Below, piece after piece: positions 1-60,927 of a DNA stretch of 60,927 nucleotides. The notes below the pieces were generated by a model. It saw only the letters and a list, made by a program, of their open reading frames with translations. It was not told where the DNA came from and searched no databases. Numbering within the stretch: position 1 is the stretch's first letter; each line of letters starts with the position of its first letter. The position numbers were made by a program, and so were the translations under genes. Source of the DNA: Lachnospiraceae bacterium (GTDB lineage Bacteria; Bacillota; Clostridia; Lachnospirales; Lachnospiraceae); the NCBI GenBank assembly GCA_022799175.1, contig JAAWNY010000010.1:1-60927 (forward strand). The letters run 5' to 3'.

Positions 1-24
1 ATAGCGTCTGCCTCCTTACATGAA

Positions 25-158
25 ATATGCTCTAAATGAGTTCTTCACTAACCATGAGAAAATCTCGTGATTAAGAAGTCATTTAGAGCATATATCACCT
101 ATCCCGTGTCTGAGAACTGTCCGAAAACGAGATATAGGAAATGGCAGAGGACTTATTT
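25..158. repeat. Palindromic repeat cluster downstream of coaX
   Basis: Bases 25-39 and 79-93 form a perfect 15-bp inverted repeat, followed inward by a second paired segment (41-45 with 73-77) and a small inner hairpin near 54-68. The adjoining stretch 99-158 resembles the right half of the 119-bp palindrome at 41992-42110 read on the opposite strand: blocks such as CCCGTGTC, GGAAATGGC and ACTTATTT occur in the same order. It lies just past the stop codon of coaX. I read it as a member of an interspersed palindromic repeat family. A terminator role for coaX is possible, but there is no clean uridine tract. Confidence 0.55.
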
Positions 159-200
159 GGCAATATCTTTTTCTGTTATATGGTATTGTTTGAGAAAGGA

Positions 201-965
201 TTATCGATTTTTTTCATAAAGAATCCAAAGGCCCTTCATCAGCAACGCTTCGTCATAAATGATTTGATGCCGGCAGAGCGGTACGACAAAGCGTGACAAT
301 CCACCGGTAGCGACAACGGTGACGGGTTCACCGAGCTCGGCTTCCATTCGGTCGATGACGCCGTCGATCATTCCGGCGCTGCCGTACATGATGCCGCTGC
401 GCATACAGTCGATGGTATTCTTGCCAATGACCTTCTGGGGAATGTCAAGGCTGATGGAGGGCAACTGGGCCGCTTTGCTGCTTAAAGAGTCCAGAGAAAC
501 GCGTAATCCTGGGAAGATGACTCCGCCGATATAATTTCCTTTTTTGTCCACCACGGACATCGTGGTGGCAGTTCCCATATCGATGACCACGGCTGGCAAA
601 GAGTATTCCTTTAAGACGGCTACGGCATCGACAATCATATCACTGCCCACAGTCTTGGGATTATCCATAATGATGTTGAGCCCGGTTTTCATGCCTGAGC
701 CTACTAGCCGGGGACGGAAACCAAAGATCTTTTTTATGGCTGAGGAAATCGGTGCATTTAGGGGAGGAACCACCGATGACATAATGGCACCCTCCACCTG
801 GGATTTGTCTATATTGTGGATTTCGAGAATATTTTTAATGTTAATAGCGTATTCCAATCCGGTTTTCACATGATTGGTGGTAATGCGCTCCACAAAATAG
901 GTTCGCGTGGAATCGATTCCGCCAATAACAATATTGGTATTGCCCATATCAATTGCTAAAATCAT
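201..965 (-). CDS. coaX: Type III pantothenate kinase CoaX
   Basis: This enzyme phosphorylates pantothenate in the first committed step of coenzyme A synthesis, in the cytoplasm. The 254-residue length is typical of CoaX, an ASKHA-fold kinase. The N-terminal phosphate-binding motif DMGNTN is at residues 6-11, a second phosphate loop DMGTATT at 129-135 and GGVIFPG at 147-153. The usual GxDR substrate motif reads GSDM at 107-110: the catalytic aspartate is kept, but the arginine is a methionine. The start codon has an AAAGGAG site just upstream. It diverges from coaBC, which acts later in the same pathway, so the 93-bp spacer probably carries both promoters. Identification is secure. Confidence 0.95.
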   Translation of the reverse strand: MILAIDMGNTNIVIGGIDSTRTYFVERITTNHVKTGLEYAINIKNILEIHNIDKSQVEGAIMSSVVPPLNAPISSAIKKIFGFRPRLVGSGMKTGLNIIMDNPKTVGSDMIVDAVAVLKEYSLPAVVIDMGTATTMSVVDKKGNYIGGVIFPGLRVSLDSLSSKAAQLPSISLDIPQKVIGKNTIDCMRSGIMYGSAGMIDGVIDRMEAELGEPVTVVATGGLSRFVVPLCRHQIIYDEALLMKGLWILYEKNR

Positions 966-976
966 GGGGGAACTCC

Positions 977-1005
977 TTTCAAATGGAAAAAATTTGTGCT
1001 ATACT
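977..1005 (+). promoter_or_regulatory. Candidate sigma-A promoter of coaBC
   Basis: A TATACT -10 hexamer at 1000-1005 lies 17 bp after a weak TTTCAA -35 hexamer at 977-982. The position fits a leader of roughly 45 nt before the coaBC start, but the -35 box overlaps the coaX ribosome binding site on the other strand, so this is a modest prediction. Confidence 0.35.
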
Positions 1006-1058
1006 AAATTATCATATTTTCAGAAAAAAGACAATGGTTTGTCTTGAAGGAGGATCTT

Positions 1059-2243
1059 ATGCTGCAGGGGAAGACGGTGGTGCTGGGGGTGAGCGGTGGG
1101 ATTGCCGCTTATAAGATTCCTAACTTAGCCAGTATGTTGAAAAAGCTGCACGCCAATGTAGAAGTGATTATGACAGAAAATGCCGGCAATTTCATTACGC
1201 CTATCGCTTTTGAGTCGCTGACGGGAAATAAATGTCTGGTGGATACATTTGATCGGAATTTTCAGTTTCAGGTAGAACATGTGGAATTGGCGAAGCGGGC
1301 GGATGTATTTCTTTTCGCACCAGCCACGGCTAATGGGATCGCCAAGGTAGCTCACGGACTGGCAGATGATATGCTTACTACCACATTTCTGGCATGTCAG
1401 GCGCCGAAGTTGATCGCGCCAGCTATGAACACACGGATGTATGAGAATCCGGTGACGCAGGATAATCTAGAGATTTGCCGGAAGTATGGGATGAAAGTCA
1501 TCGACCCGGCAAAGGGATATCTGGCTTGTGGGGATGTAGGAGCAGGAAAGATGCCGGAGCCCGAACAGCTTTTGGAATATATTTTGCAGGAGATTGCCTG
1601 TGAAAAGGATTTGACGGGCAAGAAAATTTTGGTGACGGCAGGGCCGACTAAGGAGTCCATCGATCCGGTTCGCTATATCACAAATCATTCAACTGGTAAG
1701 ATGGGATATGCAATCGCCCAGGCAGCAGCGAGACGGGGGGCAAAGGTGACTCTGGTCAGCGGTCCAGTGGAGCTGGCAGTTCCGTTGGGAGTGAAAGCAG
1801 TTCCAGTCATAAGCGCCCGTGAGATGTTTGAGGCGGTGACAGCGATGGCCGGGGAGCAGGACGCCATCATCAAGGCGGCTGCCGTGGCAGATTACCGTCC
1901 GGTTCATGTGGGAAAGGAAAAGACAAAAAAGAGCGATGGTGAGATGAGCATTGCGCTGGAGCGGACAGACGATATTCTGGCCTGGTTGGGAGCACATCGC
2001 AGAGAAGGTCAGTTCTTGTGTGGATTTTCCATGGAGACAGAAAATGTAATGGAAAATTCGCGGGCAAAACTGGAGAAGAAGAAGGTGGATATGATTGTTG
2101 CCAACAGTCTGAGAATGGAGGGGGCCGGGTTTGGCACAGATACGAATGTGGTGACAATGATCACTAAGGATGAGGTACAGGAATGGGAGAAGATGACAAA
2201 GTCTGAGGTGGCACATCGGATTTTGGACCGCATTTTTGGCTAG
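1059..2243 (+). CDS. coaBC: Bifunctional phosphopantothenoylcysteine decarboxylase / phosphopantothenate-cysteine ligase
   Basis: CoaBC joins cysteine to 4'-phosphopantothenate (CoaB half) and decarboxylates the product with FMN (CoaC half) to give 4'-phosphopantetheine. The N-terminal flavoprotein half shows the active-site histidine in HVELAKRADVF, the PAMNTRMYENP loop and the ACGDVGAGKMPEP lid. The C-terminal half begins with KILVTAGPTKESIDPVRYI and has the nucleotide-binding STGKMGYA and the lysine-rich KEKTKKSDGEM motif. I chose ATG 1059 because AAGGAGG at 1047-1053 is correctly spaced for it; an upstream TTG at 1044 abuts the same site. At 394 residues the length is normal. It pairs functionally with the divergent coaX. 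Confidence 0.95.
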   Translation: MLQGKTVVLGVSGGIAAYKIPNLASMLKKLHANVEVIMTENAGNFITPIAFESLTGNKCLVDTFDRNFQFQVEHVELAKRADVFLFAPATANGIAKVAHGLADDMLTTTFLACQAPKLIAPAMNTRMYENPVTQDNLEICRKYGMKVIDPAKGYLACGDVGAGKMPEPEQLLEYILQEIACEKDLTGKKILVTAGPTKESIDPVRYITNHSTGKMGYAIAQAAARRGAKVTLVSGPVELAVPLGVKAVPVISAREMFEAVTAMAGEQDAIIKAAAVADYRPVHVGKEKTKKSDGEMSIALERTDDILAWLGAHRREGQFLCGFSMETENVMENSRAKLEKKKVDMIVANSLRMEGAGFGTDTNVVTMITKDEVQEWEKMTKSEVAHRILDRIFG

Positions 2244-2317
2244 CAGAGATTGGCTAAGATGAGATAAAAGTGGAAAAAATTGCGACAATATGAGCAATGG
2301 GGAAGGATGAGGTAAGT

Positions 2318-3169
2318 ATGAAGTATGACAGAATCAGTATGACCGTGCAGGGGCAGAAGACGGGAGAGGCACGTTTGACGGCATATCTTTTGGACCCAGT
2401 CAGCGTTTCGCCGGAGCGGACGAGACCGTTGGTGATTGTGGTGCCGGGGGGTGGATATCAGTACTGTTCAGATCGAGAGAGAGAACCGATTGTAATGAAA
2501 TTTTTGGCAATGGGCTGTCATGCCTGTATCTTAGATTACAGCGTGTCGCCAAATCGCTTTCCTGTGGCATTGCGGGAGCTGGCACTGGCAATTGCAACCG
2601 TGCGGGATCATGCGAAAGAGTGGCAGGTAGATCCCGAGTCGGTACTGGTATGTGGATTTTCAGCGGGCGGTCATCTGGCATGCAGTATCGGTACGTTCTG
2701 GAATCGTTCGGTGACGTATGAGGGGATTGGCCGAACGCCCGAGGAAGTACGACCAGATGGATTGATTCTTTGCTATCCGGTGATTACCTCTGGAGAATAC
2801 AGTCATGCGGGTTCCTTTGAGGAGCTTTTGGGTGAAGGGGCGCAGCCGGAACTGGGACAGGCGGTATCTTTAGAACTGCGAGTGACAGAGCAGATGCCGC
2901 CGGTATTCTTATGGCATACGGTGACAGATGATACAGTACCAGTGGAGAACAGTCTGCTGCTGGCAAGCGCTATGCAGAAAAATCATGTAAATTTTGAGAT
3001 GCACATCTATCCGTCCGGTTGCCATGGTCTTTCGTTGGCGGCAGAGGAAACTGCCGGCTCCCGGGATTATTTTTTGGAACCGGGTTGTCAAAGCTGGGTT
3101 TTGCTGGTACAATCGTGGATTGAGAATCAGCGATGGAAGAAACAGCAGCACACGAGTGTGCCTGGATAA
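2318..3169 (+). CDS. Alpha/beta hydrolase, acetyl-esterase-like
   Basis: This 283-residue protein has the layout of small alpha/beta hydrolases related to acetylxylan or feruloyl esterases. The oxyanion motif VVPGGGYQYCS is near residue 45, the nucleophile elbow GFSAGG follows, and the acid and base are probably in DDTVPVENS and HGLS near the C-terminus. There is no signal peptide, so it should act in the cytoplasm. I chose ATG 2318, preceded by GGATGAGG; an in-frame ATG at 2297 has no good site. It sits between coaBC and prfC on the same strand and could be cotranscribed. The substrate cannot be told; deacetylation of sugars is the usual guess for this group. Confidence 0.8.
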   Translation: MKYDRISMTVQGQKTGEARLTAYLLDPVSVSPERTRPLVIVVPGGGYQYCSDREREPIVMKFLAMGCHACILDYSVSPNRFPVALRELALAIATVRDHAKEWQVDPESVLVCGFSAGGHLACSIGTFWNRSVTYEGIGRTPEEVRPDGLILCYPVITSGEYSHAGSFEELLGEGAQPELGQAVSLELRVTEQMPPVFLWHTVTDDTVPVENSLLLASAMQKNHVNFEMHIYPSGCHGLSLAAEETAGSRDYFLEPGCQSWVLLVQSWIENQRWKKQQHTSVPG

Positions 3170-3187
3170 AAAGGAGGAAATTGACCT

Positions 3188-4780
3188 TTGCCAAATATTA
3201 ACGAAGAGATCAGAAAACGAAGAACTTTTGCGATTATTTCCCATCCGGATGCCGGTAAGACGACATTAACGGAGAAATTTTTGTTGTATGGAGGCGCTAT
3301 CAACTTAGCAGGGACGGTCAAAGGAAGAAAAGCGGCTAAATATGCAGTCTCGGACTGGATGGAGATCGAGAAGGAAAGAGGAATTTCAGTTACCTCGTCA
3401 GTGATGCAGTTTGAGTACGGCGGATTTTGCATCAACATTTTGGATACGCCGGGACATCAAGATTTTTCGGAGGATACTTACCGGACACTGATGGCGGCAG
3501 ACAGTGCGGTGATGGTGATAGACGGTTCAAAGGGGGTTGAGGCGCAGACGATCAAGCTCTTTCAAGTCTGTGTCATGCGGGGAATTCCCATTTTTACTTT
3601 TATCAACAAGATGGACCGAGAAGCCAGAGATCCGTTTGAGCTGTTGGATGAGATAGAAAATGTGCTGGGAATCCGTACCTGCCCGATCAACTGGCCGATC
3701 GGTTGCGGAAAGAATTTCAAAGGAGTATATGATCGCAATACCAAAAAAATCACCACCTTTACAGCGGCGATGGGGGGACAGAAGGAGGTGGCTTTTGAGA
3801 CCTTTGATCTGGAAGGAACGGAAGTAAAGACCGTGATTGGAAGCGATTATCATCAGCAATTGCAAGATGAGATCGAGTTGCTGGATGGAGCCAGCGATGC
3901 GTTTGATCTAGAGCGGGTCAGTCGTGGAAATTTATCGCCGGTATTTTTTGGGTCGGCACTGACAAATTTTGGTGTGGAAACGTTTCTGCAGCATTTTTTG
4001 CAGATGACAACCGCGCCGTTAGCCAGAAAGACGAAAACGGGAGAAGTCGATCCCTTCAAAGAGGATTTTTCGGCGTTTGTCTTTAAGATTCAGGCGAACA
4101 TGAACAAAGCGCATCGGGATCGGATTGCGTTTATGAGGATTGTATCGGGCAAGTTTGAAGCCGGTATGGAAGTGAATCATATCCAGGGGGGCAAAAAGCT
4201 GCGTTTGTCTCAGCCGCAGCAAATGATGGCACAAGATCGGAAGATTGTAGAGGAAGCCTATGCGGGAGATATTATCGGCGTGTTTGATCCAGGGATTTTT
4301 TCTATTGGAGATACGTTATGTCTTTCCAATGAGAAATTTGAGTTTGAAGGGATTCCGACCTTTGCTCCAGAACATTTCGCCAGAGTACGACAGATGGATA
4401 CCATGAAACGGAAACAGTTTTTAAAAGGAGTAAGTCAGATCGCTCAGGAGGGGGCGATTCAGATATTCCAGGAATTCAATACCGGGATGGAAGAGATTCT
4501 TGTCGGAGTGGTGGGTGAGTTGCAGTTTGAGGTGCTGACTTACCGGCTAGAGAATGAGTATAATGTGGAGGTAAAACTGGAGAAGCTGCCGTATGAGTAC
4601 ATTCGCTGGATTGGCAATAAAGAAGAGGTAGATGTGGAGAAGATTCAGGGCACCTCGGATATGAAGCGGATCAAAGATTTGAAGGATAATCCGCTATTGT
4701 TGTTTGTGAATAGCTGGAGTGTAGGGATGGTACTGGAGCGAAATCCGGGACTGGTGTTGGAGAACTTTGGGAGAAACTAA
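3188..4780 (+). CDS. prfC: Peptide chain release factor 3
   Basis: RF3 is a translational GTPase that recycles RF1/RF2 from the ribosome after peptide release. The 530-residue protein has the G1 loop HPDAGKTTLTEK, the switch II motif DTPGHQDFSEDTYRTL and the NKMDREARDP specificity motif, then domain II and an RF3 C-terminal domain. It lacks the domain IV/V array of EF-G, which together with its length separates it from FusA and TetM-like proteins. The start is a TTG at 3188, set by AAGGAGG at 3171-3177; no in-frame ATG lies nearby. Confidence 0.95.
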   Translation: MPNINEEIRKRRTFAIISHPDAGKTTLTEKFLLYGGAINLAGTVKGRKAAKYAVSDWMEIEKERGISVTSSVMQFEYGGFCINILDTPGHQDFSEDTYRTLMAADSAVMVIDGSKGVEAQTIKLFQVCVMRGIPIFTFINKMDREARDPFELLDEIENVLGIRTCPINWPIGCGKNFKGVYDRNTKKITTFTAAMGGQKEVAFETFDLEGTEVKTVIGSDYHQQLQDEIELLDGASDAFDLERVSRGNLSPVFFGSALTNFGVETFLQHFLQMTTAPLARKTKTGEVDPFKEDFSAFVFKIQANMNKAHRDRIAFMRIVSGKFEAGMEVNHIQGGKKLRLSQPQQMMAQDRKIVEEAYAGDIIGVFDPGIFSIGDTLCLSNEKFEFEGIPTFAPEHFARVRQMDTMKRKQFLKGVSQIAQEGAIQIFQEFNTGMEEILVGVVGELQFEVLTYRLENEYNVEVKLEKLPYEYIRWIGNKEEVDVEKIQGTSDMKRIKDLKDNPLLLFVNSWSVGMVLERNPGLVLENFGRN

Positions 4781-4812
4781 AAGAGACGGAGATAGAAGAA
4801 AGGAAGATTGCT

Positions 4813-5262
4813 ATGAGCAAAATTGATGTAGTGAGAGCGGCGATGATGGAGGCGATGAAAGCGAAGGATAAGCCGAGAAAGGATGCGCTTTCGATGTTGC
4901 TTTCAGCTCTTAAGAATGCGCAGATCGATAAACGGGAAGATCTGACGGAGGAAGAGGAGAATGCCATCGTGAAAAAGGAGATTCGTCAGACACAGGAAAC
5001 GTATGATACAGCGCCTGCAGATCGGGAGGATATCCGTTCAGAGGCGGCCGCTCGGATTGCCGTGTATAAGGAATTTGCTCCAGAAGATATGAATGTAGAG
5101 CAGATTCGGGAGGTGATTGCCGGAGTACTGACAGAGCTTGGGATCGGGACGCCAACGAATGCAGATAAAGGAAAGATCATGAAGGTGCTGATGCCAAAGG
5201 TTAAGGGGAAGGCAGACGGCAAACTGGTGAATGAGACATTGGCGGGGATGATGGGCAAGTAA
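4813..5262 (+). CDS. GatB/YqeY domain protein
   Basis: The 149-residue product matches the stand-alone YqeY family, which resembles the tRNA-binding tail domain of the GatB amidotransferase subunit. Family hallmarks visible are the N-terminal KDxxRKDALSMLLSALKNA helix, the EEENAIVKKEIRQ segment and the C-terminal GKIMKVLMPKVKGKADG motif. The cellular role of the free-standing family is not established; a tRNA-related function is inferred. AGGAAG precedes the ATG. It lies between prfC and the dipeptidase gene. Confidence 0.88.
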   Translation: MSKIDVVRAAMMEAMKAKDKPRKDALSMLLSALKNAQIDKREDLTEEEENAIVKKEIRQTQETYDTAPADREDIRSEAAARIAVYKEFAPEDMNVEQIREVIAGVLTELGIGTPTNADKGKIMKVLMPKVKGKADGKLVNETLAGMMGK

Positions 5263-5326
5263 AAAATGTCTGGACAAAGCGATAAGGTATTTATAATAAT
5301 ATTAAAAAATGTAGGAGGGATAGCAG

Positions 5327-6736
5327 ATGTACCGAGAAAAGATTGAGGCGTATATGGCAGCTCACACACAGGAGATGATCGAAGATATCTGTGAGCTTTG
5401 CCGGATCAACAGTGAGAAGATGCCGGCGGAGGAGGATATGCCTTTTGGACCAGGGGCGGCAGAGTGTCTGGACGCGGCTTTGGATATGGCGGAAGGATAT
5501 GGCTTTGAGGTGCAGGATTATGATGGATATGTGGGATGTGTGGATTTTGATAGCACACTTCCGAAGCAGCTGGACATCCTGGCCCATCTGGATGTAGTAC
5601 CGGCCGGCGAGGGATGGCAGGAGACGGAGCCTTTTCAGCCGGTGGTAAAGGAAGGATTGCTTTATGGACGAGGCACTGCGGATGACAAGGGACCAGCAGT
5701 AGCGGCTTTGTATGCCATGCGCGCGGTAAAAGAACTGGGAATTCCCTTAAAGAAAAATGTACGATTGATTATGGGAACGGATGAGGAATGTGGAAGTTCG
5801 GATATTCGGCATTATTATGCCATTGAGCAGGAGGCGCCGATGACTTTTTCTCCCGATGGACAGTATCCGGTGGTCAATGTGGAAAAAGGGCGACTGGAAG
5901 GACATTTTACAGCCGATTTTGAGGCATCTGAGGCGCTGCCAAGGTTAGTGAAGTTGGAAGCTGGGACAAAGGTAAATGTGGTGCCGGGCAAGGCAAAGGC
6001 AAAAGTGGAAGGATTGGACCTTTCTCTGTTGGAGCAGACGGCGGCTGCGGTACAGACAGATACCGGAATTGCGTTTCAGTTTGTTGTGAATGGAGCGATT
6101 TGTGAAATCACGGCGGTGGGAGCTGGGGCACATGCAGCGAGACCGCAGGAAGGGAACAATGCGATCACCGGATTGTTGACTTTTTTATGTCGCCTGCCGT
6201 TAGCAGAATGTGCCCAAAAGGAATGTTTAAAAAAGCTCTTAGCGTTGATGCCGCATGGAGATGTGAATGGAAAGGCATTGGGAGTAGCGATGGCGGATGA
6301 AGTTTCAGGGCTTTTGACATTGGCGTTTTCGATGTTGACTGTGGATGCATCCGGATTGCGAGGACAGTTTGACAGCCGGGTGCCGGTCTGTGGCAATGAA
6401 GATAATATGCTGAAAGTGGTTAAGGAAACGATGGCGGCGGAAGGCTTGACTTTGCATAATGATTCTATGTTGCCTCCGCATATGGTGGATGAGGATTCCT
6501 TGCTTGTGAAGACATTGCTGCGGGTATATGAGGACTATACCGGAAAAGAAGGGAAATGTCTTTCTATTGGCGGTGGGACTTATGTACACAATCTGAAAAA
6601 CGGGGTTGCTTTTGGTGCGTCTATGCCGGAGACGGATAATCGGATGCATGGCGCAGATGAGTTTGCGATCGTCGAGGAACTGGTGACAAGTGCGAAGATG
6701 TTTGCGCAGGTGATTGTAGATTTGTGTGGGGAATAA
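5327..6736 (+). CDS. PepV/Sapep-type M20 metallodipeptidase
   Basis: The 469-residue cytoplasmic enzyme belongs to the M20 family and probably hydrolyses dipeptides with a dinuclear metal centre. Metal and catalytic residues can be followed in order: the histidine and aspartate of LAHLDVVPAGEGW, the bridging aspartate in GTADDKGPAVA, the glutamate pair in GTDEECGSSD, an aspartate in FSPDGQYPVV, and a C-terminal histidine in the GGGTYVHNL region. The long lid domain between these is typical of PepV rather than of ArgE or DapE. A good AGGAGG site precedes the ATG. The gene converges on the NSS transporter across a long palindromic spacer. Confidence 0.88.
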   Translation: MYREKIEAYMAAHTQEMIEDICELCRINSEKMPAEEDMPFGPGAAECLDAALDMAEGYGFEVQDYDGYVGCVDFDSTLPKQLDILAHLDVVPAGEGWQETEPFQPVVKEGLLYGRGTADDKGPAVAALYAMRAVKELGIPLKKNVRLIMGTDEECGSSDIRHYYAIEQEAPMTFSPDGQYPVVNVEKGRLEGHFTADFEASEALPRLVKLEAGTKVNVVPGKAKAKVEGLDLSLLEQTAAAVQTDTGIAFQFVVNGAICEITAVGAGAHAARPQEGNNAITGLLTFLCRLPLAECAQKECLKKLLALMPHGDVNGKALGVAMADEVSGLLTLAFSMLTVDASGLRGQFDSRVPVCGNEDNMLKVVKETMAAEGLTLHNDSMLPPHMVDEDSLLVKTLLRVYEDYTGKEGKCLSIGGGTYVHNLKNGVAFGASMPETDNRMHGADEFAIVEELVTSAKMFAQVIVDLCGE

Positions 6737-6772
6737 GATGTCTCGGGAGGTACGTCTGGAAGAAAGCCGTCG

Positions 6773-6906
6773 GCAGAAAGACTCCTGGTGAGAAAAAGCT
6801 TGTTCGTTTTGTTGGTTTCGGGATTAAGAAGTGAAACGAAAGTTTTGTGAATTCTAGATCTCTGCCAAGGAAAAACGGACAAGCTTTTTTGCGGAAGTCT
6901 TTCTGC
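6773..6906. repeat. Long imperfect palindrome between convergent genes
   Basis: GCAGAAAGACT at 6773-6783 is the inverse of 6896-6906, and an 18-nt segment at 6793-6810 pairs with 6872-6889 with a single G-U wobble. The loop contains a further GTTTC/GAAAC pairing. It fills most of the 214-bp gap between the convergent dipeptidase and NSS transporter genes and has A-rich and T-rich ends, so it could end transcripts from both sides. Its span is well above that of an ordinary terminator, which suggests a palindromic repeat element. I see no gene in the gap. Confidence 0.6.
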
Positions 6907-6950
6907 TATTGACGTTTCTAGGCCGGTTGTGGCCGGCGGCAGTTCATTTG

Positions 6951-8300
6951 TCAGCCGATCCCTCCATACAGGATTCCCAGGATGAAAACAAAGATTGCCA
7001 GGGGGACATAGATATATTTTCCTAATGTGCAGAACCATACGCCGAGCGGTTGTCTGCGTCCAGTGGACAGTTCTTGTCCGATTTCTTTCCATCCAAGGAT
7101 ATAGTAGATGGAGAAGGCACCCAGAAGCGCGCCGAAAGGTACCACCAGGATAGTGATAAAATCCATCCAGGATCCGACCTTATTACCTTCCTCGATAAAT
7201 ATACCAATGCCAAAGGCCATGACTCCACAGACGGCAACCATAGCTGAATGTGGCATACCAAAACGGGTCTGCCAGGATTCGCATACGGCCTCAAACATGT
7301 TGATAAGACTAGTTATGCCGGCAAAAGCGACGGAGATGAAGAAAAACACTGCAAATAGATTGCCCAGAGGCATTTTGGCAAATACTTGTGGCAAGGTGAT
7401 GAACATCAAGGGTGGTCCACTGGCTGGCTCAATGCCAAAGGCGAATACGGCCGGCATGATAGCCAGTCCGGCAAGCATGGCCGCCAGAGTGTCAAATGCG
7501 GCTGTATAGACGGAAGCCTTGGGAATATCTTCTTCTTTTCCCAAATAGGAGCCGTAGACGATCATGCCAGATCCGGTGATAGATAAGGAGAAGAATGCCT
7601 GTCCCATAGCCATCACCCAGGTGTCAGCCTGCAAAAGGTATTCCCATTTGGGAATAAACAGGAAGCGATAACCCTCACGGGAGCCTTCAAGAAAAAACAC
7701 CCGTACAGCCAGGACGACAAACAGACCAAAGAAGGCTGGCATGAGGATTTTATTGACTTTTTCAATTCCTTTGGTAGCTCCAGTCATTAAAAGCGTACAG
7801 GCCAAGACGACGATCAACGCATGGCAGGGAATATTGCCAAAGGCTGATGAAATTTCTGTAAAAAAGGAACCGGGCTCCACGGTAAACAGGGAACCGGTAA
7901 GGCTGGCTCCTAAGGCACGCAACACCCAACCAAGGATCACCGAATAGCCGATGGCAATACCCAGAGAACCTAGCAAAGGAATCCATCCGAGCAGATAGCC
8001 GATCTTTCCTTGACCAATTCGGTTCCAGCAATATTCATAGGAGCCGAGGGTTCCCGTTCGTGCCCGTCGTCCGATGGCAAATTCGGCTGAAAGTCCCACC
8101 AGGCCGAATAAGGCGATGAAGAAAAAATAGGGGAGTAAAAAGGCGGCACCGCCATATTGCCCTAATCGATAAGGAAACAGCCAGATATTCCCCATTCCCA
8201 CTGCAGAACCAACGCAGGCCAACACAAAACCCAACGAATTCTGAAATCCACCATTTTGATGCGGTATCTGGGAAGGAGGGGATGTTTTATTTGTTTTCAT
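6951..8300 (-). CDS. Sodium-dependent transporter, NSS (SNF) family
   Basis: This 449-residue integral membrane protein belongs to the neurotransmitter:sodium symporter family, which takes up amino acids or related amines using the sodium gradient. The signature of helix 1, with GSAVGMGNIWLFPYRLG near residues 30-50, is present, and about eleven or twelve hydrophobic segments follow, ending close to the C-terminus as in bacterial LeuT/MhsT relatives. The substrate cannot be inferred. The gene diverges from a LysR-type regulator with a 122-bp spacer, a layout that often means the regulator controls the transporter. Confidence 0.9.
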   Translation of the reverse strand: MKTNKTSPPSQIPHQNGGFQNSLGFVLACVGSAVGMGNIWLFPYRLGQYGGAAFLLPYFFFIALFGLVGLSAEFAIGRRARTGTLGSYEYCWNRIGQGKIGYLLGWIPLLGSLGIAIGYSVILGWVLRALGASLTGSLFTVEPGSFFTEISSAFGNIPCHALIVVLACTLLMTGATKGIEKVNKILMPAFFGLFVVLAVRVFFLEGSREGYRFLFIPKWEYLLQADTWVMAMGQAFFSLSITGSGMIVYGSYLGKEEDIPKASVYTAAFDTLAAMLAGLAIMPAVFAFGIEPASGPPLMFITLPQVFAKMPLGNLFAVFFFISVAFAGITSLINMFEAVCESWQTRFGMPHSAMVAVCGVMAFGIGIFIEEGNKVGSWMDFITILVVPFGALLGAFSIYYILGWKEIGQELSTGRRQPLGVWFCTLGKYIYVPLAIFVFILGILYGGIG

Positions 8301-8352
8301 GATAAAATCCTTTCTTATTGTAATAGCAATGAATTGAAAATTTTCTTTATTT

Positions 8353-8381
8353 ACTATATACTATGATTTACTATTTGTAAA
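8353..8381 (-). promoter_or_regulatory. Promoter of the NSS transporter gene with repeated TAGTAAAT
   Basis: On the minus strand TTTACA (8376-8381) and TATAGT (8353-8358) are separated by exactly 17 bp and point toward the transporter gene. The octamer TAGTAAAT occurs twice in this region on the same strand, overlapping the promoter. This is a plausible operator for the divergent LysR-type regulator. Confidence 0.6.
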
Positions 8382-8422
8382 ACTAATAATTTTGATAGAG
8401 AGGATTGAAAAATTCGATAGTT

Positions 8423-9346
8423 ATGGATATTAAAAATCTTGAGACATTTATACAAGTGGCGGAACTTTCTAGCTTTACTAAGGCGGCGGAGAAATCCGGA
8501 TATTCCCAATCTACTGTATCTTTCCAAATTCGGCAGTTGGAAAAAAGCTTGGGGCTTCCTCTTTTTGAACGAATTAACCATACAGTGACACTGACAGCAA
8601 AGGGGCGGGAGGTGCTTGCGTATGCGCATCAAATTCGTCGTTTGACGCAGGAATTGGAGAAGCAGTTGCATAAAGAACAAGAACAAGTCAACGGTCATGT
8701 CCGTATTGCTATGGCAGATTCTCTGTGTAGCTGGCTATTGCGAGGTGATTTTCAAAGTTTTCGAAGCCGTTATCCAGGAATTACCGTGAAAATCATTTCA
8801 GCCAGTACAGAAGAGATGTTTCGTCTGTTAAATCAAAATGAGGTAGATCTCGTCTATACGTTAGATAATCATATCTATGACAGGACATATCGGATTGCCA
8901 GCGAGGAGCAGGTCACAGTACATTTTGTGGCTGGGACCGGATATTTTAGAGCGGGGAAGGAAAAAAAGACGGCAAGAGTAGAACGATTTTCTCTGGAGAA
9001 ATTGACCAGACTTCCTTTTTTGCTTACAGAGAAGGGGATGAGCTATCGGAGGCTGATGGATGAAAAGCTAGCGGCACAGTCGTTGGAGATTCGGCCGATT
9101 CTTGAGACTGGCAATGCCGATCGGATTTGTCAGCTGGTGGCACAAGGAGTAGGGGTTTCTTTTTTGCCAGATTATGTGACAAAGGAGGCAGTAGAAGCAG
9201 GTTTGATTCAATATCTCTGTGTGGAAGGTTTTGAAATGGAGATCTGGCGACAGCTGCTCTATCATCATGATAAATGGGTTTCACCGCCAATGCAGGCGGT
9301 GATGGAGTATCTGGCAGAAAAGCAGGAGAGGATATTACCCGAATAA
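8423..9346 (+). CDS. LysR-family transcriptional regulator
   Basis: The 307-residue protein starts with the classic LysR winged helix-turn-helix (MDIKNLETFIQVAELSSFTKAAEKSGYSQ..., residues 1-60) and continues with a periplasmic-binding-protein-like effector domain. I chose ATG 8423 because it gives the canonical N-terminus; a TTG at 8405 is too close to the only purine-rich stretch (GAGAGGA). The gene diverges from the NSS transporter, which is the likely target, and its end overlaps the end of the convergent export protein gene by 12 bp. The inducer is unknown. Confidence 0.9.
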   Translation: MDIKNLETFIQVAELSSFTKAAEKSGYSQSTVSFQIRQLEKSLGLPLFERINHTVTLTAKGREVLAYAHQIRRLTQELEKQLHKEQEQVNGHVRIAMADSLCSWLLRGDFQSFRSRYPGITVKIISASTEEMFRLLNQNEVDLVYTLDNHIYDRTYRIASEEQVTVHFVAGTGYFRAGKEKKTARVERFSLEKLTRLPFLLTEKGMSYRRLMDEKLAAQSLEIRPILETGNADRICQLVAQGVGVSFLPDYVTKEAVEAGLIQYLCVEGFEMEIWRQLLYHHDKWVSPPMQAVMEYLAEKQERILPE

Positions 9347-9844
9347 AACCCCCAACAGTCCATATGACAATAAGGACATGATCACAGTGGCGATGATAAT
9401 TCCTAGCAGGATAGCAGGGAAGGATTTGCGGATTTTCATATGGAGTAGGGAGGCAACCAGAGAACCAGTCCAGGCTCCCGTTCCGGGCAACGGAATACCA
9501 ACGAAGAGAACCAGTCCCCAGAAGCCATAAGTTTCCACTTGTCCTTTATGCTTATCCGCTTTTTCCCGTACCCAGAGAGCGATGCGATCTAAGATAGGGA
9601 TTCGCTCCATGATATCTAGTACCTTTTCAATCAGCAGCAAGATAAAGGGGATCGGTAACAGGTTGCCGACGATGCAGATAGGAATCGCGCGCAAGATCGG
9701 CACATGCAAGAGAGCAGGGGAAGCAGCTAAAAGTCCGCCTCTCAGTTCCAGAATGGGAATCATGGAGATAATGAAAATGATGGCCTCTCCGGAAACCTTT
9801 CCGCCTAAAGCAGTGGTGAACCATTGTACTAGGGAATCTGTCAT
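9335..9844 (-). CDS. Small multidrug export family membrane protein (COG2426-like)
   Basis: The 169-residue membrane protein matches the small multidrug export family (Pfam Sm_multidrug_ex), with the EAIIFIISMIPILELRGGLL segment near the start, a central amphipathic region with a charged KADKHKGQ stretch, and the GIPLPGTGAWTGSL loop. About four membrane segments are predicted. The family name rests on weak evidence and the transported substrate is uncertain. ATG 9844 was chosen because of the GAGGAC site; the longer open frame upstream adds a lysine-rich stretch lacking a ribosome site. Confidence 0.82.
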   Translation of the reverse strand: MTDSLVQWFTTALGGKVSGEAIIFIISMIPILELRGGLLAASPALLHVPILRAIPICIVGNLLPIPFILLLIEKVLDIMERIPILDRIALWVREKADKHKGQVETYGFWGLVLFVGIPLPGTGAWTGSLVASLLHMKIRKSFPAILLGIIIATVIMSLLSYGLLGVLFG

Positions 9845-9881
9845 AATAAGTCCTCGTTTCTTTTTAGAAATAAATATAACT

Positions 9882-9910
9882 ATTATATGCGATATTGGTA
9901 AAAAATTCAA
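9882..9910 (-). promoter_or_regulatory. Promoter of the small export protein gene
   Basis: On the minus strand TTGAAT (9905-9910), a 17-bp spacer and a perfect TATAAT (9882-9887) point toward the export protein gene, leaving a leader of about 30 nt. Confidence 0.7.
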
Positions 9911-10015
9911 TGACTATCCAATTTCCAGCAGAACTTTGTGAAAATCGAGGATGTTTCTTTTGAAAGAAGTATGGTAGACTTAGGAGAAGTTTGGGAAAGG
10001 AGTTTACCTGCAAAG

Positions 10016-11932
10016 ATGAAACATTTGTGGAAAATACTGGGAAAGCTTATGGTAACGGCATTACTTATCAATCTTCTGATCGAACTTGTCAGTCGTAAAT
10101 CACTGTCTTCTCTGGCGGGATATTTGTTGGGGAATCCGCTGGTATTTCTGGTAAATACTCTGCTGGTGTTAGCGCCTTTTTTGTGGGTGTTTTTTGTGCG
10201 TCGTAAATTCTTTGCGGCTTCGGTGACGATATTTCTGTGGGGGGTGGCCGGGATTACAAACGGAGTGCTTTTAGTGTTTCGCACGACCCCTTTTACGGCG
10301 ACAGATTTGAAGATGATTCCTTATGGGGCAGCGCTTTTGACAACTTATCTGACCTGGTTTCAAATTGTATTGGGGGTAATCGCTTTCGTGCTGGCGCTGC
10401 TGGTTTGTGTGGTGATGTGGAGAAAAGCGCCAATCGATCTACAGCCAGTCAATCTAACACAATCGGCTTGTGTGGCAGCGGTGAGTCTGGCGGTTATCTG
10501 GGGTTGCTTGAATTTGGCGATGATGAGTGGTTTGGTGGCAGTGCGTTTCGGCAATATTGGACAGGCATATCAGGCTTATGGTTTTCCTTACTGTTTTGCA
10601 AACTCGCTTTTTAACACTGGAATTGCCAGGCCGGATACTTATGATCGGGAGGTGGTGGCGGAGTTAGAAGCAGAAGCACTAAAGCCGGAGAAACTCTATT
10701 CTCTGGAAAATAACAAAACGCCCAATATCATCATGGTACAATTGGAATCTTTTTTTGATCCTACACTCTGGCAGAAGAATCCGGTGGATAAAGATCCGAT
10801 TCCCTTTTTTCGCTATCTGGTACGCGATTATCCTTCCGGCTATCTGAGCGTACCTTCGGTGGGGGCGGGGACGGCAAACACAGAGTTTGAGTGCATTACC
10901 GGTATGAATCTGGATTTTTTTGGACCAGGAGAATATCCTTATAAGACAGTGCTGCAAAAGACCGTTTGTGAGAGCATGGCCTTTACTATGCGTGGTTTGG
11001 GTTATCGTGCCCATGCCATTCACAACAATGAGGGTACTTTTTATGATCGCCATAAGGTTTTTGCGCAGCTGGGATTTGAGACGTTTACTCCCATCGAATA
11101 TATGAATCGAATCGAGAAAAATCCTACCGGCTGGTGTCGGGATGAAGTGTTGATAGATGAAATTTTCAAGGCATTGGATTCCTCGGTAGGGCAGGACTTT
11201 ATCTATACCATCTCGGTACAGGGCCATGGAAAATATCCATCTTTTGAATATTATTGCGAACAGATTCATGATATGGATCGTTTCCTTAAAAAGTTGGTTT
11301 ATCGTTTGGCCCGACGTCGCGAACCGACTGTACTGGTGATTTATGGGGATCACTTGCCAGGTTTTGAATGGACTCTGGAGGAGATGAAAAATCGTTCTTT
11401 GTATCAGACACAATATGTTATCTGGAATAATCTAGATTTGCCAGATGTGAAGCGCGATTTAGAAGCCTATCAGCTGACCTCACAGGTATTAAATCTTCTA
11501 AATATTCACGAGGGAACCATGCCTCGTTTTCATCAACATTACCTGAAGAGAAGCACGATGGAACAGGAGGAGTATTTGGAAGCCATGGAACTTCTGGAAT
11601 ATGATATTCTTTATGGAAAGCAGGAGGTATATGACGGAGATTCTCCTTTTGAGGCCACAAAGCTGGAGATGGGGATCACACCGATTCTTCAGAAGGAGAC
11701 GAGTCATCAATCCGGCCGGATTGTGGTGTATGGAGAGAATTTCAATTCATATTCGGTGATCTGCGTCGATGATAAGCCGTTAGAAACGGTACTGGTAGGT
11801 CAGGATTGCCTGACAGCAGATGATGAATTGTGGGGAGAGGATAAGAAAATCACGGTTCAGCAGATCGGCCGCGACAAGGTATCTTTAGGGATTGCACGAC
11901 AAGTGTACGGGGAGGAAACGAAAAAGCCTTAA
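10016..11932 (+). CDS. LTA synthase family sulfatase
   Basis: This protein combines an N-terminal set of about five membrane helices (roughly residues 1-195) with an extracytoplasmic alkaline-phosphatase-fold domain of the lipoteichoic acid synthase type. The metal site begins with IIMVQLESFFDP, and the catalytic threonine is expected in GAGTANTEFECITGMN. Further ligand motifs are HNNEGTFYDRH, SVQGHGKYP and VIYGDHLPG. Such enzymes transfer glycerol phosphate from phosphatidylglycerol to glycolipid or glycan. A C-terminal tail of about 100 residues follows the catalytic domain. I chose ATG 10016 with AAAGGAG at 9996-10002; the frame extends to GTG 9938. Exact polymer unknown. Confidence 0.85.
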   Translation: MKHLWKILGKLMVTALLINLLIELVSRKSLSSLAGYLLGNPLVFLVNTLLVLAPFLWVFFVRRKFFAASVTIFLWGVAGITNGVLLVFRTTPFTATDLKMIPYGAALLTTYLTWFQIVLGVIAFVLALLVCVVMWRKAPIDLQPVNLTQSACVAAVSLAVIWGCLNLAMMSGLVAVRFGNIGQAYQAYGFPYCFANSLFNTGIARPDTYDREVVAELEAEALKPEKLYSLENNKTPNIIMVQLESFFDPTLWQKNPVDKDPIPFFRYLVRDYPSGYLSVPSVGAGTANTEFECITGMNLDFFGPGEYPYKTVLQKTVCESMAFTMRGLGYRAHAIHNNEGTFYDRHKVFAQLGFETFTPIEYMNRIEKNPTGWCRDEVLIDEIFKALDSSVGQDFIYTISVQGHGKYPSFEYYCEQIHDMDRFLKKLVYRLARRREPTVLVIYGDHLPGFEWTLEEMKNRSLYQTQYVIWNNLDLPDVKRDLEAYQLTSQVLNLLNIHEGTMPRFHQHYLKRSTMEQEEYLEAMELLEYDILYGKQEVYDGDSPFEATKLEMGITPILQKETSHQSGRIVVYGENFNSYSVICVDDKPLETVLVGQDCLTADDELWGEDKKITVQQIGRDKVSLGIARQVYGEETKKP

Positions 11933-12081
11933 AATCGAATCCTTGAATTCCCAAAACCCCTGCAAAGTCAAAATATTACAGACGGTTTCCCGTTGCTTCT
12001 CTCTCCTCTTCCTTGGCTGCATTTCTCGTTTCTTTCTCTAAATGACATGGACTGAATGGATGGTGTTTTTTTCGAGGTTAC
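11933..12081. other. Intergenic spacer with repeat fragment
   Basis: No gene is visible between the LTA-synthase-like gene and metY. On the minus strand the stretch 12029-12048 matches 15099-15118 in the big palindrome after cls at 19 of 20 positions (ATGTCATTTAGA core), so this may hold a decayed copy of the same repeat family. The rest is pyrimidine-rich and I see no clear terminator. Confidence 0.4.
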
Positions 12082-12110
12082 TTGAGAATCTCCTTCATTT
12101 GTGATAGACT
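12082..12110 (+). promoter_or_regulatory. Promoter of the O-acetylhomoserine sulfhydrylase gene
   Basis: TTGAGA (12082-12087), a 17-bp spacer and TAGACT (12105-12110) stand about 38 bp before the start codon. No S-box or T-box leader is present. Confidence 0.6.
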
Positions 12111-12147
12111 ATTTCTAATATTTTACGAGATAAAGGAGGAAAACAGT

Positions 12148-13431
12148 ATGAATCAGAATCTGTCAAGGGAAACACTTTGTGTTCAGGGTGGATGGCAGCC
12201 GAAAAACGGAGAAGCGCGGGTGCTCCCCATTTACCAGAGTACTACCTTTAAATATGAAACGAGCGAACAGATGGGGCGTCTGTTCGATCTGGAAGAAAAC
12301 GGATATTTTTATACTCGCCTGGCCAATCCGACGAATGATGCGGTGGCGGCGAAAATATGCGCGTTGGAGGGGGGAGTGGCCGCAATGTTGACTTCTTCTG
12401 GTCAGGCGGCCAATTTGTATGCGTTGATCAACATCTGCTCGGAAGGGGATCATGTGGTCAGCGCTGCGACTATTTACGGCGGGACTTCCAATCTGTTTAC
12501 TGTGACTCTGAAACGGTTTGGTATTTCGTGTACACTGGTAGATCCAGATGCGCCGGAAGAGGAGTTGGAAAAAGCGTTTCGTCCAAATACACGGGCCGTG
12601 TTCGGGGAGACGATCGCCAATCCTGCTCTTGTGGTATTGGATATTGAAAAGTTTGCTCGTCTGGCGCACCGACATGGGGTACCACTAATTGTGGATAATA
12701 CCTTCGCCACGCCGATCAATTGTCAACCTTTTGCGTGGGGGGCGGATATTGTAACCCATTCCACGACCAAATATATGGATGGCCATGCCATGTGCGTGGG
12801 GGGCTGCATTGTAGACAGTGGTAATTTTGACTGGGAGTCCCAGGCAGACAAATTTCCGGGATTGACCACGCCGGACGATTCCTATCATGGCGTGATTTAT
12901 ACGCAGAAGTTTGGAAAAGCTGCTTATATTACCAAAGCAACGGCGCAACTGATGCGTGACATGGGTTCCATCCAGTCGCCGCAGAATGCTTTTTTACTGA
13001 ATGTGGGATTAGAGACATTGCATCTGCGGATACCGCGTCATTGCGAGAATGCGAAACGGGTGGCCGAATATCTGAAGGCCAGAGAGGATGTGGATTGGGT
13101 CTGCTATCCGGGACTAAAGGGAGATAAATATTATGAGCTGGCACAAAAATATATGCCGAATGGCACCTGCGGTGTGATTTCCTTTGGTTTGAAAGGGGGA
13201 AGGGCGGCAGCGGCGAAGTTTATGGATCGCCTGAAGCTCGCGGCTATTGTGACACATGTGGCAGATGCCAGAACCTCTGTGTTGCACCCGGCCAGTCACA
13301 CGCACCGGCAGCTGAACGAGGAGCAGCTAGTGGAAGCGGGAGTAGATCCGTCCATGATTCGTTTTAGTGTAGGGATTGAGAATGTGGAGGATATCATAGG
13401 GGATTTAGAGCAGGCACTGACAGAATTTTAA
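12148..13431 (+). CDS. O-acetylhomoserine sulfhydrylase (aminocarboxypropyltransferase)
   Basis: This PLP enzyme makes homocysteine (or methionine) from O-acetylhomoserine and sulfide or a thiol. At 427 residues it has the length of MetY-type proteins, longer than the 380-residue MetB/MetC group. Visible family motifs are YTRLANPTNDA near residue 60, TSSGQAAN, the DNTFATP aspartate segment and the PLP lysine in HSTTKYMDGHA. The closing RFSVGIENVEDIIGDL is also characteristic. The ATG at 12148 follows AAAGGAGG with ideal spacing. It appears to be monocistronic, with its own promoter. Separating MetY from closely related Cys/Met gamma-lyases is inference from length and motifs. Confidence 0.9.
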   Translation: MNQNLSRETLCVQGGWQPKNGEARVLPIYQSTTFKYETSEQMGRLFDLEENGYFYTRLANPTNDAVAAKICALEGGVAAMLTSSGQAANLYALINICSEGDHVVSAATIYGGTSNLFTVTLKRFGISCTLVDPDAPEEELEKAFRPNTRAVFGETIANPALVVLDIEKFARLAHRHGVPLIVDNTFATPINCQPFAWGADIVTHSTTKYMDGHAMCVGGCIVDSGNFDWESQADKFPGLTTPDDSYHGVIYTQKFGKAAYITKATAQLMRDMGSIQSPQNAFLLNVGLETLHLRIPRHCENAKRVAEYLKAREDVDWVCYPGLKGDKYYELAQKYMPNGTCGVISFGLKGGRAAAAKFMDRLKLAAIVTHVADARTSVLHPASHTHRQLNEEQLVEAGVDPSMIRFSVGIENVEDIIGDLEQALTEF

Positions 13432-13504
13432 TTTTGGGGATTTATATTTTTAACCGGTTCCAGGGATAATGGATTAACGGTGTTTTCCGAAGGAGGATTC
13501 CAAA

Positions 13505-15058
13505 ATGAATCGAAAAAAATGGAAAAAATTCCTGCGGGTAATTTTTGGCAGAACTGCGTTTGTAACCTTGTTTTTGTTGATCCAGATTGCGGTGCTGCTC
13601 GGAGCTTTTCAATGGCTGGGCGATCACATTTTCTTTGTGTATGGCGGTTTTACTATGCTCAGTGCCGTTGTGGTAATTTATATTATCAATAAACGCCAGA
13701 ATCCGATCTATCAGCTGGCCTGGGTAATTCCAGTCCTGGTATTTCCTGTGTTTGGCGCAATGTTTTACATTTTTCTGGAACTGCAGGTGGGAACCCGCAG
13801 GATTGCCAGACGCTTGGACATTATCCTGAAGCGGACGAAGCCATATCTGAAGCAGAATGAGATGGTAATGGCCCGGCTCTTGCGGGAGAGCAAACAGGTG
13901 GCACATCTGGCAGGATATATGGGCCGATATGGCGGCTATCCGATCTATGATAAGACTTATGTGGAATACTTCCCGCTGGGAGATGAGCTGTTTTTGCCGT
14001 TTCTAGAGGAGCTTGAAAAGGCGGAGCGGTATATTTTCATGGAGTATTTTATTGTGGAAGATGGAAAATTCTGGGATTCCGTGTTGGAAATTTTGGCGAG
14101 AAAGGCAAGAGAGGGCGTGGAAGTTCGTTTCATGTATGACGGTATGGGCTGTCTGACTCTGCTGCCTCATCGTTATCCCCAGCAGTTAGAGCGTATGGGG
14201 ATCCATTGCAAAGTGTTTTTCCCGGTAAAACCGGCGCTCACGAGCTATCAGAATAATCGTGATCATCGAAAGATCACGGTGATTGACGGACATACAGCAT
14301 TTACCGGGGGGATCAATCTGGCAGACGAGTATATCAATGAAATTGTACGTTTCGGACATTGGAAAGATACGGCAGTGATGCTGAAAGGAGAGGCTGTCAC
14401 CAGTTTTCTGATGATGTTTTTGCAGATGTGGAACGTATCGGAGCGGGGTGAGGAGGACTACGGGAAATATTTAAGAGATCCGGATTACTGCTACTCTGCT
14501 TGTCTGGATATGGGAGGATATGTAATGCCTTATGGCGACAGTCCTTTGGACGAAGAAGCAGTGGGGGAGTGTGTATATCTCGATATATTGAATGAAGCAA
14601 AGAGCTATGTGCATATTATGACGCCATATTTGATTTTGGACAGCGATATGATTACCTCATTGACGTTTGCGGCCAAACGAGGGGTGGAAGTGATCATCAT
14701 GCCTCATGTGCCCGATAAGATATATGCCTATCTTTTGGCCCGCTCGTATTATCGAGAGCTTTTGGCTGCCGGGGTGCGGATTTTTGAGTATACGCCAGGA
14801 TTTATCCATGCAAAAGTTTTCAGCAGCGATGATGAGAAGGCGGTGGTGGGATCGGTGAATCTGGACTACCGAAGTCTGTATCTTCATTTTGAGTGTGCGG
14901 TCTACTTATATCAGAATCGAGCGGTGAAAGATGTGGAGAGAGATTTTCAAAAGACATTGAAGCAGTGTCAGGAGATCACAGATATAGAATGCCGAAGATA
15001 TCCTCTTTTGAGGCGGTTAGCTGGAGCTGGTTTGCGCCTGTTTGCGCCGCTGATGTAA
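13505..15058 (+). CDS. cls: Cardiolipin synthase
   Basis: Cardiolipin synthase condenses two phosphatidylglycerol molecules at the membrane. The 517-residue protein has two N-terminal membrane helices (about residues 14-65), then two phospholipase D domains. The HKD motifs are HRKITVIDGHTAFTGG near residue 258 and HAKVFSSDDEKAVVGS near residue 435, both complete. AGGAGG precedes the ATG. It converges on the small yjfB-like gene across a perfect 39-bp inverted repeat. The size and membrane anchor fit ClsA-type enzymes of Firmicutes. Confidence 0.95.
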   Translation: MNRKKWKKFLRVIFGRTAFVTLFLLIQIAVLLGAFQWLGDHIFFVYGGFTMLSAVVVIYIINKRQNPIYQLAWVIPVLVFPVFGAMFYIFLELQVGTRRIARRLDIILKRTKPYLKQNEMVMARLLRESKQVAHLAGYMGRYGGYPIYDKTYVEYFPLGDELFLPFLEELEKAERYIFMEYFIVEDGKFWDSVLEILARKAREGVEVRFMYDGMGCLTLLPHRYPQQLERMGIHCKVFFPVKPALTSYQNNRDHRKITVIDGHTAFTGGINLADEYINEIVRFGHWKDTAVMLKGEAVTSFLMMFLQMWNVSERGEEDYGKYLRDPDYCYSACLDMGGYVMPYGDSPLDEEAVGECVYLDILNEAKSYVHIMTPYLILDSDMITSLTFAAKRGVEVIIMPHVPDKIYAYLLARSYYRELLAAGVRIFEYTPGFIHAKVFSSDDEKAVVGSVNLDYRSLYLHFECAVYLYQNRAVKDVERDFQKTLKQCQEITDIECRRYPLLRRLAGAGLRLFAPLM

Positions 15059-15068
15059 TGATACTGAT

Positions 15069-15154
15069 TGCCAAATAAAAAAGAATCCTGCTGCGCCAAT
15101 GTCATTTAGATAAAGAAATGACATTGGCGCAGCAGGATTCTTTTTTATTTGGCA
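15069..15154. repeat. Perfect 39-bp inverted repeat
   Basis: Bases 15069-15107 are the exact reverse complement of 15116-15154, with an 8-nt loop. The arms include an AAAAAA/TTTTTT stretch next to a GC-rich stem, so the structure can end transcription in both directions between the convergent cls and yjfB-like genes. The length and perfection exceed what a terminator needs. Part of it (15099-15118) recurs at 12029-12048, so it may also be an interspersed repeat. Confidence 0.8.
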
Positions 15155-15170
15155 GCCTCTCTTTGCTGTA

Positions 15171-15344
15171 TTAAACCCGAATGTCAAGATTCTGTCCTAA
15201 GCCAGTGACGGATGCCTCGATCATCTGAGCAATGGCATCGCCAGTGACTTCTGCGGTATCCAGAGCTTTGGACAAGACGGCAATGCCCAGTTGACCAGAT
15301 AATTCTACAGCGGGCAGAGTGACAGACAGTGCAGAAATATTCAT
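15171..15344 (-). CDS. YjfB-family small protein
   Basis: A 57-codon gene with a strong AAAGGAGGCGAAC ribosome site and a consensus promoter. The product begins MNISALSVTL and contains GIAVLSKALDTAE, then MIEASVTGLGQNLDIRV at its end. This is the pattern of the YjfB family (Pfam YjfB, called putative motility protein), whose members start with M-D/N-I-A-L-S, carry a central VLKKAMD-like segment and end in N-I-D-x-R-x. The biochemical role of the family is unknown. It is too short for usual gene calling thresholds but I consider it real. Confidence 0.8.
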   Translation of the reverse strand: MNISALSVTLPAVELSGQLGIAVLSKALDTAEVTGDAIAQMIEASVTGLGQNLDIRV

Positions 15345-15368
15345 AATGTTCGCCTCCTTTATGAGAGT

Positions 15369-15397
15369 ATTATAGCAGGTAGGGAGGGGAAATGCAA
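15369..15397 (-). promoter_or_regulatory. Promoter of the yjfB-like gene
   Basis: On the minus strand TTGCAT (15392-15397) and a perfect TATAAT (15369-15374) are 17 bp apart and directly precede the small gene with a leader of about 20 nt. It is a housekeeping-type promoter, not an obvious flagellar sigma promoter. Confidence 0.7.
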
Positions 15398-15529
15398 TTG
15401 GAACTTTGTCGCTGATTACGATCTGTCGAATGAAAGATCAATATCTGGTTTTCTTATGCTCTTATTTGTGGTATTCTTACGAATAGTAAGCAGAATAACA
15501 AAGGAAAGAATGCGATCAGGAGGAAAACG

Positions 15530-16408
15530 ATGAGATTTGGAGCATTGGAAGCAGGCGGAACGAAGATGGTTTGTGCAATCGGAACCAAGGACGGGAGAAT
15601 CTTGGAACAAGTATCGATTCCCACAGAAACTCCGGAAATCACGATGCCAAAACTTTTGGCGTACTTTCAAGATAAGGAAATTGATGCTTTGGGAATCGGC
15701 TGTTTTGGTCCAGTGGATCTCGATTTCCGCTCGGAGACGTATGGCCATATCTTGATGACCCCAAAGCTGGCTTGGAGAGGGTATGATATCTGCGGATATT
15801 TTCGGGAAAATCTGAAGATCCCGGTGGGGTTTGACACGGATGTCAATGGTTCCATGCTGGGGGAGAGCACCTGGGGCTGTGCAAAGGGACTAGATACTGC
15901 TATCTATATTACAGTAGGAACGGGAGTAGGGGTCGGTGTACTTGTAGGAGGAAAACTACTGCATGGAATGCAGCATCCAGAAGGAGGTCACATGCGGATT
16001 CCTGCCAGAGAAGACGATGCCTATCCGGGGAAATGTCCCAGCCATGGACATTGTCTGGAAGGATTGGCAGCAGGGCCGGCCATCGAGGAACGCTGGGGGG
16101 CAAAAGGAACAGCTTTGGCAGAGAAACCTGAGGTATGGGAGCTGGAGGCTCATTATTTGGCGTATGCGATCACGAACTATATTTTGGTCTTGTCTCCTCA
16201 GAAAGTCATTCTTGGCGGCGGGGTTATGCACCAGCAACAATTATTCCCGATGGTGCGGGATAAAGTGAAACAAATGTTGGGGGGTTATTTGCAGACAAAG
16301 GAATTGGAGGATATGGATTCTTATATCGTAGGTCCGTCATTAAATGATAACCAGGGAATTCTAGGAGCCATGAAGCTGGGGATGGATGCGCTGAAAGAAG
16401 GAAGATAA
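15530..16408 (+). CDS. ROK-family fructokinase
   Basis: The 292-residue sugar kinase has the ROK layout: an N-terminal phosphate loop GALEAGGTKMVCAIG, a second one in YITVGTGVGVGV near residue 127, and the zinc-binding signature with HPEGGHMRI, then CPSHGHC and LEGLAAGPAIE (about residues 146-180). This short ROK subgroup with LEAGGTK is the ScrK-type fructokinase, which makes fructose 6-phosphate from fructose. Its immediate downstream partner manA interconverts fructose 6-phosphate and mannose 6-phosphate, which supports the call. A perfect AGGAGG site is present. Confidence 0.88.
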   Translation: MRFGALEAGGTKMVCAIGTKDGRILEQVSIPTETPEITMPKLLAYFQDKEIDALGIGCFGPVDLDFRSETYGHILMTPKLAWRGYDICGYFRENLKIPVGFDTDVNGSMLGESTWGCAKGLDTAIYITVGTGVGVGVLVGGKLLHGMQHPEGGHMRIPAREDDAYPGKCPSHGHCLEGLAAGPAIEERWGAKGTALAEKPEVWELEAHYLAYAITNYILVLSPQKVILGGGVMHQQQLFPMVRDKVKQMLGGYLQTKELEDMDSYIVGPSLNDNQGILGAMKLGMDALKEGR

Positions 16409-16423
16409 GAGGGAGAAAGAATA

Positions 16424-17365
16424 ATGAAAGAAATGATAAAGCTGAATCCAGTTTTTAAAACGATGGTGTGGGGCGGAAATCGGATGCGGGATTATTTTGG
16501 ATATGAAATTCCAGGAGAGAATACAGGAGAGGCGTGGGTGGTGAGTGCTCATCCCCAAGGGGATTGTCTGATATCAGAGGGCATGTTTGCGGGAAAAAGC
16601 CTCTCCTGGTTGTGGAAGAATCATCGCGAGTTATTTGGGAATATTGAAGGGGAAGAATTTCCGCTGCTAGTGAAGTTTATTGATGCTAAGGAGGATCTGA
16701 GCATTCAGGTGCACCCGGACGATACCTATGCAGAGGTTCATGAAAATGGAGCCAGAGGTAAGACGGAATGTTGGTATATCCTGGATTGTGAGAAGGATGC
16801 GGATATCATTGTGGGGCATCAGGCAAAAACGAAGGAGGAGATGAAACAATGGATGGAAGAAAACCGCTGGGAAGACTTTTTGAAGGTTCGTCCTATCCAT
16901 CCAGGGGATTTTTTTCAGATCCCGCCGGGAACCGTTCATGCGATTCGAAAAGGAACATTATTAATTGAAATCCAGCAAAATTCAGCCATCACTTATCGGA
17001 TGTACGATTATGGGCGTATGCCAGGAGGAAAGTTGCGGGAGCTTCATTTAAATCAGGCACTGGATGTGGTTCAGTGTCCTCATGAGGATTACGTGGAAGA
17101 AAAGCAGGTTTTTCATGGCAACAGATATGACAAAACATTTCTGGTGAGTTGTCCTTTTTATACCGTGGAGAAATATGATATCCGGGGAGCGCTTATGATG
17201 GAACAAAAGCAACCATTTTTGATTGTCAGTATTATTGACGGCGAAGGAATGATCGATGAAAATCCAGTAAAAAAAGGCGCCTGCCTGATTTTGCCGGACG
17301 GATATGGAACGATCCGTATCAAAGGAAATTTAAGCCTTGTGACAGCTCATATTGGATGGAGATGA
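16424..17365 (+). CDS. manA: Mannose-6-phosphate isomerase, class I
   Basis: This zinc cupin enzyme interconverts mannose 6-phosphate and fructose 6-phosphate. The 313-residue length matches the short type I form of Firmicutes. Zinc ligands are seen in LSIQVHPDDTYAEVHENG (about residues 89-106) and in the PPGTVHAI segment near 170; ETCWY-like TECWYIL follows the first metal motif. It starts 15 bp after the fructokinase stop and forms a two-gene operon for fructose/mannose use. Confidence 0.93.
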   Translation: MKEMIKLNPVFKTMVWGGNRMRDYFGYEIPGENTGEAWVVSAHPQGDCLISEGMFAGKSLSWLWKNHRELFGNIEGEEFPLLVKFIDAKEDLSIQVHPDDTYAEVHENGARGKTECWYILDCEKDADIIVGHQAKTKEEMKQWMEENRWEDFLKVRPIHPGDFFQIPPGTVHAIRKGTLLIEIQQNSAITYRMYDYGRMPGGKLRELHLNQALDVVQCPHEDYVEEKQVFHGNRYDKTFLVSCPFYTVEKYDIRGALMMEQKQPFLIVSIIDGEGMIDENPVKKGACLILPDGYGTIRIKGNLSLVTAHIGWR

Positions 17366-17377
17366 CTGGATAAAGCC

Positions 17378-17438
17378 CCCTTTCTTTGTACATACTAGAA
17401 AAATCGGCACAACAATTGTGTAAAAGGCAAAGAAAGGG
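17378..17438 (+). promoter_or_regulatory. Leader hairpin covering the ribosome site of the ClpP-like protease gene
   Basis: An 11-bp perfect inverted repeat (17378-17388 with 17428-17438) brackets a loop that itself holds CACAA/TTGTG pairing. The right arm ends in AAAGGG, which is the ribosome binding site of the gene at 17447. It could hide that site or cap the manA transcript. There is no uridine tail, so a simple terminator is unlikely. Confidence 0.4.
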
Positions 17439-17446
17439 AGACTTCC

Positions 17447-18208
17447 ATGAAAAATAGTTATAATGGAGACAGGGAGTACGAAGAACGGTCGGCGGTAGAG
17501 AATCCTGTGGACAGCGATCGGAAAAAAGAAGAGAAGGATCTGGAACAGAAAGAAAATGAAAAGCTGGAAGAATATGGGCAACTGACACTGGAAAATAATC
17601 AGGGCAAAAGAAAAATTCATCTGCTTTCCATCATTGGGGAGGTAGAAGGACATGAGAATCTATCCGGAAATGCCAAAACTACGAAGTATGATCATGTTCT
17701 ACCTAAGCTGGCTGCTCTGGAAGACGACGATCGCGTGGACGGGATGTTGGTGCTTTTAAATACTTCTGGTGGGGATGTGGATGCCGGGTTGGCGATTGCA
17801 GAGATGATAGCATCTTTAACTATGCCAACGGTGTCGCTGGTGCTTGGAGGCAGCCATTCCATCGGGGTGCCTTTGGCGGTATCTACGGATTATTCTTTTA
17901 TAGTTCCGACCGGAACTATGATGATTCATCCGGTTCGTATGACCGGAATGGTGATTGGCGCTGCTCAGACCTATGAATATTTTAATATGATTCAGGATCG
18001 GATTTTGCGCTTTATCAGCGCCCATTCCCGAATAGAATACGATCAGGTGAAGACTTTAATGCATAATACAAAAATGCTTACCCGGGATTTGGGAACTGTC
18101 CTGGTGGGAGCGCAGGCAGTGGAGGAAGGGCTGATCGATGCGGTTGGCGGGATTCGGGAGGCGTTGCATAAGCTCTATCAGCAGATTGACGAACAAAAAG
18201 CAGATTGA
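17447..18208 (+). CDS. ClpP-like protease, TepA (YmfB) type
   Basis: The 253-residue protein has an acidic, charged N-terminal stretch (about 1-50) followed by a ClpP/crotonase-fold protease domain. The probable nucleophile is the serine in LVLGGSHSIGVPLA near residue 138 and the histidine is in GTMMIHPVRMTG. The LLNTSGGDVDAGLAIAEMI segment matches the substrate-binding strand. In Bacillus the related tepA lies beside spoIIIE, and here the FtsK/SpoIIIE gene follows directly, which supports the assignment. TepA has been linked to protein export in Bacillus; the role here is inferred. Confidence 0.85.
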   Translation: MKNSYNGDREYEERSAVENPVDSDRKKEEKDLEQKENEKLEEYGQLTLENNQGKRKIHLLSIIGEVEGHENLSGNAKTTKYDHVLPKLAALEDDDRVDGMLVLLNTSGGDVDAGLAIAEMIASLTMPTVSLVLGGSHSIGVPLAVSTDYSFIVPTGTMMIHPVRMTGMVIGAAQTYEYFNMIQDRILRFISAHSRIEYDQVKTLMHNTKMLTRDLGTVLVGAQAVEEGLIDAVGGIREALHKLYQQIDEQKAD

Positions 18209-18285
18209 GAAGAAAAATAGCGGTGGTCTGTGCAGAATAAGATGCATGGATCATCGCGTTTTGCTAGGGGCTTTGATTCCCATGG

Positions 18286-18314
18286 TTGCATTTCCTGCCA
18301 TTTTTTTGTATACT
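18286..18314 (+). promoter_or_regulatory. Promoter of ftsK/spoIIIE
   Basis: TTGCAT (18286-18291), a 17-bp spacer and TATACT (18309-18314) precede the GTG start by about 31 bp. Confidence 0.65.
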
Positions 18315-18345
18315 ATCCTCATTGGAGAACAGGAGGCATAGATTA

Positions 18346-21300
18346 GTGGCAGTAACAACTAATAAAAAAGCAACTGGGAAAGGCAGTAGGGCGGAAAGCA
18401 CCAGAAGCAGGGGCAGTGCCAAAAGCAGGGGGGACAATATAAAAGGAGGGGCATCCTCCAAAAAAAGCAGAAAAAATACGGCGGTGCCTGTGCCGGAGCC
18501 GCCGTCAGAGGATTTTATCGGTGCAGAAGTATTGATTCTTTTGTCCTTTGCTGTGGCAGTGCTATTGTTTTTAAGTAATTTTCATCTTTGTGGGGCAGCC
18601 GGCAACTACCTGCGCATGTTTCAGTTAGGAGTCTTTGGCATGGTGGGATTTATTGCCCCACTGCTTTTGTTTGTGGGGACATGTTTTTACCTTTCTAACC
18701 GGGAGAATTTGACGGCGATGCGAAAACTGTTGGCATCCGTGGCGTTGGTGTTGGTCCTCTGCGGTCTGGTTCAGCTTTTGTTTGGAACACATCCAGAGGA
18801 AGGAACCGGACTTATGGAATATTACCGACTATCTTCCGAGAAGGGAACCGGTGGCGGTTTGATTGGCGGTTTGATCTGTATGGCTTTGACGGCAGTTCTT
18901 GGTAATATCGGAGCTTTTTTGGTATTGATTGTCTGTCTGGCAATCAGTGTGGTTTGTATCACGGAGCGCTCTTTGGTAAAGGCAGTAAAACGGCAGAGCG
19001 GTGCGGCTTATCGATATGCCAGAGAGGATATGGATCGGAGACGGGAGCTGCATGCAGAACGTCAGGAGGAGCGGCATCGTCAACGTCAGGAGCAGCGAGT
19101 GCGCGGAGTAGATTTGATAGCTACGGATTTTTCGGTTTCGAAGGATAGTGAGGAGTTCCTGGAAGAATATACATTAGCTGAGGAACCCCCGAAGCAAGAA
19201 AGGGAAGAATACGAAGAGAAATATGTGACAGTGGACGAGGAACAGAAAGATCCGGCTCAGCAGAAAGAAGAAAAAAACGATGAAAAAGATCCGGCTGATA
19301 TTTTTACTGGGAAGATCACAATGTCTCCCCATTACCCAAACGAAGATTTTGTTCCGTTTGAGGCAGATAACGTGTTATCTCCGGCAGAGTCAGCACAGCG
19401 TTTGGTAGCAGAAGGGATTTCGCATCTGAGCGATTGGGAAGGCAGTTTTGGCAAACCGGTAAAACCGCCGTCATTTCCGCCACCGGCATCAGAACCGGCA
19501 TTTCATGGACTGGAAACCGTATTGGAAGAACCCGTGGAGACGAATTCCGATTTGGAAGATGATTCCGCCTATTCTCTGGAGCCCATTCGCCTGACATCGC
19601 CAGTGTCCAAATACGAAGAAGACGGATCAGATGAGATTTTTATGGAAGAAGCAGAGGAAGAAGAAAAATACTTGCCGGAGATTTTGGAATCGCCAGAAGA
19701 TGAAAGAGAAGGATTAATGAAAGAATCTGCCCAGAAAAAGATCAGGCAGGAGCCCCTGGCGGTGGAGACTTGGCGACAAGAGTCAGAGCGTGCTTTTTCA
19801 GAAAAGCCGGCTGTGCTGCCATATCAGATTGAATGGTCAAAAGAAGAGCCGGAAGCAGTGGATGATTCGGTAGAGGAAATATGGGATGAGATAGATAAAC
19901 CGACGGGGGGCATCCACGACGATAATTTTGTGATTCCGGAGGAGTCAAAACGGGTGGTAACAGCTTCTGGCAAGGTGATTGAGTCGGATACGGAAGCACT
20001 GCAGAAACGTTTGGAATCAAAACGGAAAGAAGCAAAGGAGGCCAGGGAAGCTGGAGAGATCCGTGTACAGCAGCAGATTCGCGAAAAAGAGTCAATTCCC
20101 AAAAAAGAATATATATTCCCGCCGGTTACCCTTTTAAAGCGGGGAAATCTCCTGTCATCAGCAAATTCTCAGCAGGAATACAAAGACACGGCCATCAAGC
20201 TGCAGCAAACATTGCGGGATTTTGGTGTAGGAGTGACGGTGACGAATATCAGTTGTGGTCCGTCAGTGACCCGATATGAGTTACATCCCGAACAAGGAGT
20301 GAAGGTCAGTAAAATCGTGGGATTGGCCGATGACATTAAGCTTAGTCTGGCAGCGGCGGATATTCGGATTGAAGCGCCGATCCCTGGAAAATCAGCAGTG
20401 GGGATCGAGGTGCCAAATAAGGAGAATACTACCGTATATCTGAGAGAACTTTTAGAGTCCGAAGCTTTTCGGAGTCATTCTTCACGAATGGCCTTTGCCG
20501 TAGGGAAAGATATTGGTGGTCAGGTAGTTGTCACGGATATTGCCAAAATGCCTCACTTATTGATTGCAGGAGCTACGGGATCGGGGAAATCGGTTTGCAT
20601 TAATACCTTGATTATGAGTATTTTATTTAAATCAAGTCCAGAGGATGTAAAGTTGATTATGGTGGACCCAAAGGTGGTAGAACTGAGTGTATATAATGGA
20701 ATTCCCCATCTGTTGATTCCTGTGGTGACAGATCCGAAGAAAGCTTCTGGAGCGCTTAATTGGGCAGTGGCGGAGATGCAGGATCGTTATAAGAAATTTG
20801 CCGAATGTAATGTGCGAAATCTAAAGGGATATAACAGCCGTATTGAGAGTCTGAAGGATGTGCCGGAAGAAGAGAGGCCCCCAAAGATGCCTCAGATTGT
20901 GATTATTGTGGACGAGTTGGCGGATTTGATGATGGTAGCTCCGGGAGAGGTGGAGGATGCGATTTGTCGTTTGGCACAACTGGCCCGGGCGGCGGGAATT
21001 CATCTGGTGATTGCCACACAACGTCCCTCTGTGAATGTAATCACCGGACTTATCAAAGCAAATGTGCCTTCGCGGATCGCTTTTTCCGTATCCTCAGGGG
21101 TAGATTCTCGAACGATTATTGATATGCATGGTGCAGAGAAGCTTTTGGGAAAGGGAGATATGTTATTCTTCCCTTCCGGCATACCAAAACCGCAGCGGGT
21201 TCAGGGAGCTTTTGTATCCGATTCGGAAGTGCAAAAGGTAGTAGAATTTCTTAGTGAACAGGGTTTGACTGCCGAATACGATCCCAATGTGGAAAAGCAG

Positions 21301-21579
21301 ATGAACGCGGCGCCAGTAGCCGGTCCGACAGGAAACAGTGGCGGAAGTGGGAATGGCAGAGATGAGTATTTCGAACAGGCTGGCAGATTTATTATTGAGA
21401 AGGAAAAAGCGTCCATTGGTATGCTGCAGAGAATGTTTAAGATCGGTTTTAACCGGGCAGCCCGGATCATGGATCAGCTAGCGGATGCTGGTGTGGTAGG
21501 AGAGGAGGAAGGGACGAAGCCCAGGAAAATTCTGGTTACGATGGAAGAGTTTGAGGAGTTGCTTGGTTGGGAAGAGTAG
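18346..21579 (+). CDS. ftsK: DNA translocase FtsK/SpoIIIE
   Basis: This septal ATP-driven motor pumps chromosomal DNA at division or sporulation. The 1077-residue protein has a basic Ser/Lys-rich start, about four membrane helices (residues 60-210), a long Glu-rich linker (about 225-590), then the alpha and RecA-like beta motor domains with Walker [13 protein letters not shown] near residue 742, [10 protein letters not shown] as Walker B, and a C-terminal winged-helix gamma domain that reads polar sequences. The linker makes it much longer than the 790-residue Bacillus SpoIIIE. GTG 18346 is chosen because of AGGAGGC just upstream. Confidence 0.95.
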
Positions 21580-21627
21580 AGAACCATAGGAAACGCAAAT
21601 GAGCAAAGACATGAGGAGGAAACAGAG

Positions 21628-23298
21628 ATGATGACAGACATTCAAATCGCACAGAAAGCAACCATGAAACCGGTAAAGGAAGTGGCGGCCGCTTATGGGA
21701 TTACGGAGGATGAACTGGAGCTTTACGGAAAGTATAAGGCAAAGCTAACCGATGAGCTGTGGCAGAAGGTGGAAAAAAATCCGGATGGAAAATTAGTCTT
21801 GGTGACAGCGATCAATCCCACCCCAGCAGGAGAAGGAAAAACAACTACCAGTATTGGTTTGGCAGATGCTTTAAGCAGGCTTGGAAACAAGACATTACTG
21901 GCATTGCGGGAACCGTCTCTTGGACCATGCTTTGGTATCAAAGGAGGAGCAGCGGGCGGTGGCTATGCGCAGGTTGTGCCGATGGAAGATCTCAATTTAC
22001 ATTTTACAGGGGATTTCCATGCGATTACCTCGGCCAATAATCTGTTGGCGGCTCTTTTGGACAATCATATCCAGCAGGGCAATGCACTGCAGATTGATAC
22101 GCGGCAGGTATTGTGGAAACGTTGTTTGGATATGAATGACCGGGCGCTGCGCAATATCGTGGTGGGGTTGGGTGCCAAAGCAGATGGTGTGGTGCGGGAA
22201 GACCATTTTGTGATCACGGTGGCCTCAGAGATCATGGCGATTCTTTGCTTGGCGGATGATATGAAGGATTTGAAAGAGCGGTTGGGACGAATTATTGTTG
22301 CATATAATTATGCAGGGGAACCAGTAACAGCAGCACAGTTAAATGCAGTAGGGGCCATGGCGGCGCTTTTGAAGGATGCCATCAAGCCGAATTTGATTCA
22401 GACCCTGGAACATACCGGGGCACTGGTTCATGGCGGACCTTTTGCGAATATTGCGCATGGCTGTAACAGTGTCCGCGCCACAAAGACAGCTTTAAAGTTG
22501 GCAGATGTTGTAGTGACAGAGGCAGGTTTTGGCGCAGATCTGGGAGCGGAAAAGTTTTTGGATATCAAATGCCGGATGGCAGGATTAAAGCCAGATGCTG
22601 TTGTGTTGGTGGCGACGGTTCGTGCACTGAAATATAATGGCGGAGTACCAAAAGCAGAACTGGGAACAGAGAATTTGGAGGCATTGCAACGGGGAATCGT
22701 TAATTTGGAAAAACATATTGAGAATATCCAGAAATACGGGGTGCCAGTCGTCGTAACACTGAATTCCTTTACCAGTGATACGCAGGCGGAGTATGAATGG
22801 ATTCGCGGTTTTTGTGAAGAACGTGGCTGTGAATTTGCTTTGTCTGAGGTATGGGCCAAAGGTGGAGAAGGTGGAGAAGCCTTGGCAGGAAAGGTTTTAG
22901 AGACCTTAAAAAAGAAGGAAAGTCATTATCACCCGATTTATCCGGATGAGATGAGTCTAAAGAATAAGGTGTATACGGTGGCTTCTGAGATCTACGGGGC
23001 AAATGATGTCAGTTATGCGCCAGCAGCAGAGAAAGCCATGGCTCGGATTGAAGAAATGGGTTTTGGCAATTTGCCGGTCTGTATGGCCAAAACACAATAT
23101 TCGCTGTCTGATGATCAGACCAAACTGGGAAGACCCTCTGATTTTACGATCCAGGTGCGTGACGTCTACGTATCTGCCGGAGCGGGGTTTGTGGTAGTTC
23201 TCACTGGGGCGATCATGACCATGCCGGGATTACCGAAAAAGCCGGCAGCAGATGGAATCGATGTCAATGAGGAAGGAAAGATTACGGGACTGTTTTAA
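21628..23298 (+). CDS. fhs: Formate-tetrahydrofolate ligase
   Basis: Fhs joins formate to tetrahydrofolate with ATP to give 10-formyl-THF, the entry of the Wood-Ljungdahl methyl branch and a source of one-carbon units for purines and for initiator tRNA formylation (fmt lies 7 kb downstream). The 556 residues carry the [18 protein letters not shown] phosphate loop near residue 67, the [21 protein letters not shown] signature and [15 protein letters not shown] near the end. AGGAGG precedes the start. It is widespread in anaerobic Clostridia, so acetogenesis cannot be claimed from this gene alone. Confidence 0.96.
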
Positions 23299-23332
23299 TA
23301 TAGGATAGTCAGAAAGAAAGAGGGCGGCTGTG

Positions 23333-24865
23333 ATGTTGAAGGACTGGTTGCATGAACTGCAGTATACTTTGTTACAGGGAAGTGTGGATGAAAAGGTAAA
23401 CGAGGTGATATATGATTCTCGGAAAGCAGCACCGGGAGCGGTGTTTGTCTGCATGGCTGGAACCCGAGTGGATTCTCATGATTTTATTCCTCAGGTGTTG
23501 GCAGCCGGCGTTCGTGTGTTGGTAGTAGAACGACCGGTGCCGGCGCCGAAGGATATTACTGTGATTCAAGTCAAACAGGGAAGAGAGGCATTGGCAGTTC
23601 TCTCAGCGGCTCGCTTCGAGTATCCGGCAAAAAAACTATTGATGATCGGAATTACCGGGACCAAAGGTAAGACCACCACGGCCCATATGGTGCGGGCAAT
23701 TCTGGAAGCGTCGGGGAAAAAAACCGGAATTATCGGAACCAATGGGGTATCTTTTGGAGAGGAGCATTATCCGACGGTAAATACAACGCCGGAATCTTAT
23801 TCTCTGCATCAGTATTTTGCCCGGATGGTAGAAGCAGGTTGTCAATGTTGTGTGATGGAAGTGTCTTCTCAAGCGTTGAAAATGTATCGGGTAGCTGGTC
23901 TGCATTTTGATTATAGTGTGTTTACGAATATTTCTCCGGATCATATTGGTCCAGATGAACATGCAAGTTTTGAAGAATACCTGTATTATAAGAAGCAGAT
24001 TTTTGCTCAGAGTGGATTTGCTTTAATAAACATAGAGGATGAGCATGTGGGAGAAATTACTAGGGATATTTCCTGTGCATGGGAGGGGTTTGGGATGAAC
24101 GATCCGGCCCGGTACCAGGCAGAAGATATTCACTATGTGTCGGAGCCGGATTTTGTTGGATTAGAATTTACAATTCAGGATTCTGATGGGAAACGGGTGG
24201 CGGATGTCACTAATGTAGATAGCCGGATTCCTGTGCGGGTGAATATTCCGGGAAAATTCAATGTCAGTAACGCGTTGGCGGCTTCGGCAGTATGTTTAAA
24301 AGCCGGGGTTTCTAAGGCTGCTCTCTGTCATGCTTTGGAGCATTTGCGTCTGGATGGACGGATGGAGATTGTGTATACTTCAGAAAAATTCTGTGTTATT
24401 GTGGATTATGCGCATAATGCAGTCAGCATGGAAAGCCTTTTGTCCACTTTGCGGGAGTACCATCCCAACCGTTTGGTATGTGTATTCGGTTGCGGTGGCA
24501 ACCGTTCCAAGGACCGCCGTTATTCTATGGGGGAGATTGCCGGGAAAATGGCAGATTTCTCCATTATCACGGCTGATAATTCTCGATTTGAAAAAGTAGA
24601 GGATATTATAGGGGATATTCGTGGAAGTATTGAAAAAACGGGAGGAAAATTTACGGAAATTCCCGATCGCCGGGATGCCATCACTTACAGCATTCATCAT
24701 GCCCAGACGGGGGATATGATTGCTATCATCGGAAAAGGACATGAAGATTATCAGGAGATCGAGGGGGTTCGTTATCCATTTTTAGATCGAGCTGTCGTGC
24801 AGGAAGCAGTGTCTGAATTACTGAAAAAGGAAGCTAAAAACATATCTGAGAGACAGAATCCATAG
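23333..24865 (+). CDS. murE: UDP-N-acetylmuramyl tripeptide synthetase MurE
   Basis: MurE adds the third residue of the peptidoglycan stem peptide. The 510-residue protein has the Mur ligase three-domain layout, with ATP loop GITGTKGKTTTAHMVRAIL near residue 105, the central NISPDHIGPDEH histidine motif and the C-terminal substrate motif ADNSRFEKV. In meso-diaminopimelate-adding enzymes this motif normally reads DNPR; here it is DNSR, with the arginine kept, so mDAP addition is likely but not certain. The frame allows GTG 23330 or ATG 23333; I prefer the ATG after GAGGG. murF follows 28 bp downstream. Confidence 0.9.
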   Translation: MLKDWLHELQYTLLQGSVDEKVNEVIYDSRKAAPGAVFVCMAGTRVDSHDFIPQVLAAGVRVLVVERPVPAPKDITVIQVKQGREALAVLSAARFEYPAKKLLMIGITGTKGKTTTAHMVRAILEASGKKTGIIGTNGVSFGEEHYPTVNTTPESYSLHQYFARMVEAGCQCCVMEVSSQALKMYRVAGLHFDYSVFTNISPDHIGPDEHASFEEYLYYKKQIFAQSGFALINIEDEHVGEITRDISCAWEGFGMNDPARYQAEDIHYVSEPDFVGLEFTIQDSDGKRVADVTNVDSRIPVRVNIPGKFNVSNALAASAVCLKAGVSKAALCHALEHLRLDGRMEIVYTSEKFCVIVDYAHNAVSMESLLSTLREYHPNRLVCVFGCGGNRSKDRRYSMGEIAGKMADFSIITADNSRFEKVEDIIGDIRGSIEKTGGKFTEIPDRRDAITYSIHHAQTGDMIAIIGKGHEDYQEIEGVRYPFLDRAVVQEAVSELLKKEAKNISERQNP

Positions 24866-24893
24866 ATATAAGAATGAAGAAAGAAGATATGAT

Positions 24894-26270
24894 ATGGAAC
24901 AGATGACGGTAAAAGAAATTGTGGAGGCGACGGGAGGCGTTTTGCTGTGTGGTGACAAGAGGATTCCGTTAATACATATCAGCATTGATTCCCAGAATAT
25001 TCAAGGTGGAGAATTGTTTGTGCCACTGGTGGGCGAAAAGGTAGATGCCCACCAATATATCAGTCAGGCACTGGCGGCAGGAGCAGCGGCAGTGTTGACT
25101 TCTGAACATGACAGGATGGAGGATGAGCGCCCCTGGATTCGGGTAAAGGATACAAAAAAAGCGCTTCAGGCTATTGGCTCTTACTATCGGAACCGTCTCA
25201 CGCTGCCGTTGGTGGGAATCACCGGAAGTGTAGGCAAAACTACAACTCGGGAGATGGTGGCAATAGCTTTGTCTGCCGGACGAAAAGTATATAAGACACC
25301 AGGAAATAAAAATAGCCAGGTGGGGGTTCCCATCACATTGTCGGAGATTACTTCCGAGGATGAAATCGGGGTTTTGGAGTTGGGAATGAGTATGCCTGGA
25401 GAGATGACAGTGATTGCCCGGATTGCCCGGGTGGACACTGCGCTGATTACGAATGTAGGAGTGGCTCATATCGAACAACTCGGAAATCAGGAAAATATTT
25501 ATCGAGAGAAGTTAAAGATTCAGGACGGGTTGAAAGAAGGCGGGGTTTTGTTGCTGAATGGCGACGACCCTCTTTTAAAAGATACTCGGGCCAAAGAAGG
25601 GTGTGCCACGCTTTATTATGGCACCGGAGAAAACTGTGATTATCGGGCAGAGAATATTCATCTGTATAAGGGATGTCCTCAATTTACGGCAGTTTACAAA
25701 AATAAGCGAATTCCGGTACAGTTAAAAGTAATGGGAACTCATAATGTGGGGAATGCTATGGCGGCTTTAGCGGTGGCGGATCTCTATGGGATTCCTATGG
25801 AAAAGGCAGCAGAGAGGTTACAGAATTTTACTGGTTTTCAGGGTCGGCAGCAAATTTATGAACGCAATGAAGTAACAATTATTGATGATACTTACAATGC
25901 CAGTCCGGTCTCCATGTTGGCGGCCTTGAAGGTGTTGGAGTCGATGGAAGTAGCGACGAGACGAATTGCTGTGCTGGCAGATATGAAGGAGCTGGGGGCA
26001 GAGGGAGAACGTTATCATCGGGAGATTGGGGAGTGGTTGGAGGAACATCCTATCGATATGGTTCTGACTTTGGGAGAGCTTTCCCGGGTGATTGAGGGCG
26101 GAGAACAATGTCTGCACTTTGCCGCCGGTGATTTGGACAGCTTATATGAGACTCTTATCAGACTTTTGCAGCCGGGGGATTGTGTATTGTTAAAAGGTTC
26201 TAACAGTATGAAGCTAGGAGATGTGGCTAAGAAGTTGATTGAGGCAGACCAAAAGCATCAAAGTTTTTAA
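24894..26270 (+). CDS. murF: UDP-N-acetylmuramoyl-tripeptide-D-alanyl-D-alanine ligase
   Basis: MurF finishes the cytoplasmic UDP-MurNAc-pentapeptide by adding D-Ala-D-Ala. The 458 residues show the family N-terminal domain (SIDSQNIQGGELFVPLVGEK), the ATP loop GITGSVGKTTTREMV near residue 107, NKNSQVGVP, and the C-terminal IIDDTYNASPVSMLAALK substrate segment. It directly follows murE on the same strand, so both ligases should be cotranscribed. The ribosome binding site is weak (GAAGAT). Confidence 0.94.
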   Translation: MEQMTVKEIVEATGGVLLCGDKRIPLIHISIDSQNIQGGELFVPLVGEKVDAHQYISQALAAGAAAVLTSEHDRMEDERPWIRVKDTKKALQAIGSYYRNRLTLPLVGITGSVGKTTTREMVAIALSAGRKVYKTPGNKNSQVGVPITLSEITSEDEIGVLELGMSMPGEMTVIARIARVDTALITNVGVAHIEQLGNQENIYREKLKIQDGLKEGGVLLLNGDDPLLKDTRAKEGCATLYYGTGENCDYRAENIHLYKGCPQFTAVYKNKRIPVQLKVMGTHNVGNAMAALAVADLYGIPMEKAAERLQNFTGFQGRQQIYERNEVTIIDDTYNASPVSMLAALKVLESMEVATRRIAVLADMKELGAEGERYHREIGEWLEEHPIDMVLTLGELSRVIEGGEQCLHFAAGDLDSLYETLIRLLQPGDCVLLKGSNSMKLGDVAKKLIEADQKHQSF

Positions 26271-26289
26271 AAAGGACAGGAGTGCATCT

Positions 26290-28302
26290 ATGGCAAGGAA
26301 ATATGCCAATATTATCATAGATATTTCTCATGAAAACGTAGATCGAATCTTCCAATATCGGATTCCTGAATCTCTGATCTCAGAGATTCAGGTTGGAAGT
26401 CAGGTCTGCGTTCCTTTTGGCTCTGGTAATCGCAGCAGAAAAGGATATGTGGTTGATATCACAGAAAAAGCCGATTTTGAGGAAAGCCGGATCAAAGAGA
26501 TTCGGGGATTGGTTACTGGCAGCGTTACAGCAGATTCCCGTCTGATTGCTCTGGCCTGGTGGATGAAGGAACGCTATGGTTCCACCATGAATCAGGCATT
26601 GAAGACCGTATTGCCAGTAAAGCATAAGGTAAAGGCAAGAAATAAACAAGTGATAAAGTCAATGATTACTGATTCGGTTCAGACAGGGAGAGTCCCTTGT
26701 CTGAATGTTTGGCAGCAACAGATTACAGACAGCTTTTGCCAGGACTATGATCAAGGAAAGCGTACTCCTTATTTGATACACGGAATAACTGGGAGTGGAA
26801 AAACTGAAGTTTATATGGCAATGATTGAACATGTATTAGCTCAGAAACATCAGGTGATTGTGCTGATTCCGGAGATTGCGCTGACCTATCAGACAGTGAT
26901 GCGGTTTTATGCCCGTTTTGGAGAGCAGATTTGTGTGATGCATTCTCGTTTGGCGGCCGGGGAACGTTGCGATCAGTTTGAAAAAGCACGAAAGGGAGAA
27001 ACACAAATTATGATTGGAGCGCGATCGGCCTTGTTTACCCCTTTTGCCAGACTGGGATTGATTGTGTTGGATGAGGAGCATGAAGGGGCTTATCAGAGTG
27101 AGGGTACTCCTCGATACCATACCAGAGAAGCGGCAGAGCAGTTGGCGCGGATGAGTGGGGCGCAACTGGTACTTGGTTCGGCGACGCCGTCTCTGGAATC
27201 TTATTCTCGGGCGAAATCTGGGCTTTATCGCTTGTTTTCCCTGAAAAATCGTGCTAGTAGCGGAAGTTCTCTGGCCACGGTGGAAGTGGTGGATCTGCGT
27301 CAGGAAATGAAAGCCGGAAACAAATCGGTTTTCAGCCTTCGTTTACAGGAACTGATTCAGGAACGGTTGCAAAAGAGAGAACAGATCATGCTGTTTATGA
27401 ACCGCCGGGGTTATTCCAGTTTCGTTTCCTGCCGCAGTTGCGGGAAGGCGGTGAAGTGTCCTCATTGCGATGTTTCATTGACTCTTCATAAGAATCGTCA
27501 CCTGGTTTGCCATTATTGCGGTTATACGATGATATTGCCAAAAACATGTCCATCTTGCAATTCAGAATATCTGGCAGGTTTTGGGGCGGGCACGCAAAAG
27601 ATTGAGGAATTGACAGCACAGATGTTTCCCAAAGCGAAAATATTGCGGATGGATCTGGATACTACTTCTCGGAAAGGGAAGCATGAGGCGATTCTGGCGG
27701 CCTTTGCCAGGAGAGAGGCAGATATTTTGATAGGGACGCAGATGATTGTCAAGGGTCATGATTTTCCAGGGGTGACTTTGATAGGAATTCTGGCGGCAGA
27801 TGTATCTTTGTATGCCCCGGATTTCCGGTGTACAGAGCGGACTTTTCAATTGTTAGTCCAGGCAGCGGGCCGGGCGGGTCGGGGAGAAAAGCCCGGGCTC
27901 GCAGTGATTCAGACCTATATGCCGGAGCATTACGGGATTCAGACAGCAGCAGCTCAGGACTATGAAAGTTTTTACCGGCAGGAAATGGGATACCGACAGA
28001 TAATGCATTATCCGCCTACGGGGTATATGCTGGGGCTGCAGGTGGCAGGGAAAGAAGAACAACTGACCAGTCATATGATGGAGTTGATTCGGAATTCGGT
28101 AGTGAAACATTTTGGTTCCTGTGTGGAGATCATTGGTCCGGTTCCAGCACCAATTTATAAAGTTAATGATATTTATAGAAAAATTTTATATATGAAACAG
28201 GAAAATTATGATATACTAATAAGAATCCGGAAATATGTCCAGGATCGATGGGATGAAACGGAGGATTGTAAGCGGCTGACTATCCAGTATGATTTCAGCT
28301 GA
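26290..28302 (+). CDS. priA: Primosomal protein N' (PriA helicase)
   Basis: PriA recognises stalled replication forks and reloads the replicative helicase. The 670-residue protein has the N-terminal DNA-binding domain, a DEAH-like helicase with GITGSGKTEVYM (near residue 167) and LDEEHEGAYQ (DEEH box), and the zinc module with eight cysteines from CRSCGKAVKCPHCD to CPSCN (about residues 380-430). The GRAGRGEKPG motif VI follows. ATG 26290 is preceded by ACAGGAG; the open frame extends back into murF. It is somewhat shorter than Escherichia coli PriA (732), as in many Firmicutes. Confidence 0.95.
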   Translation: MARKYANIIIDISHENVDRIFQYRIPESLISEIQVGSQVCVPFGSGNRSRKGYVVDITEKADFEESRIKEIRGLVTGSVTADSRLIALAWWMKERYGSTMNQALKTVLPVKHKVKARNKQVIKSMITDSVQTGRVPCLNVWQQQITDSFCQDYDQGKRTPYLIHGITGSGKTEVYMAMIEHVLAQKHQVIVLIPEIALTYQTVMRFYARFGEQICVMHSRLAAGERCDQFEKARKGETQIMIGARSALFTPFARLGLIVLDEEHEGAYQSEGTPRYHTREAAEQLARMSGAQLVLGSATPSLESYSRAKSGLYRLFSLKNRASSGSSLATVEVVDLRQEMKAGNKSVFSLRLQELIQERLQKREQIMLFMNRRGYSSFVSCRSCGKAVKCPHCDVSLTLHKNRHLVCHYCGYTMILPKTCPSCNSEYLAGFGAGTQKIEELTAQMFPKAKILRMDLDTTSRKGKHEAILAAFARREADILIGTQMIVKGHDFPGVTLIGILAADVSLYAPDFRCTERTFQLLVQAAGRAGRGEKPGLAVIQTYMPEHYGIQTAAAQDYESFYRQEMGYRQIMHYPPTGYMLGLQVAGKEEQLTSHMMELIRNSVVKHFGSCVEIIGPVPAPIYKVNDIYRKILYMKQENYDILIRIRKYVQDRWDETEDCKRLTIQYDFS

Positions 28303-28303
28303 A

Positions 28304-28418
28304 GGTCAGGCTACTATCGTCGGGTGTGGGTACCCTTCAAGGGCAAGGGGAGACATGCCTCGTCGGAAAGTACAGACAAGTCTGTGCATTTTTGCACTGA
28401 CCATAAAAAGTAGCGATA
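28304..28418 (+). other. Structured spacer between priA and def
   Basis: The 177-bp gap contains nested inverted repeats: GGTCAG (28304-28309) with CTGACC (28397-28402), ACTATCG near 28313 with CGATAGT near 28413, a GGGTACCC palindrome near 28328, and ACAGAC/GTCTGT near 28372-28385. There is no open frame and no uridine tract. It may be a palindromic repeat copy or a structured leader of the def operon; I cannot decide which. Confidence 0.4.
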
Positions 28419-28479
28419 GTTGCATAAAATAAAAGGGTGGACAGGGGATGGCACCCAAAGAAAAGGAGTATTGGCAGAT

Positions 28480-28959
28480 ATGGCAATCAGACAGATCCGA
28501 ACTCTTGGAGATGATATTTTAAGAAAAGAATGTAAGCCGGTAAAAGAGATAAGCCGCCGGACAAAACAGCTGATTGAAGACATGTTTGAGACGATGTATG
28601 AGGCCAATGGCGTGGGACTAGCGGCTCCGCAGGTAGGAATTTTAAAGCAAATTGTGGTGATTGATGTGGAGGATGGGAATCAGTATGTTCTGATCAATCC
28701 GGAGATATTGGAGCAGGAGGGAAGTCAGACGGGGCCAGAGGGCTGTTTGAGCGTTCCCGGCAAGCATGCGACAGTGACGCGACCTGCCTATGTGAAGGTG
28801 CGGGCTTTGGATGAAAATCTGGAGGAGTATGAGCTGGAAGGAGAGGAGCTTTTGGCTCGTGCAATCTGTCATGAGTGTGCGCATCTTCGGGGAGAGTTGT
28901 ATGTGGATGTGATGGAGGGAGAGCTGATGGATAATGAGGAAGAAGAGGAGGAAGCATGA
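28480..28959 (+). CDS. def: Peptide deformylase
   Basis: Peptide deformylase removes the formyl group from new proteins. All three metal motifs are present: GVGLAAPQVG (about residues 45-54), EGCLSVPG (about 89-96) and HECAHLRGELYVD (from about 131, the HExxH metal helix). The 159-residue length is standard. ATG 28480 follows AAAGGAG; the frame extends further upstream without a ribosome site. The stop overlaps the fmt start as ATGA, coupling formyl removal with formyl addition in one operon. Confidence 0.96.
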   Translation: MAIRQIRTLGDDILRKECKPVKEISRRTKQLIEDMFETMYEANGVGLAAPQVGILKQIVVIDVEDGNQYVLINPEILEQEGSQTGPEGCLSVPGKHATVTRPAYVKVRALDENLEEYELEGEELLARAICHECAHLRGELYVDVMEGELMDNEEEEEEA

Positions 28960-29966
28960 GAATTGTATTTATGGGAACTCCTGATTTTTCCGTTCCTGTG
29001 CTGGAGGCGTTGATTGGTTCTCATCATCAGGTGGTAGGAGTGGTAACTCAGCCAGATAAACCAAAGGGACGGGGGAAAGCGATTCAGATGTCTCCAGTGA
29101 AAGAGACCGCGTTACGACACGGACTTTCGATATATCAGCCGGTGCGGGCCAGAGATGCTGCCTTTATCGAGGAGATGCGAAGATTGAAGCCGGAGGTAAT
29201 GGTAGTAATTGCTTTTGGTCAGATTCTTTCAAAAGAGTTTTTGGAGGTGCCGGTTCATGGTTGTATCAACATACATGCATCTCTGCTTCCCAAATACCGG
29301 GGTTCTGCGCCAATTCAGTGGGCGGTGATCAACGGGGAGCGGGAGAGCGGGATTACAACTATGATGATGGATGAAGGCATAGATACCGGGGATATGTTGG
29401 AAAAGCGAGCGATTGTTTTGGACGAAAAGGAGACAGGAGGAAGTCTGTTTGATCGTCTGAGCCTGTTGGGTGGCGAGTTGATTTTGTCAACTCTAGAAAA
29501 GTTGGAAGCCGGGACACTGCCGAGGACTCCTCAAAATCATCAAGAAGCGACTTATGTAAAGAAGATTCCCAAATCGCTGGGGGAGATAGACTGGAGTATG
29601 GATGCAACAGCGATCGAGCGTTTGATTCGGGGATTGAATCCCTGGCCCAGCGCCTATACCTGGCTCAATGGGAAGATGTTAAAACTGTGGGCGGCAGATG
29701 TACTGCCAGAAGGCGGGAAGGAGAACAGAATTTCTGGTAAAACCAGTGAAGAGGTAAAAGAATATTCAGCTGGGGACAAAAGGCAGAAGAATGTCGGTGT
29801 TATCGTGGCGGCTTTGCCAGCGGGGCTGCAGATACAGACAGGCAACGGAATTTTGAATATTACTAGTCTGCAGCTGGAGGGGAAGAAGCGAATGGATACT
29901 GGGGCGTTTCTGAGAGGATTTCCGGTGCAGGTCGGAATGCGTTTCGGAAATCGTTCCGATATTTGA
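28956..29966 (+). CDS. fmt: Methionyl-tRNA formyltransferase
   Basis: Fmt formylates initiator Met-tRNA with 10-formyl-THF. The 336-residue protein has the formyltransferase Rossmann domain with the catalytic CINIHASLLPKYRGSAPIQ (asparagine and histidine, about residues 107-124) and EGIDTGDM, then the OB-fold-like tRNA-binding C-terminal domain. A charged stretch of about 25 residues (near 250-275, with KENRISGKTSEEVKEYS) interrupts the C-terminal domain, longer than in typical Fmt. It is translationally coupled to def through a 4-bp overlap. Confidence 0.95.
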   Translation: MRIVFMGTPDFSVPVLEALIGSHHQVVGVVTQPDKPKGRGKAIQMSPVKETALRHGLSIYQPVRARDAAFIEEMRRLKPEVMVVIAFGQILSKEFLEVPVHGCINIHASLLPKYRGSAPIQWAVINGERESGITTMMMDEGIDTGDMLEKRAIVLDEKETGGSLFDRLSLLGGELILSTLEKLEAGTLPRTPQNHQEATYVKKIPKSLGEIDWSMDATAIERLIRGLNPWPSAYTWLNGKMLKLWAADVLPEGGKENRISGKTSEEVKEYSAGDKRQKNVGVIVAALPAGLQIQTGNGILNITSLQLEGKKRMDTGAFLRGFPVQVGMRFGNRSDI

Positions 29967-30000
29967 ACCGTTATGTGTCGGGAAAGGAGTTGACAGTTTT

Positions 30001-30708
30001 ATGCCTTATTATGGTGGCTATTATGGATTGGATCCTACTTACTTTTTGGTGTTGATTGGTGCGTTGTTGTCTATGTGGGCATCAGCACGAGTCAACAGTA
30101 CCTTTCAAAAATATTCTCAAGTGCGAAGCTGTACGGGTATGACCGGAGCAGAGGTGGCGAGGCAGCTTTTGCATTCCCAGGGGATTTATGACGTAACGGT
30201 ACAGGCAGTCCGTGGTCAGCTAACGGATCATTATGATCCCCGGACCAAGACGGTTAATTTGTCAGAACCGGTATACGGGAGCGCTTCTGTATCGGCGATC
30301 GGAGTTGCGGCTCATGAGTGCGGTCATGCGATTCAGGATCATGTGGGATATGCCCCTTTACGTCTGCGAGCCGCATTTGTCCCGGTGGCAAATCTGGGAA
30401 GTAAATTGTCCTGGCCGTTGATTTTACTGGGACTGATGATTGGGCTGACTCCGTTTATTCAGGTAGGAATCTGGATGTTTGTATTGGCGCTTTTATTTCA
30501 GGTAATCACGCTGCCAGTGGAATTTAATGCTTCGGGACGGGCTGTGGGGCTTTTAGAGCAGCTGGGGATTTTGCAGGGGCAGGAAGTGGCGGATACCAGA
30601 AGGGTTTTGGGAGCCGCCGCTCTTACGTATGTGGCGGCAGTAGCGGCTTCCGTTCTGCAGCTTTTGCGACTCTTACTTTTGTTTGGAGGACGGAGGAGAG
30701 ATGACTGA
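30001..30708 (+). CDS. Zinc metallopeptidase, YugP type
   Basis: This 235-residue membrane protein belongs to the putative neutral zinc metallopeptidase family (Pfam Zn_peptidase_2, YugP). The metal motif HECGHAIQDH is near residue 105, flanked by GVAAH; the third ligand is probably the glutamate in LPVEFNASGRA. A hydrophobic N-terminus (YFLVLIGALLSMWAS) and two or three more membrane segments surround it. Substrates are unknown. The gene lies between fmt and rsmB, whose start it overlaps by 8 bp. Confidence 0.88.
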   Translation: MPYYGGYYGLDPTYFLVLIGALLSMWASARVNSTFQKYSQVRSCTGMTGAEVARQLLHSQGIYDVTVQAVRGQLTDHYDPRTKTVNLSEPVYGSASVSAIGVAAHECGHAIQDHVGYAPLRLRAAFVPVANLGSKLSWPLILLGLMIGLTPFIQVGIWMFVLALLFQVITLPVEFNASGRAVGLLEQLGILQGQEVADTRRVLGAAALTYVAAVAASVLQLLRLLLLFGGRRRDD

Positions 30709-32089
30709 AACAGCAGAGGGAAAAGAACCGATAACTGCAAGAAAAAGAAAAGTTTCGGGAGCCGCCAAGACGAGAGAAATTGTGCTGGATATATTGTTGG
30801 AGGTACTGGAAAAAAACAGTTTTGTTCATGATATTTTGGGTGAGGCACTGGCAAAATATCAGTATTTGGAAAAAGCAGATCGTGCTTTTATCACCAGACT
30901 GTCAGAGGGCACAGTGGAACGGCGACTGACTGTGGATGCCGTGCTGGAAAGTTGTCTAAAGGGAAAGATAGAAAAACAGAGACCTGTGATTCGGACGATT
31001 CTGCGGATGTCAGTCTATCAACTTTTATGGATGGATCGGGTGCCAGATCGGGCTGTGTGCGATGAAGCGGTCAAACTGGCAAAAAGTCGTGGCTTTGGCG
31101 GCTTGAGCGGCTTGGTCAATGGTGTGCTGCGAAATGTGGCACGGAAGAAAGAAGAAATTTCTTTTGCGGATTGGTCTTTGCAGTATTCTATGCCGCAGGA
31201 GATTTTGGATATGTGGAGGAAGGAATATTCCGATGAAATTGTGGAGGGAATTCTGCAGGCGTTTTTGATGGATACTCCAATTACGGTGCGATGCAACCAA
31301 AGCCGTATGCCGATTGAAAAAATCAAAAAAAGTTTGCAAGAACAAGGAGTAAAGGTTTCCCTAAGTCCTCTTTTTGATCAGGTTTTGCTTTTGTCAGGTT
31401 ATGATTATCTGGATCGTCTGGAGGCGTTTCGTGAGGGGTGGATTCAGGTGCAGGATGTTGCTTCTGCTCTGGTGGCAGAAGTAGCGGATCCACAGCCAGG
31501 CGATCAGGTATTGGATATATGTGGTGCGCCAGGAGGTAAGGGGCTACATATGGCAGATAAATTGCGGGATACCGGCTTGGTGACAGTTCGGGACTTGACA
31601 GAAGAGAAAGTACAGCGGATTTGGGAGAATATTGCCCGTACTGGATTTTCGAATATCCGTGGAGAGGTATGGGATGCCCGGGAGTTTGATGAATGCTGGG
31701 AGGAACAGGCAGATATTGTGATTGCAGATTTGCCTTGCTCTGGCCTTGGTGTCATTGGAAAAAAACCAGATATTAAGTATCGGATGACAAAGGAGCGAAT
31801 TCATTCTCTGGCAGAGTTACAAAAACAAATTTTGACAGTGGCATCCCGCTATGTAAAACCAGGGGGGAAACTGATTTATAGCACCTGTACCATCAGCCAG
31901 TTGGAGAATGAAGCTCAAAGAGAGTGGTTTTTGGAGCATTTCCCATTCGTTTCTGGAACGTTAAAACTACCAGAGAAAACGGTTATAAAGGAAGAAACCG
32001 TAAAGTTGGGGTATGTGCAGTTGCTTCCGGGGCGATATTCCTGTGATGGATTTTTTATTGCCGTATTTCAAAAGGAAAAAAATAAATGA
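30701..32089 (+). CDS. rsmB: 16S rRNA m5C967 methyltransferase RsmB
   Basis: RsmB methylates cytosine 967 of 16S rRNA. The 462-residue protein has an N-terminal NusB-like RNA-binding domain (about 25-155) and a Rossmann methyltransferase domain with SAM loop LDICGAPGGKGLHMA, the DLPCSGLGVIGKKPDI motif IV cysteine and the catalytic cysteine in YSTCTISQLENE. ATG 30701 is used because GGAGGAG lies right upstream. Its stop overlaps rlmN as ATGA. Confidence 0.95.
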   Translation: MTETAEGKEPITARKRKVSGAAKTREIVLDILLEVLEKNSFVHDILGEALAKYQYLEKADRAFITRLSEGTVERRLTVDAVLESCLKGKIEKQRPVIRTILRMSVYQLLWMDRVPDRAVCDEAVKLAKSRGFGGLSGLVNGVLRNVARKKEEISFADWSLQYSMPQEILDMWRKEYSDEIVEGILQAFLMDTPITVRCNQSRMPIEKIKKSLQEQGVKVSLSPLFDQVLLLSGYDYLDRLEAFREGWIQVQDVASALVAEVADPQPGDQVLDICGAPGGKGLHMADKLRDTGLVTVRDLTEEKVQRIWENIARTGFSNIRGEVWDAREFDECWEEQADIVIADLPCSGLGVIGKKPDIKYRMTKERIHSLAELQKQILTVASRYVKPGGKLIYSTCTISQLENEAQREWFLEHFPFVSGTLKLPEKTVIKEETVKLGYVQLLPGRYSCDGFFIAVFQKEKNK

Positions 32090-33150
32090 AAAAGACAGAT
32101 ATCAAATCGCTATATCTTTCTGAGTTGGAACAGAAATTGGGAGATATGGGAGAAAAGCGGTTTCGTGCTGGCCAGGTGTACCAATGGCTTCATCAGAAGC
32201 AGGTGAAGGATTTCGGAGAGATGAGCAATCTTTCTCTTTCTCTGCGGGAAAAGCTGGCAGATCATTTTACTTTAACAGTATTGGTTCTGGCAGATGTAAA
32301 GATATCCCGGATCGATGGTACCCGCAAATATCTGTTTCGGTTGATGGATGGAAATGTGATAGAAAGTGTATGGATGCAATATCATCATGGCAGTTCGGTC
32401 TGCATCTCCTCTCAGGTGGGATGCCGGATGGGATGTCGTTTTTGTGCATCGACGCTGGATGGATTGGAGCGAAATCTGACAGCAGCAGAGATGTTAGAGC
32501 AGATTTATCGGATTCAGGAACTGACGGGAGAACGCGTATCTCATATTGTAATTATGGGCTCCGGGGAACCTTTCGATAATTATGAAGAAGTGATCCGTTT
32601 TTTAAGGTTGGTTTCTGATGCTCAGGGACTGCATATCAGTCCGCGGAATATTACGGTGTCTACTTGTGGCATTGTGCCAGGAATCTTGCGGTTTGCCAAA
32701 GAAGGCTTGCCGGTGACGTTGGCATTGTCGTTGCATGCTCCCAATGATCGGGTGCGACAGACTTTGATGCCGGTGGCTAAAAGCTATTCCCTGTCGGAAG
32801 TGTTAAATGCTTGTCGGGAGTATTTTGAAAAGACAGGGAGGCGGATTACCTTTGAATACAGTTTGGTGAAAGGTGTGAATGACAATCCGGCAGAGGCAAG
32901 GATGTTGGCCGGGTTGCTGAAAGATATGCATGGACATGTGAACCTGATTCCCGTGAATCCGGTGAAAGAAAGAAATTATGTTCGTTCTGACAGAAGGGCG
33001 ATTCAGGAATTTAAAGCGATTCTAGAAAAATCAGGAATCGCAGTTACAATAAGACGAGAGATGGGCAGAGACATCCAGGGAGCCTGCGGACAGCTTCGGA
33101 GAAGCTATCTGACAGGAGAATCCGAAGATCATGAAAAAGAAGGAGGTTGA
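32086..33150 (+). CDS. rlmN: Dual-specificity rRNA/tRNA adenine C2 methyltransferase RlmN
   Basis: RlmN is a radical SAM enzyme that methylates C2 of A2503 in 23S rRNA and A37 in tRNAs. The 354 residues contain the cluster motif CRMGCRFC (about 111-118), MGSGEPFDNYEEV, the methyl-carrying cysteine near the C-terminus in GACGQLRRSY, and STCGIVPG in the barrel. The two conserved catalytic cysteines are therefore present. Translation is coupled to rsmB by a 4-bp overlap. Confidence 0.96.
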   Translation: MKKTDIKSLYLSELEQKLGDMGEKRFRAGQVYQWLHQKQVKDFGEMSNLSLSLREKLADHFTLTVLVLADVKISRIDGTRKYLFRLMDGNVIESVWMQYHHGSSVCISSQVGCRMGCRFCASTLDGLERNLTAAEMLEQIYRIQELTGERVSHIVIMGSGEPFDNYEEVIRFLRLVSDAQGLHISPRNITVSTCGIVPGILRFAKEGLPVTLALSLHAPNDRVRQTLMPVAKSYSLSEVLNACREYFEKTGRRITFEYSLVKGVNDNPAEARMLAGLLKDMHGHVNLIPVNPVKERNYVRSDRRAIQEFKAILEKSGIAVTIRREMGRDIQGACGQLRRSYLTGESEDHEKEGG

Positions 33151-33155
33151 TGGCG

Positions 33156-33899
33156 GTGCAGGCATATGCACTTACAGATGTGGGAAGATATCGCAGTATG
33201 AATCAGGACTATATCTATTCCTCGACAGCCCCAGTGGGCTCTTTGGATAATCTGTTTTTGGTGGCAGATGGTATGGGAGGTCATAATGCGGGAGATTATG
33301 CGTCACGCTTTGCTGTGGAGAATCTGGTAAACTTTTTTGGCATCAAATATCCGGAGCGAGATGTGCATGGTATTTTAAAAGAAGGGATTCGCAGAATAAA
33401 CCGAGAATTGTATTTCCAGGCTAGTAACGATCCTTCTCTGTTTGGTATGGGAAGTACTTTAGTAGCTGCTACGATCAAAGGCAACGTGCTTTATGTAGCT
33501 AATATTGGCGACAGCCGTCTGTATTTATTGAGGGAAAAGTTAGAGCAAGTGACCCGGGATCACTCTTATGTGGAGGAATTGGTGGCATTGGGAAAGATAA
33601 AACGGGGGAGCCGGGATTATCAGGAAAAAAAGAACATTATTACCCGGGCGATAGGGACAGCTGAGACGGTAGATATTGATCTGTTTGCCCTAAAATTAAA
33701 ACCGAAAGATTACATTCTCATGTGTTCCGATGGGTTAAGCAATATGGTAGATGAATTTGAGATGGAGTATATTATCCGTTCTGAAGAAAACATGAAGCAA
33801 AAGGTAGAAGTACTGGTAGATGCGGCAAACCGTAGTGGTGGGAAGGATAATATATCCGTAGTTCTCATAGAGCCTCAGATAAGTGAGGTGATTCTATGA
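33156..33899 (+). CDS. prpC: PP2C-type protein phosphatase PrpC
   Basis: This metal-dependent Ser/Thr phosphatase reverses the action of the neighbouring PrkC kinase. The 247 residues carry all PP2C motifs: SMNQDY, VADGMGGHNAGD, NIGDSRLYL, TRDHSYVEELV, MCSDGLSNMV and GGKDNISVVL. GTG 33156 is my choice: AGGAGG at 33141-33146 is 9 nt before it, whereas ATG 33150 is only 3 nt away, and the resulting N-terminus (M-QAYALTDVGRYRS) matches the family. It overlaps prkC by 4 bp (ATGA). Confidence 0.93.
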   Translation: MQAYALTDVGRYRSMNQDYIYSSTAPVGSLDNLFLVADGMGGHNAGDYASRFAVENLVNFFGIKYPERDVHGILKEGIRRINRELYFQASNDPSLFGMGSTLVAATIKGNVLYVANIGDSRLYLLREKLEQVTRDHSYVEELVALGKIKRGSRDYQEKKNIITRAIGTAETVDIDLFALKLKPKDYILMCSDGLSNMVDEFEMEYIIRSEENMKQKVEVLVDAANRSGGKDNISVVLIEPQISEVIL

Positions 33900-36064
33900 C
33901 ATTGAGAACGGGAATGTATTTACAGGATCGCTATGAGATATTGGAACAGGTAGGCGCCGGCGGGATGTCTGTGGTATATAAAGCCAAATGTCATAAGCTG
34001 AATCGTCTGGTGGCTATCAAAATATTAAAGGAAGAATTTAGCAGCGATAGTAATTTTGTAGGCAAGTTTAAGATGGAGGCGCAGGCGGCGGCAAGACTTT
34101 CACATCCCAATATTGTCAATGTTTATGATGTCATCGATGAAGGGGATTTGCATTATATTGTGATGGAGCTGATTGATGGCGTTACCTTAAAAACGTATAT
34201 TGCCAGAAAGGGAAAACTGGAGATAAAGGAAAGTATTGGGATTGCGATTCAAGTGGCTCAGGGGATAGGCGCTGCTCATGAGCAGCATATTATTCACCGG
34301 GATATCAAACCGCAGAATATGATCATTTCCCGGGACGGAAAAGTAAAGGTGGCAGATTTTGGCATTGCTCGGGGAGTATCGACCCAGACGATGACTTCTG
34401 CTGCCATGGGATCGGTCCATTATATTTCTCCAGAACAGGCCAGGGGGAGTTATAGTGATGCCCGCAGTGATATCTATTCTCTGGGAATTACCATGTATGA
34501 GATGGTAACCGGACGTCTGCCTTATGAAGGGGATAATACGGTGGCTATCGCTTTGTCCCATCTGGAAGATGCCATGGTGCCGCCAGCTGTCTATAATCCG
34601 GAGATTCCCGTAAGTTTGGAGAGAATCATTCTCAAATGTACAGCGAAGAAACCTGAGAATCGCTATGGCAGTGCGAATGAATTGATTGCGGATCTGAGAA
34701 AGGCTTTGGTTCAGCCGGATGGGGAATTTGTTCAGGATTTGAATGGACAGCGGGCGTTAAAAGGTCAGACGATTCAGATTAGTAATAAAGATTTAGCGAG
34801 GATTAAAGAGCAACATACACCTGTACGTGAGGAGCCGATGCGGGAATATCGCAGACCAGTAGGGGAAGCGGCGGTGACTCGCTATCCAGAAGACCGCCGA
34901 AGGCCGTCGGATCGCCGGGATAATCGAAGAGAAGAGCCGGAAGATGAGGTGAATTCTCATATTGAACGTCTTTTAGCAGGGGCTGGAATTGTGGTGGCAA
35001 TTATTATTGTAGCGGTGTTGATTGTGGTATTTTCCAAGTTGGGTGGGCTTTTTCAGTCTGGTTCGGGATTACTGGGCAAAGAGACGACGATGGAAAGTCA
35101 GAGTGAAGAGATCCCGACCAATGATATGGGAGAAACCTTGAAAGATACGGAGGTTTATATGCCAGATGTCTTAGAACTTCCAGAGGATTTGGCAGAGGCA
35201 AAACTTAAAGAGAATTTTCTGAGCATGAGGCCCACATATCAGACATCAGAGGTGGTGGAGAAGGGATGTGTGATCTCTCAGGATCCGGAATATGGAACAG
35301 TAGTATCAAAATATTCTCATGTAAATGTAGTGGTGAGTCTGGGATCGGATAAGATTGATCTGACCACTCTGAATCTTGAGACTATGAGCGTGGCTTCTGC
35401 CCGCAGACTCTTAGAGGATCGGGGACTCACCGTACAGCTGGTAGAAGAAGAGAATGAGACAGAAGAAAAAGGAAAACTTCTTCGCTACGAACCAGAGAAA
35501 GCAGCAGAACATGGCACAGTTACTCTGTATGTGAGCGCAGGTCCTCATGTGGAGCTGGTTCCTGTGCCGGATTTGGTAGGTAAGCCGGAGTCGGATGCGC
35601 TGGCACTGTTGGGAGAAGCCGGTTTGACTCCAGGAGAAACTTTTACGGAGAACAGTGATACGGTTCCCAAAGGAAGTATTATCCGTCAGGAGGGTGGTGA
35701 AAACGGGCAGATTGAAGTGGGAGGAAGCATCAGCTATGTGGTCAGCAGTGGCCCGGAGAAACGGCAGCAACGTTATGTGGCGTCCATCAATGACGTTTAT
35801 GATTTGAGTAATCTCATTGGGCCGGGAGCCGGAGGCGCTAACTTTACTGTGTTGGTACGTCTGCATCAGAAAGAAGCAGATGGTACAGATATCTATCGAA
35901 CATTGACAGATGCCAAAACGATCAATGGTTCCACACTGCTTCCTATCAGCTACACGAGTATTGAGAGTATGAATGGCAGCAGTGAAGGAGAGATCGAAGT
36001 TGTGGATACAGAATCAGAGGCAGTTTTGAAAACCTATCCATTAACCTTTTTCCCCATGGATTGA
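33896..36064 (+). CDS. prkC: PASTA-domain Ser/Thr protein kinase PrkC
   Basis: PrkC/Stk1-type kinases sense muropeptides or lipid II and phosphorylate proteins in cell-wall and translation control. The kinase domain (about 10-270) is complete, with GAGGMSVVYK, VAIKIL, HRDIKPQN, ADFGIA and SVHYISPEQ. A basic linker leads to one membrane helix (about 361-380). Outside are three PASTA-like repeats starting near 420, 485 and 555, then an extra C-terminal domain of about 100 residues (620-722) with no family I recognise. Cotranscribed with its phosphatase prpC. Confidence 0.94.
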   Translation: MTLRTGMYLQDRYEILEQVGAGGMSVVYKAKCHKLNRLVAIKILKEEFSSDSNFVGKFKMEAQAAARLSHPNIVNVYDVIDEGDLHYIVMELIDGVTLKTYIARKGKLEIKESIGIAIQVAQGIGAAHEQHIIHRDIKPQNMIISRDGKVKVADFGIARGVSTQTMTSAAMGSVHYISPEQARGSYSDARSDIYSLGITMYEMVTGRLPYEGDNTVAIALSHLEDAMVPPAVYNPEIPVSLERIILKCTAKKPENRYGSANELIADLRKALVQPDGEFVQDLNGQRALKGQTIQISNKDLARIKEQHTPVREEPMREYRRPVGEAAVTRYPEDRRRPSDRRDNRREEPEDEVNSHIERLLAGAGIVVAIIIVAVLIVVFSKLGGLFQSGSGLLGKETTMESQSEEIPTNDMGETLKDTEVYMPDVLELPEDLAEAKLKENFLSMRPTYQTSEVVEKGCVISQDPEYGTVVSKYSHVNVVVSLGSDKIDLTTLNLETMSVASARRLLEDRGLTVQLVEEENETEEKGKLLRYEPEKAAEHGTVTLYVSAGPHVELVPVPDLVGKPESDALALLGEAGLTPGETFTENSDTVPKGSIIRQEGGENGQIEVGGSISYVVSSGPEKRQQRYVASINDVYDLSNLIGPGAGGANFTVLVRLHQKEADGTDIYRTLTDAKTINGSTLLPISYTSIESMNGSSEGEIEVVDTESEAVLKTYPLTFFPMD

Positions 36065-36075
36065 CGAGAGGTAAT

Positions 36076-36957
36076 ATGAAAGGAAAAATCATAAAAGGGA
36101 TCGCCGGTTTTTATTATGTTCATGATGGACATGAGCGACTGTATGCCTGTAAAGCCAAAGGGATTTTTCGTAAACGGGGCATCAAGCCATTAGTAGGGGA
36201 TAATGTGGAATTCACAATATTGGATGAGACGGAGCAAGAAGGAAATATCGATGAAATATTGCCTCGCAGAAATCAGCTGGTTCGTCCGGCCAGTGCGAAT
36301 GTGGATCAGGCATTAGTCGTTTTTGCCGTGGTTGAGCCAGCGCCAAATTTGAATCTGTTGGATCGTTTTCTGGTGATGATGGAGATGCAGCAGATTCCGG
36401 TGCTCGTTTGTTTCAATAAAATGGATCTGGATAAGGAACAACATTGTCTTCGATATCAGGAGATTTATAAAAACAGCGGTTGTCAGGTGCATTTTAGCAG
36501 TACGTATAGCGGACAGGGAATAGAAGAGATCCGGAAACGGCTGCAGGGAAAGACAACGATTCTAGCAGGTCCTTCTGGTGTGGGGAAATCTTCTTTAACG
36601 AATTTGTTGCAGCCCTTAGCAGAGATGGAAACAGGGGAAATCAGTAAAAAAATTCAACGGGGAAAACATACCACCCGTCATGCAGAGCTTTTTTATGTTG
36701 AGGAGGATACTTATCTGATGGATACCCCAGGTTTCAGCTCTCTCTATTTGGAGAACTTAGAGGCAGAAACCCTGAAATATTTTTTTTCTGAGTTCTCCGA
36801 TTATGCTTCTGGTTGTCGTTTCGGTGAGGATTGTGTGCATGTAGGGGAGCCAAGCTGTGGTGTGAAAGAAGCAGTAAGAGAGGGAAAAATCAGTCAGAGC
36901 CGCTATGATAATTACCAGCTTTTGTATCAAGAATTGAAAGGAAAAAGGAGGTACTAG
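36076..36957 (+). CDS. rsgA: Ribosome small subunit GTPase RsgA
   Basis: RsgA (YloQ/CpgA) is a circularly permuted GTPase that checks late 30S assembly. The order of motifs shows the permutation: NKMD first, then GPSGVGKSSL and DTPGFSSLYL. An OB domain is at the N-terminus and a zinc knuckle at the C-terminus (CRFGEDCVHVGEPSC). ATG 36076 with GAGAGG upstream is used; a TTG at 36061 lacks a site. In Bacillus the same gene follows prkC and its product is a PrkC substrate. Confidence 0.94.
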   Translation: MKGKIIKGIAGFYYVHDGHERLYACKAKGIFRKRGIKPLVGDNVEFTILDETEQEGNIDEILPRRNQLVRPASANVDQALVVFAVVEPAPNLNLLDRFLVMMEMQQIPVLVCFNKMDLDKEQHCLRYQEIYKNSGCQVHFSSTYSGQGIEEIRKRLQGKTTILAGPSGVGKSSLTNLLQPLAEMETGEISKKIQRGKHTTRHAELFYVEEDTYLMDTPGFSSLYLENLEAETLKYFFSEFSDYASGCRFGEDCVHVGEPSCGVKEAVREGKISQSRYDNYQLLYQELKGKRRY

Positions 36958-36963
36958 GCAAAG

Positions 36964-37629
36964 ATGAAAACGATTCTGGCGCCGTCTATTCTGGCGGCAG
37001 ATTTTGGAAAACTTGCAGATTCGGTGAGAGAAGTGGCAGATGCCGGAGCAGAATATATTCACATTGACGTGATGGACGGAATGTTTGTTCCGAGCATCTC
37101 ATTGGGGATGCCGGTGATTCAGAGTATCCGTTCTTGTACAGACAAGGTGTTCGATGTGCATATGATGGTGGAAGAACCAGGACGTTATGCAGAGGCTATG
37201 AAAAAGGCGGGAGCGGATCTTTTGTGTGTTCATCAGGAGGCATGTCGCCATTTAAACCGTACGATCCGCCAGATTCATTCGCTGGGGATGCGGGCCGGTG
37301 TGGCTTTAAATCCAGCCACACCGGTGTCCATGCTGGAGAGTGTTTTAGAACAAGTGGATATGATACTGCTTATGTCCGTGGATCCTGGTTTTGGCGGTCA
37401 GGAATTTATTCCTTATACATTGAAAAAGGTGCATCAGCTTCGGGAACGCCTGGAATATTTGGGACTGGAGAAAGATATTGAGGTGGATGGAGGGATAAAT
37501 CTGGGAAATGTAAAGCAGATTCTGACAGCAGGAGCCAATATCATTGTGACAGGTTCCGCTGTGTATCATGGAGATGTGGCGGCTAATGTTTGTGCTTTTA
37601 TGAAAGAATTTGAGGAGTTTCAGAAATGA
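36964..37629 (+). CDS. rpe: Ribulose-phosphate 3-epimerase
   Basis: Rpe interconverts ribulose 5-phosphate and xylulose 5-phosphate in the pentose phosphate pathway. The 221-residue TIM-barrel protein has LAPSILAADFGKL at the start, HIDVMDGMFVPSISLG with metal histidine and aspartate, VHMMVEEP, MSVDPGFGGQEFI and DGGINLGN. It starts 6 bp after rsgA and overlaps thiN by 4 bp. Confidence 0.96.
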   Translation: MKTILAPSILAADFGKLADSVREVADAGAEYIHIDVMDGMFVPSISLGMPVIQSIRSCTDKVFDVHMMVEEPGRYAEAMKKAGADLLCVHQEACRHLNRTIRQIHSLGMRAGVALNPATPVSMLESVLEQVDMILLMSVDPGFGGQEFIPYTLKKVHQLRERLEYLGLEKDIEVDGGINLGNVKQILTAGANIIVTGSAVYHGDVAANVCAFMKEFEEFQK

Positions 37630-38288
37630 AAAAATGTCTGATTGTGACGGGCGGTAAGCTGGATTTGGCTTTCGCCCAATCTTTTTTACAAAAAGAAAAA
37701 TTTCACAAAATTATTGCTGTGGATGGCGGTTTGGAAGCAGTGGAAATTTTAGGGCTGATACCAGATTATGTAGTAGGGGATTTTGACACAGTAAATCCGA
37801 TCGTTCTGGAACGATTCCGAAAGATTCCTTCTATTATTTGGGAAAAGCACCGACCAGAAAAGAACGAGACAGACACCGAACTGGCCCGCAACCGTGGAAT
37901 GACTCTGGCCTGCGAGCGCATCGTGTTTTTGGGCGCCACGGGCGGACGCCTGGATCATATGCTAGGGAATATCCATGTTTTGTACACTTGCCTGCAACGA
38001 GGTGTGGAGGCATGGATCATCGATAATCAGAATAAATTATACCTATTGGATCAGGGAAAAACCTTCTATCAAGAGCAATTGTGGGGAAAATATGTATCTT
38101 TTTTGCCCTATACGGAACAGGTGACAGGAATTACTCTTCGGGGATTTCGTTATCCATTAAACAGAAAAAATATCCGTAAGGGAGAGGAAGCGGGACTTTG
38201 TATCAGCAATGAACTAATAGCAAAAGAGGCGACCATTGAATTTGACGACGGGGTTCTGATCTGTGTGGAATCCCAGGATTGCGTGTAA
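37626..38288 (+). CDS. thiN: Thiamine pyrophosphokinase
   Basis: This enzyme makes thiamine pyrophosphate from thiamine and ATP. The 220-residue length and the motifs VDGGLEAVEILGLIPDYVVGDFD (about 32-54, split into DGG and GDFD), EKNETDTELA and GATGGRLDHMLGNI are those of ThiN. A beta-rich C-terminal domain follows. It is the last gene of the priA-to-thiN block. The ECF S component gene just downstream could supply a vitamin, possibly thiamine. Confidence 0.93.
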   Translation: MKKCLIVTGGKLDLAFAQSFLQKEKFHKIIAVDGGLEAVEILGLIPDYVVGDFDTVNPIVLERFRKIPSIIWEKHRPEKNETDTELARNRGMTLACERIVFLGATGGRLDHMLGNIHVLYTCLQRGVEAWIIDNQNKLYLLDQGKTFYQEQLWGKYVSFLPYTEQVTGITLRGFRYPLNRKNIRKGEEAGLCISNELIAKEATIEFDDGVLICVESQDCV

Positions 38289-38321
38289 AACTGACATGGT
38301 AAAAAAACAATAAACTGATTA

Positions 38322-38350
38322 TTTCATACATGCTTTCTACATGTTATGAT
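38322..38350 (+). promoter_or_regulatory. Candidate promoter of the ECF S component gene
   Basis: An extended -10 (TG then TATGAT at 38345-38350) follows a weak TTTCAT -35 at 38322-38327 by 17 bp. No TPP riboswitch motif is visible in the short leader. Confidence 0.45.
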
Positions 38351-38387
38351 GAGGAACAATAAAAGGATAACAAGAGGAGGCTTGATT

Positions 38388-38981
38388 ATGGAAAATCAGA
38401 ACAATAATAAAGTTTATAAGACGGTAGTCACGGCATTGATGACGGCGCTGTGTTATGTGTCGTTTACTTTTTTGAAAATACCGATTCCCACATTTGGCGG
38501 TGACTATGTGGCGCTGCATATCGGGAATGCCTTTTGTGTGTTGGCAGCGCTGTTGTTAGGAGGAGGATATGGTGGTCTGGCCGGATCTTTGGGTATGACG
38601 ATTGCCGATCTTTTGGATCCTGTATATATTACCAGTGCGCCAAAGACATTTCTACTAAAATTCTGTATTGGTCTGATTGCCGGTTTTGTGGCACATCGGG
38701 TTGCCCATATCACAGAGGAGCATGATACCAGTTATGTGTTTCGTTGGACATTGATGGCATCGATAGCCGGACTAGGGTTTAATGTGATTATGGACCCAAT
38801 TGTTGGATATTTTTATAAAAATTTTGTGTTGGGAGTACAGTCGGATGCGGCAAAGATTATGTCCACCTGGGCGGCTGGGGTGACTTTCATCAATGCGGTG
38901 GCCGGAACGATCGTAGTGGTAGTCGTTTATATGGCGCTGCGGCCAGTTCTGAAGAAAGCAGGGATGTTTTTCCGCGTGTAA
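38388..38981 (+). CDS. ECF transporter S component
   Basis: This 197-residue membrane protein resembles the substrate-capture (S) subunits of energy-coupling factor vitamin transporters of the COG4720/ECF-ribofla_trS group. It has a short hydrophilic start, TALMTALCYVSFTFLKIPIP with a membrane helix bearing small residues, GNAFCVLAALLLGGGYGGLAGSLG, and about six helices in total. The ATPases and T component must be encoded elsewhere. The vitamin cannot be assigned; adjacency to thiN hints at thiamine or a precursor. ATG 38388 follows GAGGAGG. Confidence 0.82.
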   Translation: MENQNNNKVYKTVVTALMTALCYVSFTFLKIPIPTFGGDYVALHIGNAFCVLAALLLGGGYGGLAGSLGMTIADLLDPVYITSAPKTFLLKFCIGLIAGFVAHRVAHITEEHDTSYVFRWTLMASIAGLGFNVIMDPIVGYFYKNFVLGVQSDAAKIMSTWAAGVTFINAVAGTIVVVVVYMALRPVLKKAGMFFRV

Positions 38982-39022
38982 GGAATTCAAAAAAAGGGGT
39001 TTTCTTTCTCATTAATCTGAGG

Positions 39023-39028
39023 TATAAT
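39023..39028 (+). promoter_or_regulatory. Candidate -10 box of serS
   Basis: A perfect TATAAT lies 79 bp before the serS start, but the -35 region at 17 bp upstream is poor. The leader is too short for a T-box and contains no T-box core sequence. Confidence 0.4.
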
Positions 39029-39107
39029 CACACCGAATAAGGAGATTCTTACTGGCAGGGAAGACTGGTTATCGACTGCAGGAAGAATACACAATTAGGA
39101 GGAAGCC

Positions 39108-40400
39108 ATGTTAGATATCAGATTTGTAAGAGAAAATCCAGAGGCGGTAAAGCAGAATATCAGAAATAAATTTCAGGATGAAAAGCTTTCTCTGGTAGAT
39201 GAAGTGATTGCGTTGGATCAGAAGAGCCGTGGCGCTAAGGCAGAGGCGGATAACCTTCGGGCTTCCCGCAATAAATTGTCGAAACAGATTGGTCAGTTGA
39301 TGGGACAGGGAAAGAAAGAAGAGGCAGAGGCAGTGAAGGCCCAGGTTACAGCCAATGCCGCTCGTTTGGCTGAACTAGAGACACAAGAAGTGGAATTGGA
39401 AGAGAAGATTCTAAAGATTATGATGACCATTCCCAACATGATTGATCCTAGTGTGCCGATTGGCAAGGATGACAGCGAGAATGTAGAAATGGAAAAATTT
39501 GGGGATCCAGTGGTGCCAGATTTTGAGATTCCCTACCATACAGATATTATGAAGAGCTTTGATGGCATTGATTTAGATGCCGCTGGCAAGGTGGCAGGAA
39601 ATGGTTTTTATTATCTGATGGGAGATATTGCCAGACTACATTCAGCGGTAATTGCATATGCAAGAGATTTTATGATCAATCGGGGATTTACCTACTGTGT
39701 GCCGCCGTTTATGATTCGCAGTAATGTGGTGACTGGAGTGATGTCTTTTGCCGAGATGGATGCCATGATGTACAAGATTGAGGGAGAGGATCTGTATCTG
39801 ATTGGAACGAGTGAACATTCGATGATTGGTAAGTTTATTGATACGATTACTCCAGAAGAAGAACTTCCGAAGACGATGACTAGTTATTCGCCTTGTTTCC
39901 GCAAAGAGAAAGGCGCTCATGGTATCGAAGAGCGCGGAGTATATCGGATTCACCAGTTTGAAAAACAAGAGATGATTGTGGTCTGTAGGCCAGAAGAATC
40001 TCCTATGTGGTATGAAAAAATGTGGCAGAATACGGTAGACCTTTTCCGTTCATTGGATATTCCGGTGCGGACTCTGGAGTGCTGTTCTGGTGATCTGGCG
40101 GATTTGAAAGTGAAGTCGTGTGATGTGGAGGCATGGTCCCCCCGACAGAAGAAATATTTTGAGGTGGGTTCCTGTTCCAATCTAGGAGATGCTCAGGCCC
40201 GACGGCTTAAGATTCGGGTAAATGGAGAGAATGGAAAGTATTTTGCTCATACTTTGAATAATACAGTGGTGGCGCCGCCGCGTATGCTGATTGCATTTCT
40301 GGAAAACAATCTGCAAGCGGATGGGACGGTAAAAATTCCTAAGGTACTACAAATGTATATGGGAGGAATGGAAGTGATGGTGCCAAAGAAAGGACAATAA
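39108..40400 (+). CDS. serS: Serine-tRNA ligase
   Basis: SerRS charges tRNASer. The 430 residues comprise the long N-terminal antiparallel coiled coil that grips the tRNA variable arm (about 30-100) and the class II catalytic core with TSEHSMIGKF, the motif 2 SPCFRKEKGAHGIEERGVYRIHQF and motif 3 LNNTVVAPPRMLIAFLEN. AGGAGG precedes the ATG. It appears to be transcribed alone. Confidence 0.97.
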   Translation: MLDIRFVRENPEAVKQNIRNKFQDEKLSLVDEVIALDQKSRGAKAEADNLRASRNKLSKQIGQLMGQGKKEEAEAVKAQVTANAARLAELETQEVELEEKILKIMMTIPNMIDPSVPIGKDDSENVEMEKFGDPVVPDFEIPYHTDIMKSFDGIDLDAAGKVAGNGFYYLMGDIARLHSAVIAYARDFMINRGFTYCVPPFMIRSNVVTGVMSFAEMDAMMYKIEGEDLYLIGTSEHSMIGKFIDTITPEEELPKTMTSYSPCFRKEKGAHGIEERGVYRIHQFEKQEMIVVCRPEESPMWYEKMWQNTVDLFRSLDIPVRTLECCSGDLADLKVKSCDVEAWSPRQKKYFEVGSCSNLGDAQARRLKIRVNGENGKYFAHTLNNTVVAPPRMLIAFLENNLQADGTVKIPKVLQMYMGGMEVMVPKKGQ

Positions 40401-40452
40401 TAAAATATAAATTAAGAGGTAACAGAATTTATAAAAAACTATAAAAAAGTAA

Positions 40453-40517
40453 TAGACAAAACCTTGTGAAAGGAGTAAAATCATAGAAGGTCAGTTCGGC
40501 AGATAGCTGAACTGACC
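40453..40517 (+). promoter_or_regulatory. Promoter followed at once by a stable 5' hairpin
   Basis: TAGACA (40453-40458), a 17-bp spacer and TAAAAT (40476-40481) predict a start near 40488. A 12-bp hairpin (40489-40500 with 40506-40517, one G-U pair) begins right there. With no uridine tract it is not a terminator; a 5' stabilising stem or a regulatory leader for the following gene is more likely. Confidence 0.5.
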
Positions 40518-40551
40518 AGATAAGTACTCGGGTAAGAAGGGAGAAATAAAC

Positions 40552-41043
40552 ATGAAACCATGGAATGTGGTGGTGGACGGAAAGCAGTATGAAATTAAGG
40601 CCAAAGGGTATAAGCTAGTGGTCAATGGAGAAAAAAACAAACTGAAAAATCTGATGTCAAAAAAGGATGGAATGTGGAAAATTTATGAACTTCCTTTGGG
40701 ACCGAAGAAAGCAGAGCTTTATGTAAACACCTGGATTGGTGGGATGAAGTTGGTGATGGATGGGGTGGATTGTGCTACCGGAAAACCCTATACACCACAG
40801 AAATTACCGAAATGGGCGTATTTGTTTTTAGTAATCCATTTAGCTTATATTTTATTCCTTATGGGCGGAGCTCTTGGGGTATTGATGACATTCTTGGGAA
40901 TGGTAGCAACGATTTCCGTTTCCTGCAATAACAATATGTCAGTCGGAGTGAGAATATTGCTGAATATTGGAATTTTGATTGCTTTTGCCGCAGTAGATCT
41001 GGGGATTGTATTATTGATCGGCAGTCTGGTAAGTGCGATTTAA
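40552..41043 (+). CDS. Conserved small membrane protein of unknown function
   Basis: I do not recognise this 163-residue protein. Residues 1-85 are hydrophilic and look beta-rich, with repeated short strands (VVVDGKQYEIKAKGYKLVV) and several lysines, and no signal peptide. Residues about 88-163 hold two or three membrane helices. It has its own promoter with a 5' hairpin, a good GGGAG ribosome site and a strong terminator after it, so it seems to be a regulated single-gene unit. The gene downstream is another membrane protein. Confidence 0.8.
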   Translation: MKPWNVVVDGKQYEIKAKGYKLVVNGEKNKLKNLMSKKDGMWKIYELPLGPKKAELYVNTWIGGMKLVMDGVDCATGKPYTPQKLPKWAYLFLVIHLAYILFLMGGALGVLMTFLGMVATISVSCNNNMSVGVRILLNIGILIAFAAVDLGIVLLIGSLVSAI

Positions 41044-41066
41044 ATAAATAGTACATAGCAGTATAA

Positions 41067-41091
41067 CCGGCGCTTTGGCGCCGGATTTTTC
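41067..41091 (+). terminator. Intrinsic terminator
   Basis: CCGGCGC (41067-41073) pairs with GCGCCGG (41078-41084) over a 4-nt loop and is followed by ATTTTT. Confidence 0.85.
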
Positions 41092-41118
41092 AGTATTTGA
41101 AAAGGGAGACAAAAAAGT

Positions 41119-41991
41119 ATGAATGTGTTTTGTGAACTGGTGCATTCAATTTATGATTGTAAGAGCTACGAGACTTTTTTTAAGGATAGAAAGCGCAAGA
41201 CATTTCTGTTTGGTTTTTTGCTGGTAGTAATTTATTTTTTACTTACTATGATTGTACCGTTTGTCCGTTTTCAGATGTCTACCGGCGGGATTGTGAAAAT
41301 TGTTGATGAAGTGGTGCCGGATTTTGCGATTGCAGACGGACGTCTGGATGTGGAAGAACAGTTCGAATTCGCGGAAGGAGATACTTATTTTTTTGTAGAT
41401 ACAAAAGATGAAGCGATGACCGAGGAGATGATTCTGGAGAATCTGCGCAGATATGGCACCGTCTTGATTGCTGATTCTGAAAATTTGATTGTCAAGAGTA
41501 ACGGACAGGTACAGACTTTGCAGATAGCGGATCTGGACATTGAGATCACAAAATCAGAGATTATCACGATGTTTCGACCTTTTGTAAACCTTGCTATTGG
41601 GATAATATTGGTGATCGTGTTTCTCTTTATGCAGGCGACTTTCTTTTTTGGGGTAATTTTTGTAGCTTTATTTGGAATGATAGTGGCTTCTTGTATGCAG
41701 ACGAAGCTGACATTCGGTGAGCTTTATAAGTTGGGTATTTATACTAGGACTACGCCGCTGTTAATCAAGGCGCTCCTTTCATTTTTACCATTTGGACTTC
41801 CGTTTTTCTGGATTATCAGTTTGGGAATTTCTCTGGGATACTTAGCTGGCGCCATGCGGAGCATGAATACTCAGGATTTAGGAGGTCAGCCCGTAGTGTT
41901 TCATTCCGAAGAATCTGCTTTGGAGGATCGCTGGAAGAGGCCAGAGGAGGATTATAATCACTGGAATGATACAGGAGATAAACAAAATTAA
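41119..41991 (+). CDS. DUF1189 family membrane protein
   Basis: The 290-residue protein matches the DUF1189 family: a cytoplasmic start with YDCKSYETFFKDRKRKTFLFGFLLV, one membrane helix, an extracytoplasmic beta-rich domain of about 130 residues, and then four helices in a Yip1-like arrangement. A hydrophilic tail ends the protein. Such proteins are common in Firmicutes and their function is not established. The stop codon sits at the edge of the large palindrome at 41992-42110. Confidence 0.8.
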   Translation: MNVFCELVHSIYDCKSYETFFKDRKRKTFLFGFLLVVIYFLLTMIVPFVRFQMSTGGIVKIVDEVVPDFAIADGRLDVEEQFEFAEGDTYFFVDTKDEAMTEEMILENLRRYGTVLIADSENLIVKSNGQVQTLQIADLDIEITKSEIITMFRPFVNLAIGIILVIVFLFMQATFFFGVIFVALFGMIVASCMQTKLTFGELYKLGIYTRTTPLLIKALLSFLPFGLPFFWIISLGISLGYLAGAMRSMNTQDLGGQPVVFHSEESALEDRWKRPEEDYNHWNDTGDKQN

Positions 41992-42110
41992 AAAAGAAGA
42001 GAGTGGTGCAAAATAAGTTCTCCGCCATTTCCCTATCTTGTGTTCGTGAACAGTCGGACACGGGAGATGAGAAATAGCGGAGAACTTATTTTGCACCACT
42101 CTCTTCTTTT
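41992..42110. repeat. 119-bp palindromic element with 34-bp perfect arms
   Basis: Bases 41992-42025 are the exact reverse complement of 42077-42110, and the pairing goes on inward with a few mismatches almost to the centre. The ends are AAAAGAAGAG and its complement, giving uridine tracts on both strands, so it can act as a bidirectional terminator between the DUF1189 gene and rqcH. The inner part shares sequence with 99-158. The last eight codons of rqcH lie within the right arm, which means that the repeat donates the C-terminus of that protein. Confidence 0.75.
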
Positions 42111-43837
42111 AAGCACAAGACAGGAGTAGCCATCATAGAATAATTGGTATGATAAATGACAAAGCCGGGAGCGCCGCCAGCGGCCTTTTTCACATGTTTG
42201 CGTTGGATATAGTCGATTTCTACTTTTTCATTATTTCGTCCTTTGGAGAACCAGGCGGCTAGAGAACCCGCTTCTTCAAAGACCCGATCCGGAAGTTCCC
42301 GGCCTTCGGATTTGACTACAACATGGGACCCGGGAATACCCTTGGCATGAAACCACCAGTCGCCTCCCCCGGCAATTTTAAAAGTAACTTCTTCATTTTG
42401 ATAATTATTTTTACCTACATAGATATGGAAGCCGTCAGAGGAGAGATAATGATAGGGCCGGCTGGTAATGCGGGGCTTTTTATTGGCAGGGCCATGTTTT
42501 TTGATAAAACCAAATTCCATCAGTTCTTCTTTGATTGGCACCAAATCTTCTTCTCGCACTGCGATATCCAATGCAGCGCTGATGGATTCCAGATGATTGA
42601 TTTCTTGGTGTGTCTCTGTGAGCATTTCGATCATGGCTTCATGCGTACGTTTTAGCTTGTTGTATTTGGCAAAATATTTTTGTGAATTCTCCTGGGCAGT
42701 AAGCTGCGGATCCAGTGGAATGCGAATCTCCTCATTGGTGTAGTAGTTGAGACATTTCAGCTCCTTTTCTCCGCCAGAAAGTTCATAGCCGTATGTGGTC
42801 AAAAGTTCCCCATAAACTTTATACTTTTCTCGTTTTTCGGTATCTTTGAGTTGTTTTTGTTGTAGATCATATTTTTTGTAATTTCGCTCCAGGGCAGTCT
42901 GAACGATTCGGCGCAAGTCAGAAGATTTCTGACGGATGCGGGTTAACACGCTTTTTTGTGCATAGTAGACGTCTAAAAGAGTACTGATTGAAGAAAATTC
43001 TTTGGACTCATAGAGGCGACTTTCATAACAAGTTAGTGGTACAGAAGCAAATTCTATCGGATTGTTGTTTTGGTAAATAATATGGGGATGGAAATTTCCA
43101 TTCCGTACATCTTCCATCATCAGGGATAACCTATGATAGAGATGACAGGATTCAACATCACTCAGTTCATTGGCAGAATGATCGCCATCAAGTGAGGAAA
43201 GATGGCAGAGCTCTGCGGCAATGACAGGGCTGATTCCCGTCAGATTTTGATAGAGTGTTTTTTGTACTGGCGCCGGAGTATTGCGGATAAGAGCAGTGAA
43301 TGCTTCTTCCGTGATGGACAGAGGATCCGATTTTTCTACTGTCTGCGGAATGAAATACGGACGCCCTGGCAAGACTTCTCGGACCGAACTAATCTGAGAG
43401 GAAATATGCTTGATGCTGTCGAGAATGATTCCGTCCTCCCGACAGAAAATGATGTTACTGTGTTTGCCCATCAACTCAACAATCAGTCGTTTTCGACGCA
43501 GATCCCCAAGCTCATCTAAATGTTCAATAGTAAATTCAATGATGCGTTCCAAACCTGGCTGGCTGACCGTTACTATCTTTCCTGAACCAATATGTTTGCG
43601 CAACAGCATACAGAAATTAGGTGCAGTTAAAGGACTGGGTTTGTTGGTTTCTGTGAAATATATCAGCGGGAGACTGGCGCTGGCAGAAATAGAGAGACGT
43701 AATGTCTCTCGATTATTTTTGACAGTGAAAAGGAGTTCATCCTTTTCTGGTTGAGCAATTTTGTTGATTTTACCGCCTTCTAGTTTATTTTGAATATCCC
43801 GAGTCAGATTAGCGATTACAATGCCATCAAATGCCAT
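42086..43837 (-). CDS. rqcH: Ribosome quality control protein RqcH (Rqc2 homologue, NFACT)
   Basis: RqcH binds obstructed 50S subunits and recruits tRNAAla to add C-terminal alanine tails to stalled chains; it was earlier annotated as fibronectin-binding protein. The 583 residues follow the NFACT layout: NFACT-N (MAFDGIVIANLTRDIQ..., 1-180), helix-hairpin-helix, a central coiled coil (about 300-440) and NFACT-R near the end with HAKGIPGSHVVVKS. The start has AAAGGAG. The C-terminal ESGAK lies in a palindromic repeat and probably replaces the native end. Confidence 0.93.
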   Translation of the reverse strand: MAFDGIVIANLTRDIQNKLEGGKINKIAQPEKDELLFTVKNNRETLRLSISASASLPLIYFTETNKPSPLTAPNFCMLLRKHIGSGKIVTVSQPGLERIIEFTIEHLDELGDLRRKRLIVELMGKHSNIIFCREDGIILDSIKHISSQISSVREVLPGRPYFIPQTVEKSDPLSITEEAFTALIRNTPAPVQKTLYQNLTGISPVIAAELCHLSSLDGDHSANELSDVESCHLYHRLSLMMEDVRNGNFHPHIIYQNNNPIEFASVPLTCYESRLYESKEFSSISTLLDVYYAQKSVLTRIRQKSSDLRRIVQTALERNYKKYDLQQKQLKDTEKREKYKVYGELLTTYGYELSGGEKELKCLNYYTNEEIRIPLDPQLTAQENSQKYFAKYNKLKRTHEAMIEMLTETHQEINHLESISAALDIAVREEDLVPIKEELMEFGFIKKHGPANKKPRITSRPYHYLSSDGFHIYVGKNNYQNEEVTFKIAGGGDWWFHAKGIPGSHVVVKSEGRELPDRVFEEAGSLAAWFSKGRNNEKVEIDYIQRKHVKKAAGGAPGFVIYHTNYSMMATPVLCLKEESGAK

Positions 43838-43868
43838 GATTAGTACTCCTTTTATGATTCAAACATCA

Positions 43869-43901
43869 GAAAAATCCGTCGGTACTTATGTAGGATTTTT
43901 C
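43869..43901 (-). promoter_or_regulatory. Hairpin in the rqcH leader
   Basis: GAAAAATCC (43869-43877) and GGATTTTTC (43893-43901) form a 9-bp stem in the 5' leader of rqcH, about 70 nt after its predicted start. It could be an attenuator or the end of the upstream small gene transcript; the uridines lie within the stem, so termination would be weak. Confidence 0.35.
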
Positions 43902-43960
43902 AGTCGGTTTGATTTTACCTGTTTGTAATATATATGAAAAGTATGAGAAGAACTATCATG

Positions 43961-43989
43961 ATTATACAGGAATTCATGAGGATTGACAA
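43961..43989 (-). promoter_or_regulatory. Promoter of rqcH
   Basis: On the minus strand TTGTCA (43984-43989) and a perfect TATAAT (43961-43966) are spaced by 17 bp. The leader to the rqcH start would be about 115 nt. Confidence 0.75.
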
Positions 43990-44006
43990 GCTTTTGAAAT
44001 CATTGA

Positions 44007-44294
44007 TTATGTGTCGTCTTGAGAGGGAAGAATCCCCAGCTGGCTGAAAATTGCAAAAATATAAGGAGCGCCAAATACATTCAAAGCCTTGGGACCGGTG
44101 ATTCGGTGTTCGGTATCTTCCTGCAACTTAAGAAAGGCCTTTTCAAAAGTGGCTCTGGTAATTGATTTTTTTTTGCGATCGGAGAAAAATTCTCCGCCTT
44201 TTATGGTATAAGTGAAGGGGAGACCTTTTGCTGTATAGAAGGTCTCTCCTTGATGAGAAGTGATGACATCCCATAAGTTATCTTTTGTAATCAT
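44007..44294 (-). CDS. Small conserved hypothetical protein
   Basis: A 95-residue protein with its own consensus promoter and a GAAAGG ribosome site. The sequence is hydrophilic, with LPFTYTIKGGEFFSDRKKKSITRATFEKAF in the middle, split here by RKKK, and GPKALNVFGAPYIFAIF near the end. The middle looks like a short beta-hairpin followed by a helix. I recognise the overall pattern as one seen in Clostridia but no named family or function. It lies upstream of rqcH on the same strand but is transcribed separately by the look of the promoters. Confidence 0.75.
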   Translation of the reverse strand: MITKDNLWDVITSHQGETFYTAKGLPFTYTIKGGEFFSDRKKKSITRATFEKAFLKLQEDTEHRITGPKALNVFGAPYIFAIFSQLGILPSQDDT

Positions 44295-44341
44295 GGTCAG
44301 TTACCTTTCTAAAATGGTTATTGATCTAGGATTCCTTGTTG

Positions 44342-44370
44342 ATTATAACGGACATCGCAAAGTTTTACAA
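44342..44370 (-). promoter_or_regulatory. Promoter of the 95-residue protein gene
   Basis: On the minus strand TTGTAA (44365-44370), a 17-bp spacer and TATAAT (44342-44347) point to the gene at 44294. Confidence 0.7.
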
Positions 44371-44440
44371 GAGAATGTAGTAAAAAATGAAAAGGTACAA
44401 ATAACAGAAGTAGTAATATATTACAAAAAATTAAAAAGTA

Positions 44441-44469
44441 TTGCAATTTTATCTAAAAAGCATTAATAT
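44441..44469 (+). promoter_or_regulatory. Promoter of the bactofilin gene
   Basis: TTGCAA (44441-44446) and TAATAT (44464-44469) with a 17-bp spacer precede the bactofilin start by 35 bp. Confidence 0.65.
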
Positions 44470-44504
44470 GAAATGAATAAATGTGATAAGGACGGGGAGG
44501 AATT

Positions 44505-44954
44505 ATGTTTAGTTCAAAGAAAAAAATGGAAACAGGAAACACAGGTATGATCAATACGATTGTTGGAGAAAAATCAAAGATTGAGGGGGTATTGGCAGCT
44601 TCCGATCCGGCAAGAATAGATGGATTGCTACAAGGAAAGATTTTATCGGAAAGTTCCGTGATTGTGGGAGAACATGGGGTTGTAAAGGGAGATATCAAGG
44701 CGGTAGAGATTCTGGTGGCAGGTACGGTGTATGGTAATTTAACAGCAGAACAAAGGATTGAACTTACAGAGACAGGACGTGTGTTGGGTGATATGATTAC
44801 CAAGACGCTGGTGATTGATGAGGGCGCTTCCTTTAAAGGGAGTTGTACCATGGAGGTTGTAGAAGAAAAGAAAGCATTAGAAAGAGTGGAGATTCCCAAA
44901 GAGGCAACGGAGGATTCCAAGACAAGTCCAAAAAAGGAAAATAAAGAGAAATAA
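44505..44954 (+). CDS. Bactofilin family cytoskeletal protein
   Basis: Bactofilins polymerise without nucleotide into membrane-associated filaments. The 149 residues contain a short basic start (FSSKKKMETGNTG) and the beta-helical DUF583 core (about 20-120) built of glycine-spaced repeats such as IVGEKSKIEGVL, IDGLLQGKI, VIVGEHGVVKGDI and EILVAGTVYGNL. A charged tail follows. It is directly followed by a cell-wall hydrolase gene, the same pairing seen in other bacteria where bactofilin positions a peptidase. Ribosome site GGGGAGG. Confidence 0.92.
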   Translation: MFSSKKKMETGNTGMINTIVGEKSKIEGVLAASDPARIDGLLQGKILSESSVIVGEHGVVKGDIKAVEILVAGTVYGNLTAEQRIELTETGRVLGDMITKTLVIDEGASFKGSCTMEVVEEKKALERVEIPKEATEDSKTSPKKENKEK

Positions 44955-44960
44955 GTGCAG

Positions 44961-46055
44961 ATGGAATGGAAAAAGTTTAAAAAAGAGCGGATTTCTTTGA
45001 ATTATACGGTTATGTTAGTGCCACATTCTCAGAAGAAGATGATTCATTTTAAGACACCTGTCTGGATCTTTGGCGTTTTTTTTCTGGGGCTATTGGTACT
45101 GACCGGGGCCTGTCTGTTTTTTGCTGGTTCCCGGCATCAGCTGAAGCAGGTGCGTAAGGAAAAGGCGCAGTTGGAGCAAGCGTGGGAGCAATTGGCCCAG
45201 CAAAAAGAGTTGGCAGATCAAGAGAATGAGGCACTTTTAAAGGAGCAAAAACTTCAGGAGCAGGAGTTGTCAGAACTAGAACAGCGGGCGAGAAATACGC
45301 TTGAGGAGTTGGAAGCTTTGGTGGAACGGGAAAGTCAGATCCGGCAAGAGCTGGGTCTTGGCCAGCTGCAAGAGGATGGAAATGGGGCTGTGACGGATAC
45401 CACAGAGGAAGAAGCTTTGGATTCGGAGACAACACAGAATGAGCCAGAAGGTGTCATGCAGGACGGGGAAGAATCTTTACAGTCAGAAGGGCAGAGCCAG
45501 ACGTTTCGGATTGCATCTTCTGGGATGCCAATGTTTCTGGAAGAGAATACTGCGGATTTTGAGGCAATTCGGTTAGAGCTTTTGTATATGCAGAATCGTT
45601 TGGCAGAGAAGAATGGACAATATGATTCTTATATGAATACCATTACAGAAAGAAAGGAAGCTGAGGCGGCAGAAAAACTCCGGAAGGAAGCTTTGAGAGC
45701 TTCGATTGTGACAAGTGCGCTCCAGTATGTAGGGAATCCCTATGTTTATGGCGGGAATAATCCCAATACGGGTGTGGATTGTTCTGGATTTACTAGATAT
45801 GTTTTGGGAAATATAGCTGGTGTCTATTTGAATCGAACAGCAGCAGAGCAATCTTCTCAGGGGAGATCCGTTTCTGCACAGGAAGCAAGGCCAGGAGATT
45901 TAGTCTTTTACAGTAACGGGAGTTCGGTCAATCATGTGGCGATCTACATCGGAGACGGACGAGTAGTACACGCTTCGAATGAGCGAGTGGGAATTATAAC
46001 ATCTGACATGTATTATCGGACTCCAGTGAAAATTAAGAATGTGTTGGGAGATTGA
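44961..46055 (+). CDS. Membrane-anchored NlpC/P60 cell-wall hydrolase
   Basis: The roughly 364-residue protein has a cytoplasmic segment with NYTVMLVPHSQKK, one membrane helix (about 32-55), a long Glu/Gln-rich coiled coil (about 55-140), an acidic linker and a C-terminal NlpC/P60 domain. The catalytic cysteine is in NTGVDCSGFTRYV and the histidine in VNHVAIYIGDG, so it should cut peptidoglycan stem peptides. The N-terminal region resembles that of bactofilin-linked M23 peptidases, but the catalytic domain is different. Either ATG 44961 or GTG 44955, right after the bactofilin stop, could start it; neither has a strong site. Confidence 0.85.
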   Translation: MEWKKFKKERISLNYTVMLVPHSQKKMIHFKTPVWIFGVFFLGLLVLTGACLFFAGSRHQLKQVRKEKAQLEQAWEQLAQQKELADQENEALLKEQKLQEQELSELEQRARNTLEELEALVERESQIRQELGLGQLQEDGNGAVTDTTEEEALDSETTQNEPEGVMQDGEESLQSEGQSQTFRIASSGMPMFLEENTADFEAIRLELLYMQNRLAEKNGQYDSYMNTITERKEAEAAEKLRKEALRASIVTSALQYVGNPYVYGGNNPNTGVDCSGFTRYVLGNIAGVYLNRTAAEQSSQGRSVSAQEARPGDLVFYSNGSSVNHVAIYIGDGRVVHASNERVGIITSDMYYRTPVKIKNVLGD

Positions 46056-46071
46056 GATTGGAAGTTTTTGG

Positions 46072-46115
46072 GCGAAAGCGCCGGAAGAATTTTGTTCCGC
46101 GCTTTTGCTTTTTTT
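46072..46115 (+). terminator. Intrinsic terminator after the NlpC/P60 gene
   Basis: A 14-bp stem with one bulge (46072-46086 with 46095-46108) is followed by seven thymines. It ends the bactofilin operon just before the promoter of the FtsA-like gene. Confidence 0.85.
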
Positions 46116-46126
46116 GTGGAAAAAGA

Positions 46127-46155
46127 TTTACATTAGATTATGATTTGTCTATAAT
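46127..46155 (+). promoter_or_regulatory. Strong promoter of the FtsA-like gene
   Basis: TTTACA (46127-46132), a 17-bp spacer and a perfect TATAAT (46150-46155) stand 34 bp before the ATG. Confidence 0.8.
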
Positions 46156-46189
46156 AGTGATAATGAAAAAGGTTGTGCAGGAGGACGGT

Positions 46190-48445
46190 ATGGCCAGAGG
46201 GCAGATTAAAAAAGTACCAGTACAGGCAAATGAGACAGTATTTGCACTGGATATCGGGACTAGAAGCATCATCGGAATGGTGGGTGTGGTGGAAGAGGGA
46301 AAAGTAAGAATCCTCGCCATTGAGAAGGTAGAGCACACAGAAAGAGCGATGATTGACGGGCAGATTGAGAATATAGAGAAAGTATCACGGCTGGCAGAAA
46401 AGGTAAAGAAACGTCTGGAGGAGCAGTTGGATATCCAACTGACCCGCGTTTGCGTGGCAGCGGCTGGTCGGGCATTGAGAACCCGGCGTGCAGATTTTGA
46501 AATGAAGCTGTCAGGAGCACAGATTATTGATGATGAAGTGATCAGTCGTCTGGAGGCGGGGGCGATCAGCAGGGCGGAAGAAGCTTTTGATGCAGAAAAT
46601 GAAGCAGCCGGAGATTCTCGGCGGTTTTATCTGGTGGGATATACGGTATGTCAGTATTATTTGGATCAGTATACCATGTCCAGTCTAAAAGATCATCGGG
46701 GACGTGAGATTAAAGTGGATTTGATTGCTACTTTTTTGCCAAGTGAGGTAGTAGAAAGTCTCTATACAACAATGAATAAAATCGGATTGGAAGTCGCTAG
46801 CATCACGTTGGAGCCAATTGCGGCTATCAACGCTGCCATTCCAGAGAATTTGCGGCTTTTGAATTTGGTTATGGTGGATATCGGTGCGGGAACCTCCGAT
46901 ATCGCTGCTTGTACCGGAGGAAGTGTTACCGGTTATACAATGGCAACTGTGGCTGGGGATGAGATCACAGAGGCAATTATGAAGGCATATTTGGTGGATT
47001 TTGAGACTGCGGAAAAGATTAAGGTGCAGATGGATCAAGGCGGGGAGATTACTTTCGCGGATATTCTGGGATTTGAACAGAAGCTTTCTCAGGAAGAGGT
47101 GTTTCAGTGTATTCAGGGAACTTCAGAGGTTCTCTGCCGGGAGATTGCGGAGAAGATTGTAGAAGTGAATGGCAGTGCTCCGTCTGCGCTTTTTCTGGCA
47201 GGTGGCGGTAGCAAACTGGTTCGTCTACAAGAAGGATTGGCAAAAGCGTTGGGAATGGATGAGAAACGGGTGGCGATTGCGGGAAATTATTTCCAGGCGA
47301 GCGCATTTTCCGAGGATTACGATTTAAACAATCCAGAATATGCCACACCATTGGGAATTGTGGTATCTTCCGGGTTGAATATGATCAATGACAGTTTCCG
47401 GGTTATTTTAAATGACCGGCCAGCAAAGCTGTTTCGCAGTGGTAGTTTTACGGCTTTGAACTTGCTGATGATGAATGGATATGGGTTTCGAGATATTATG
47501 GGACATCCGGGAGTGAATCTCACAGTAACGGTCAATGGAAACAGAAAAGTGTTTTATGGCATGGCGTCACAGCCAGCCTCTTTACAGATTAATGGCAGAG
47601 AAGGAAAGCTTTCAGAATTGATTCATGCGGGGGATATTATTCATTTCCAGCCAGCGATTGCAGGTGCTCCGGCAGAGGCTTGTTTAGGGGATATCGAGGG
47701 TGCCGCCGCCTGTCGTGAGATTCGGCTGAATGGCACGTATGCCTTTTTGGAAACACCATTAAAGAATGGCGATGTGATAGAGATGCTGTTACCCGGAGAG
47801 GAAGTGGAAAAGGATAAAGAGGCAGAGAAGAATTCAGGAATGAAAGAACTAGCAAAGGTAGCATCAGAAGAAGGAGACCAGTCACGATCTAAGAGGGAAA
47901 CAAGACAAGAGGGGATTCAAAGAGAGACACCCTTGTTAGAGACGCCAGGAGCTGGGAAGGAGCGAAACAAGATGGTAAAGACGGAACCGGAGAGATCGGG
48001 AAAGTCAGGAGAAACGACGGCGGCGAAGGAAGTTGTTTCTTTCGTGGAGTTTCAAGCAGGAGCGATTGAGACAGAAGCAGTAAGAATTGCGGAAGAAAAA
48101 TCGACAAGAGAGACGAATGTGGAAGAAATTGCGGAAGCAGAAAATATGAATGCAATGACAGAGAGCAGGAAACCGGAAAGGATGGAAATCAGAGAGTCTG
48201 GGGAATCCATAATAACAGCAAAGCCGAAGCCAAAAAGAGAAATTGTTTTTCGGTTGAATGGAGAATCGTTGCGTCTTCCCATCAAGGAAGATGGACAACC
48301 ATATTATCTGATGGATCTGTTGGAATATTCCGGGATTGATCTCAAAAACCCCAAAGGGACGGTAAAGCTGAGAGTAAATGGAATGTCAGGGATGTTTCAG
48401 CAGGCGCTGAAGGCTGGAGATGTCATTGACATTCAGGAAGAGTAA
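46190..48445 (+). CDS. FtsA-like actin-fold protein with C-terminal ubiquitin-like domains
   Basis: The 751-residue protein begins with an FtsA-type actin fold (VFALDIGTRSIIGMVG near 15-30; LVMVDIGAGTSDIAA and ALFLAGGGSKLVRL further on), including the SHS2 insertion typical of FtsA. After about residue 400 there is a module with VTVNGNRKVFYGM and GKLSELIHAGDIIHF (about 440-490), then a Glu/Lys/Arg-rich linker (about 540-680), and a second module with VKLRVNGMSGMFQ and ALKAGDVIDIQ at the end. Both modules look like beta-grasp (ubiquitin-like/ThiS-like) folds. Bona fide FtsA is about 420 residues with an amphipathic C-terminus, which I do not see. ATG 46190 follows GGAGG. A role beside the upstream bactofilin is inferred. 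Confidence 0.75.
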   Translation: MARGQIKKVPVQANETVFALDIGTRSIIGMVGVVEEGKVRILAIEKVEHTERAMIDGQIENIEKVSRLAEKVKKRLEEQLDIQLTRVCVAAAGRALRTRRADFEMKLSGAQIIDDEVISRLEAGAISRAEEAFDAENEAAGDSRRFYLVGYTVCQYYLDQYTMSSLKDHRGREIKVDLIATFLPSEVVESLYTTMNKIGLEVASITLEPIAAINAAIPENLRLLNLVMVDIGAGTSDIAACTGGSVTGYTMATVAGDEITEAIMKAYLVDFETAEKIKVQMDQGGEITFADILGFEQKLSQEEVFQCIQGTSEVLCREIAEKIVEVNGSAPSALFLAGGGSKLVRLQEGLAKALGMDEKRVAIAGNYFQASAFSEDYDLNNPEYATPLGIVVSSGLNMINDSFRVILNDRPAKLFRSGSFTALNLLMMNGYGFRDIMGHPGVNLTVTVNGNRKVFYGMASQPASLQINGREGKLSELIHAGDIIHFQPAIAGAPAEACLGDIEGAAACREIRLNGTYAFLETPLKNGDVIEMLLPGEEVEKDKEAEKNSGMKELAKVASEEGDQSRSKRETRQEGIQRETPLLETPGAGKERNKMVKTEPERSGKSGETTAAKEVVSFVEFQAGAIETEAVRIAEEKSTRETNVEEIAEAENMNAMTESRKPERMEIRESGESIITAKPKPKREIVFRLNGESLRLPIKEDGQPYYLMDLLEYSGIDLKNPKGTVKLRVNGMSGMFQQALKAGDVIDIQEE

Positions 48446-48479
48446 TTTTGAATAGAATGGTATTCTTAAGGATAAGACA

Positions 48480-48508
48480 TTGACATTTTGTTTTTGAATG
48501 ATTACAAT
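48480..48508 (+). promoter_or_regulatory. Promoter of the cobalamin-riboswitch operon
   Basis: A perfect TTGACA (48480-48485), a 17-bp spacer and TACAAT (48503-48508) lie about 40 bp before the riboswitch. Confidence 0.8.
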
Positions 48509-48547
48509 AAGACAGAAAACATGCCCTTGTCCATTAAGGGTAACTTC

Positions 48548-48725
48548 ATAGAAGATCAAGTGCCGGCTTTACGAAGCCGGGTAAAAGAGAACCGGGTGAA
48601 AATCCCGGGCGATCCGGTCACTGTGAGCGGGGAGTGATTCTGCAAGTGCCATTGTGCAGTCGCATGAGAAGGCGCAGAAGAGCAGCGATCCGTAAGCCAG
48701 GAAACCTGCTTGATCGGTATATGTT
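48548..48725 (+). ncRNA. Cobalamin (adenosylcobalamin) riboswitch
   Basis: The conserved core is easily followed: GAACCGGGTGAAAATCCCGG, then CCGGTCACTGTGA, and the B12 box GCCAGGAAACCTGC at 48696-48709. The class is therefore clear. Cobalamin binding should promote the downstream terminator and switch off the operon. TTCCTG near 48731 can pair with CAGGAA at 48763-48768, which is a reasonable antiterminator. Genes controlled are the lipoprotein chelatase and the ABC transporter behind it. Confidence 0.93.
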
Positions 48726-48764
48726 GGCGCTTCCTGTGAAAGTCTGTTCAACAAAGAAATGCAG

Positions 48765-48790
48765 GAAGGTTCCTTGGGAGCCTTCTTTTT
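48765..48790 (+). terminator. Riboswitch-controlled terminator
   Basis: GAAGG (48765-48769) and TCC (48771-48773) pair with GGA (48777-48779) and CCTTC (48781-48785) around a 3-nt loop, with a T-G wobble between, followed by five thymines. It lies between the riboswitch and the first gene, so it is the expression platform. Confidence 0.75.
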
Positions 48791-48893
48791 GTGTTTGCTT
48801 CTTTTTGCGACGCAGAGTTTTCCAGAATGCGTATGGCAAGGGCCGGGGCCGGAGACTCCGGCGAATTCATCGAAATCATAAGGAGGAAGCAAC

Positions 48894-49883
48894 ATGAAGA
48901 AAACAGGAATGGTATTATGGGCGGCGGTTATGACGGCAGTTTGGGGTCTGTCTGGTTGTGGAGGGAGTGTAGGAACAGGAAATCTGGAGAAAGAGACAGT
49001 GGTATTGTCAAAGGCGGTGGTTAACGAGGTGACAGAAAAGGAAAAGCCAGAAACCGACGATGAGAAAAGAAAGGCAGAACAGGGAAGCGAATCGGATATG
49101 GTGATTTTAGCGGTAAGTTTTGGAACCAGTTTTAATGACAATCGGGAGAACACCATTGGAGCAGTTGAAAAGGCAATAGCCAAGGAGTATCCGGAATATG
49201 AGGTGAGAAGGGCCTTTACCTCTCAGATGATTATTGATATCTTAAAGAAACGGGATGGATTAGCGATTGATAATGTAACAGAGGCGCTAGATCGCGCTGT
49301 GGCAGATGGTTTTCGCAGGTTGGTGGTACAGCCGACTCATCTGATGAATGGATTGGAATATGAGGATATGGTGGCGACACTGGAAGAATATGACGAATAT
49401 TTTGATACGATTGTAGTAGGAGAACCGTTACTTACCAGTGATGAAGATTTTAAAGCGGTGGTCAAAGCAATCACAATGGATACAAAAGATTACGATAATG
49501 GAGAAACTGCCATAGTTTACATGGGGCATGGGACAGAGGCAGAATCTAACCAGATCTATGGAAAAATGCAGGAGACACTGAGGCAAGCCGGTTTTGAAAA
49601 TTATTATATAGGTACAGTAGAAGCAGAGCCGACGCTGGAAGATGTGAGGAAAGCATTGAAAGAAAAAGGAGGGTATAAAAAAGTAGTGTTGGTACCATTG
49701 ATGGTGGTGGCTGGAGATCATGCCAACAATGATATGGCTGGAGATGAGGAGGATTCCTGGAAAACGATTTTTGCTGCTGACGGCTATGAAGTGGAGTGTT
49801 TGTTGCAAGGATTGGGAGAGCTGGAAGCGATTCAGCAGATTTATGTCGATCATGTTAGAATTGCTGTCAATAAACAGAAATGA
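48894..49883 (+). CDS. cbiK: Lipoprotein sirohydrochlorin cobaltochelatase CbiK
   Basis: CbiK normally inserts cobalt into sirohydrochlorin in the cytoplasm during anaerobic cobalamin synthesis. Here a 329-residue protein starts with a lipoprotein signal peptide (MKKTGMVLWAAVMTAV, lipobox LSGC near residue 21), so the enzyme should be anchored outside the membrane. The chelatase core begins at VILAVSFGTSFNDNRE (about 69). The metal and catalytic residues are visible: histidine of YMGHGTEAE, glutamate of VEAEPTLEDV and histidine of VVAGDHANNDM. It is first in a B12-riboswitch operon with an ABC importer. Acting on imported or environmental tetrapyrroles is an inference; a periplasmic CbiK form is known in Desulfovibrio. 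Confidence 0.9.
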   Translation: MKKTGMVLWAAVMTAVWGLSGCGGSVGTGNLEKETVVLSKAVVNEVTEKEKPETDDEKRKAEQGSESDMVILAVSFGTSFNDNRENTIGAVEKAIAKEYPEYEVRRAFTSQMIIDILKKRDGLAIDNVTEALDRAVADGFRRLVVQPTHLMNGLEYEDMVATLEEYDEYFDTIVVGEPLLTSDEDFKAVVKAITMDTKDYDNGETAIVYMGHGTEAESNQIYGKMQETLRQAGFENYYIGTVEAEPTLEDVRKALKEKGGYKKVVLVPLMVVAGDHANNDMAGDEEDSWKTIFAADGYEVECLLQGLGELEAIQQIYVDHVRIAVNKQK

Positions 49884-49999
49884 ACAAGAGAATAACGCCA
49901 ATTTCCAGACAGGATGTGGCAAATAACATTTTTGAGGAGAAAATAGGGAACCGTTCGGGTAGCTCGAATGGTTTGGAATCCAAAAAAGGAGCCGGAAAA

Positions 50000-51127
50000 A
50001 TGAAAAATTGGATGATTTCCATTTTGTGTGGTATGGTTTTGGTATGGAATCTGATGGCTTGTGGCAGACAACAGCCACAAACGCCGGTTGTCAGTAGTTT
50101 CCTTACCTATTCTCACAGTATGGAATTGCATTATGCTAGGGAATTTTCCGTTGATTATTATGAAGGCGGTTACGCTTTGATTACCCTTGCCGATTCAGAA
50201 CGTTATTTACTAGTTCCGGAAGATAAGGCGGTTCCTGAGGATTTGGAAACGGATATCACAGTGTTACAGCAGCCATTAAAAAATCTATATCTGGCGGCTT
50301 CAGCGGCCATGGATATGTTTGTGGCTTTAGATGCACTGCCACGGATTCGGTTCAGCTCCTTAAAGGCGGAGGGATGGTATATTCGGGAAGCCAGAGAAGC
50401 TATGGAAGCGGGAACTATCCTTTATGCCGGAAAATATGCAGCTCCGGACTATGAAAAGATTTTAGAGGAGAACTGTGGGCTGGCAGTGGAGAATACAATG
50501 ATTTATCATACTCCCCAAGTGAAGGAGCAATTGGAACGTTTTGGTATTCCGGTACTAGTGGATTATTCTAGTTATGAGAAAGAGCCGCTTGGCAGAACGG
50601 AGTGGGTACGGTTGTATGGCCTGCTGACAGGCAGAGAAGCACAGGCGGAAATGTTATTTGCTGCTGAGCAGGCAGTCTTTGAGTTAGTGAAAGGGGACGA
50701 TTCCACTGGAAAAAAAGTAGCATTTTTTTATATTACCAACAATGGTGAGATCCATGTGCGAACTCCTTCGGATTATCTGCCAAAAATGATTGAATTGGCG
50801 GGTGGATGTTATGTTTTTCAGAATTCAGAGGAAGAGAGCAGTTCCTCTACCATGATGCTGCAGTGGGAGGAGTTCTATGCAGCCGCTAAGGACGCTGATT
50901 GTCTGATATACAACAGTACTGTGGATGGGGAACTGAATTCCGTGGATGAGCTTCTGGCAAAAAGTGGATTGCTGAAGAATTTTAAGGCTGTGCAGGAGGG
51001 AAATGTATTCTGTACCTCCAGAAAATTGTACCAATCTACGATGTCTTTGGGGACTATCACTCATGATCTTCATGAGATACTGGCAGGGCGGGAAGGGAAT
51101 TTGACATATTTTTATAAATTGGAGTGA
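50000..51127 (+). CDS. ABC transporter substrate-binding lipoprotein, BtuF/FepB-like
   Basis: This 375-residue lipoprotein has a signal peptide ending in the lipobox LMAC (near residue 20) and two lobes of the type III binding-protein fold used for cobalamin, haem and siderophores. Lobe 1 contains the region YHTPQVKEQLERFGIPVLVDY; a glutamate in PLGRTEWVRLYG is expected to dock to the permease, and a second docking residue would be in lobe 2. ATG 50000 is chosen for its AAAGGAG and the signal peptide; the open frame begins at 49880 overlapping cbiK, but that would bury the signal sequence. The B12 riboswitch suggests a corrinoid or related ligand. Confidence 0.88.
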   Translation: MKNWMISILCGMVLVWNLMACGRQQPQTPVVSSFLTYSHSMELHYAREFSVDYYEGGYALITLADSERYLLVPEDKAVPEDLETDITVLQQPLKNLYLAASAAMDMFVALDALPRIRFSSLKAEGWYIREAREAMEAGTILYAGKYAAPDYEKILEENCGLAVENTMIYHTPQVKEQLERFGIPVLVDYSSYEKEPLGRTEWVRLYGLLTGREAQAEMLFAAEQAVFELVKGDDSTGKKVAFFYITNNGEIHVRTPSDYLPKMIELAGGCYVFQNSEEESSSSTMMLQWEEFYAAAKDADCLIYNSTVDGELNSVDELLAKSGLLKNFKAVQEGNVFCTSRKLYQSTMSLGTITHDLHEILAGREGNLTYFYKLE

Positions 51128-51136
51128 TAGATAATT

Positions 51137-52144
51137 ATGAAGAGGACCAGTTATGAAGCGGTGTTTTTGCTGTTGATTTTCTTGTTGGCAGGATTGTTGA
51201 CAGCAAATCTTTGCGTGGGAAGTGTGAATATTCCTCTGAGAGAGGTACTATCTCTTCTGAAGGAAAAAGGAGAAAATACTGTGCATAGAGATATTTTATT
51301 CGTTATCCGTTTTCCACGGGCACTAGCTGCTGCTATTCTGGGTGGGGCACTGGCATTATCCGGCTATCTAATGCAGACCTTTTTTCATAATCCGATTGCA
51401 GGTCCGTTTATTTTGGGTATTTCTTCCGGAGCTAAACTTTTCGTGGCATTGACGATGGTGGTATCGTTGGAAATGTTGAGACAGCCAGGGGCTGGTCTGC
51501 TGATTGGAGCGGCATTTGTGGGAGCGATGCTTTCCATGGTTTTTATTATCTTGATGTCTGGTATCTTGGATCGAATGTCGATGTTGATTGTCAGTGGGGT
51601 GATGATAGGATATATTTGTTCGGCAGTGACGGATTTTGTGGTGGCATTTGCAGATGACGCAGATATTGTGAATCTGCATAATTGGTCGAAGGGAAGTTTT
51701 TCAGGGACTGACTGGGAGCAGGTGGCAGTGATAGCGATTGTGGTGTTGACGGTTTCTGCGGGTGTGTTTTTGTTGTCGAAACCGATTCAGGCATATCAGC
51801 TGGGTGAAAATTATGCACGGAACCTTGGGGTAAACATCCGCTGGCTTCGAGTGGCTTTGGTAGTATTTTCAAGTTTACTTTCTGCCTGTGTGACAGCATT
51901 TGCAGGTCCGGTTTCTTTCGTGGGTATAGCTGTGCCACAACTTGTAAAATATTTGTTGGGGACCACACGATCGATGGTAATGATTCCGGCTTGCTTTCTG
52001 GGAGGCGCTGTTTTTTGCCTTTTTTGTGACTTGTTGGCCAGAATGTTGTTAGCGCCCACAGAATTGAGCATCAGTACTGTGACAGCAGTGTTCGGCGCGC
52101 CAGTGGTTCTTGTGATGATGGTGCAGCGACGTAGAGATGTTTGA
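51137..52144 (+). CDS. FecCD/BtuC-type ABC permease
   Basis: The 335-residue permease has the ten-helix profile of the BtuC/FhuB family, with RFPRALAAAILGGALALSG near residue 55, NPIAGPFILGISSGA, LGVNIRWLRV and the coupling-helix region FAGPVSFVGIAVPQLVKYLLG, written here in parts. It follows the substrate-binding protein by 9 bp. Together with the ATPase it would form the importer for a corrinoid or another tetrapyrrole. Confidence 0.92.
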   Translation: MKRTSYEAVFLLLIFLLAGLLTANLCVGSVNIPLREVLSLLKEKGENTVHRDILFVIRFPRALAAAILGGALALSGYLMQTFFHNPIAGPFILGISSGAKLFVALTMVVSLEMLRQPGAGLLIGAAFVGAMLSMVFIILMSGILDRMSMLIVSGVMIGYICSAVTDFVVAFADDADIVNLHNWSKGSFSGTDWEQVAVIAIVVLTVSAGVFLLSKPIQAYQLGENYARNLGVNIRWLRVALVVFSSLLSACVTAFAGPVSFVGIAVPQLVKYLLGTTRSMVMIPACFLGGAVFCLFCDLLARMLLAPTELSISTVTAVFGAPVVLVMMVQRRRDV

Positions 52145-52182
52145 ACTGTTTTTGCAGGAAACAATGGTGGACAGGAGGAAGG

Positions 52183-53283
52183 ATGTCAGAAGAGTTTTTC
52201 TTTTATACGAAGGGCCTGACAGTGGGATATGGGGGCGTTCCTCTGATTAAAGATATCGAGATTCGGATAAGACGGGGAGAAATTTTGACGTTGATCGGGC
52301 CGAATGGCTCTGGGAAGACGACGATTTTGCGCAGTTTGATTCGACAGCTAAAGCCCTTAACAGGAATGGTATATCTGGATGGAAAAAACATAGCGATACA
52401 GAGCGGCAGGGAGCTAGCCCGCAATCTATCCATTGTCTTGACGGATCGTGTTCGACCAGAGCGGATGACCTGTTGTGAAGTGGTGGAGACTGGGAGATAT
52501 CCCTATACAGGAAGATTGGGGAGACTTTCAGCAGAGGATCGGCGGATTGTGCAGGAGGCGATGGAATTGGTTCATGTAACGGAATTAGCCGGGAAAGATT
52601 TTACCCGAATCAGTGACGGACAACGGCAGCGAGTGATGCTGGCACGTGCGCTCAGTCAGGAACCGGAATTGATTGTGCTGGATGAGCCGACGTCTTTTCT
52701 AGATATTCGTCATAAGCTGGAATTTTTGTCCTTACTTCAGGAATTGTCGCGAAAACGCAATTTGTCGGTGATTTTATCTTTGCATGAGTTGGAACTAGCG
52801 GAGCGGGTTTCTGATAAGCTGGTTTGTATTCAAAAAGATCGAATAGACCGTTTGGGAACGCCGGAGGAAATTTTTGTATCAGGATATATCCAACAGCTTT
52901 ACCAAATTCATACTGGTGTCGAGAAAACATGTGGTGGAACACCAGAATTGCCGTCGGTGAAGGGAATTCCAGAGGTATTTGTACTTGCAGGAAATGGCCG
53001 GGGAACACCGGTATATCGAAGGCTACAGCGGCAAGGAATCCCTTTTGTTACTGGAATTTTATGGGAAAATGATCAGGATTATCCTGTAGCAAGACAGCTG
53101 GCAGTTGAGGTGGTGGCAGAACCGGCTTTTTACCGGATTCGGGAATCATCAGTGGCTCGGGCGAAGGAACTGATGACAGGATGTCGGGAGATTATTTGTG
53201 CTTTGAAACCAGAGCTAGGCGGAGAGCTTTATCCGGAGCTTAAAGAACTTTGGGAGTATGGAAGACAGCTAGGGAAAACCTAA
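52183..53283 (+). CDS. ABC transporter ATPase, BtuD-like, with C-terminal extension
   Basis: The ATPase of the importer. Walker A GPNGSGKTT is at residues 39-47, the signature ISDGQRQRV near 145 and Walker B ELIVLDEPTSFLD near 165; the signature is ISDGQ rather than LSGGQ, as in some BtuD/FhuC relatives. After about residue 245 there is an extra domain of about 115 residues with VFVLAGNGRGTPVYRRLQ, GIPFVTGILWENDQDYPVA and EIICALKPELGGEL, which looks like a small alpha/beta (Rossmann-like) fold. Similar tails exist in some clostridial and archaeal cobalamin/iron ABC ATPases, function unknown. ATG 52183 follows AGGAGGAAGG. Confidence 0.88.
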   Translation: MSEEFFFYTKGLTVGYGGVPLIKDIEIRIRRGEILTLIGPNGSGKTTILRSLIRQLKPLTGMVYLDGKNIAIQSGRELARNLSIVLTDRVRPERMTCCEVVETGRYPYTGRLGRLSAEDRRIVQEAMELVHVTELAGKDFTRISDGQRQRVMLARALSQEPELIVLDEPTSFLDIRHKLEFLSLLQELSRKRNLSVILSLHELELAERVSDKLVCIQKDRIDRLGTPEEIFVSGYIQQLYQIHTGVEKTCGGTPELPSVKGIPEVFVLAGNGRGTPVYRRLQRQGIPFVTGILWENDQDYPVARQLAVEVVAEPAFYRIRESSVARAKELMTGCREIICALKPELGGELYPELKELWEYGRQLGKT

Positions 53284-53597
53284 TCTCGTTTTTCATAAAG
53301 GCGTTTTTTCAAACAGATGACGACCGCATTGTGACTAGGCTGAACAGTAAGGTTAATTACGTGAGTTTCATTGTAATAACCAATCAATTCTTCTGTAAGA
53401 TGAATGCCCCCGATCTCCTTTTGCACCAATTTTCGATCTTGTGTGATGACAAGCGAGAGGATGGGCTGGTTGAGATCTAGCCGTTCTTCCAGTTTTTTCA
53501 GGCGGTTTTGAATCATGCTTAGACGTGTGATCTGACTTACACTGGGAGTTTTGCGGGTGTTGTTATCGGCAAACAGACTGGCAGTAATATCTTTCAT
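53280..53597 (-). CDS. Hypothetical protein convergent with the ABC operon
   Basis: I do not recognise this 105-residue protein. The first 20 residues are polar; residues about 25-45 form a likely helix or short coiled coil (MIQNRLKKLEERLDL), and the rest alternates strands, with LSLVITQDRKLVQKE and HVINLTVQPSHNAVVICLKK. No membrane segment, no known motif. It has a GAAAGGA ribosome site and a 4-bp tail-to-tail overlap with the ABC ATPase gene. It looks real from length and coding signal. Confidence 0.65.
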   Translation of the reverse strand: MKDITASLFADNNTRKTPSVSQITRLSMIQNRLKKLEERLDLNQPILSLVITQDRKLVQKEIGGIHLTEELIGYYNETHVINLTVQPSHNAVVICLKKRLYEKRD

Positions 53598-53757
53598 AAG
53601 TGTGGCATCCTTTCTTTGTTCTAAGACTATTTTTTGTTTTTGCAGAAGTTTTATGCCTGTGAAAAGTGGAAAATAGCGGTACTATTTAGCTGTTGTGCAG
53701 AATAACGAAAAATACTTGGTAATATTATATAAAAAAATACTTGTAATTTTGTGAATT
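53598..53757. other. AT-rich intergenic stretch
   Basis: Part of a 460-bp gap without an open gene. This portion is AT-rich and should carry the promoter of the minus-strand hypothetical gene, but I find no convincing pair of boxes in it. The following parts hold the candidate small RNA and the efp promoter. Confidence 0.4.
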
Positions 53758-53786
53758 TTGTGAACACTTTTGGAATGTTCTATGTT
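53758..53786 (+). promoter_or_regulatory. Promoter of a candidate small RNA
   Basis: TTGTGA (53758-53763), a 17-bp spacer and TATGTT (53781-53786) predict a start near 53793. There is no coding gene between it and the terminator at 53863. Confidence 0.45.
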
Positions 53787-53792
53787 ATTATA

Positions 53793-53892
53793 TTGAGCGT
53801 ACCCCCAATACATTATATAGTTTTTGCTACATCCCATAAAAACGAAATACCTTCTCCTTAAAATGGCCGGTTCCCCAACCGGTCATTTTTTA
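53793..53892 (+). ncRNA. Candidate C-rich trans-acting small RNA
   Basis: About 100 nt lie between a plausible promoter and a textbook terminator, with no open frame. The sequence has several C-rich unpaired-looking motifs (ACCCCCAAT, ATCCCATA, CTTCTCCTTA and the CCCC loop of the terminator), the third being complementary to Shine-Dalgarno sequences. That is the layout of Gram-positive regulatory small RNAs such as RsaE or the csRNAs. The comparison is by design only; I do not claim homology. Confidence 0.5.
53863..53892 (+). terminator. Strong intrinsic terminator ahead of efp
   Basis: ATGGCCGGTT (53863-53872) pairs with AACCGGTCAT (53877-53886), with one G-T wobble, over a CCCC loop, followed by a run of thymines. 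It is not downstream of any plus-strand gene except the ABC operon 580 bp away, which points to a separate transcript. Confidence 0.85.
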
Positions 53893-53985
53893 TTTGTTTT
53901 ATTAGGAAAGTGCATCCTATGAAACAAAAACGCTCCGCGGGGATTACACGGCATTTCATTTTTTGTTCTGCTATAGAAAAAATGG

Positions 53986-54014
53986 TTGAAAAAACAGTAT
54001 ATTTATTATAGAAT
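53986..54014 (+). promoter_or_regulatory. Promoter of efp
   Basis: TTGAAA (53986-53991), a 17-bp spacer and TAGAAT (54009-54014) lie 46 bp before the efp start. Confidence 0.65.
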
Positions 54015-54059
54015 ATAGAAGATTAAGCGTGAGTATGCGAATGCAAGGAGGAATATCAC

Positions 54060-54617
54060 ATGATTTCAGCAGGTGATTTTAGAAACGGTATTACTTTGGA
54101 GATTGACGGTTCCGTATATCAAATTGTTGAGTTTCAGCATGTAAAGCCAGGTAAGGGAGCCGCTTTTGTCCGGACAAAAATTAAGAATGTTATGACAGGT
54201 TCCGTTGTGGAACGGACTTTCCGTCCGACCGAGAAGTTTCCGGCAGCAAGGATTGATCGTGTGGACATGCAATATCTGTATGCGGACGGAGATTTGTTCA
54301 ATTTCATGAATATGGATAACTATGAGCAGGTGGCACTGGCACAAGATGTGATCGGTGATGCGCTGAAGTTTGTAAAAGAAAATGAGACGGTGAAAGTTTG
54401 TTCTTATAATGGAAAGGTGTTTTCTGTAGAGCCGCCACTGTTTGTGGAACTGGAGATCACCAATACCGAGCCAGGATTTAAAGGTGATACGGCTCAAGGC
54501 GCAACGAAGCCGGCTACCGTGGAAACCGGGGCCACGGTATATGTTCCGCTGTTTGTAGATAATGGTGATAAAATTAAGATTGATACTCGTACGGGTGAGT
54601 ATCTGTCCAGAGCATAA
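54060..54617 (+). CDS. efp: Elongation factor P
   Basis: EF-P rescues ribosomes stalled at polyproline stretches. The 185 residues form the three-domain fold; the tip loop reads [13 protein letters not shown], with the lysine that is modified in many bacteria at about residue 32. The modification enzyme is not in this window. AGGAGG precedes the ATG. A terminator follows at 54710. Confidence 0.96.
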
Positions 54618-54709
54618 GAACACGACAAAGTCCAAAGAGCGGTGTGGTGGCAGAGCCAGGATAGCTGCAGAATGGCTTTGAAAAGGAATGAAGAAAGAGC
54701 GAGTAAAAG

Positions 54710-54735
54710 CCAGACCTTGTAGTGTCTGGTTTTTC
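54710..54735 (+). terminator. Terminator of efp
   Basis: CCAGAC (54710-54715) pairs with GTCTGG (54724-54729), extended by flanking A and T residues, and is followed by TTTTTCTTTT. Confidence 0.75.
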
Positions 54736-54778
54736 TTTTAGAAGAGAGTAGAGGATCGCAGGGAATGGAGGAGAAATT

Positions 54779-55606
54779 ATGAGAGCAATTACAGAGATTC
54801 GAGAGGATATCGCTTCTTGTGACAAAGAGTTGGCCAGACTTCTGGCCAGGCGCATGGATTGTATCGGAGAGATCATTGATTATAAAAAGTTAAACGGAAT
54901 GCCGATTTTGCAGCCAGAACAAGAAGCCAGACAGAGAAAGTTGTGGGAAGGTATTTTGGATGGAAATCTTTATGAAGAGGAGCAATTGGAAGTATTTGAG
55001 TGTATTTTACAAATGAGTAAAAAAGTGCAGGCCAAGGCATTGTTTGCCCAGAATATTGCGTTAATTGGGTTCATGGGGGCGGGCAAGAGCACCGTATCGC
55101 ATTGTCTGAAGGATATGCTGGCGATGGAAGAGGTAGAGACAGATACGATGATTGTTGAGGCAGAGGGAATGGCGATCACTGACATTTTTGCCAAATATGG
55201 AGAACCGTATTTTCGCAATTGTGAGAGCAAGGCTATTATTGGGCTGCAAGATCGCCGACAGGTGATTATCTCCTGTGGGGGAGGCGCCGTGATGCGGGAT
55301 GAAAATGTAGAAAATTTAAAAAGGAGCAGCCGGATTGTGCTGCTGACGGCTACTCCAAAGACGATACTAGAGAGAGTAAAGGATTCAAATGAGCGACCGA
55401 TTTTAAACGGCCATATGAATGTGGAATATATTGCGGAGTTAATGGAAAAGCGTAGAAAAAAATATGAGGAAGCGGCCGACATTGTGATTGCTACCGACGG
55501 CAAAACGGTAATCGAGATTTGTGAAGAATTAGTTCAGAAATGGAACGAGATGGAGGGCGGTCAGGAAGGAAACGGAGTGATAACAGAAGCGTCTATGGAG
55601 AAATGA
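54779..55606 (+). CDS. Fused chorismate mutase / shikimate kinase
   Basis: The 275-residue protein joins two aromatic-pathway enzymes. Residues 1-88 are an AroQ-type chorismate mutase: the helix with IREDIASCDKELARLLARR, the DYKKLNGMPIL lysine and the PEQEARQRKL segment carry the expected active-site arginines, lysine and glutamate. Residues 92-270 are a shikimate kinase with Walker A GFMGAGKST (97-105), the shikimate residues in DTMIVEAEG and FRNCESKAI, SCGGGAVM and the lid NERPILNG. The tail is acidic. The two steps are not consecutive (shikimate kinase is upstream, mutase downstream of chorismate). No other aromatic gene is adjacent. Confidence 0.9.
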   Translation: MRAITEIREDIASCDKELARLLARRMDCIGEIIDYKKLNGMPILQPEQEARQRKLWEGILDGNLYEEEQLEVFECILQMSKKVQAKALFAQNIALIGFMGAGKSTVSHCLKDMLAMEEVETDTMIVEAEGMAITDIFAKYGEPYFRNCESKAIIGLQDRRQVIISCGGGAVMRDENVENLKRSSRIVLLTATPKTILERVKDSNERPILNGHMNVEYIAELMEKRRKKYEEAADIVIATDGKTVIEICEELVQKWNEMEGGQEGNGVITEASMEK

Positions 55607-55637
55607 AAAATCAGTAACAAACAGGATAGAAGGAGAA

Positions 55638-57473
55638 ATGAACGTGAAGAAAATTCTTGATTTGATTTCGGCTCAAATGGAAGAAGCATTTTTGGCATGT
55701 GGTTATGAGACGCGTTATGCGAAGGTGGTGATTTCTAATCGGCCCGATCTGTGTGAGTACCAGTGTAATGGAGCGATGGCCGCCGCCAAGGTTTATCGAA
55801 AAAAACCGATCGATATTGCCAATGAGGTGGTGACAGCTTTAAACGAAATGGCTGAGACAAAACATATATTCTCAGAAATCCATGCGGTAATGCCAGGATT
55901 TATCAACTTGTGTCTGGCGGGCAGATTTTTGGCAGATTATCTGAACGGAATGCAGAAGGAGAATAAACTGGGGCTTGAGGAACCCGGGCAGGGGGAGACG
56001 GTGATCGTGGATTATGGTGGGGCTAATGTGGCCAAACCGTTACATGTCGGACATTTGCGATCGGCCGTAATTGGTGAAAGCATCCGACGGATGGGAGAAT
56101 ATTTGGGTTATCACATGATCGGAGATGTGCATCTGGGAGACTGGGGTTTGCAGATGGGGTTGATCATCGAAGAACTGCGGGAGAGGAAGCCGGAGTTGGG
56201 GTATTTTCAGGAAAATTATGAGGGAGAATATCCGGATAAGGCACCCTTTACGATCGGAGAGCTGGAAGATATTTATCCTAGCGCCAGTGCAAAATCAAAG
56301 AAAGAAGAAAGCTTCAAAGAGCGAGCACAACAGGCGACGCTTAAGCTGCAAGGCGGTTATGCGCCGTATGTCGCGATTTGGAAGCACATTATGGCGGTTT
56401 CTCTGGCGGATCTTAAGAAAAATTACGGGAACTTGGATGTGCATTTTGACTTGTGGAAAGGTGAGAGTGATGCGGGGCCTTACATTCCCTGGTTGATTCA
56501 GGATCTGCAAAAAAAGGGGTTGGCCCAGGAGAGTCAGGGAGCGTTAGTGGTAGATATCACAGAAGACAGCGATTCGAAAGAGCTGCCGCCTTGTATTGTG
56601 CAGAAATCAGACGGTGCGGCTTTGTATGCCACTACCGATTTGGGAACTATGCTGGAGCGGGAAAAACTGTATGCGCCAAAGCGCTATATTTACATTGCAG
56701 ACAAACGGCAGGAGTTGCATTATACTCAAATTTTTCGGGTGGCAAAGAAAGCTGGTTATGTTTCGGAAAAGACTCCGATGGATTATATTGGTTTTGGAAC
56801 AATGAACGGTAAGGATGGAAAGCCTTTTAAGACCCGGGATGGCGGAGTCATGCGTTTGGAGCAGCTGATTGCTGATATTGAGGCGGCAGTTTATGGCAGG
56901 ATACGGGAGAATCGGGAAGTCTTAGAAATGTCAGAGAACGAGGCGGAAGAAGGGATAAAGGCAGAGCAAATGACGGAAGAGGAGGCCCGGGCAACAGCAA
57001 AAATGATAGCACTGGCAGCACTCAAATATGGAGATCTTTCGAATCAGGCGGCTAAAGATTATATATTTGATCTGGAGCGATTCACCTCTTTTACCGGGAA
57101 TACGGGGCCGTATCTTCTCTACACCATTGTACGGATCCGATCAATCCTCAAGAACTATCAGGAGACTGGCGGCAGCGCTGGCAGAGCAAAGATTCTGCCG
57201 GCAACAGGGGCTGCCGAGCGATCGTTAATGCTTGTGTTGACGCGATATAATGAAGTGATGGAGATGGCATTTGCAGAGCTGGCACCTCATAAAATCTGTC
57301 AGTATGTCTATGAGTTGGCAAACGCTTTCAATGGTTTTTATCGGGATAATAAAATTCTTACACAAGAAGATAAGAGTAAGCAGGCGAGCTGGATTCAGTT
57401 GATTACGCTGGTTCGGGATGTGTTAGTGGCAGGAATTCATATTTTGGGATTTGATGCACCGGAGCGAATGTAA
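55638..57473 (+). CDS. argS: Arginine-tRNA ligase
   Basis: ArgRS charges tRNAArg. The 611-residue class I enzyme has the N-terminal additional domain (about 1-110), the HIGH signature in NVAKPLHVGHLRSAVIGES, a KFKTRDGG-like KMSKS region (GKPFKTRDGGVMRLEQL) and the helical anticodon domain ending in the FDAPERM tail, typical of the family. A short acidic insertion (near 430-455) is present. The ribosome site is AAGGAG. Confidence 0.96.
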   Translation: MNVKKILDLISAQMEEAFLACGYETRYAKVVISNRPDLCEYQCNGAMAAAKVYRKKPIDIANEVVTALNEMAETKHIFSEIHAVMPGFINLCLAGRFLADYLNGMQKENKLGLEEPGQGETVIVDYGGANVAKPLHVGHLRSAVIGESIRRMGEYLGYHMIGDVHLGDWGLQMGLIIEELRERKPELGYFQENYEGEYPDKAPFTIGELEDIYPSASAKSKKEESFKERAQQATLKLQGGYAPYVAIWKHIMAVSLADLKKNYGNLDVHFDLWKGESDAGPYIPWLIQDLQKKGLAQESQGALVVDITEDSDSKELPPCIVQKSDGAALYATTDLGTMLEREKLYAPKRYIYIADKRQELHYTQIFRVAKKAGYVSEKTPMDYIGFGTMNGKDGKPFKTRDGGVMRLEQLIADIEAAVYGRIRENREVLEMSENEAEEGIKAEQMTEEEARATAKMIALAALKYGDLSNQAAKDYIFDLERFTSFTGNTGPYLLYTIVRIRSILKNYQETGGSAGRAKILPATGAAERSLMLVLTRYNEVMEMAFAELAPHKICQYVYELANAFNGFYRDNKILTQEDKSKQASWIQLITLVRDVLVAGIHILGFDAPERM

Positions 57474-57497
57474 ACAATAGCAGGTGAAAGGAGCATT

Positions 57498-59477
57498 TTG
57501 ATGGCTTTATACGATTATAGCGGTGCTCTGCGGCAAGGGCGGAAGCGGTATCAGGAAGCAGTATCCAAGGGGCAGTATCCTTACTTGCCGGTGTTAGATG
57601 ATATCCTGGCAAATACAGATATTGTGTCAGAGGTGAATCTAGGAGTGATCGATATTCCGCTAGAGCGGGTGGTGGGAACAAAAACGCAGGGGCGGACACA
57701 GGCATTTGCCAGCAATTTTATGCCTCTTTTGGGAGAACGGTCGGAGTTTGGGGCTAAGTGGGCATATCTTTATGACCATCAGATTGAAGAAGGGATTCAC
57801 GATCCGATCCTCGCTTATGAGTTTATGAATCGTTTCTATGTTCAGGAAGGGAATAAGCGGGTTAGTGTATTGAAATATGTGCACGCTTACAGCATTGCAG
57901 CATCTGTGATACGATTGATTCCACGGCGCAGCGATGATCGGGATACCAAACTGTACTACGAATTTCTGGACTTTTATCAGGTTTCCTTTAATTGTGATGT
58001 CTGGTTCAGCAGAGAGGGGAGTTATAAACGGCTTTTAGAAGCTATGGGAAAGAGGACAGATGAAGTCTGGTCCGAGGATGAGAGGCAATATTTTAAGGCT
58101 GCTTATGACCGGTTTTCTAAAGTTTTTTATCATGAGCGTACCGAAGAAATGGAATTGACGGCATCGGATGCCTTTCTAAAATATGTGGAATTTTTTAGTT
58201 ATGAGGTGGCGAAGGAACGGACTGCCGATCAGATGAAAAGGGATTTGCTCCGGATTTGGGATGAATTGCTTTTAATCTCCCGTGGTAGTGAGATTGCTTT
58301 GGTAGAAAAGCCAGAGGTGAAGGAAAGCTCGTCCCCGAAGCTTTTGAATTGGCTCATTCCAGGTACAATTGTGGAACCAGAGATGTTAAAGCCCGCTTTC
58401 ATCTATCTGAAGCGTAAGGAGAGTTCTAGCTGGGTTTATGCTCATGAATTGGGACGGATGGATTTGGAGCAACGCTTTGGAGGGAGGATGGAGACTCGAT
58501 CTTATGAGGATGTGGATACCGAAGAGATGCTTTTGCAGACTATCGATGCGGCGGTGGCTGAGGGATGCAATGTGATCTTTACCGTGGCTCCACAGATGGC
58601 GGCAGGCAGTGTCAAGGCGGCCATCAAGTATCCAAAGCTGAGAATTTTTAACTGCTCGGTTAATATGTCTTATTCTTCTATCCGTACTTATTATGCCCGC
58701 ATGTATGAGCCGAAGTTTTTGATGGGTGCACTGGCAGCAGCGATGAGCGAACAAGAGAAATTGGGTTATCTGGCGGATTATCCGATCTATGGCATGGTAT
58801 CCAACATCAATGCTTTTGCCATGGGAGCACGGATGATCAATCCACGGGCAAAGATCTATCTGAAATGGACAGGTCTCAGTGAACATCACTGCCGGAAGGA
58901 GTTAGAAGAGGAAGGAATTACTCATATTTCTGGTGAAGATCTGATCGCGCCGAGTAAAGCATCTCGAGAGTTTGGTCTATACTGTAAGGCGCCAGATGGG
59001 ACGGTTGAGAACCTTGCCACCTCACTGGTAAACTGGGGGGGATTCTATGAACAGATTGTGAATCAGATTTGCCGGGGAGATCAGGAGGATAAAAACCTGA
59101 AGGGAAAGAAGGCAATCAATTACTGGTGGGGAATGTCTGCCGATGTGATCGATGTAATTTGCTCAAAGAACCTTCCTTCTAGTACTCAGCGCCTGATTGA
59201 TTTTCTTCGGTGGTCGATTCGCTGTGGTTCTTTTCACCCGTTTGACGGAAAGATTTATGCCCAAAAGGGGCAGATTATCGGCGGGGAAGGACGTGGTTTG
59301 ACACCAGAAGAGATCATTCGTATGGGCTGGTTGTGCGACAATGTGGTTGGCCAAATTCCGGCGATTGAGTTGTTTAAACCGGAAGCCCAGGCAATGATTC
59401 GTGCGAATGGCGTCAAGGCGGAGGAGACAGGTACGGAGGAGAAAAAAAGTGAAAATTCTGGTGCTGGCAGACTGTGA
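57498..59477 (+). CDS. Cytoplasmic BMP (PnrA-like) domain protein with ParB-like N-terminus
   Basis: The 659-residue protein has no signal peptide or membrane segment. Residues about 110-150 (VQEGNKRVSVLKYV...) resemble the nucleotide-binding loop of ParB-like domains. From about residue 296 the sequence follows the BMP/PnrA nucleoside-binding fold, with YEPKFLMGALAAAMSEQEKLG and NAFAMGARMINPRAKIYL. BMP proteins are normally secreted lipoproteins feeding ABC transporters; this one should be cytoplasmic, so a sensor or regulatory role is an inference. A metallophosphoesterase gene overlaps its end by 29 bp, so the two are probably cotranslated. Ligand unknown. Confidence 0.75.
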   Translation: MMALYDYSGALRQGRKRYQEAVSKGQYPYLPVLDDILANTDIVSEVNLGVIDIPLERVVGTKTQGRTQAFASNFMPLLGERSEFGAKWAYLYDHQIEEGIHDPILAYEFMNRFYVQEGNKRVSVLKYVHAYSIAASVIRLIPRRSDDRDTKLYYEFLDFYQVSFNCDVWFSREGSYKRLLEAMGKRTDEVWSEDERQYFKAAYDRFSKVFYHERTEEMELTASDAFLKYVEFFSYEVAKERTADQMKRDLLRIWDELLLISRGSEIALVEKPEVKESSSPKLLNWLIPGTIVEPEMLKPAFIYLKRKESSSWVYAHELGRMDLEQRFGGRMETRSYEDVDTEEMLLQTIDAAVAEGCNVIFTVAPQMAAGSVKAAIKYPKLRIFNCSVNMSYSSIRTYYARMYEPKFLMGALAAAMSEQEKLGYLADYPIYGMVSNINAFAMGARMINPRAKIYLKWTGLSEHHCRKELEEEGITHISGEDLIAPSKASREFGLYCKAPDGTVENLATSLVNWGGFYEQIVNQICRGDQEDKNLKGKKAINYWWGMSADVIDVICSKNLPSSTQRLIDFLRWSIRCGSFHPFDGKIYAQKGQIIGGEGRGLTPEEIIRMGWLCDNVVGQIPAIELFKPEAQAMIRANGVKAEETGTEEKKSENSGAGRL

Positions 59478-60081
59478 ATCAAAATCATTATATGAATATT
59501 TTACACCGGAGAAAATTTCTGGGGTGGATTTGATCCTAGCTTGTGGAGATCTAAAACAGAATTATCTGGATTTCTTTGCCAGTATGTCCAGCGCGCCGGT
59601 ATTGTTTGTTATGGGAAATCACGATGAGCCTTACAACAAGAACGCCTATGGTGGATGTGTTTGCATTGAGGATGATATTTTTGTGTTTCGAGGGATTCGG
59701 ATCCTGGGATTGGGCGGTTCCATGCGCTATCTACCCCAGGCAGAGAATCAATATACGGAACGCGAAATGCGTCGGCGAATTCGCCGATTGTGGTGGAAGC
59801 TGAAATGGAATAAGGGGTTCGACATTTTAGTTGCTCACGCGCCGGCGGCGGGGATCAATGATTTAGAGGATTTGCCTCACCGGGGATTTGTCTGTTTTGG
59901 GGAACTGATTGAACGCTATCGACCAAAACTGTTTGTCCATGGACATGTGCATGCCAATTATGGAACAGGATTTAAGCGTGTAGATCAGATCGGTGAGACG
60001 ATGGTAATTAATGCCTATGATTATTATATCCTTGAGCTGCCGGAAGAGGGAGAACAGGGTAAGAGGAAAGCAGCCGAATAA
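59449..60081 (+). CDS. Metallophosphoesterase family protein
   Basis: The 210-residue protein is a calcineurin-like phosphoesterase. Motifs GDLKQNY, MGNHDEP, VAHAPAAG and HGHVHANYG are complete, but the first motif, normally DxH, reads DCE (LADCES), which removes one metal ligand histidine. The substrate is unknown. GTG 59449 follows ACGGAGGAG at 59433-59441; the open frame reaches further back inside the preceding gene. It is probably coupled to the BMP-domain gene. Confidence 0.85.
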   Translation: MKILVLADCESKSLYEYFTPEKISGVDLILACGDLKQNYLDFFASMSSAPVLFVMGNHDEPYNKNAYGGCVCIEDDIFVFRGIRILGLGGSMRYLPQAENQYTEREMRRRIRRLWWKLKWNKGFDILVAHAPAAGINDLEDLPHRGFVCFGELIERYRPKLFVHGHVHANYGTGFKRVDQIGETMVINAYDYYILELPEEGEQGKRKAAE

Positions 60082-60113
60082 GAATGTAGTATACTTGCAT
60101 GATGGTAGAGGAA

Positions 60114-60162
60114 GAGACGGGAAAGGAAATGGTCGAAGACCTTTCCACCCGTCTCTTTTTTT
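60114..60162 (+). terminator. Terminator of the BMP/metallophosphoesterase operon
   Basis: GAGACGGG (60114-60121) pairs with CCCGTCTC (60148-60155), with a second inner stem (GGTC/GACC and AAAGG/CCTTT), then seven thymines. It lies between convergent genes. Confidence 0.85.
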
Positions 60163-60197
60163 CAGGGATATCCAGAAAATGATTTCTATTTTTTGTT

Positions 60198-60927
60198 TTA
60201 TACACATTCCAATATGTTTTTCTGTGCCGTTGCCAACATCAATTTAATTCGGTTTAGCTGATTTACTTCACTGGCGCCAGGATCATAATCCACAGCGATA
60301 ATATTGGCGCCGGGATGTCTGCGTCGTAATTCTTTGATTACGCCTTTGCCAACGATATGGTTTGGCAGACAGCCGAACGGCTGGGTACATATAATATTTT
60401 TTACATTACTGTGAATGAGTTCCAGCATTTCTCCGGTTAAGAACCAACCTTCACCAGTTTGATTGCCAAGAGATACGAAATCTTTGGCCATATGAGCCAG
60501 GTCACGGATGTGGGATGGCGGGGTGAAATGTTTACTTTTTTCCAGTTCTCGACGGGCGGTTCTGCGAAGAAACTCCAGCAGAGAGATCCCCAGATTGCAA
60601 AGCCAGGCCGAGGACTGTTTTCCTCCTAAATGTTCTGCCTTAAAGTTGCTATTGTAGAAGCAGTAGAGCAGAAAATCCATTAAATCTGGCATGACAGCTT
60701 CCGCGCCTTCGGCTTCCAAAAGTTCTACGATATGATTGTTTGCCAAAGGCGAAAATTTCACCAGAATCTCTCCTACAATACCAACTTTTGGTTTTTCGAC
60801 GTATAAGCGGGGAAGCGTGTCAAAATCCCGAATGATACCTCGAATATTCCGACCAAAGACCATCATGTTGGCAGCTTTGGTGGAAAGGCTGCGGATGCAG
60901 CGGGCTTTCCATTTCTCATGAAGAGCA
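60198..60927 (-). CDS. 2-hydroxyacyl-CoA dehydratase activator-like protein, partial (N-terminus beyond the window)
   Basis: The frame is open from the stop at 60198 to the right edge, so this is the C-terminal part of a larger protein; the ATG at 60866 is internal. The visible 240 residues match the C-terminal region of large activator proteins (BcrAD/BadFG plus DUF2229 type, usually above 1300 residues), with KVGIVGEILVKFSPLANN, GEGWFLTGEMLELIHS and the iron-sulfur-binding CTQPFGCLPNHIVGKGV segment, RRRHPGANIIAVDYDPGASEVNQ. Such proteins are linked to radical dehydration of 2-hydroxyacyl-CoA; which substrate is unknown. Full identification needs the missing N-terminus. Confidence 0.85.
   Translation of the reverse strand, partial: ALHEKWKARCIRSLSTKAANMMVFGRNIRGIIRDFDTLPRLYVEKPKVGIVGEILVKFSPLANNHIVELLEAEGAEAVMPDLMDFLLYCFYNSNFKAEHLGGKQSSAWLCNLGISLLEFLRRTARRELEKSKHFTPPSHIRDLAHMAKDFVSLGNQTGEGWFLTGEMLELIHSNVKNIICTQPFGCLPNHIVGKGVIKELRRRHPGANIIAVDYDPGASEVNQLNRIKLMLATAQKNILECV

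Follow-up and report, generated by a model that had tools for sequence, protein, structure and literature searches.

In a Lachnospiraceae bacterium, it was found that a CbiK-family chelatase gene that encodes a lipoprotein signal lies between a cobalamin riboswitch and the genes of an ABC importer. The operon may be a B12-repressed importer for tetrapyrrole salvage, in which a class II chelatase, anchored by lipid, forms the extracytoplasmic part; I give this reading about an even chance of being right. Genomes with a corrin-ring pathway but without tetrapyrrole precursor synthesis have been predicted, and the available text of that study leaves the uptake of the precursor open (PMC6461909). 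The operon is best read as capturing, probably loading with cobalt, and importing a sirohydrochlorin-type precursor from outside, which would be the missing entry step of these "precorrin-2 salvagers". The regulatory element, the protein families, the signal peptides, the conservation of the operon, the fusions, and the co-occurrence of genes were computed.

A cobalamin riboswitch, a secreted CbiK, and an importer

The window, that is, the whole stretch of DNA analyzed, comprises 60,927 nt of contig JAAWNY010000010.1 (GCA_022799175.1). The locus lies at 48480..53283 on the + strand, in the order of riboswitch, cbiK, binding protein, permease, and ATPase:

48480..48508, +, weak sigma-70-like promoter TTGACA-17-TACAAT (11/12 consensus positions)
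48541..48727, +, cobalamin riboswitch aptamer RF00174 (112.3 bits, E 2.4e-27)
48763..48787, +, intrinsic-terminator-like hairpin with a T tail between the aptamer and cbiK (11-pair stem, present in the predicted fold)
48894..49883, +, secreted CbiK-family chelatase, predicted lipoprotein, 329 aa (PF06180, 287 bits)
48894..48959, +, CbiK lipoprotein signal peptide with lipobox LSGC and Cys22 (from sequence)
49338..49340, +, CbiK His149 codon, QPTH motif (H in 48/48 secreted copies)
49527..49529, +, CbiK His212 codon, GHG motif (stretch aligned with Salmonella CbiK His145)
49620..49622, +, CbiK Glu243 codon (E in 48/48 secreted copies)
49719..49721, +, CbiK His276 codon, GDHA motif (stretch aligned with Salmonella CbiK His207)
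50000..51127, +, lipoprotein substrate-binding protein, 375 aa, lipobox LMAC (PF01497, 94 bits)
51137..52144, +, FecCD/BtuC-type permease (PF01032, 258 bits)
52183..53283, +, importer ATPase from ATG 52183 with a C-terminal extension of about 120 residues (PF00005; PRK09536 model)

The sequence-only reading of this DNA had named a B12 riboswitch with a terminator. The aptamer scores far above the gathering score of 31.5 bits, and the predicted hairpin with its T tail was found, the fold of that stretch being no more stable than shuffles (z -1.17). The promoter is weak because a scan of the region yields 11 sites where 8.5 are expected.

An intact active-site set and a lipoprotein signal, both claimed earlier for CbiK, are also borne out by the PF06180 match, the lipobox, and a conserved His/Glu metal site. 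The PF06180 match is full-length (profile 3-261 of 262), while the score against the NCBIfam equivalog SiroCoChCbiK is 242 bits, under the cut-off of 400. The protein resembles Salmonella CbiK (162 bits), FetB (159 bits), and Desulfovibrio vulgaris CbiK-P (125 bits), and its relatives in the structure database are PDB 1qgo, 9b86 (FetB), and 2xvx. His149, His212, Glu243, and His276 are identical in all 48 secreted copies, window included; the Glu243 position is E in 96 of 106 CbiK frames, secreted and non-secreted kinds taken together. The two histidines of the C-terminal half, His212 and His276, fall where Salmonella His145 and His207 align, which the available text of PMC7689651 describes as important in the Salmonella enzyme. 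By a rule of my own, a lipobox is present in 45 of the 48 secreted panel copies, that of the window among them.

The lipoprotein binding protein, BtuC-like permease, and ATPase with an extra domain were likewise confirmed by matches to PF01497, PF01032, and PF00005. For the binding protein, ATG 50000 is the preferable start; ATG 49880 puts 40 extra residues before the signal. Its family profile has four solved-structure matches at E 0.01, including Lmo2184 (E 8.5e-10) and, weakly, IsdE (E 0.0064), with BtuF absent from the four, and the protein itself matches no NCBIfam model at E 0.001. The best NCBIfam model for the permease is BtuC (200 bits, under the cut-off of 334), and PRK09536, a model of corrinoid ATPases, covers residues 10-340 of the 366 of the ATPase (218 bits, under the cut-off of 537). 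Thus, the importer proteins of the window do not reach the BtuF, BtuC, or BtuD equivalog scores. The ATPase extension is real.

Recurrence of the operon and NEAT domains in relatives

Is the window a one-off? A search for the same gene order in other Clostridia had been proposed, and the arrangement recurs among Lachnospiraceae-type genomes; the operon is present in many gut and rumen Clostridia. A secreted CbiK was found in 47 of 150 Lachnospiraceae-type genomes (48 loci). A binding protein and a permease lie downstream in 31 of 40 loci; such downstream-gene counts omit loci with less than 4.8 kb downstream (8/48, 5/51, and 20/80) and L110. In G155 and G193, a single frame contains two CbiK domains, which was not scored as a second gene. 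From 581 confirmed loci, the best 80 make up the named set; twelve of the 80 are without a CbiK frame owing to ORF picking, and since the rule recognizes a lipobox in 52 of the other 68, secretion is not established for every named locus. I chose 50 further genomes from these 80 loci, for which no completeness values are given. At least three of them (L169, L176, and L179) coincide in match coordinates with G002, G105, and G119 of the panel and in all likelihood represent identical assemblies.

NEAT is a tetrapyrrole-binding fold. A NEAT-type domain occurs at 37 of 40 secreted CbiK loci, in some cases within the same protein as CbiK or as the binding protein. Among the best 1000 chains of Foldseek, the matches to the NEAT fold cover mainly residues 183-288; for the first of the domains, starting near residue 60, the evidence is a Pfam NEAT match only, for example residues 57-145 at 30.8 bits with a cut-off of 32.8. 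The ORFs of the window, to which this search was confined within the host genome, have no match to the NEAT profile.

A cobalamin riboswitch lies upstream of at least 42 of the 48 secreted CbiK loci, a count that includes three from a re-examination of six secreted loci (39/48 without them). Four of the six riboswitch-less loci begin less than 1 kb from a contig end. The count used 100 of 109 CbiK matches, without the nine lowest-scoring ones, which are weak or fragmentary, and at cytoplasmic CbiK loci it is a lower bound because only secreted loci were re-examined.

These counts bear on the idea that the operon serves haem or iron acquisition, CbiK stripping or exchanging the haem metal and the importer taking up the porphyrin or the iron, as has been proposed for Porphyromonas IhtB/FetB (PMC10913741, PMC13402209, both available in part). 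The gene set is the same as IhtBCDE in the text available of PMC10913741, FetB is discussed as a chelatase in that of PMC13402209, and the NEAT fold and the Lmo2184- and weakly IsdE-like binding-protein profile agree with this idea. However, the riboswitch distribution speaks against it, in a scan confined to cobalamin riboswitches. In addition, many genomes without HemC have the unit next to corrin genes, and the window CbiK is no closer to FetB than to Salmonella CbiK. A haem or iron function is improbable.

Cobalamin pathway genes in the host and its relatives

The earlier remark that no other cobalamin synthesis gene is present is true of this contig for the families searched. Elsewhere, the host genome (G000) has CbiD (C56), CbiC (C74), CbiL (C46), and a second, signal-less CbiK (C95), as well as HemC, CobA, and a SirC-like protein (C102). 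Since it has whole-pathway markers and a cytoplasmic CbiK, the operon may be a supplementary route there.

A correlation of the operon with loss of de novo cobalamin synthesis had also been suggested, and this failed: CbiD is present in 46 of 47 secreted-CbiK genomes versus 41 of 103 others. The operon as a marker of lost corrin synthesis was rejected, as the association runs the opposite way. The Fisher tests of co-occurrence ignore kinship, and the CbiK tree holds only 3 well-supported independent pairs (sign test p 0.5). The gene-presence sets were compiled by hand.

In 22 CbiD-positive genomes with a secreted CbiK, HemC was not found, and the secreted copy is the only CbiK found there, a cytoplasmic CbiK being scored if it exceeds 140 bits against the CbiK of the window. 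Thirteen of these genomes are at least 95% complete and nine lower, down to 60%. HemC and CobA are both absent in 20 relatives whose sole CbiK is secreted. Three cultured strains of Ruminococcus flavefaciens, Y1, ND2009, and YL228 (L185, L190, and L213), likewise have the operon and give no HemC match. The secreted CbiK and CbiD share contig and strand in 11 of the 22 and lie on different contigs in the other 11. CbiL is over or next to the cut-off in 10 of the 22 (G009 being counted as present at 162.5 bits, just below 163.25) and missing in 12, which would leave no known enzyme there to C20-methylate the CbiK product. The remaining 26 of the 48 secreted rows, the window among them, belong to HemC-positive genomes, a set that includes G008 at 28 bits; in nine of these genomes the secreted copy is the only CbiK above 140 bits, and SirC/Met8-type proteins might insert the cobalt there. 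An operon always accompanied by a full internal pathway had been named as evidence against extracytoplasmic action; the window's genome fits that picture and the group does not. Since about half of the secreted-CbiK genomes are without HemC, the idea was sharpened to precursor salvage. The missing CbiL, the split between contigs, the HemC-positive hosts, the small number of independent pairs on the tree, and the lack of NEAT in the window all count against this reading.

A further point against it is that six CbiD-positive, HemC-negative genomes show no CbiK, and G127 has a cbi cluster with a binding protein, permease, and ATPase but no CbiK. Thus, import does not always depend on the chelatase. 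In the available text of PMC12888040, most Anaerostipes genomes have the anaerobic pathway without cbiK. At the sensitivity used, CbiX as a substitute for the missing CbiK was rejected: the listed PF01903 matches coincide with CbiK except in G084, where the match is weak (22.1 bits), lies in an 886-residue frame, and belongs to a genome outside the CbiD set.

Could the operon be an ordinary cobamide or cobinamide importer, with CbiK as a non-catalytic corrinoid-binding lipoprotein, the Gram-positive counterpart of the Bacteroides surface B12-binding lipoproteins? The B12 riboswitch, the BtuCD-type parts, an ATPase extension as in corrinoid ATPases, the CbiK-less importer of G127, and CbiP, CobT, and CobU downstream in L042 would all suit it, and Bacteroides thetaiotaomicron uses several B12-binding lipoproteins (PMC12751083, from the text available). 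However, a His/His/Glu metal site invariant in 48/48 secreted copies is unexpected for a mere binder, and this explanation does not account for the HemC-negative genomes, which retain CbiC, CbiD, and CbiH and seldom have a cytoplasmic CbiK. I regard it as rather unlikely overall, although in the HemC-positive genomes, window included, salvage of complete corrinoid would be an equally good explanation.

Cobalt uptake genes, too, are controlled by B12 riboswitches. Together with the conserved CbiK metal site, this would fit a device in which a tetrapyrrole on CbiK or NEAT traps outside cobalt and the cell takes up the complex chiefly for its cobalt. That is very improbable, given HemC-negative genomes with no tetrapyrrole source of their own and a transporter of the FecCD type, not the CbiMNQO type.

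Proposed function and comparison with known systems

The notion of a chelatase acting outside the membrane on a scavenged tetrapyrrole is favored by the gene order, the NEAT fusions, and the metal site; its link to lost synthesis did not hold as stated. I infer the substrate, the cobalt insertion, and the hand-over as follows. When cobamide is scarce, the riboswitch would permit expression of the operon. CbiK on the outer face of the membrane would bind an exogenous sirohydrochlorin-type tetrapyrrole and most likely insert or exchange cobalt. The product would pass, by way of NEAT domains in most relatives, to the binding lipoprotein and from there to the permease and ATPase of BtuCD type. Inside the cell, CbiL, if the genome has it, together with CbiH, F, G, D, and the enzymes after them, would turn the import into cobamide. 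Where HemC, CobA, and a cytoplasmic CbiK are all lacking, the pathway would begin with this operon.

More broadly, and more doubtfully, cobalt insertion, the first committed step of B12 synthesis, may have been moved outside the cell, so that tetrapyrrole-less bacteria would build cobamides from an intermediate relayed by NEAT domains and a binding protein and imported by BtuCD-type transporters, the window being a copy in a host with full-pathway markers. As the relatives suggest, secreted CbiK and importer pairs may let bacteria unable to make the B12 ring precursor gather it from their surroundings. The operon is a concrete, riboswitch-marked candidate for precursor uptake by salvagers. A literature search on CbiK lipoproteins and on the NEAT domain with cobalamin returned no title or abstract opening that describes such a system.

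Salmonella CbiK (PDB 1qgo, 2xwp) is cytoplasmic; it shares the family and catalytic residues with the window CbiK and differs in being an enzyme of de novo synthesis. Desulfovibrio vulgaris CbiK-P (PDB 2xvx-2xvz), of the same family, is periplasmic, more distant, and on a long branch of the tree; it is not known to have an importer operon. Like BtuFCD, the window has a binding protein, a BtuC-like permease, an ATPase, and a B12 riboswitch; unlike BtuFCD, it has a chelatase lipoprotein, and its relatives also have NEAT. Most relatives share NEAT, an Lmo2184- and weakly IsdE-like binding protein, and a FecCD permease with the Isd/Hbp haem relay, to which the secreted-CbiK loci add a B12 riboswitch, a chelatase, and often cbi genes; the window is without NEAT.

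The precorrin-2 salvagers of Shelton et al. have corrin-ring genes without early tetrapyrrole steps, and the available text names no importer or extracellular chelatase for them (PMC6461909). The HemC-negative relatives fit this description; the window's genome, having both HemC and CobA, is not such a salvager. A similar layout is that of Porphyromonas gingivalis Iht (IhtB/FetB, IhtCDE), likewise a CbiK-like lipoprotein with a binding protein, permease, and ATPase (PMC10913741, from the text available). Iht differs in its Gram-negative host, its TonB-dependent receptor IhtA, and its discussion as haem/iron uptake, and in a quick CbiK tree FetB groups with CbiK-P outside both secreted clades, on a long branch where long branches meet. 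P. gingivalis is also described as missing the reactions that lead to precorrin-2 (PMC6461909, in the text available). As a suggested re-reading, Iht/FetB, so far discussed as haem/iron uptake, possibly serves B12.

The operon and its spread

The unit under study in the window and the features that flank it are as follows.

48480-48508, weak promoter-like site on the 5′ side of the unit
48541-48727, cobalamin riboswitch (112.3 bits)
48763-48787, terminator-like hairpin
48894-49883, CbiK-family lipoprotein
50000-51127, PF01497 lipoprotein
51137-52144, FecCD permease
52183-53283, ABC ATPase
53280-53597, minus strand, small ORF of 105 residues, convergent with the operon, on its 3′ side

The riboswitch score is far above chance, and the stability of the terminator stretch is not above chance. 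A Pfam search with the 105-residue ORF gave no match. The C-terminal extension of the ATPase is also covered by the NCBIfam corrinoid-ATPase model PRK09536, with a total score below the model cut-off.

Is this arrangement common in the family? I fetched the CbiK loci of a 150-genome panel from the same family, each genome representing a different genus, and called their ORFs. CbiK is present in 84 of the 150 genomes, and secreted copies were found at 48 loci in 47 genomes. By my own rule, 45 of the 48 have a lipobox; L115 and L087 have a signal-like start lacking the lipobox cysteine. The remaining copy, L098, loses its start at a contig end and groups with the secreted copies in the tree. Where at least 4.8 kb lies downstream, a binding protein and a permease accompany 31 of 40 secreted loci versus 1 of 46 cytoplasmic ones, and a NEAT-like domain (a tetrapyrrole-binding fold) 37 of 40 versus 0 of 46. 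Within 2 kb upstream, a cobalamin riboswitch was found for 42 of the 48 secreted loci versus at least 4 of 52 cytoplasmic loci. An alignment built from 17 secreted CbiKs was also used to scan GTDB genomes, and the best 80 of 581 loci were kept; their record titles include Lachnospiraceae, Ruminococcus flavefaciens, Enterocloster and [Eubacterium] infirmum, among others. Among the 60 of these 80 with enough sequence, binding protein and permease were found in 54 and NEAT in 58, and a riboswitch precedes the unit in all 7 loci scanned for it. In L156, as in the window, no NEAT protein was seen.

Secreted CbiK as a protein family

Four residues (His149, His212, Glu243 and His276) are invariant in all 48 secreted copies, including that of the window. 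In the alignment with Salmonella CbiK, His212 and His276 fall in the stretches that contain His145 and His207, two residues important in that enzyme according to PMC7689651 (section 37). This conservation argues for retained metal binding or catalysis rather than a dead scaffold.

A quick CbiK tree contains at least three changes between the secreted and cytoplasmic states. The window's copy belongs to a secreted clade of 14 members (support 97), while a second secreted clade of 34 members (support 91) has a longer CbiK match. The third change is the pair of FetB, the same gene as IhtB of Porphyromonas, and CbiK-P; long branches connect these two, and their placement may be wrong.

The CbiK match is about 828 bases in the second clade versus 765, and this long form (L055, L061, L064, L069, L093 and others) has a conserved stretch near DQEAADKVAALIDAIYVQERT before the CbiK domain. 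Judged by sequence start, a cytoplasmic CbiK is fused in frame after a CbiO-like cobalt-import ABC ATPase in L116, L120, L121, L124 and L127, and L123 joins CbiK and a tetrapyrrole methylase in a single frame. The CbiK frame of L086 also has a CbiL match. Two tandem CbiK domains occur in frames of 589 residues (G155, L154) and 714 residues (G193, L206).

Secreted CbiK and tetrapyrrole synthesis

According to the sequence-only reading, no other cobalamin synthesis gene is present. This holds for the window's contig within the families searched and fails for the host genome (3.0 Mb, 122 contigs, 91% complete), where CbiD lies on C56, CbiC on C74, CbiL on C46, and HemC, CobA and a SirC-like protein on C102. 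C95 encodes a second CbiK, which is 265 residues long and has no signal peptide. These are markers of a complete anaerobic pathway; thus, the window's unit can only be supplementary in this host. What it imports there may be a finished corrinoid.

In the panel, CbiD, a corrin-ring marker, occurs in 46 of 47 secreted-CbiK genomes versus 41 of 103 others (Fisher test, 6e-13). Among CbiD-positive genomes, the 57 with HemC, a marker of early tetrapyrrole steps, have a cytoplasmic CbiK in 46 cases and a secreted one in 24, and the 30 without a HemC match have them in 2 and 22 (Fisher test for cytoplasmic CbiK versus HemC, kinship ignored, 1e-11). In all of these 22, the secreted copy is the sole CbiK match, and 20 also lack CobA. 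Since 13 of the 22 have a listed completeness of at least 95%, gaps in the data are unlikely to account for every HemC absence. Among 50 named genomes with related loci, 49 have CbiD and 25 have HemC; a separate second CbiK gene was found in 15 of the 25 HemC-positive genomes versus 1 of the 25 HemC-negative ones. On the best CbiK tree, counting weakly supported branches too, the secreted rows require at least 14 changes in HemC; the tree offers only three well-supported independent pairs, on which a sign test gave p = 0.5.

CbiK and CbiD share contig and strand in 11 of the 22 HemC-negative genomes (G004, G009, G023, G034, G043, G066, G080, G100, G122, G129 and G131) and lie on separate contigs in the other 11. 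In G066, the order is CbiK, NEAT, binding protein, permease, ATPase, CbiP, CobT, CobU, three unassigned ORFs, CbiB, one unassigned ORF, CbiC, CbiD, CbiF, CbiG, CbiH, CbiJ, CbiET and CbiA. L193, from a genome without a HemC match, has the riboswitch, a NEAT-like ORF, binding protein, permease, ATPase, CbiK lipoprotein and NEAT, followed by CbiC, CbiD, CbiF, CbiG, CbiH, CbiJ, CbiET, CbiA, CobT and CobU. The HemC-positive [Eubacterium] infirmum locus L202 has the riboswitch first and then CbiK, NEAT and CbiD. In these clusters, CbiK stands in the slot expected for an early ring-pathway gene.

Interpretation and known systems

The HemC-negative genomes fit the class of tetrapyrrole-precursor salvagers that Shelton et al. 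predicted (excerpt of PMC6461909); an excerpt of a review puts precorrin-2 salvagers at 0.6% of genomes (PMC8123684). The analysis establishes the riboswitch, the signals for localisation, the operon structure, the domain fusions and the pattern of co-occurrence. As to substrate and reaction, I infer as the simplest reading that the unit would import the missing tetrapyrrole precursor and that CbiK would insert cobalt outside the cell. Two observations do not fit. Firstly, 12 of the 22 genomes have no CbiL over the cut-off (G004, G043, G066, G072, G075, G079, G092, G100, G122, G129, G131 and G135). All twelve have CbiD and 11 have CbiH (the G129 stretch stops before the CbiH position), and six have a listed completeness of 98-100%. 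Thus, known enzymes would not carry Co-sirohydrochlorin by itself into their pathway; the imported compound may already be methylated at C20, or these genomes may rely on a novel methyltransferase. Secondly, six CbiD-positive HemC-negative genomes (G018, G040, G052, G094, G127 and G142) have no CbiK match, and the cbi cluster of G127 contains a binding protein, permease and ATPase without CbiK, so the chelatase is not always required for import. The cbi cluster of G040 runs to the contig end.

The gene set of the unit equals that of Porphyromonas IhtBCDE, whose CbiK-like lipoprotein IhtB is thought to take iron out of haem (both from an excerpt of PMC10913741). FetB is described as a chelatase producing Mn-protoporphyrin in an excerpt of PMC13402209, and a portion of PMC4604654 lists CbiK in outer-membrane vesicles of Tannerella forsythia. 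Given these reports, the pairing of an extracytoplasmic CbiK with an importer is not new in kind. As far as the searches of the literature go, the new features are the B12 riboswitch, the occurrence in Gram-positive bacteria, the NEAT relay of the relatives, the position beside cbi genes and the link with missing tetrapyrrole synthesis.
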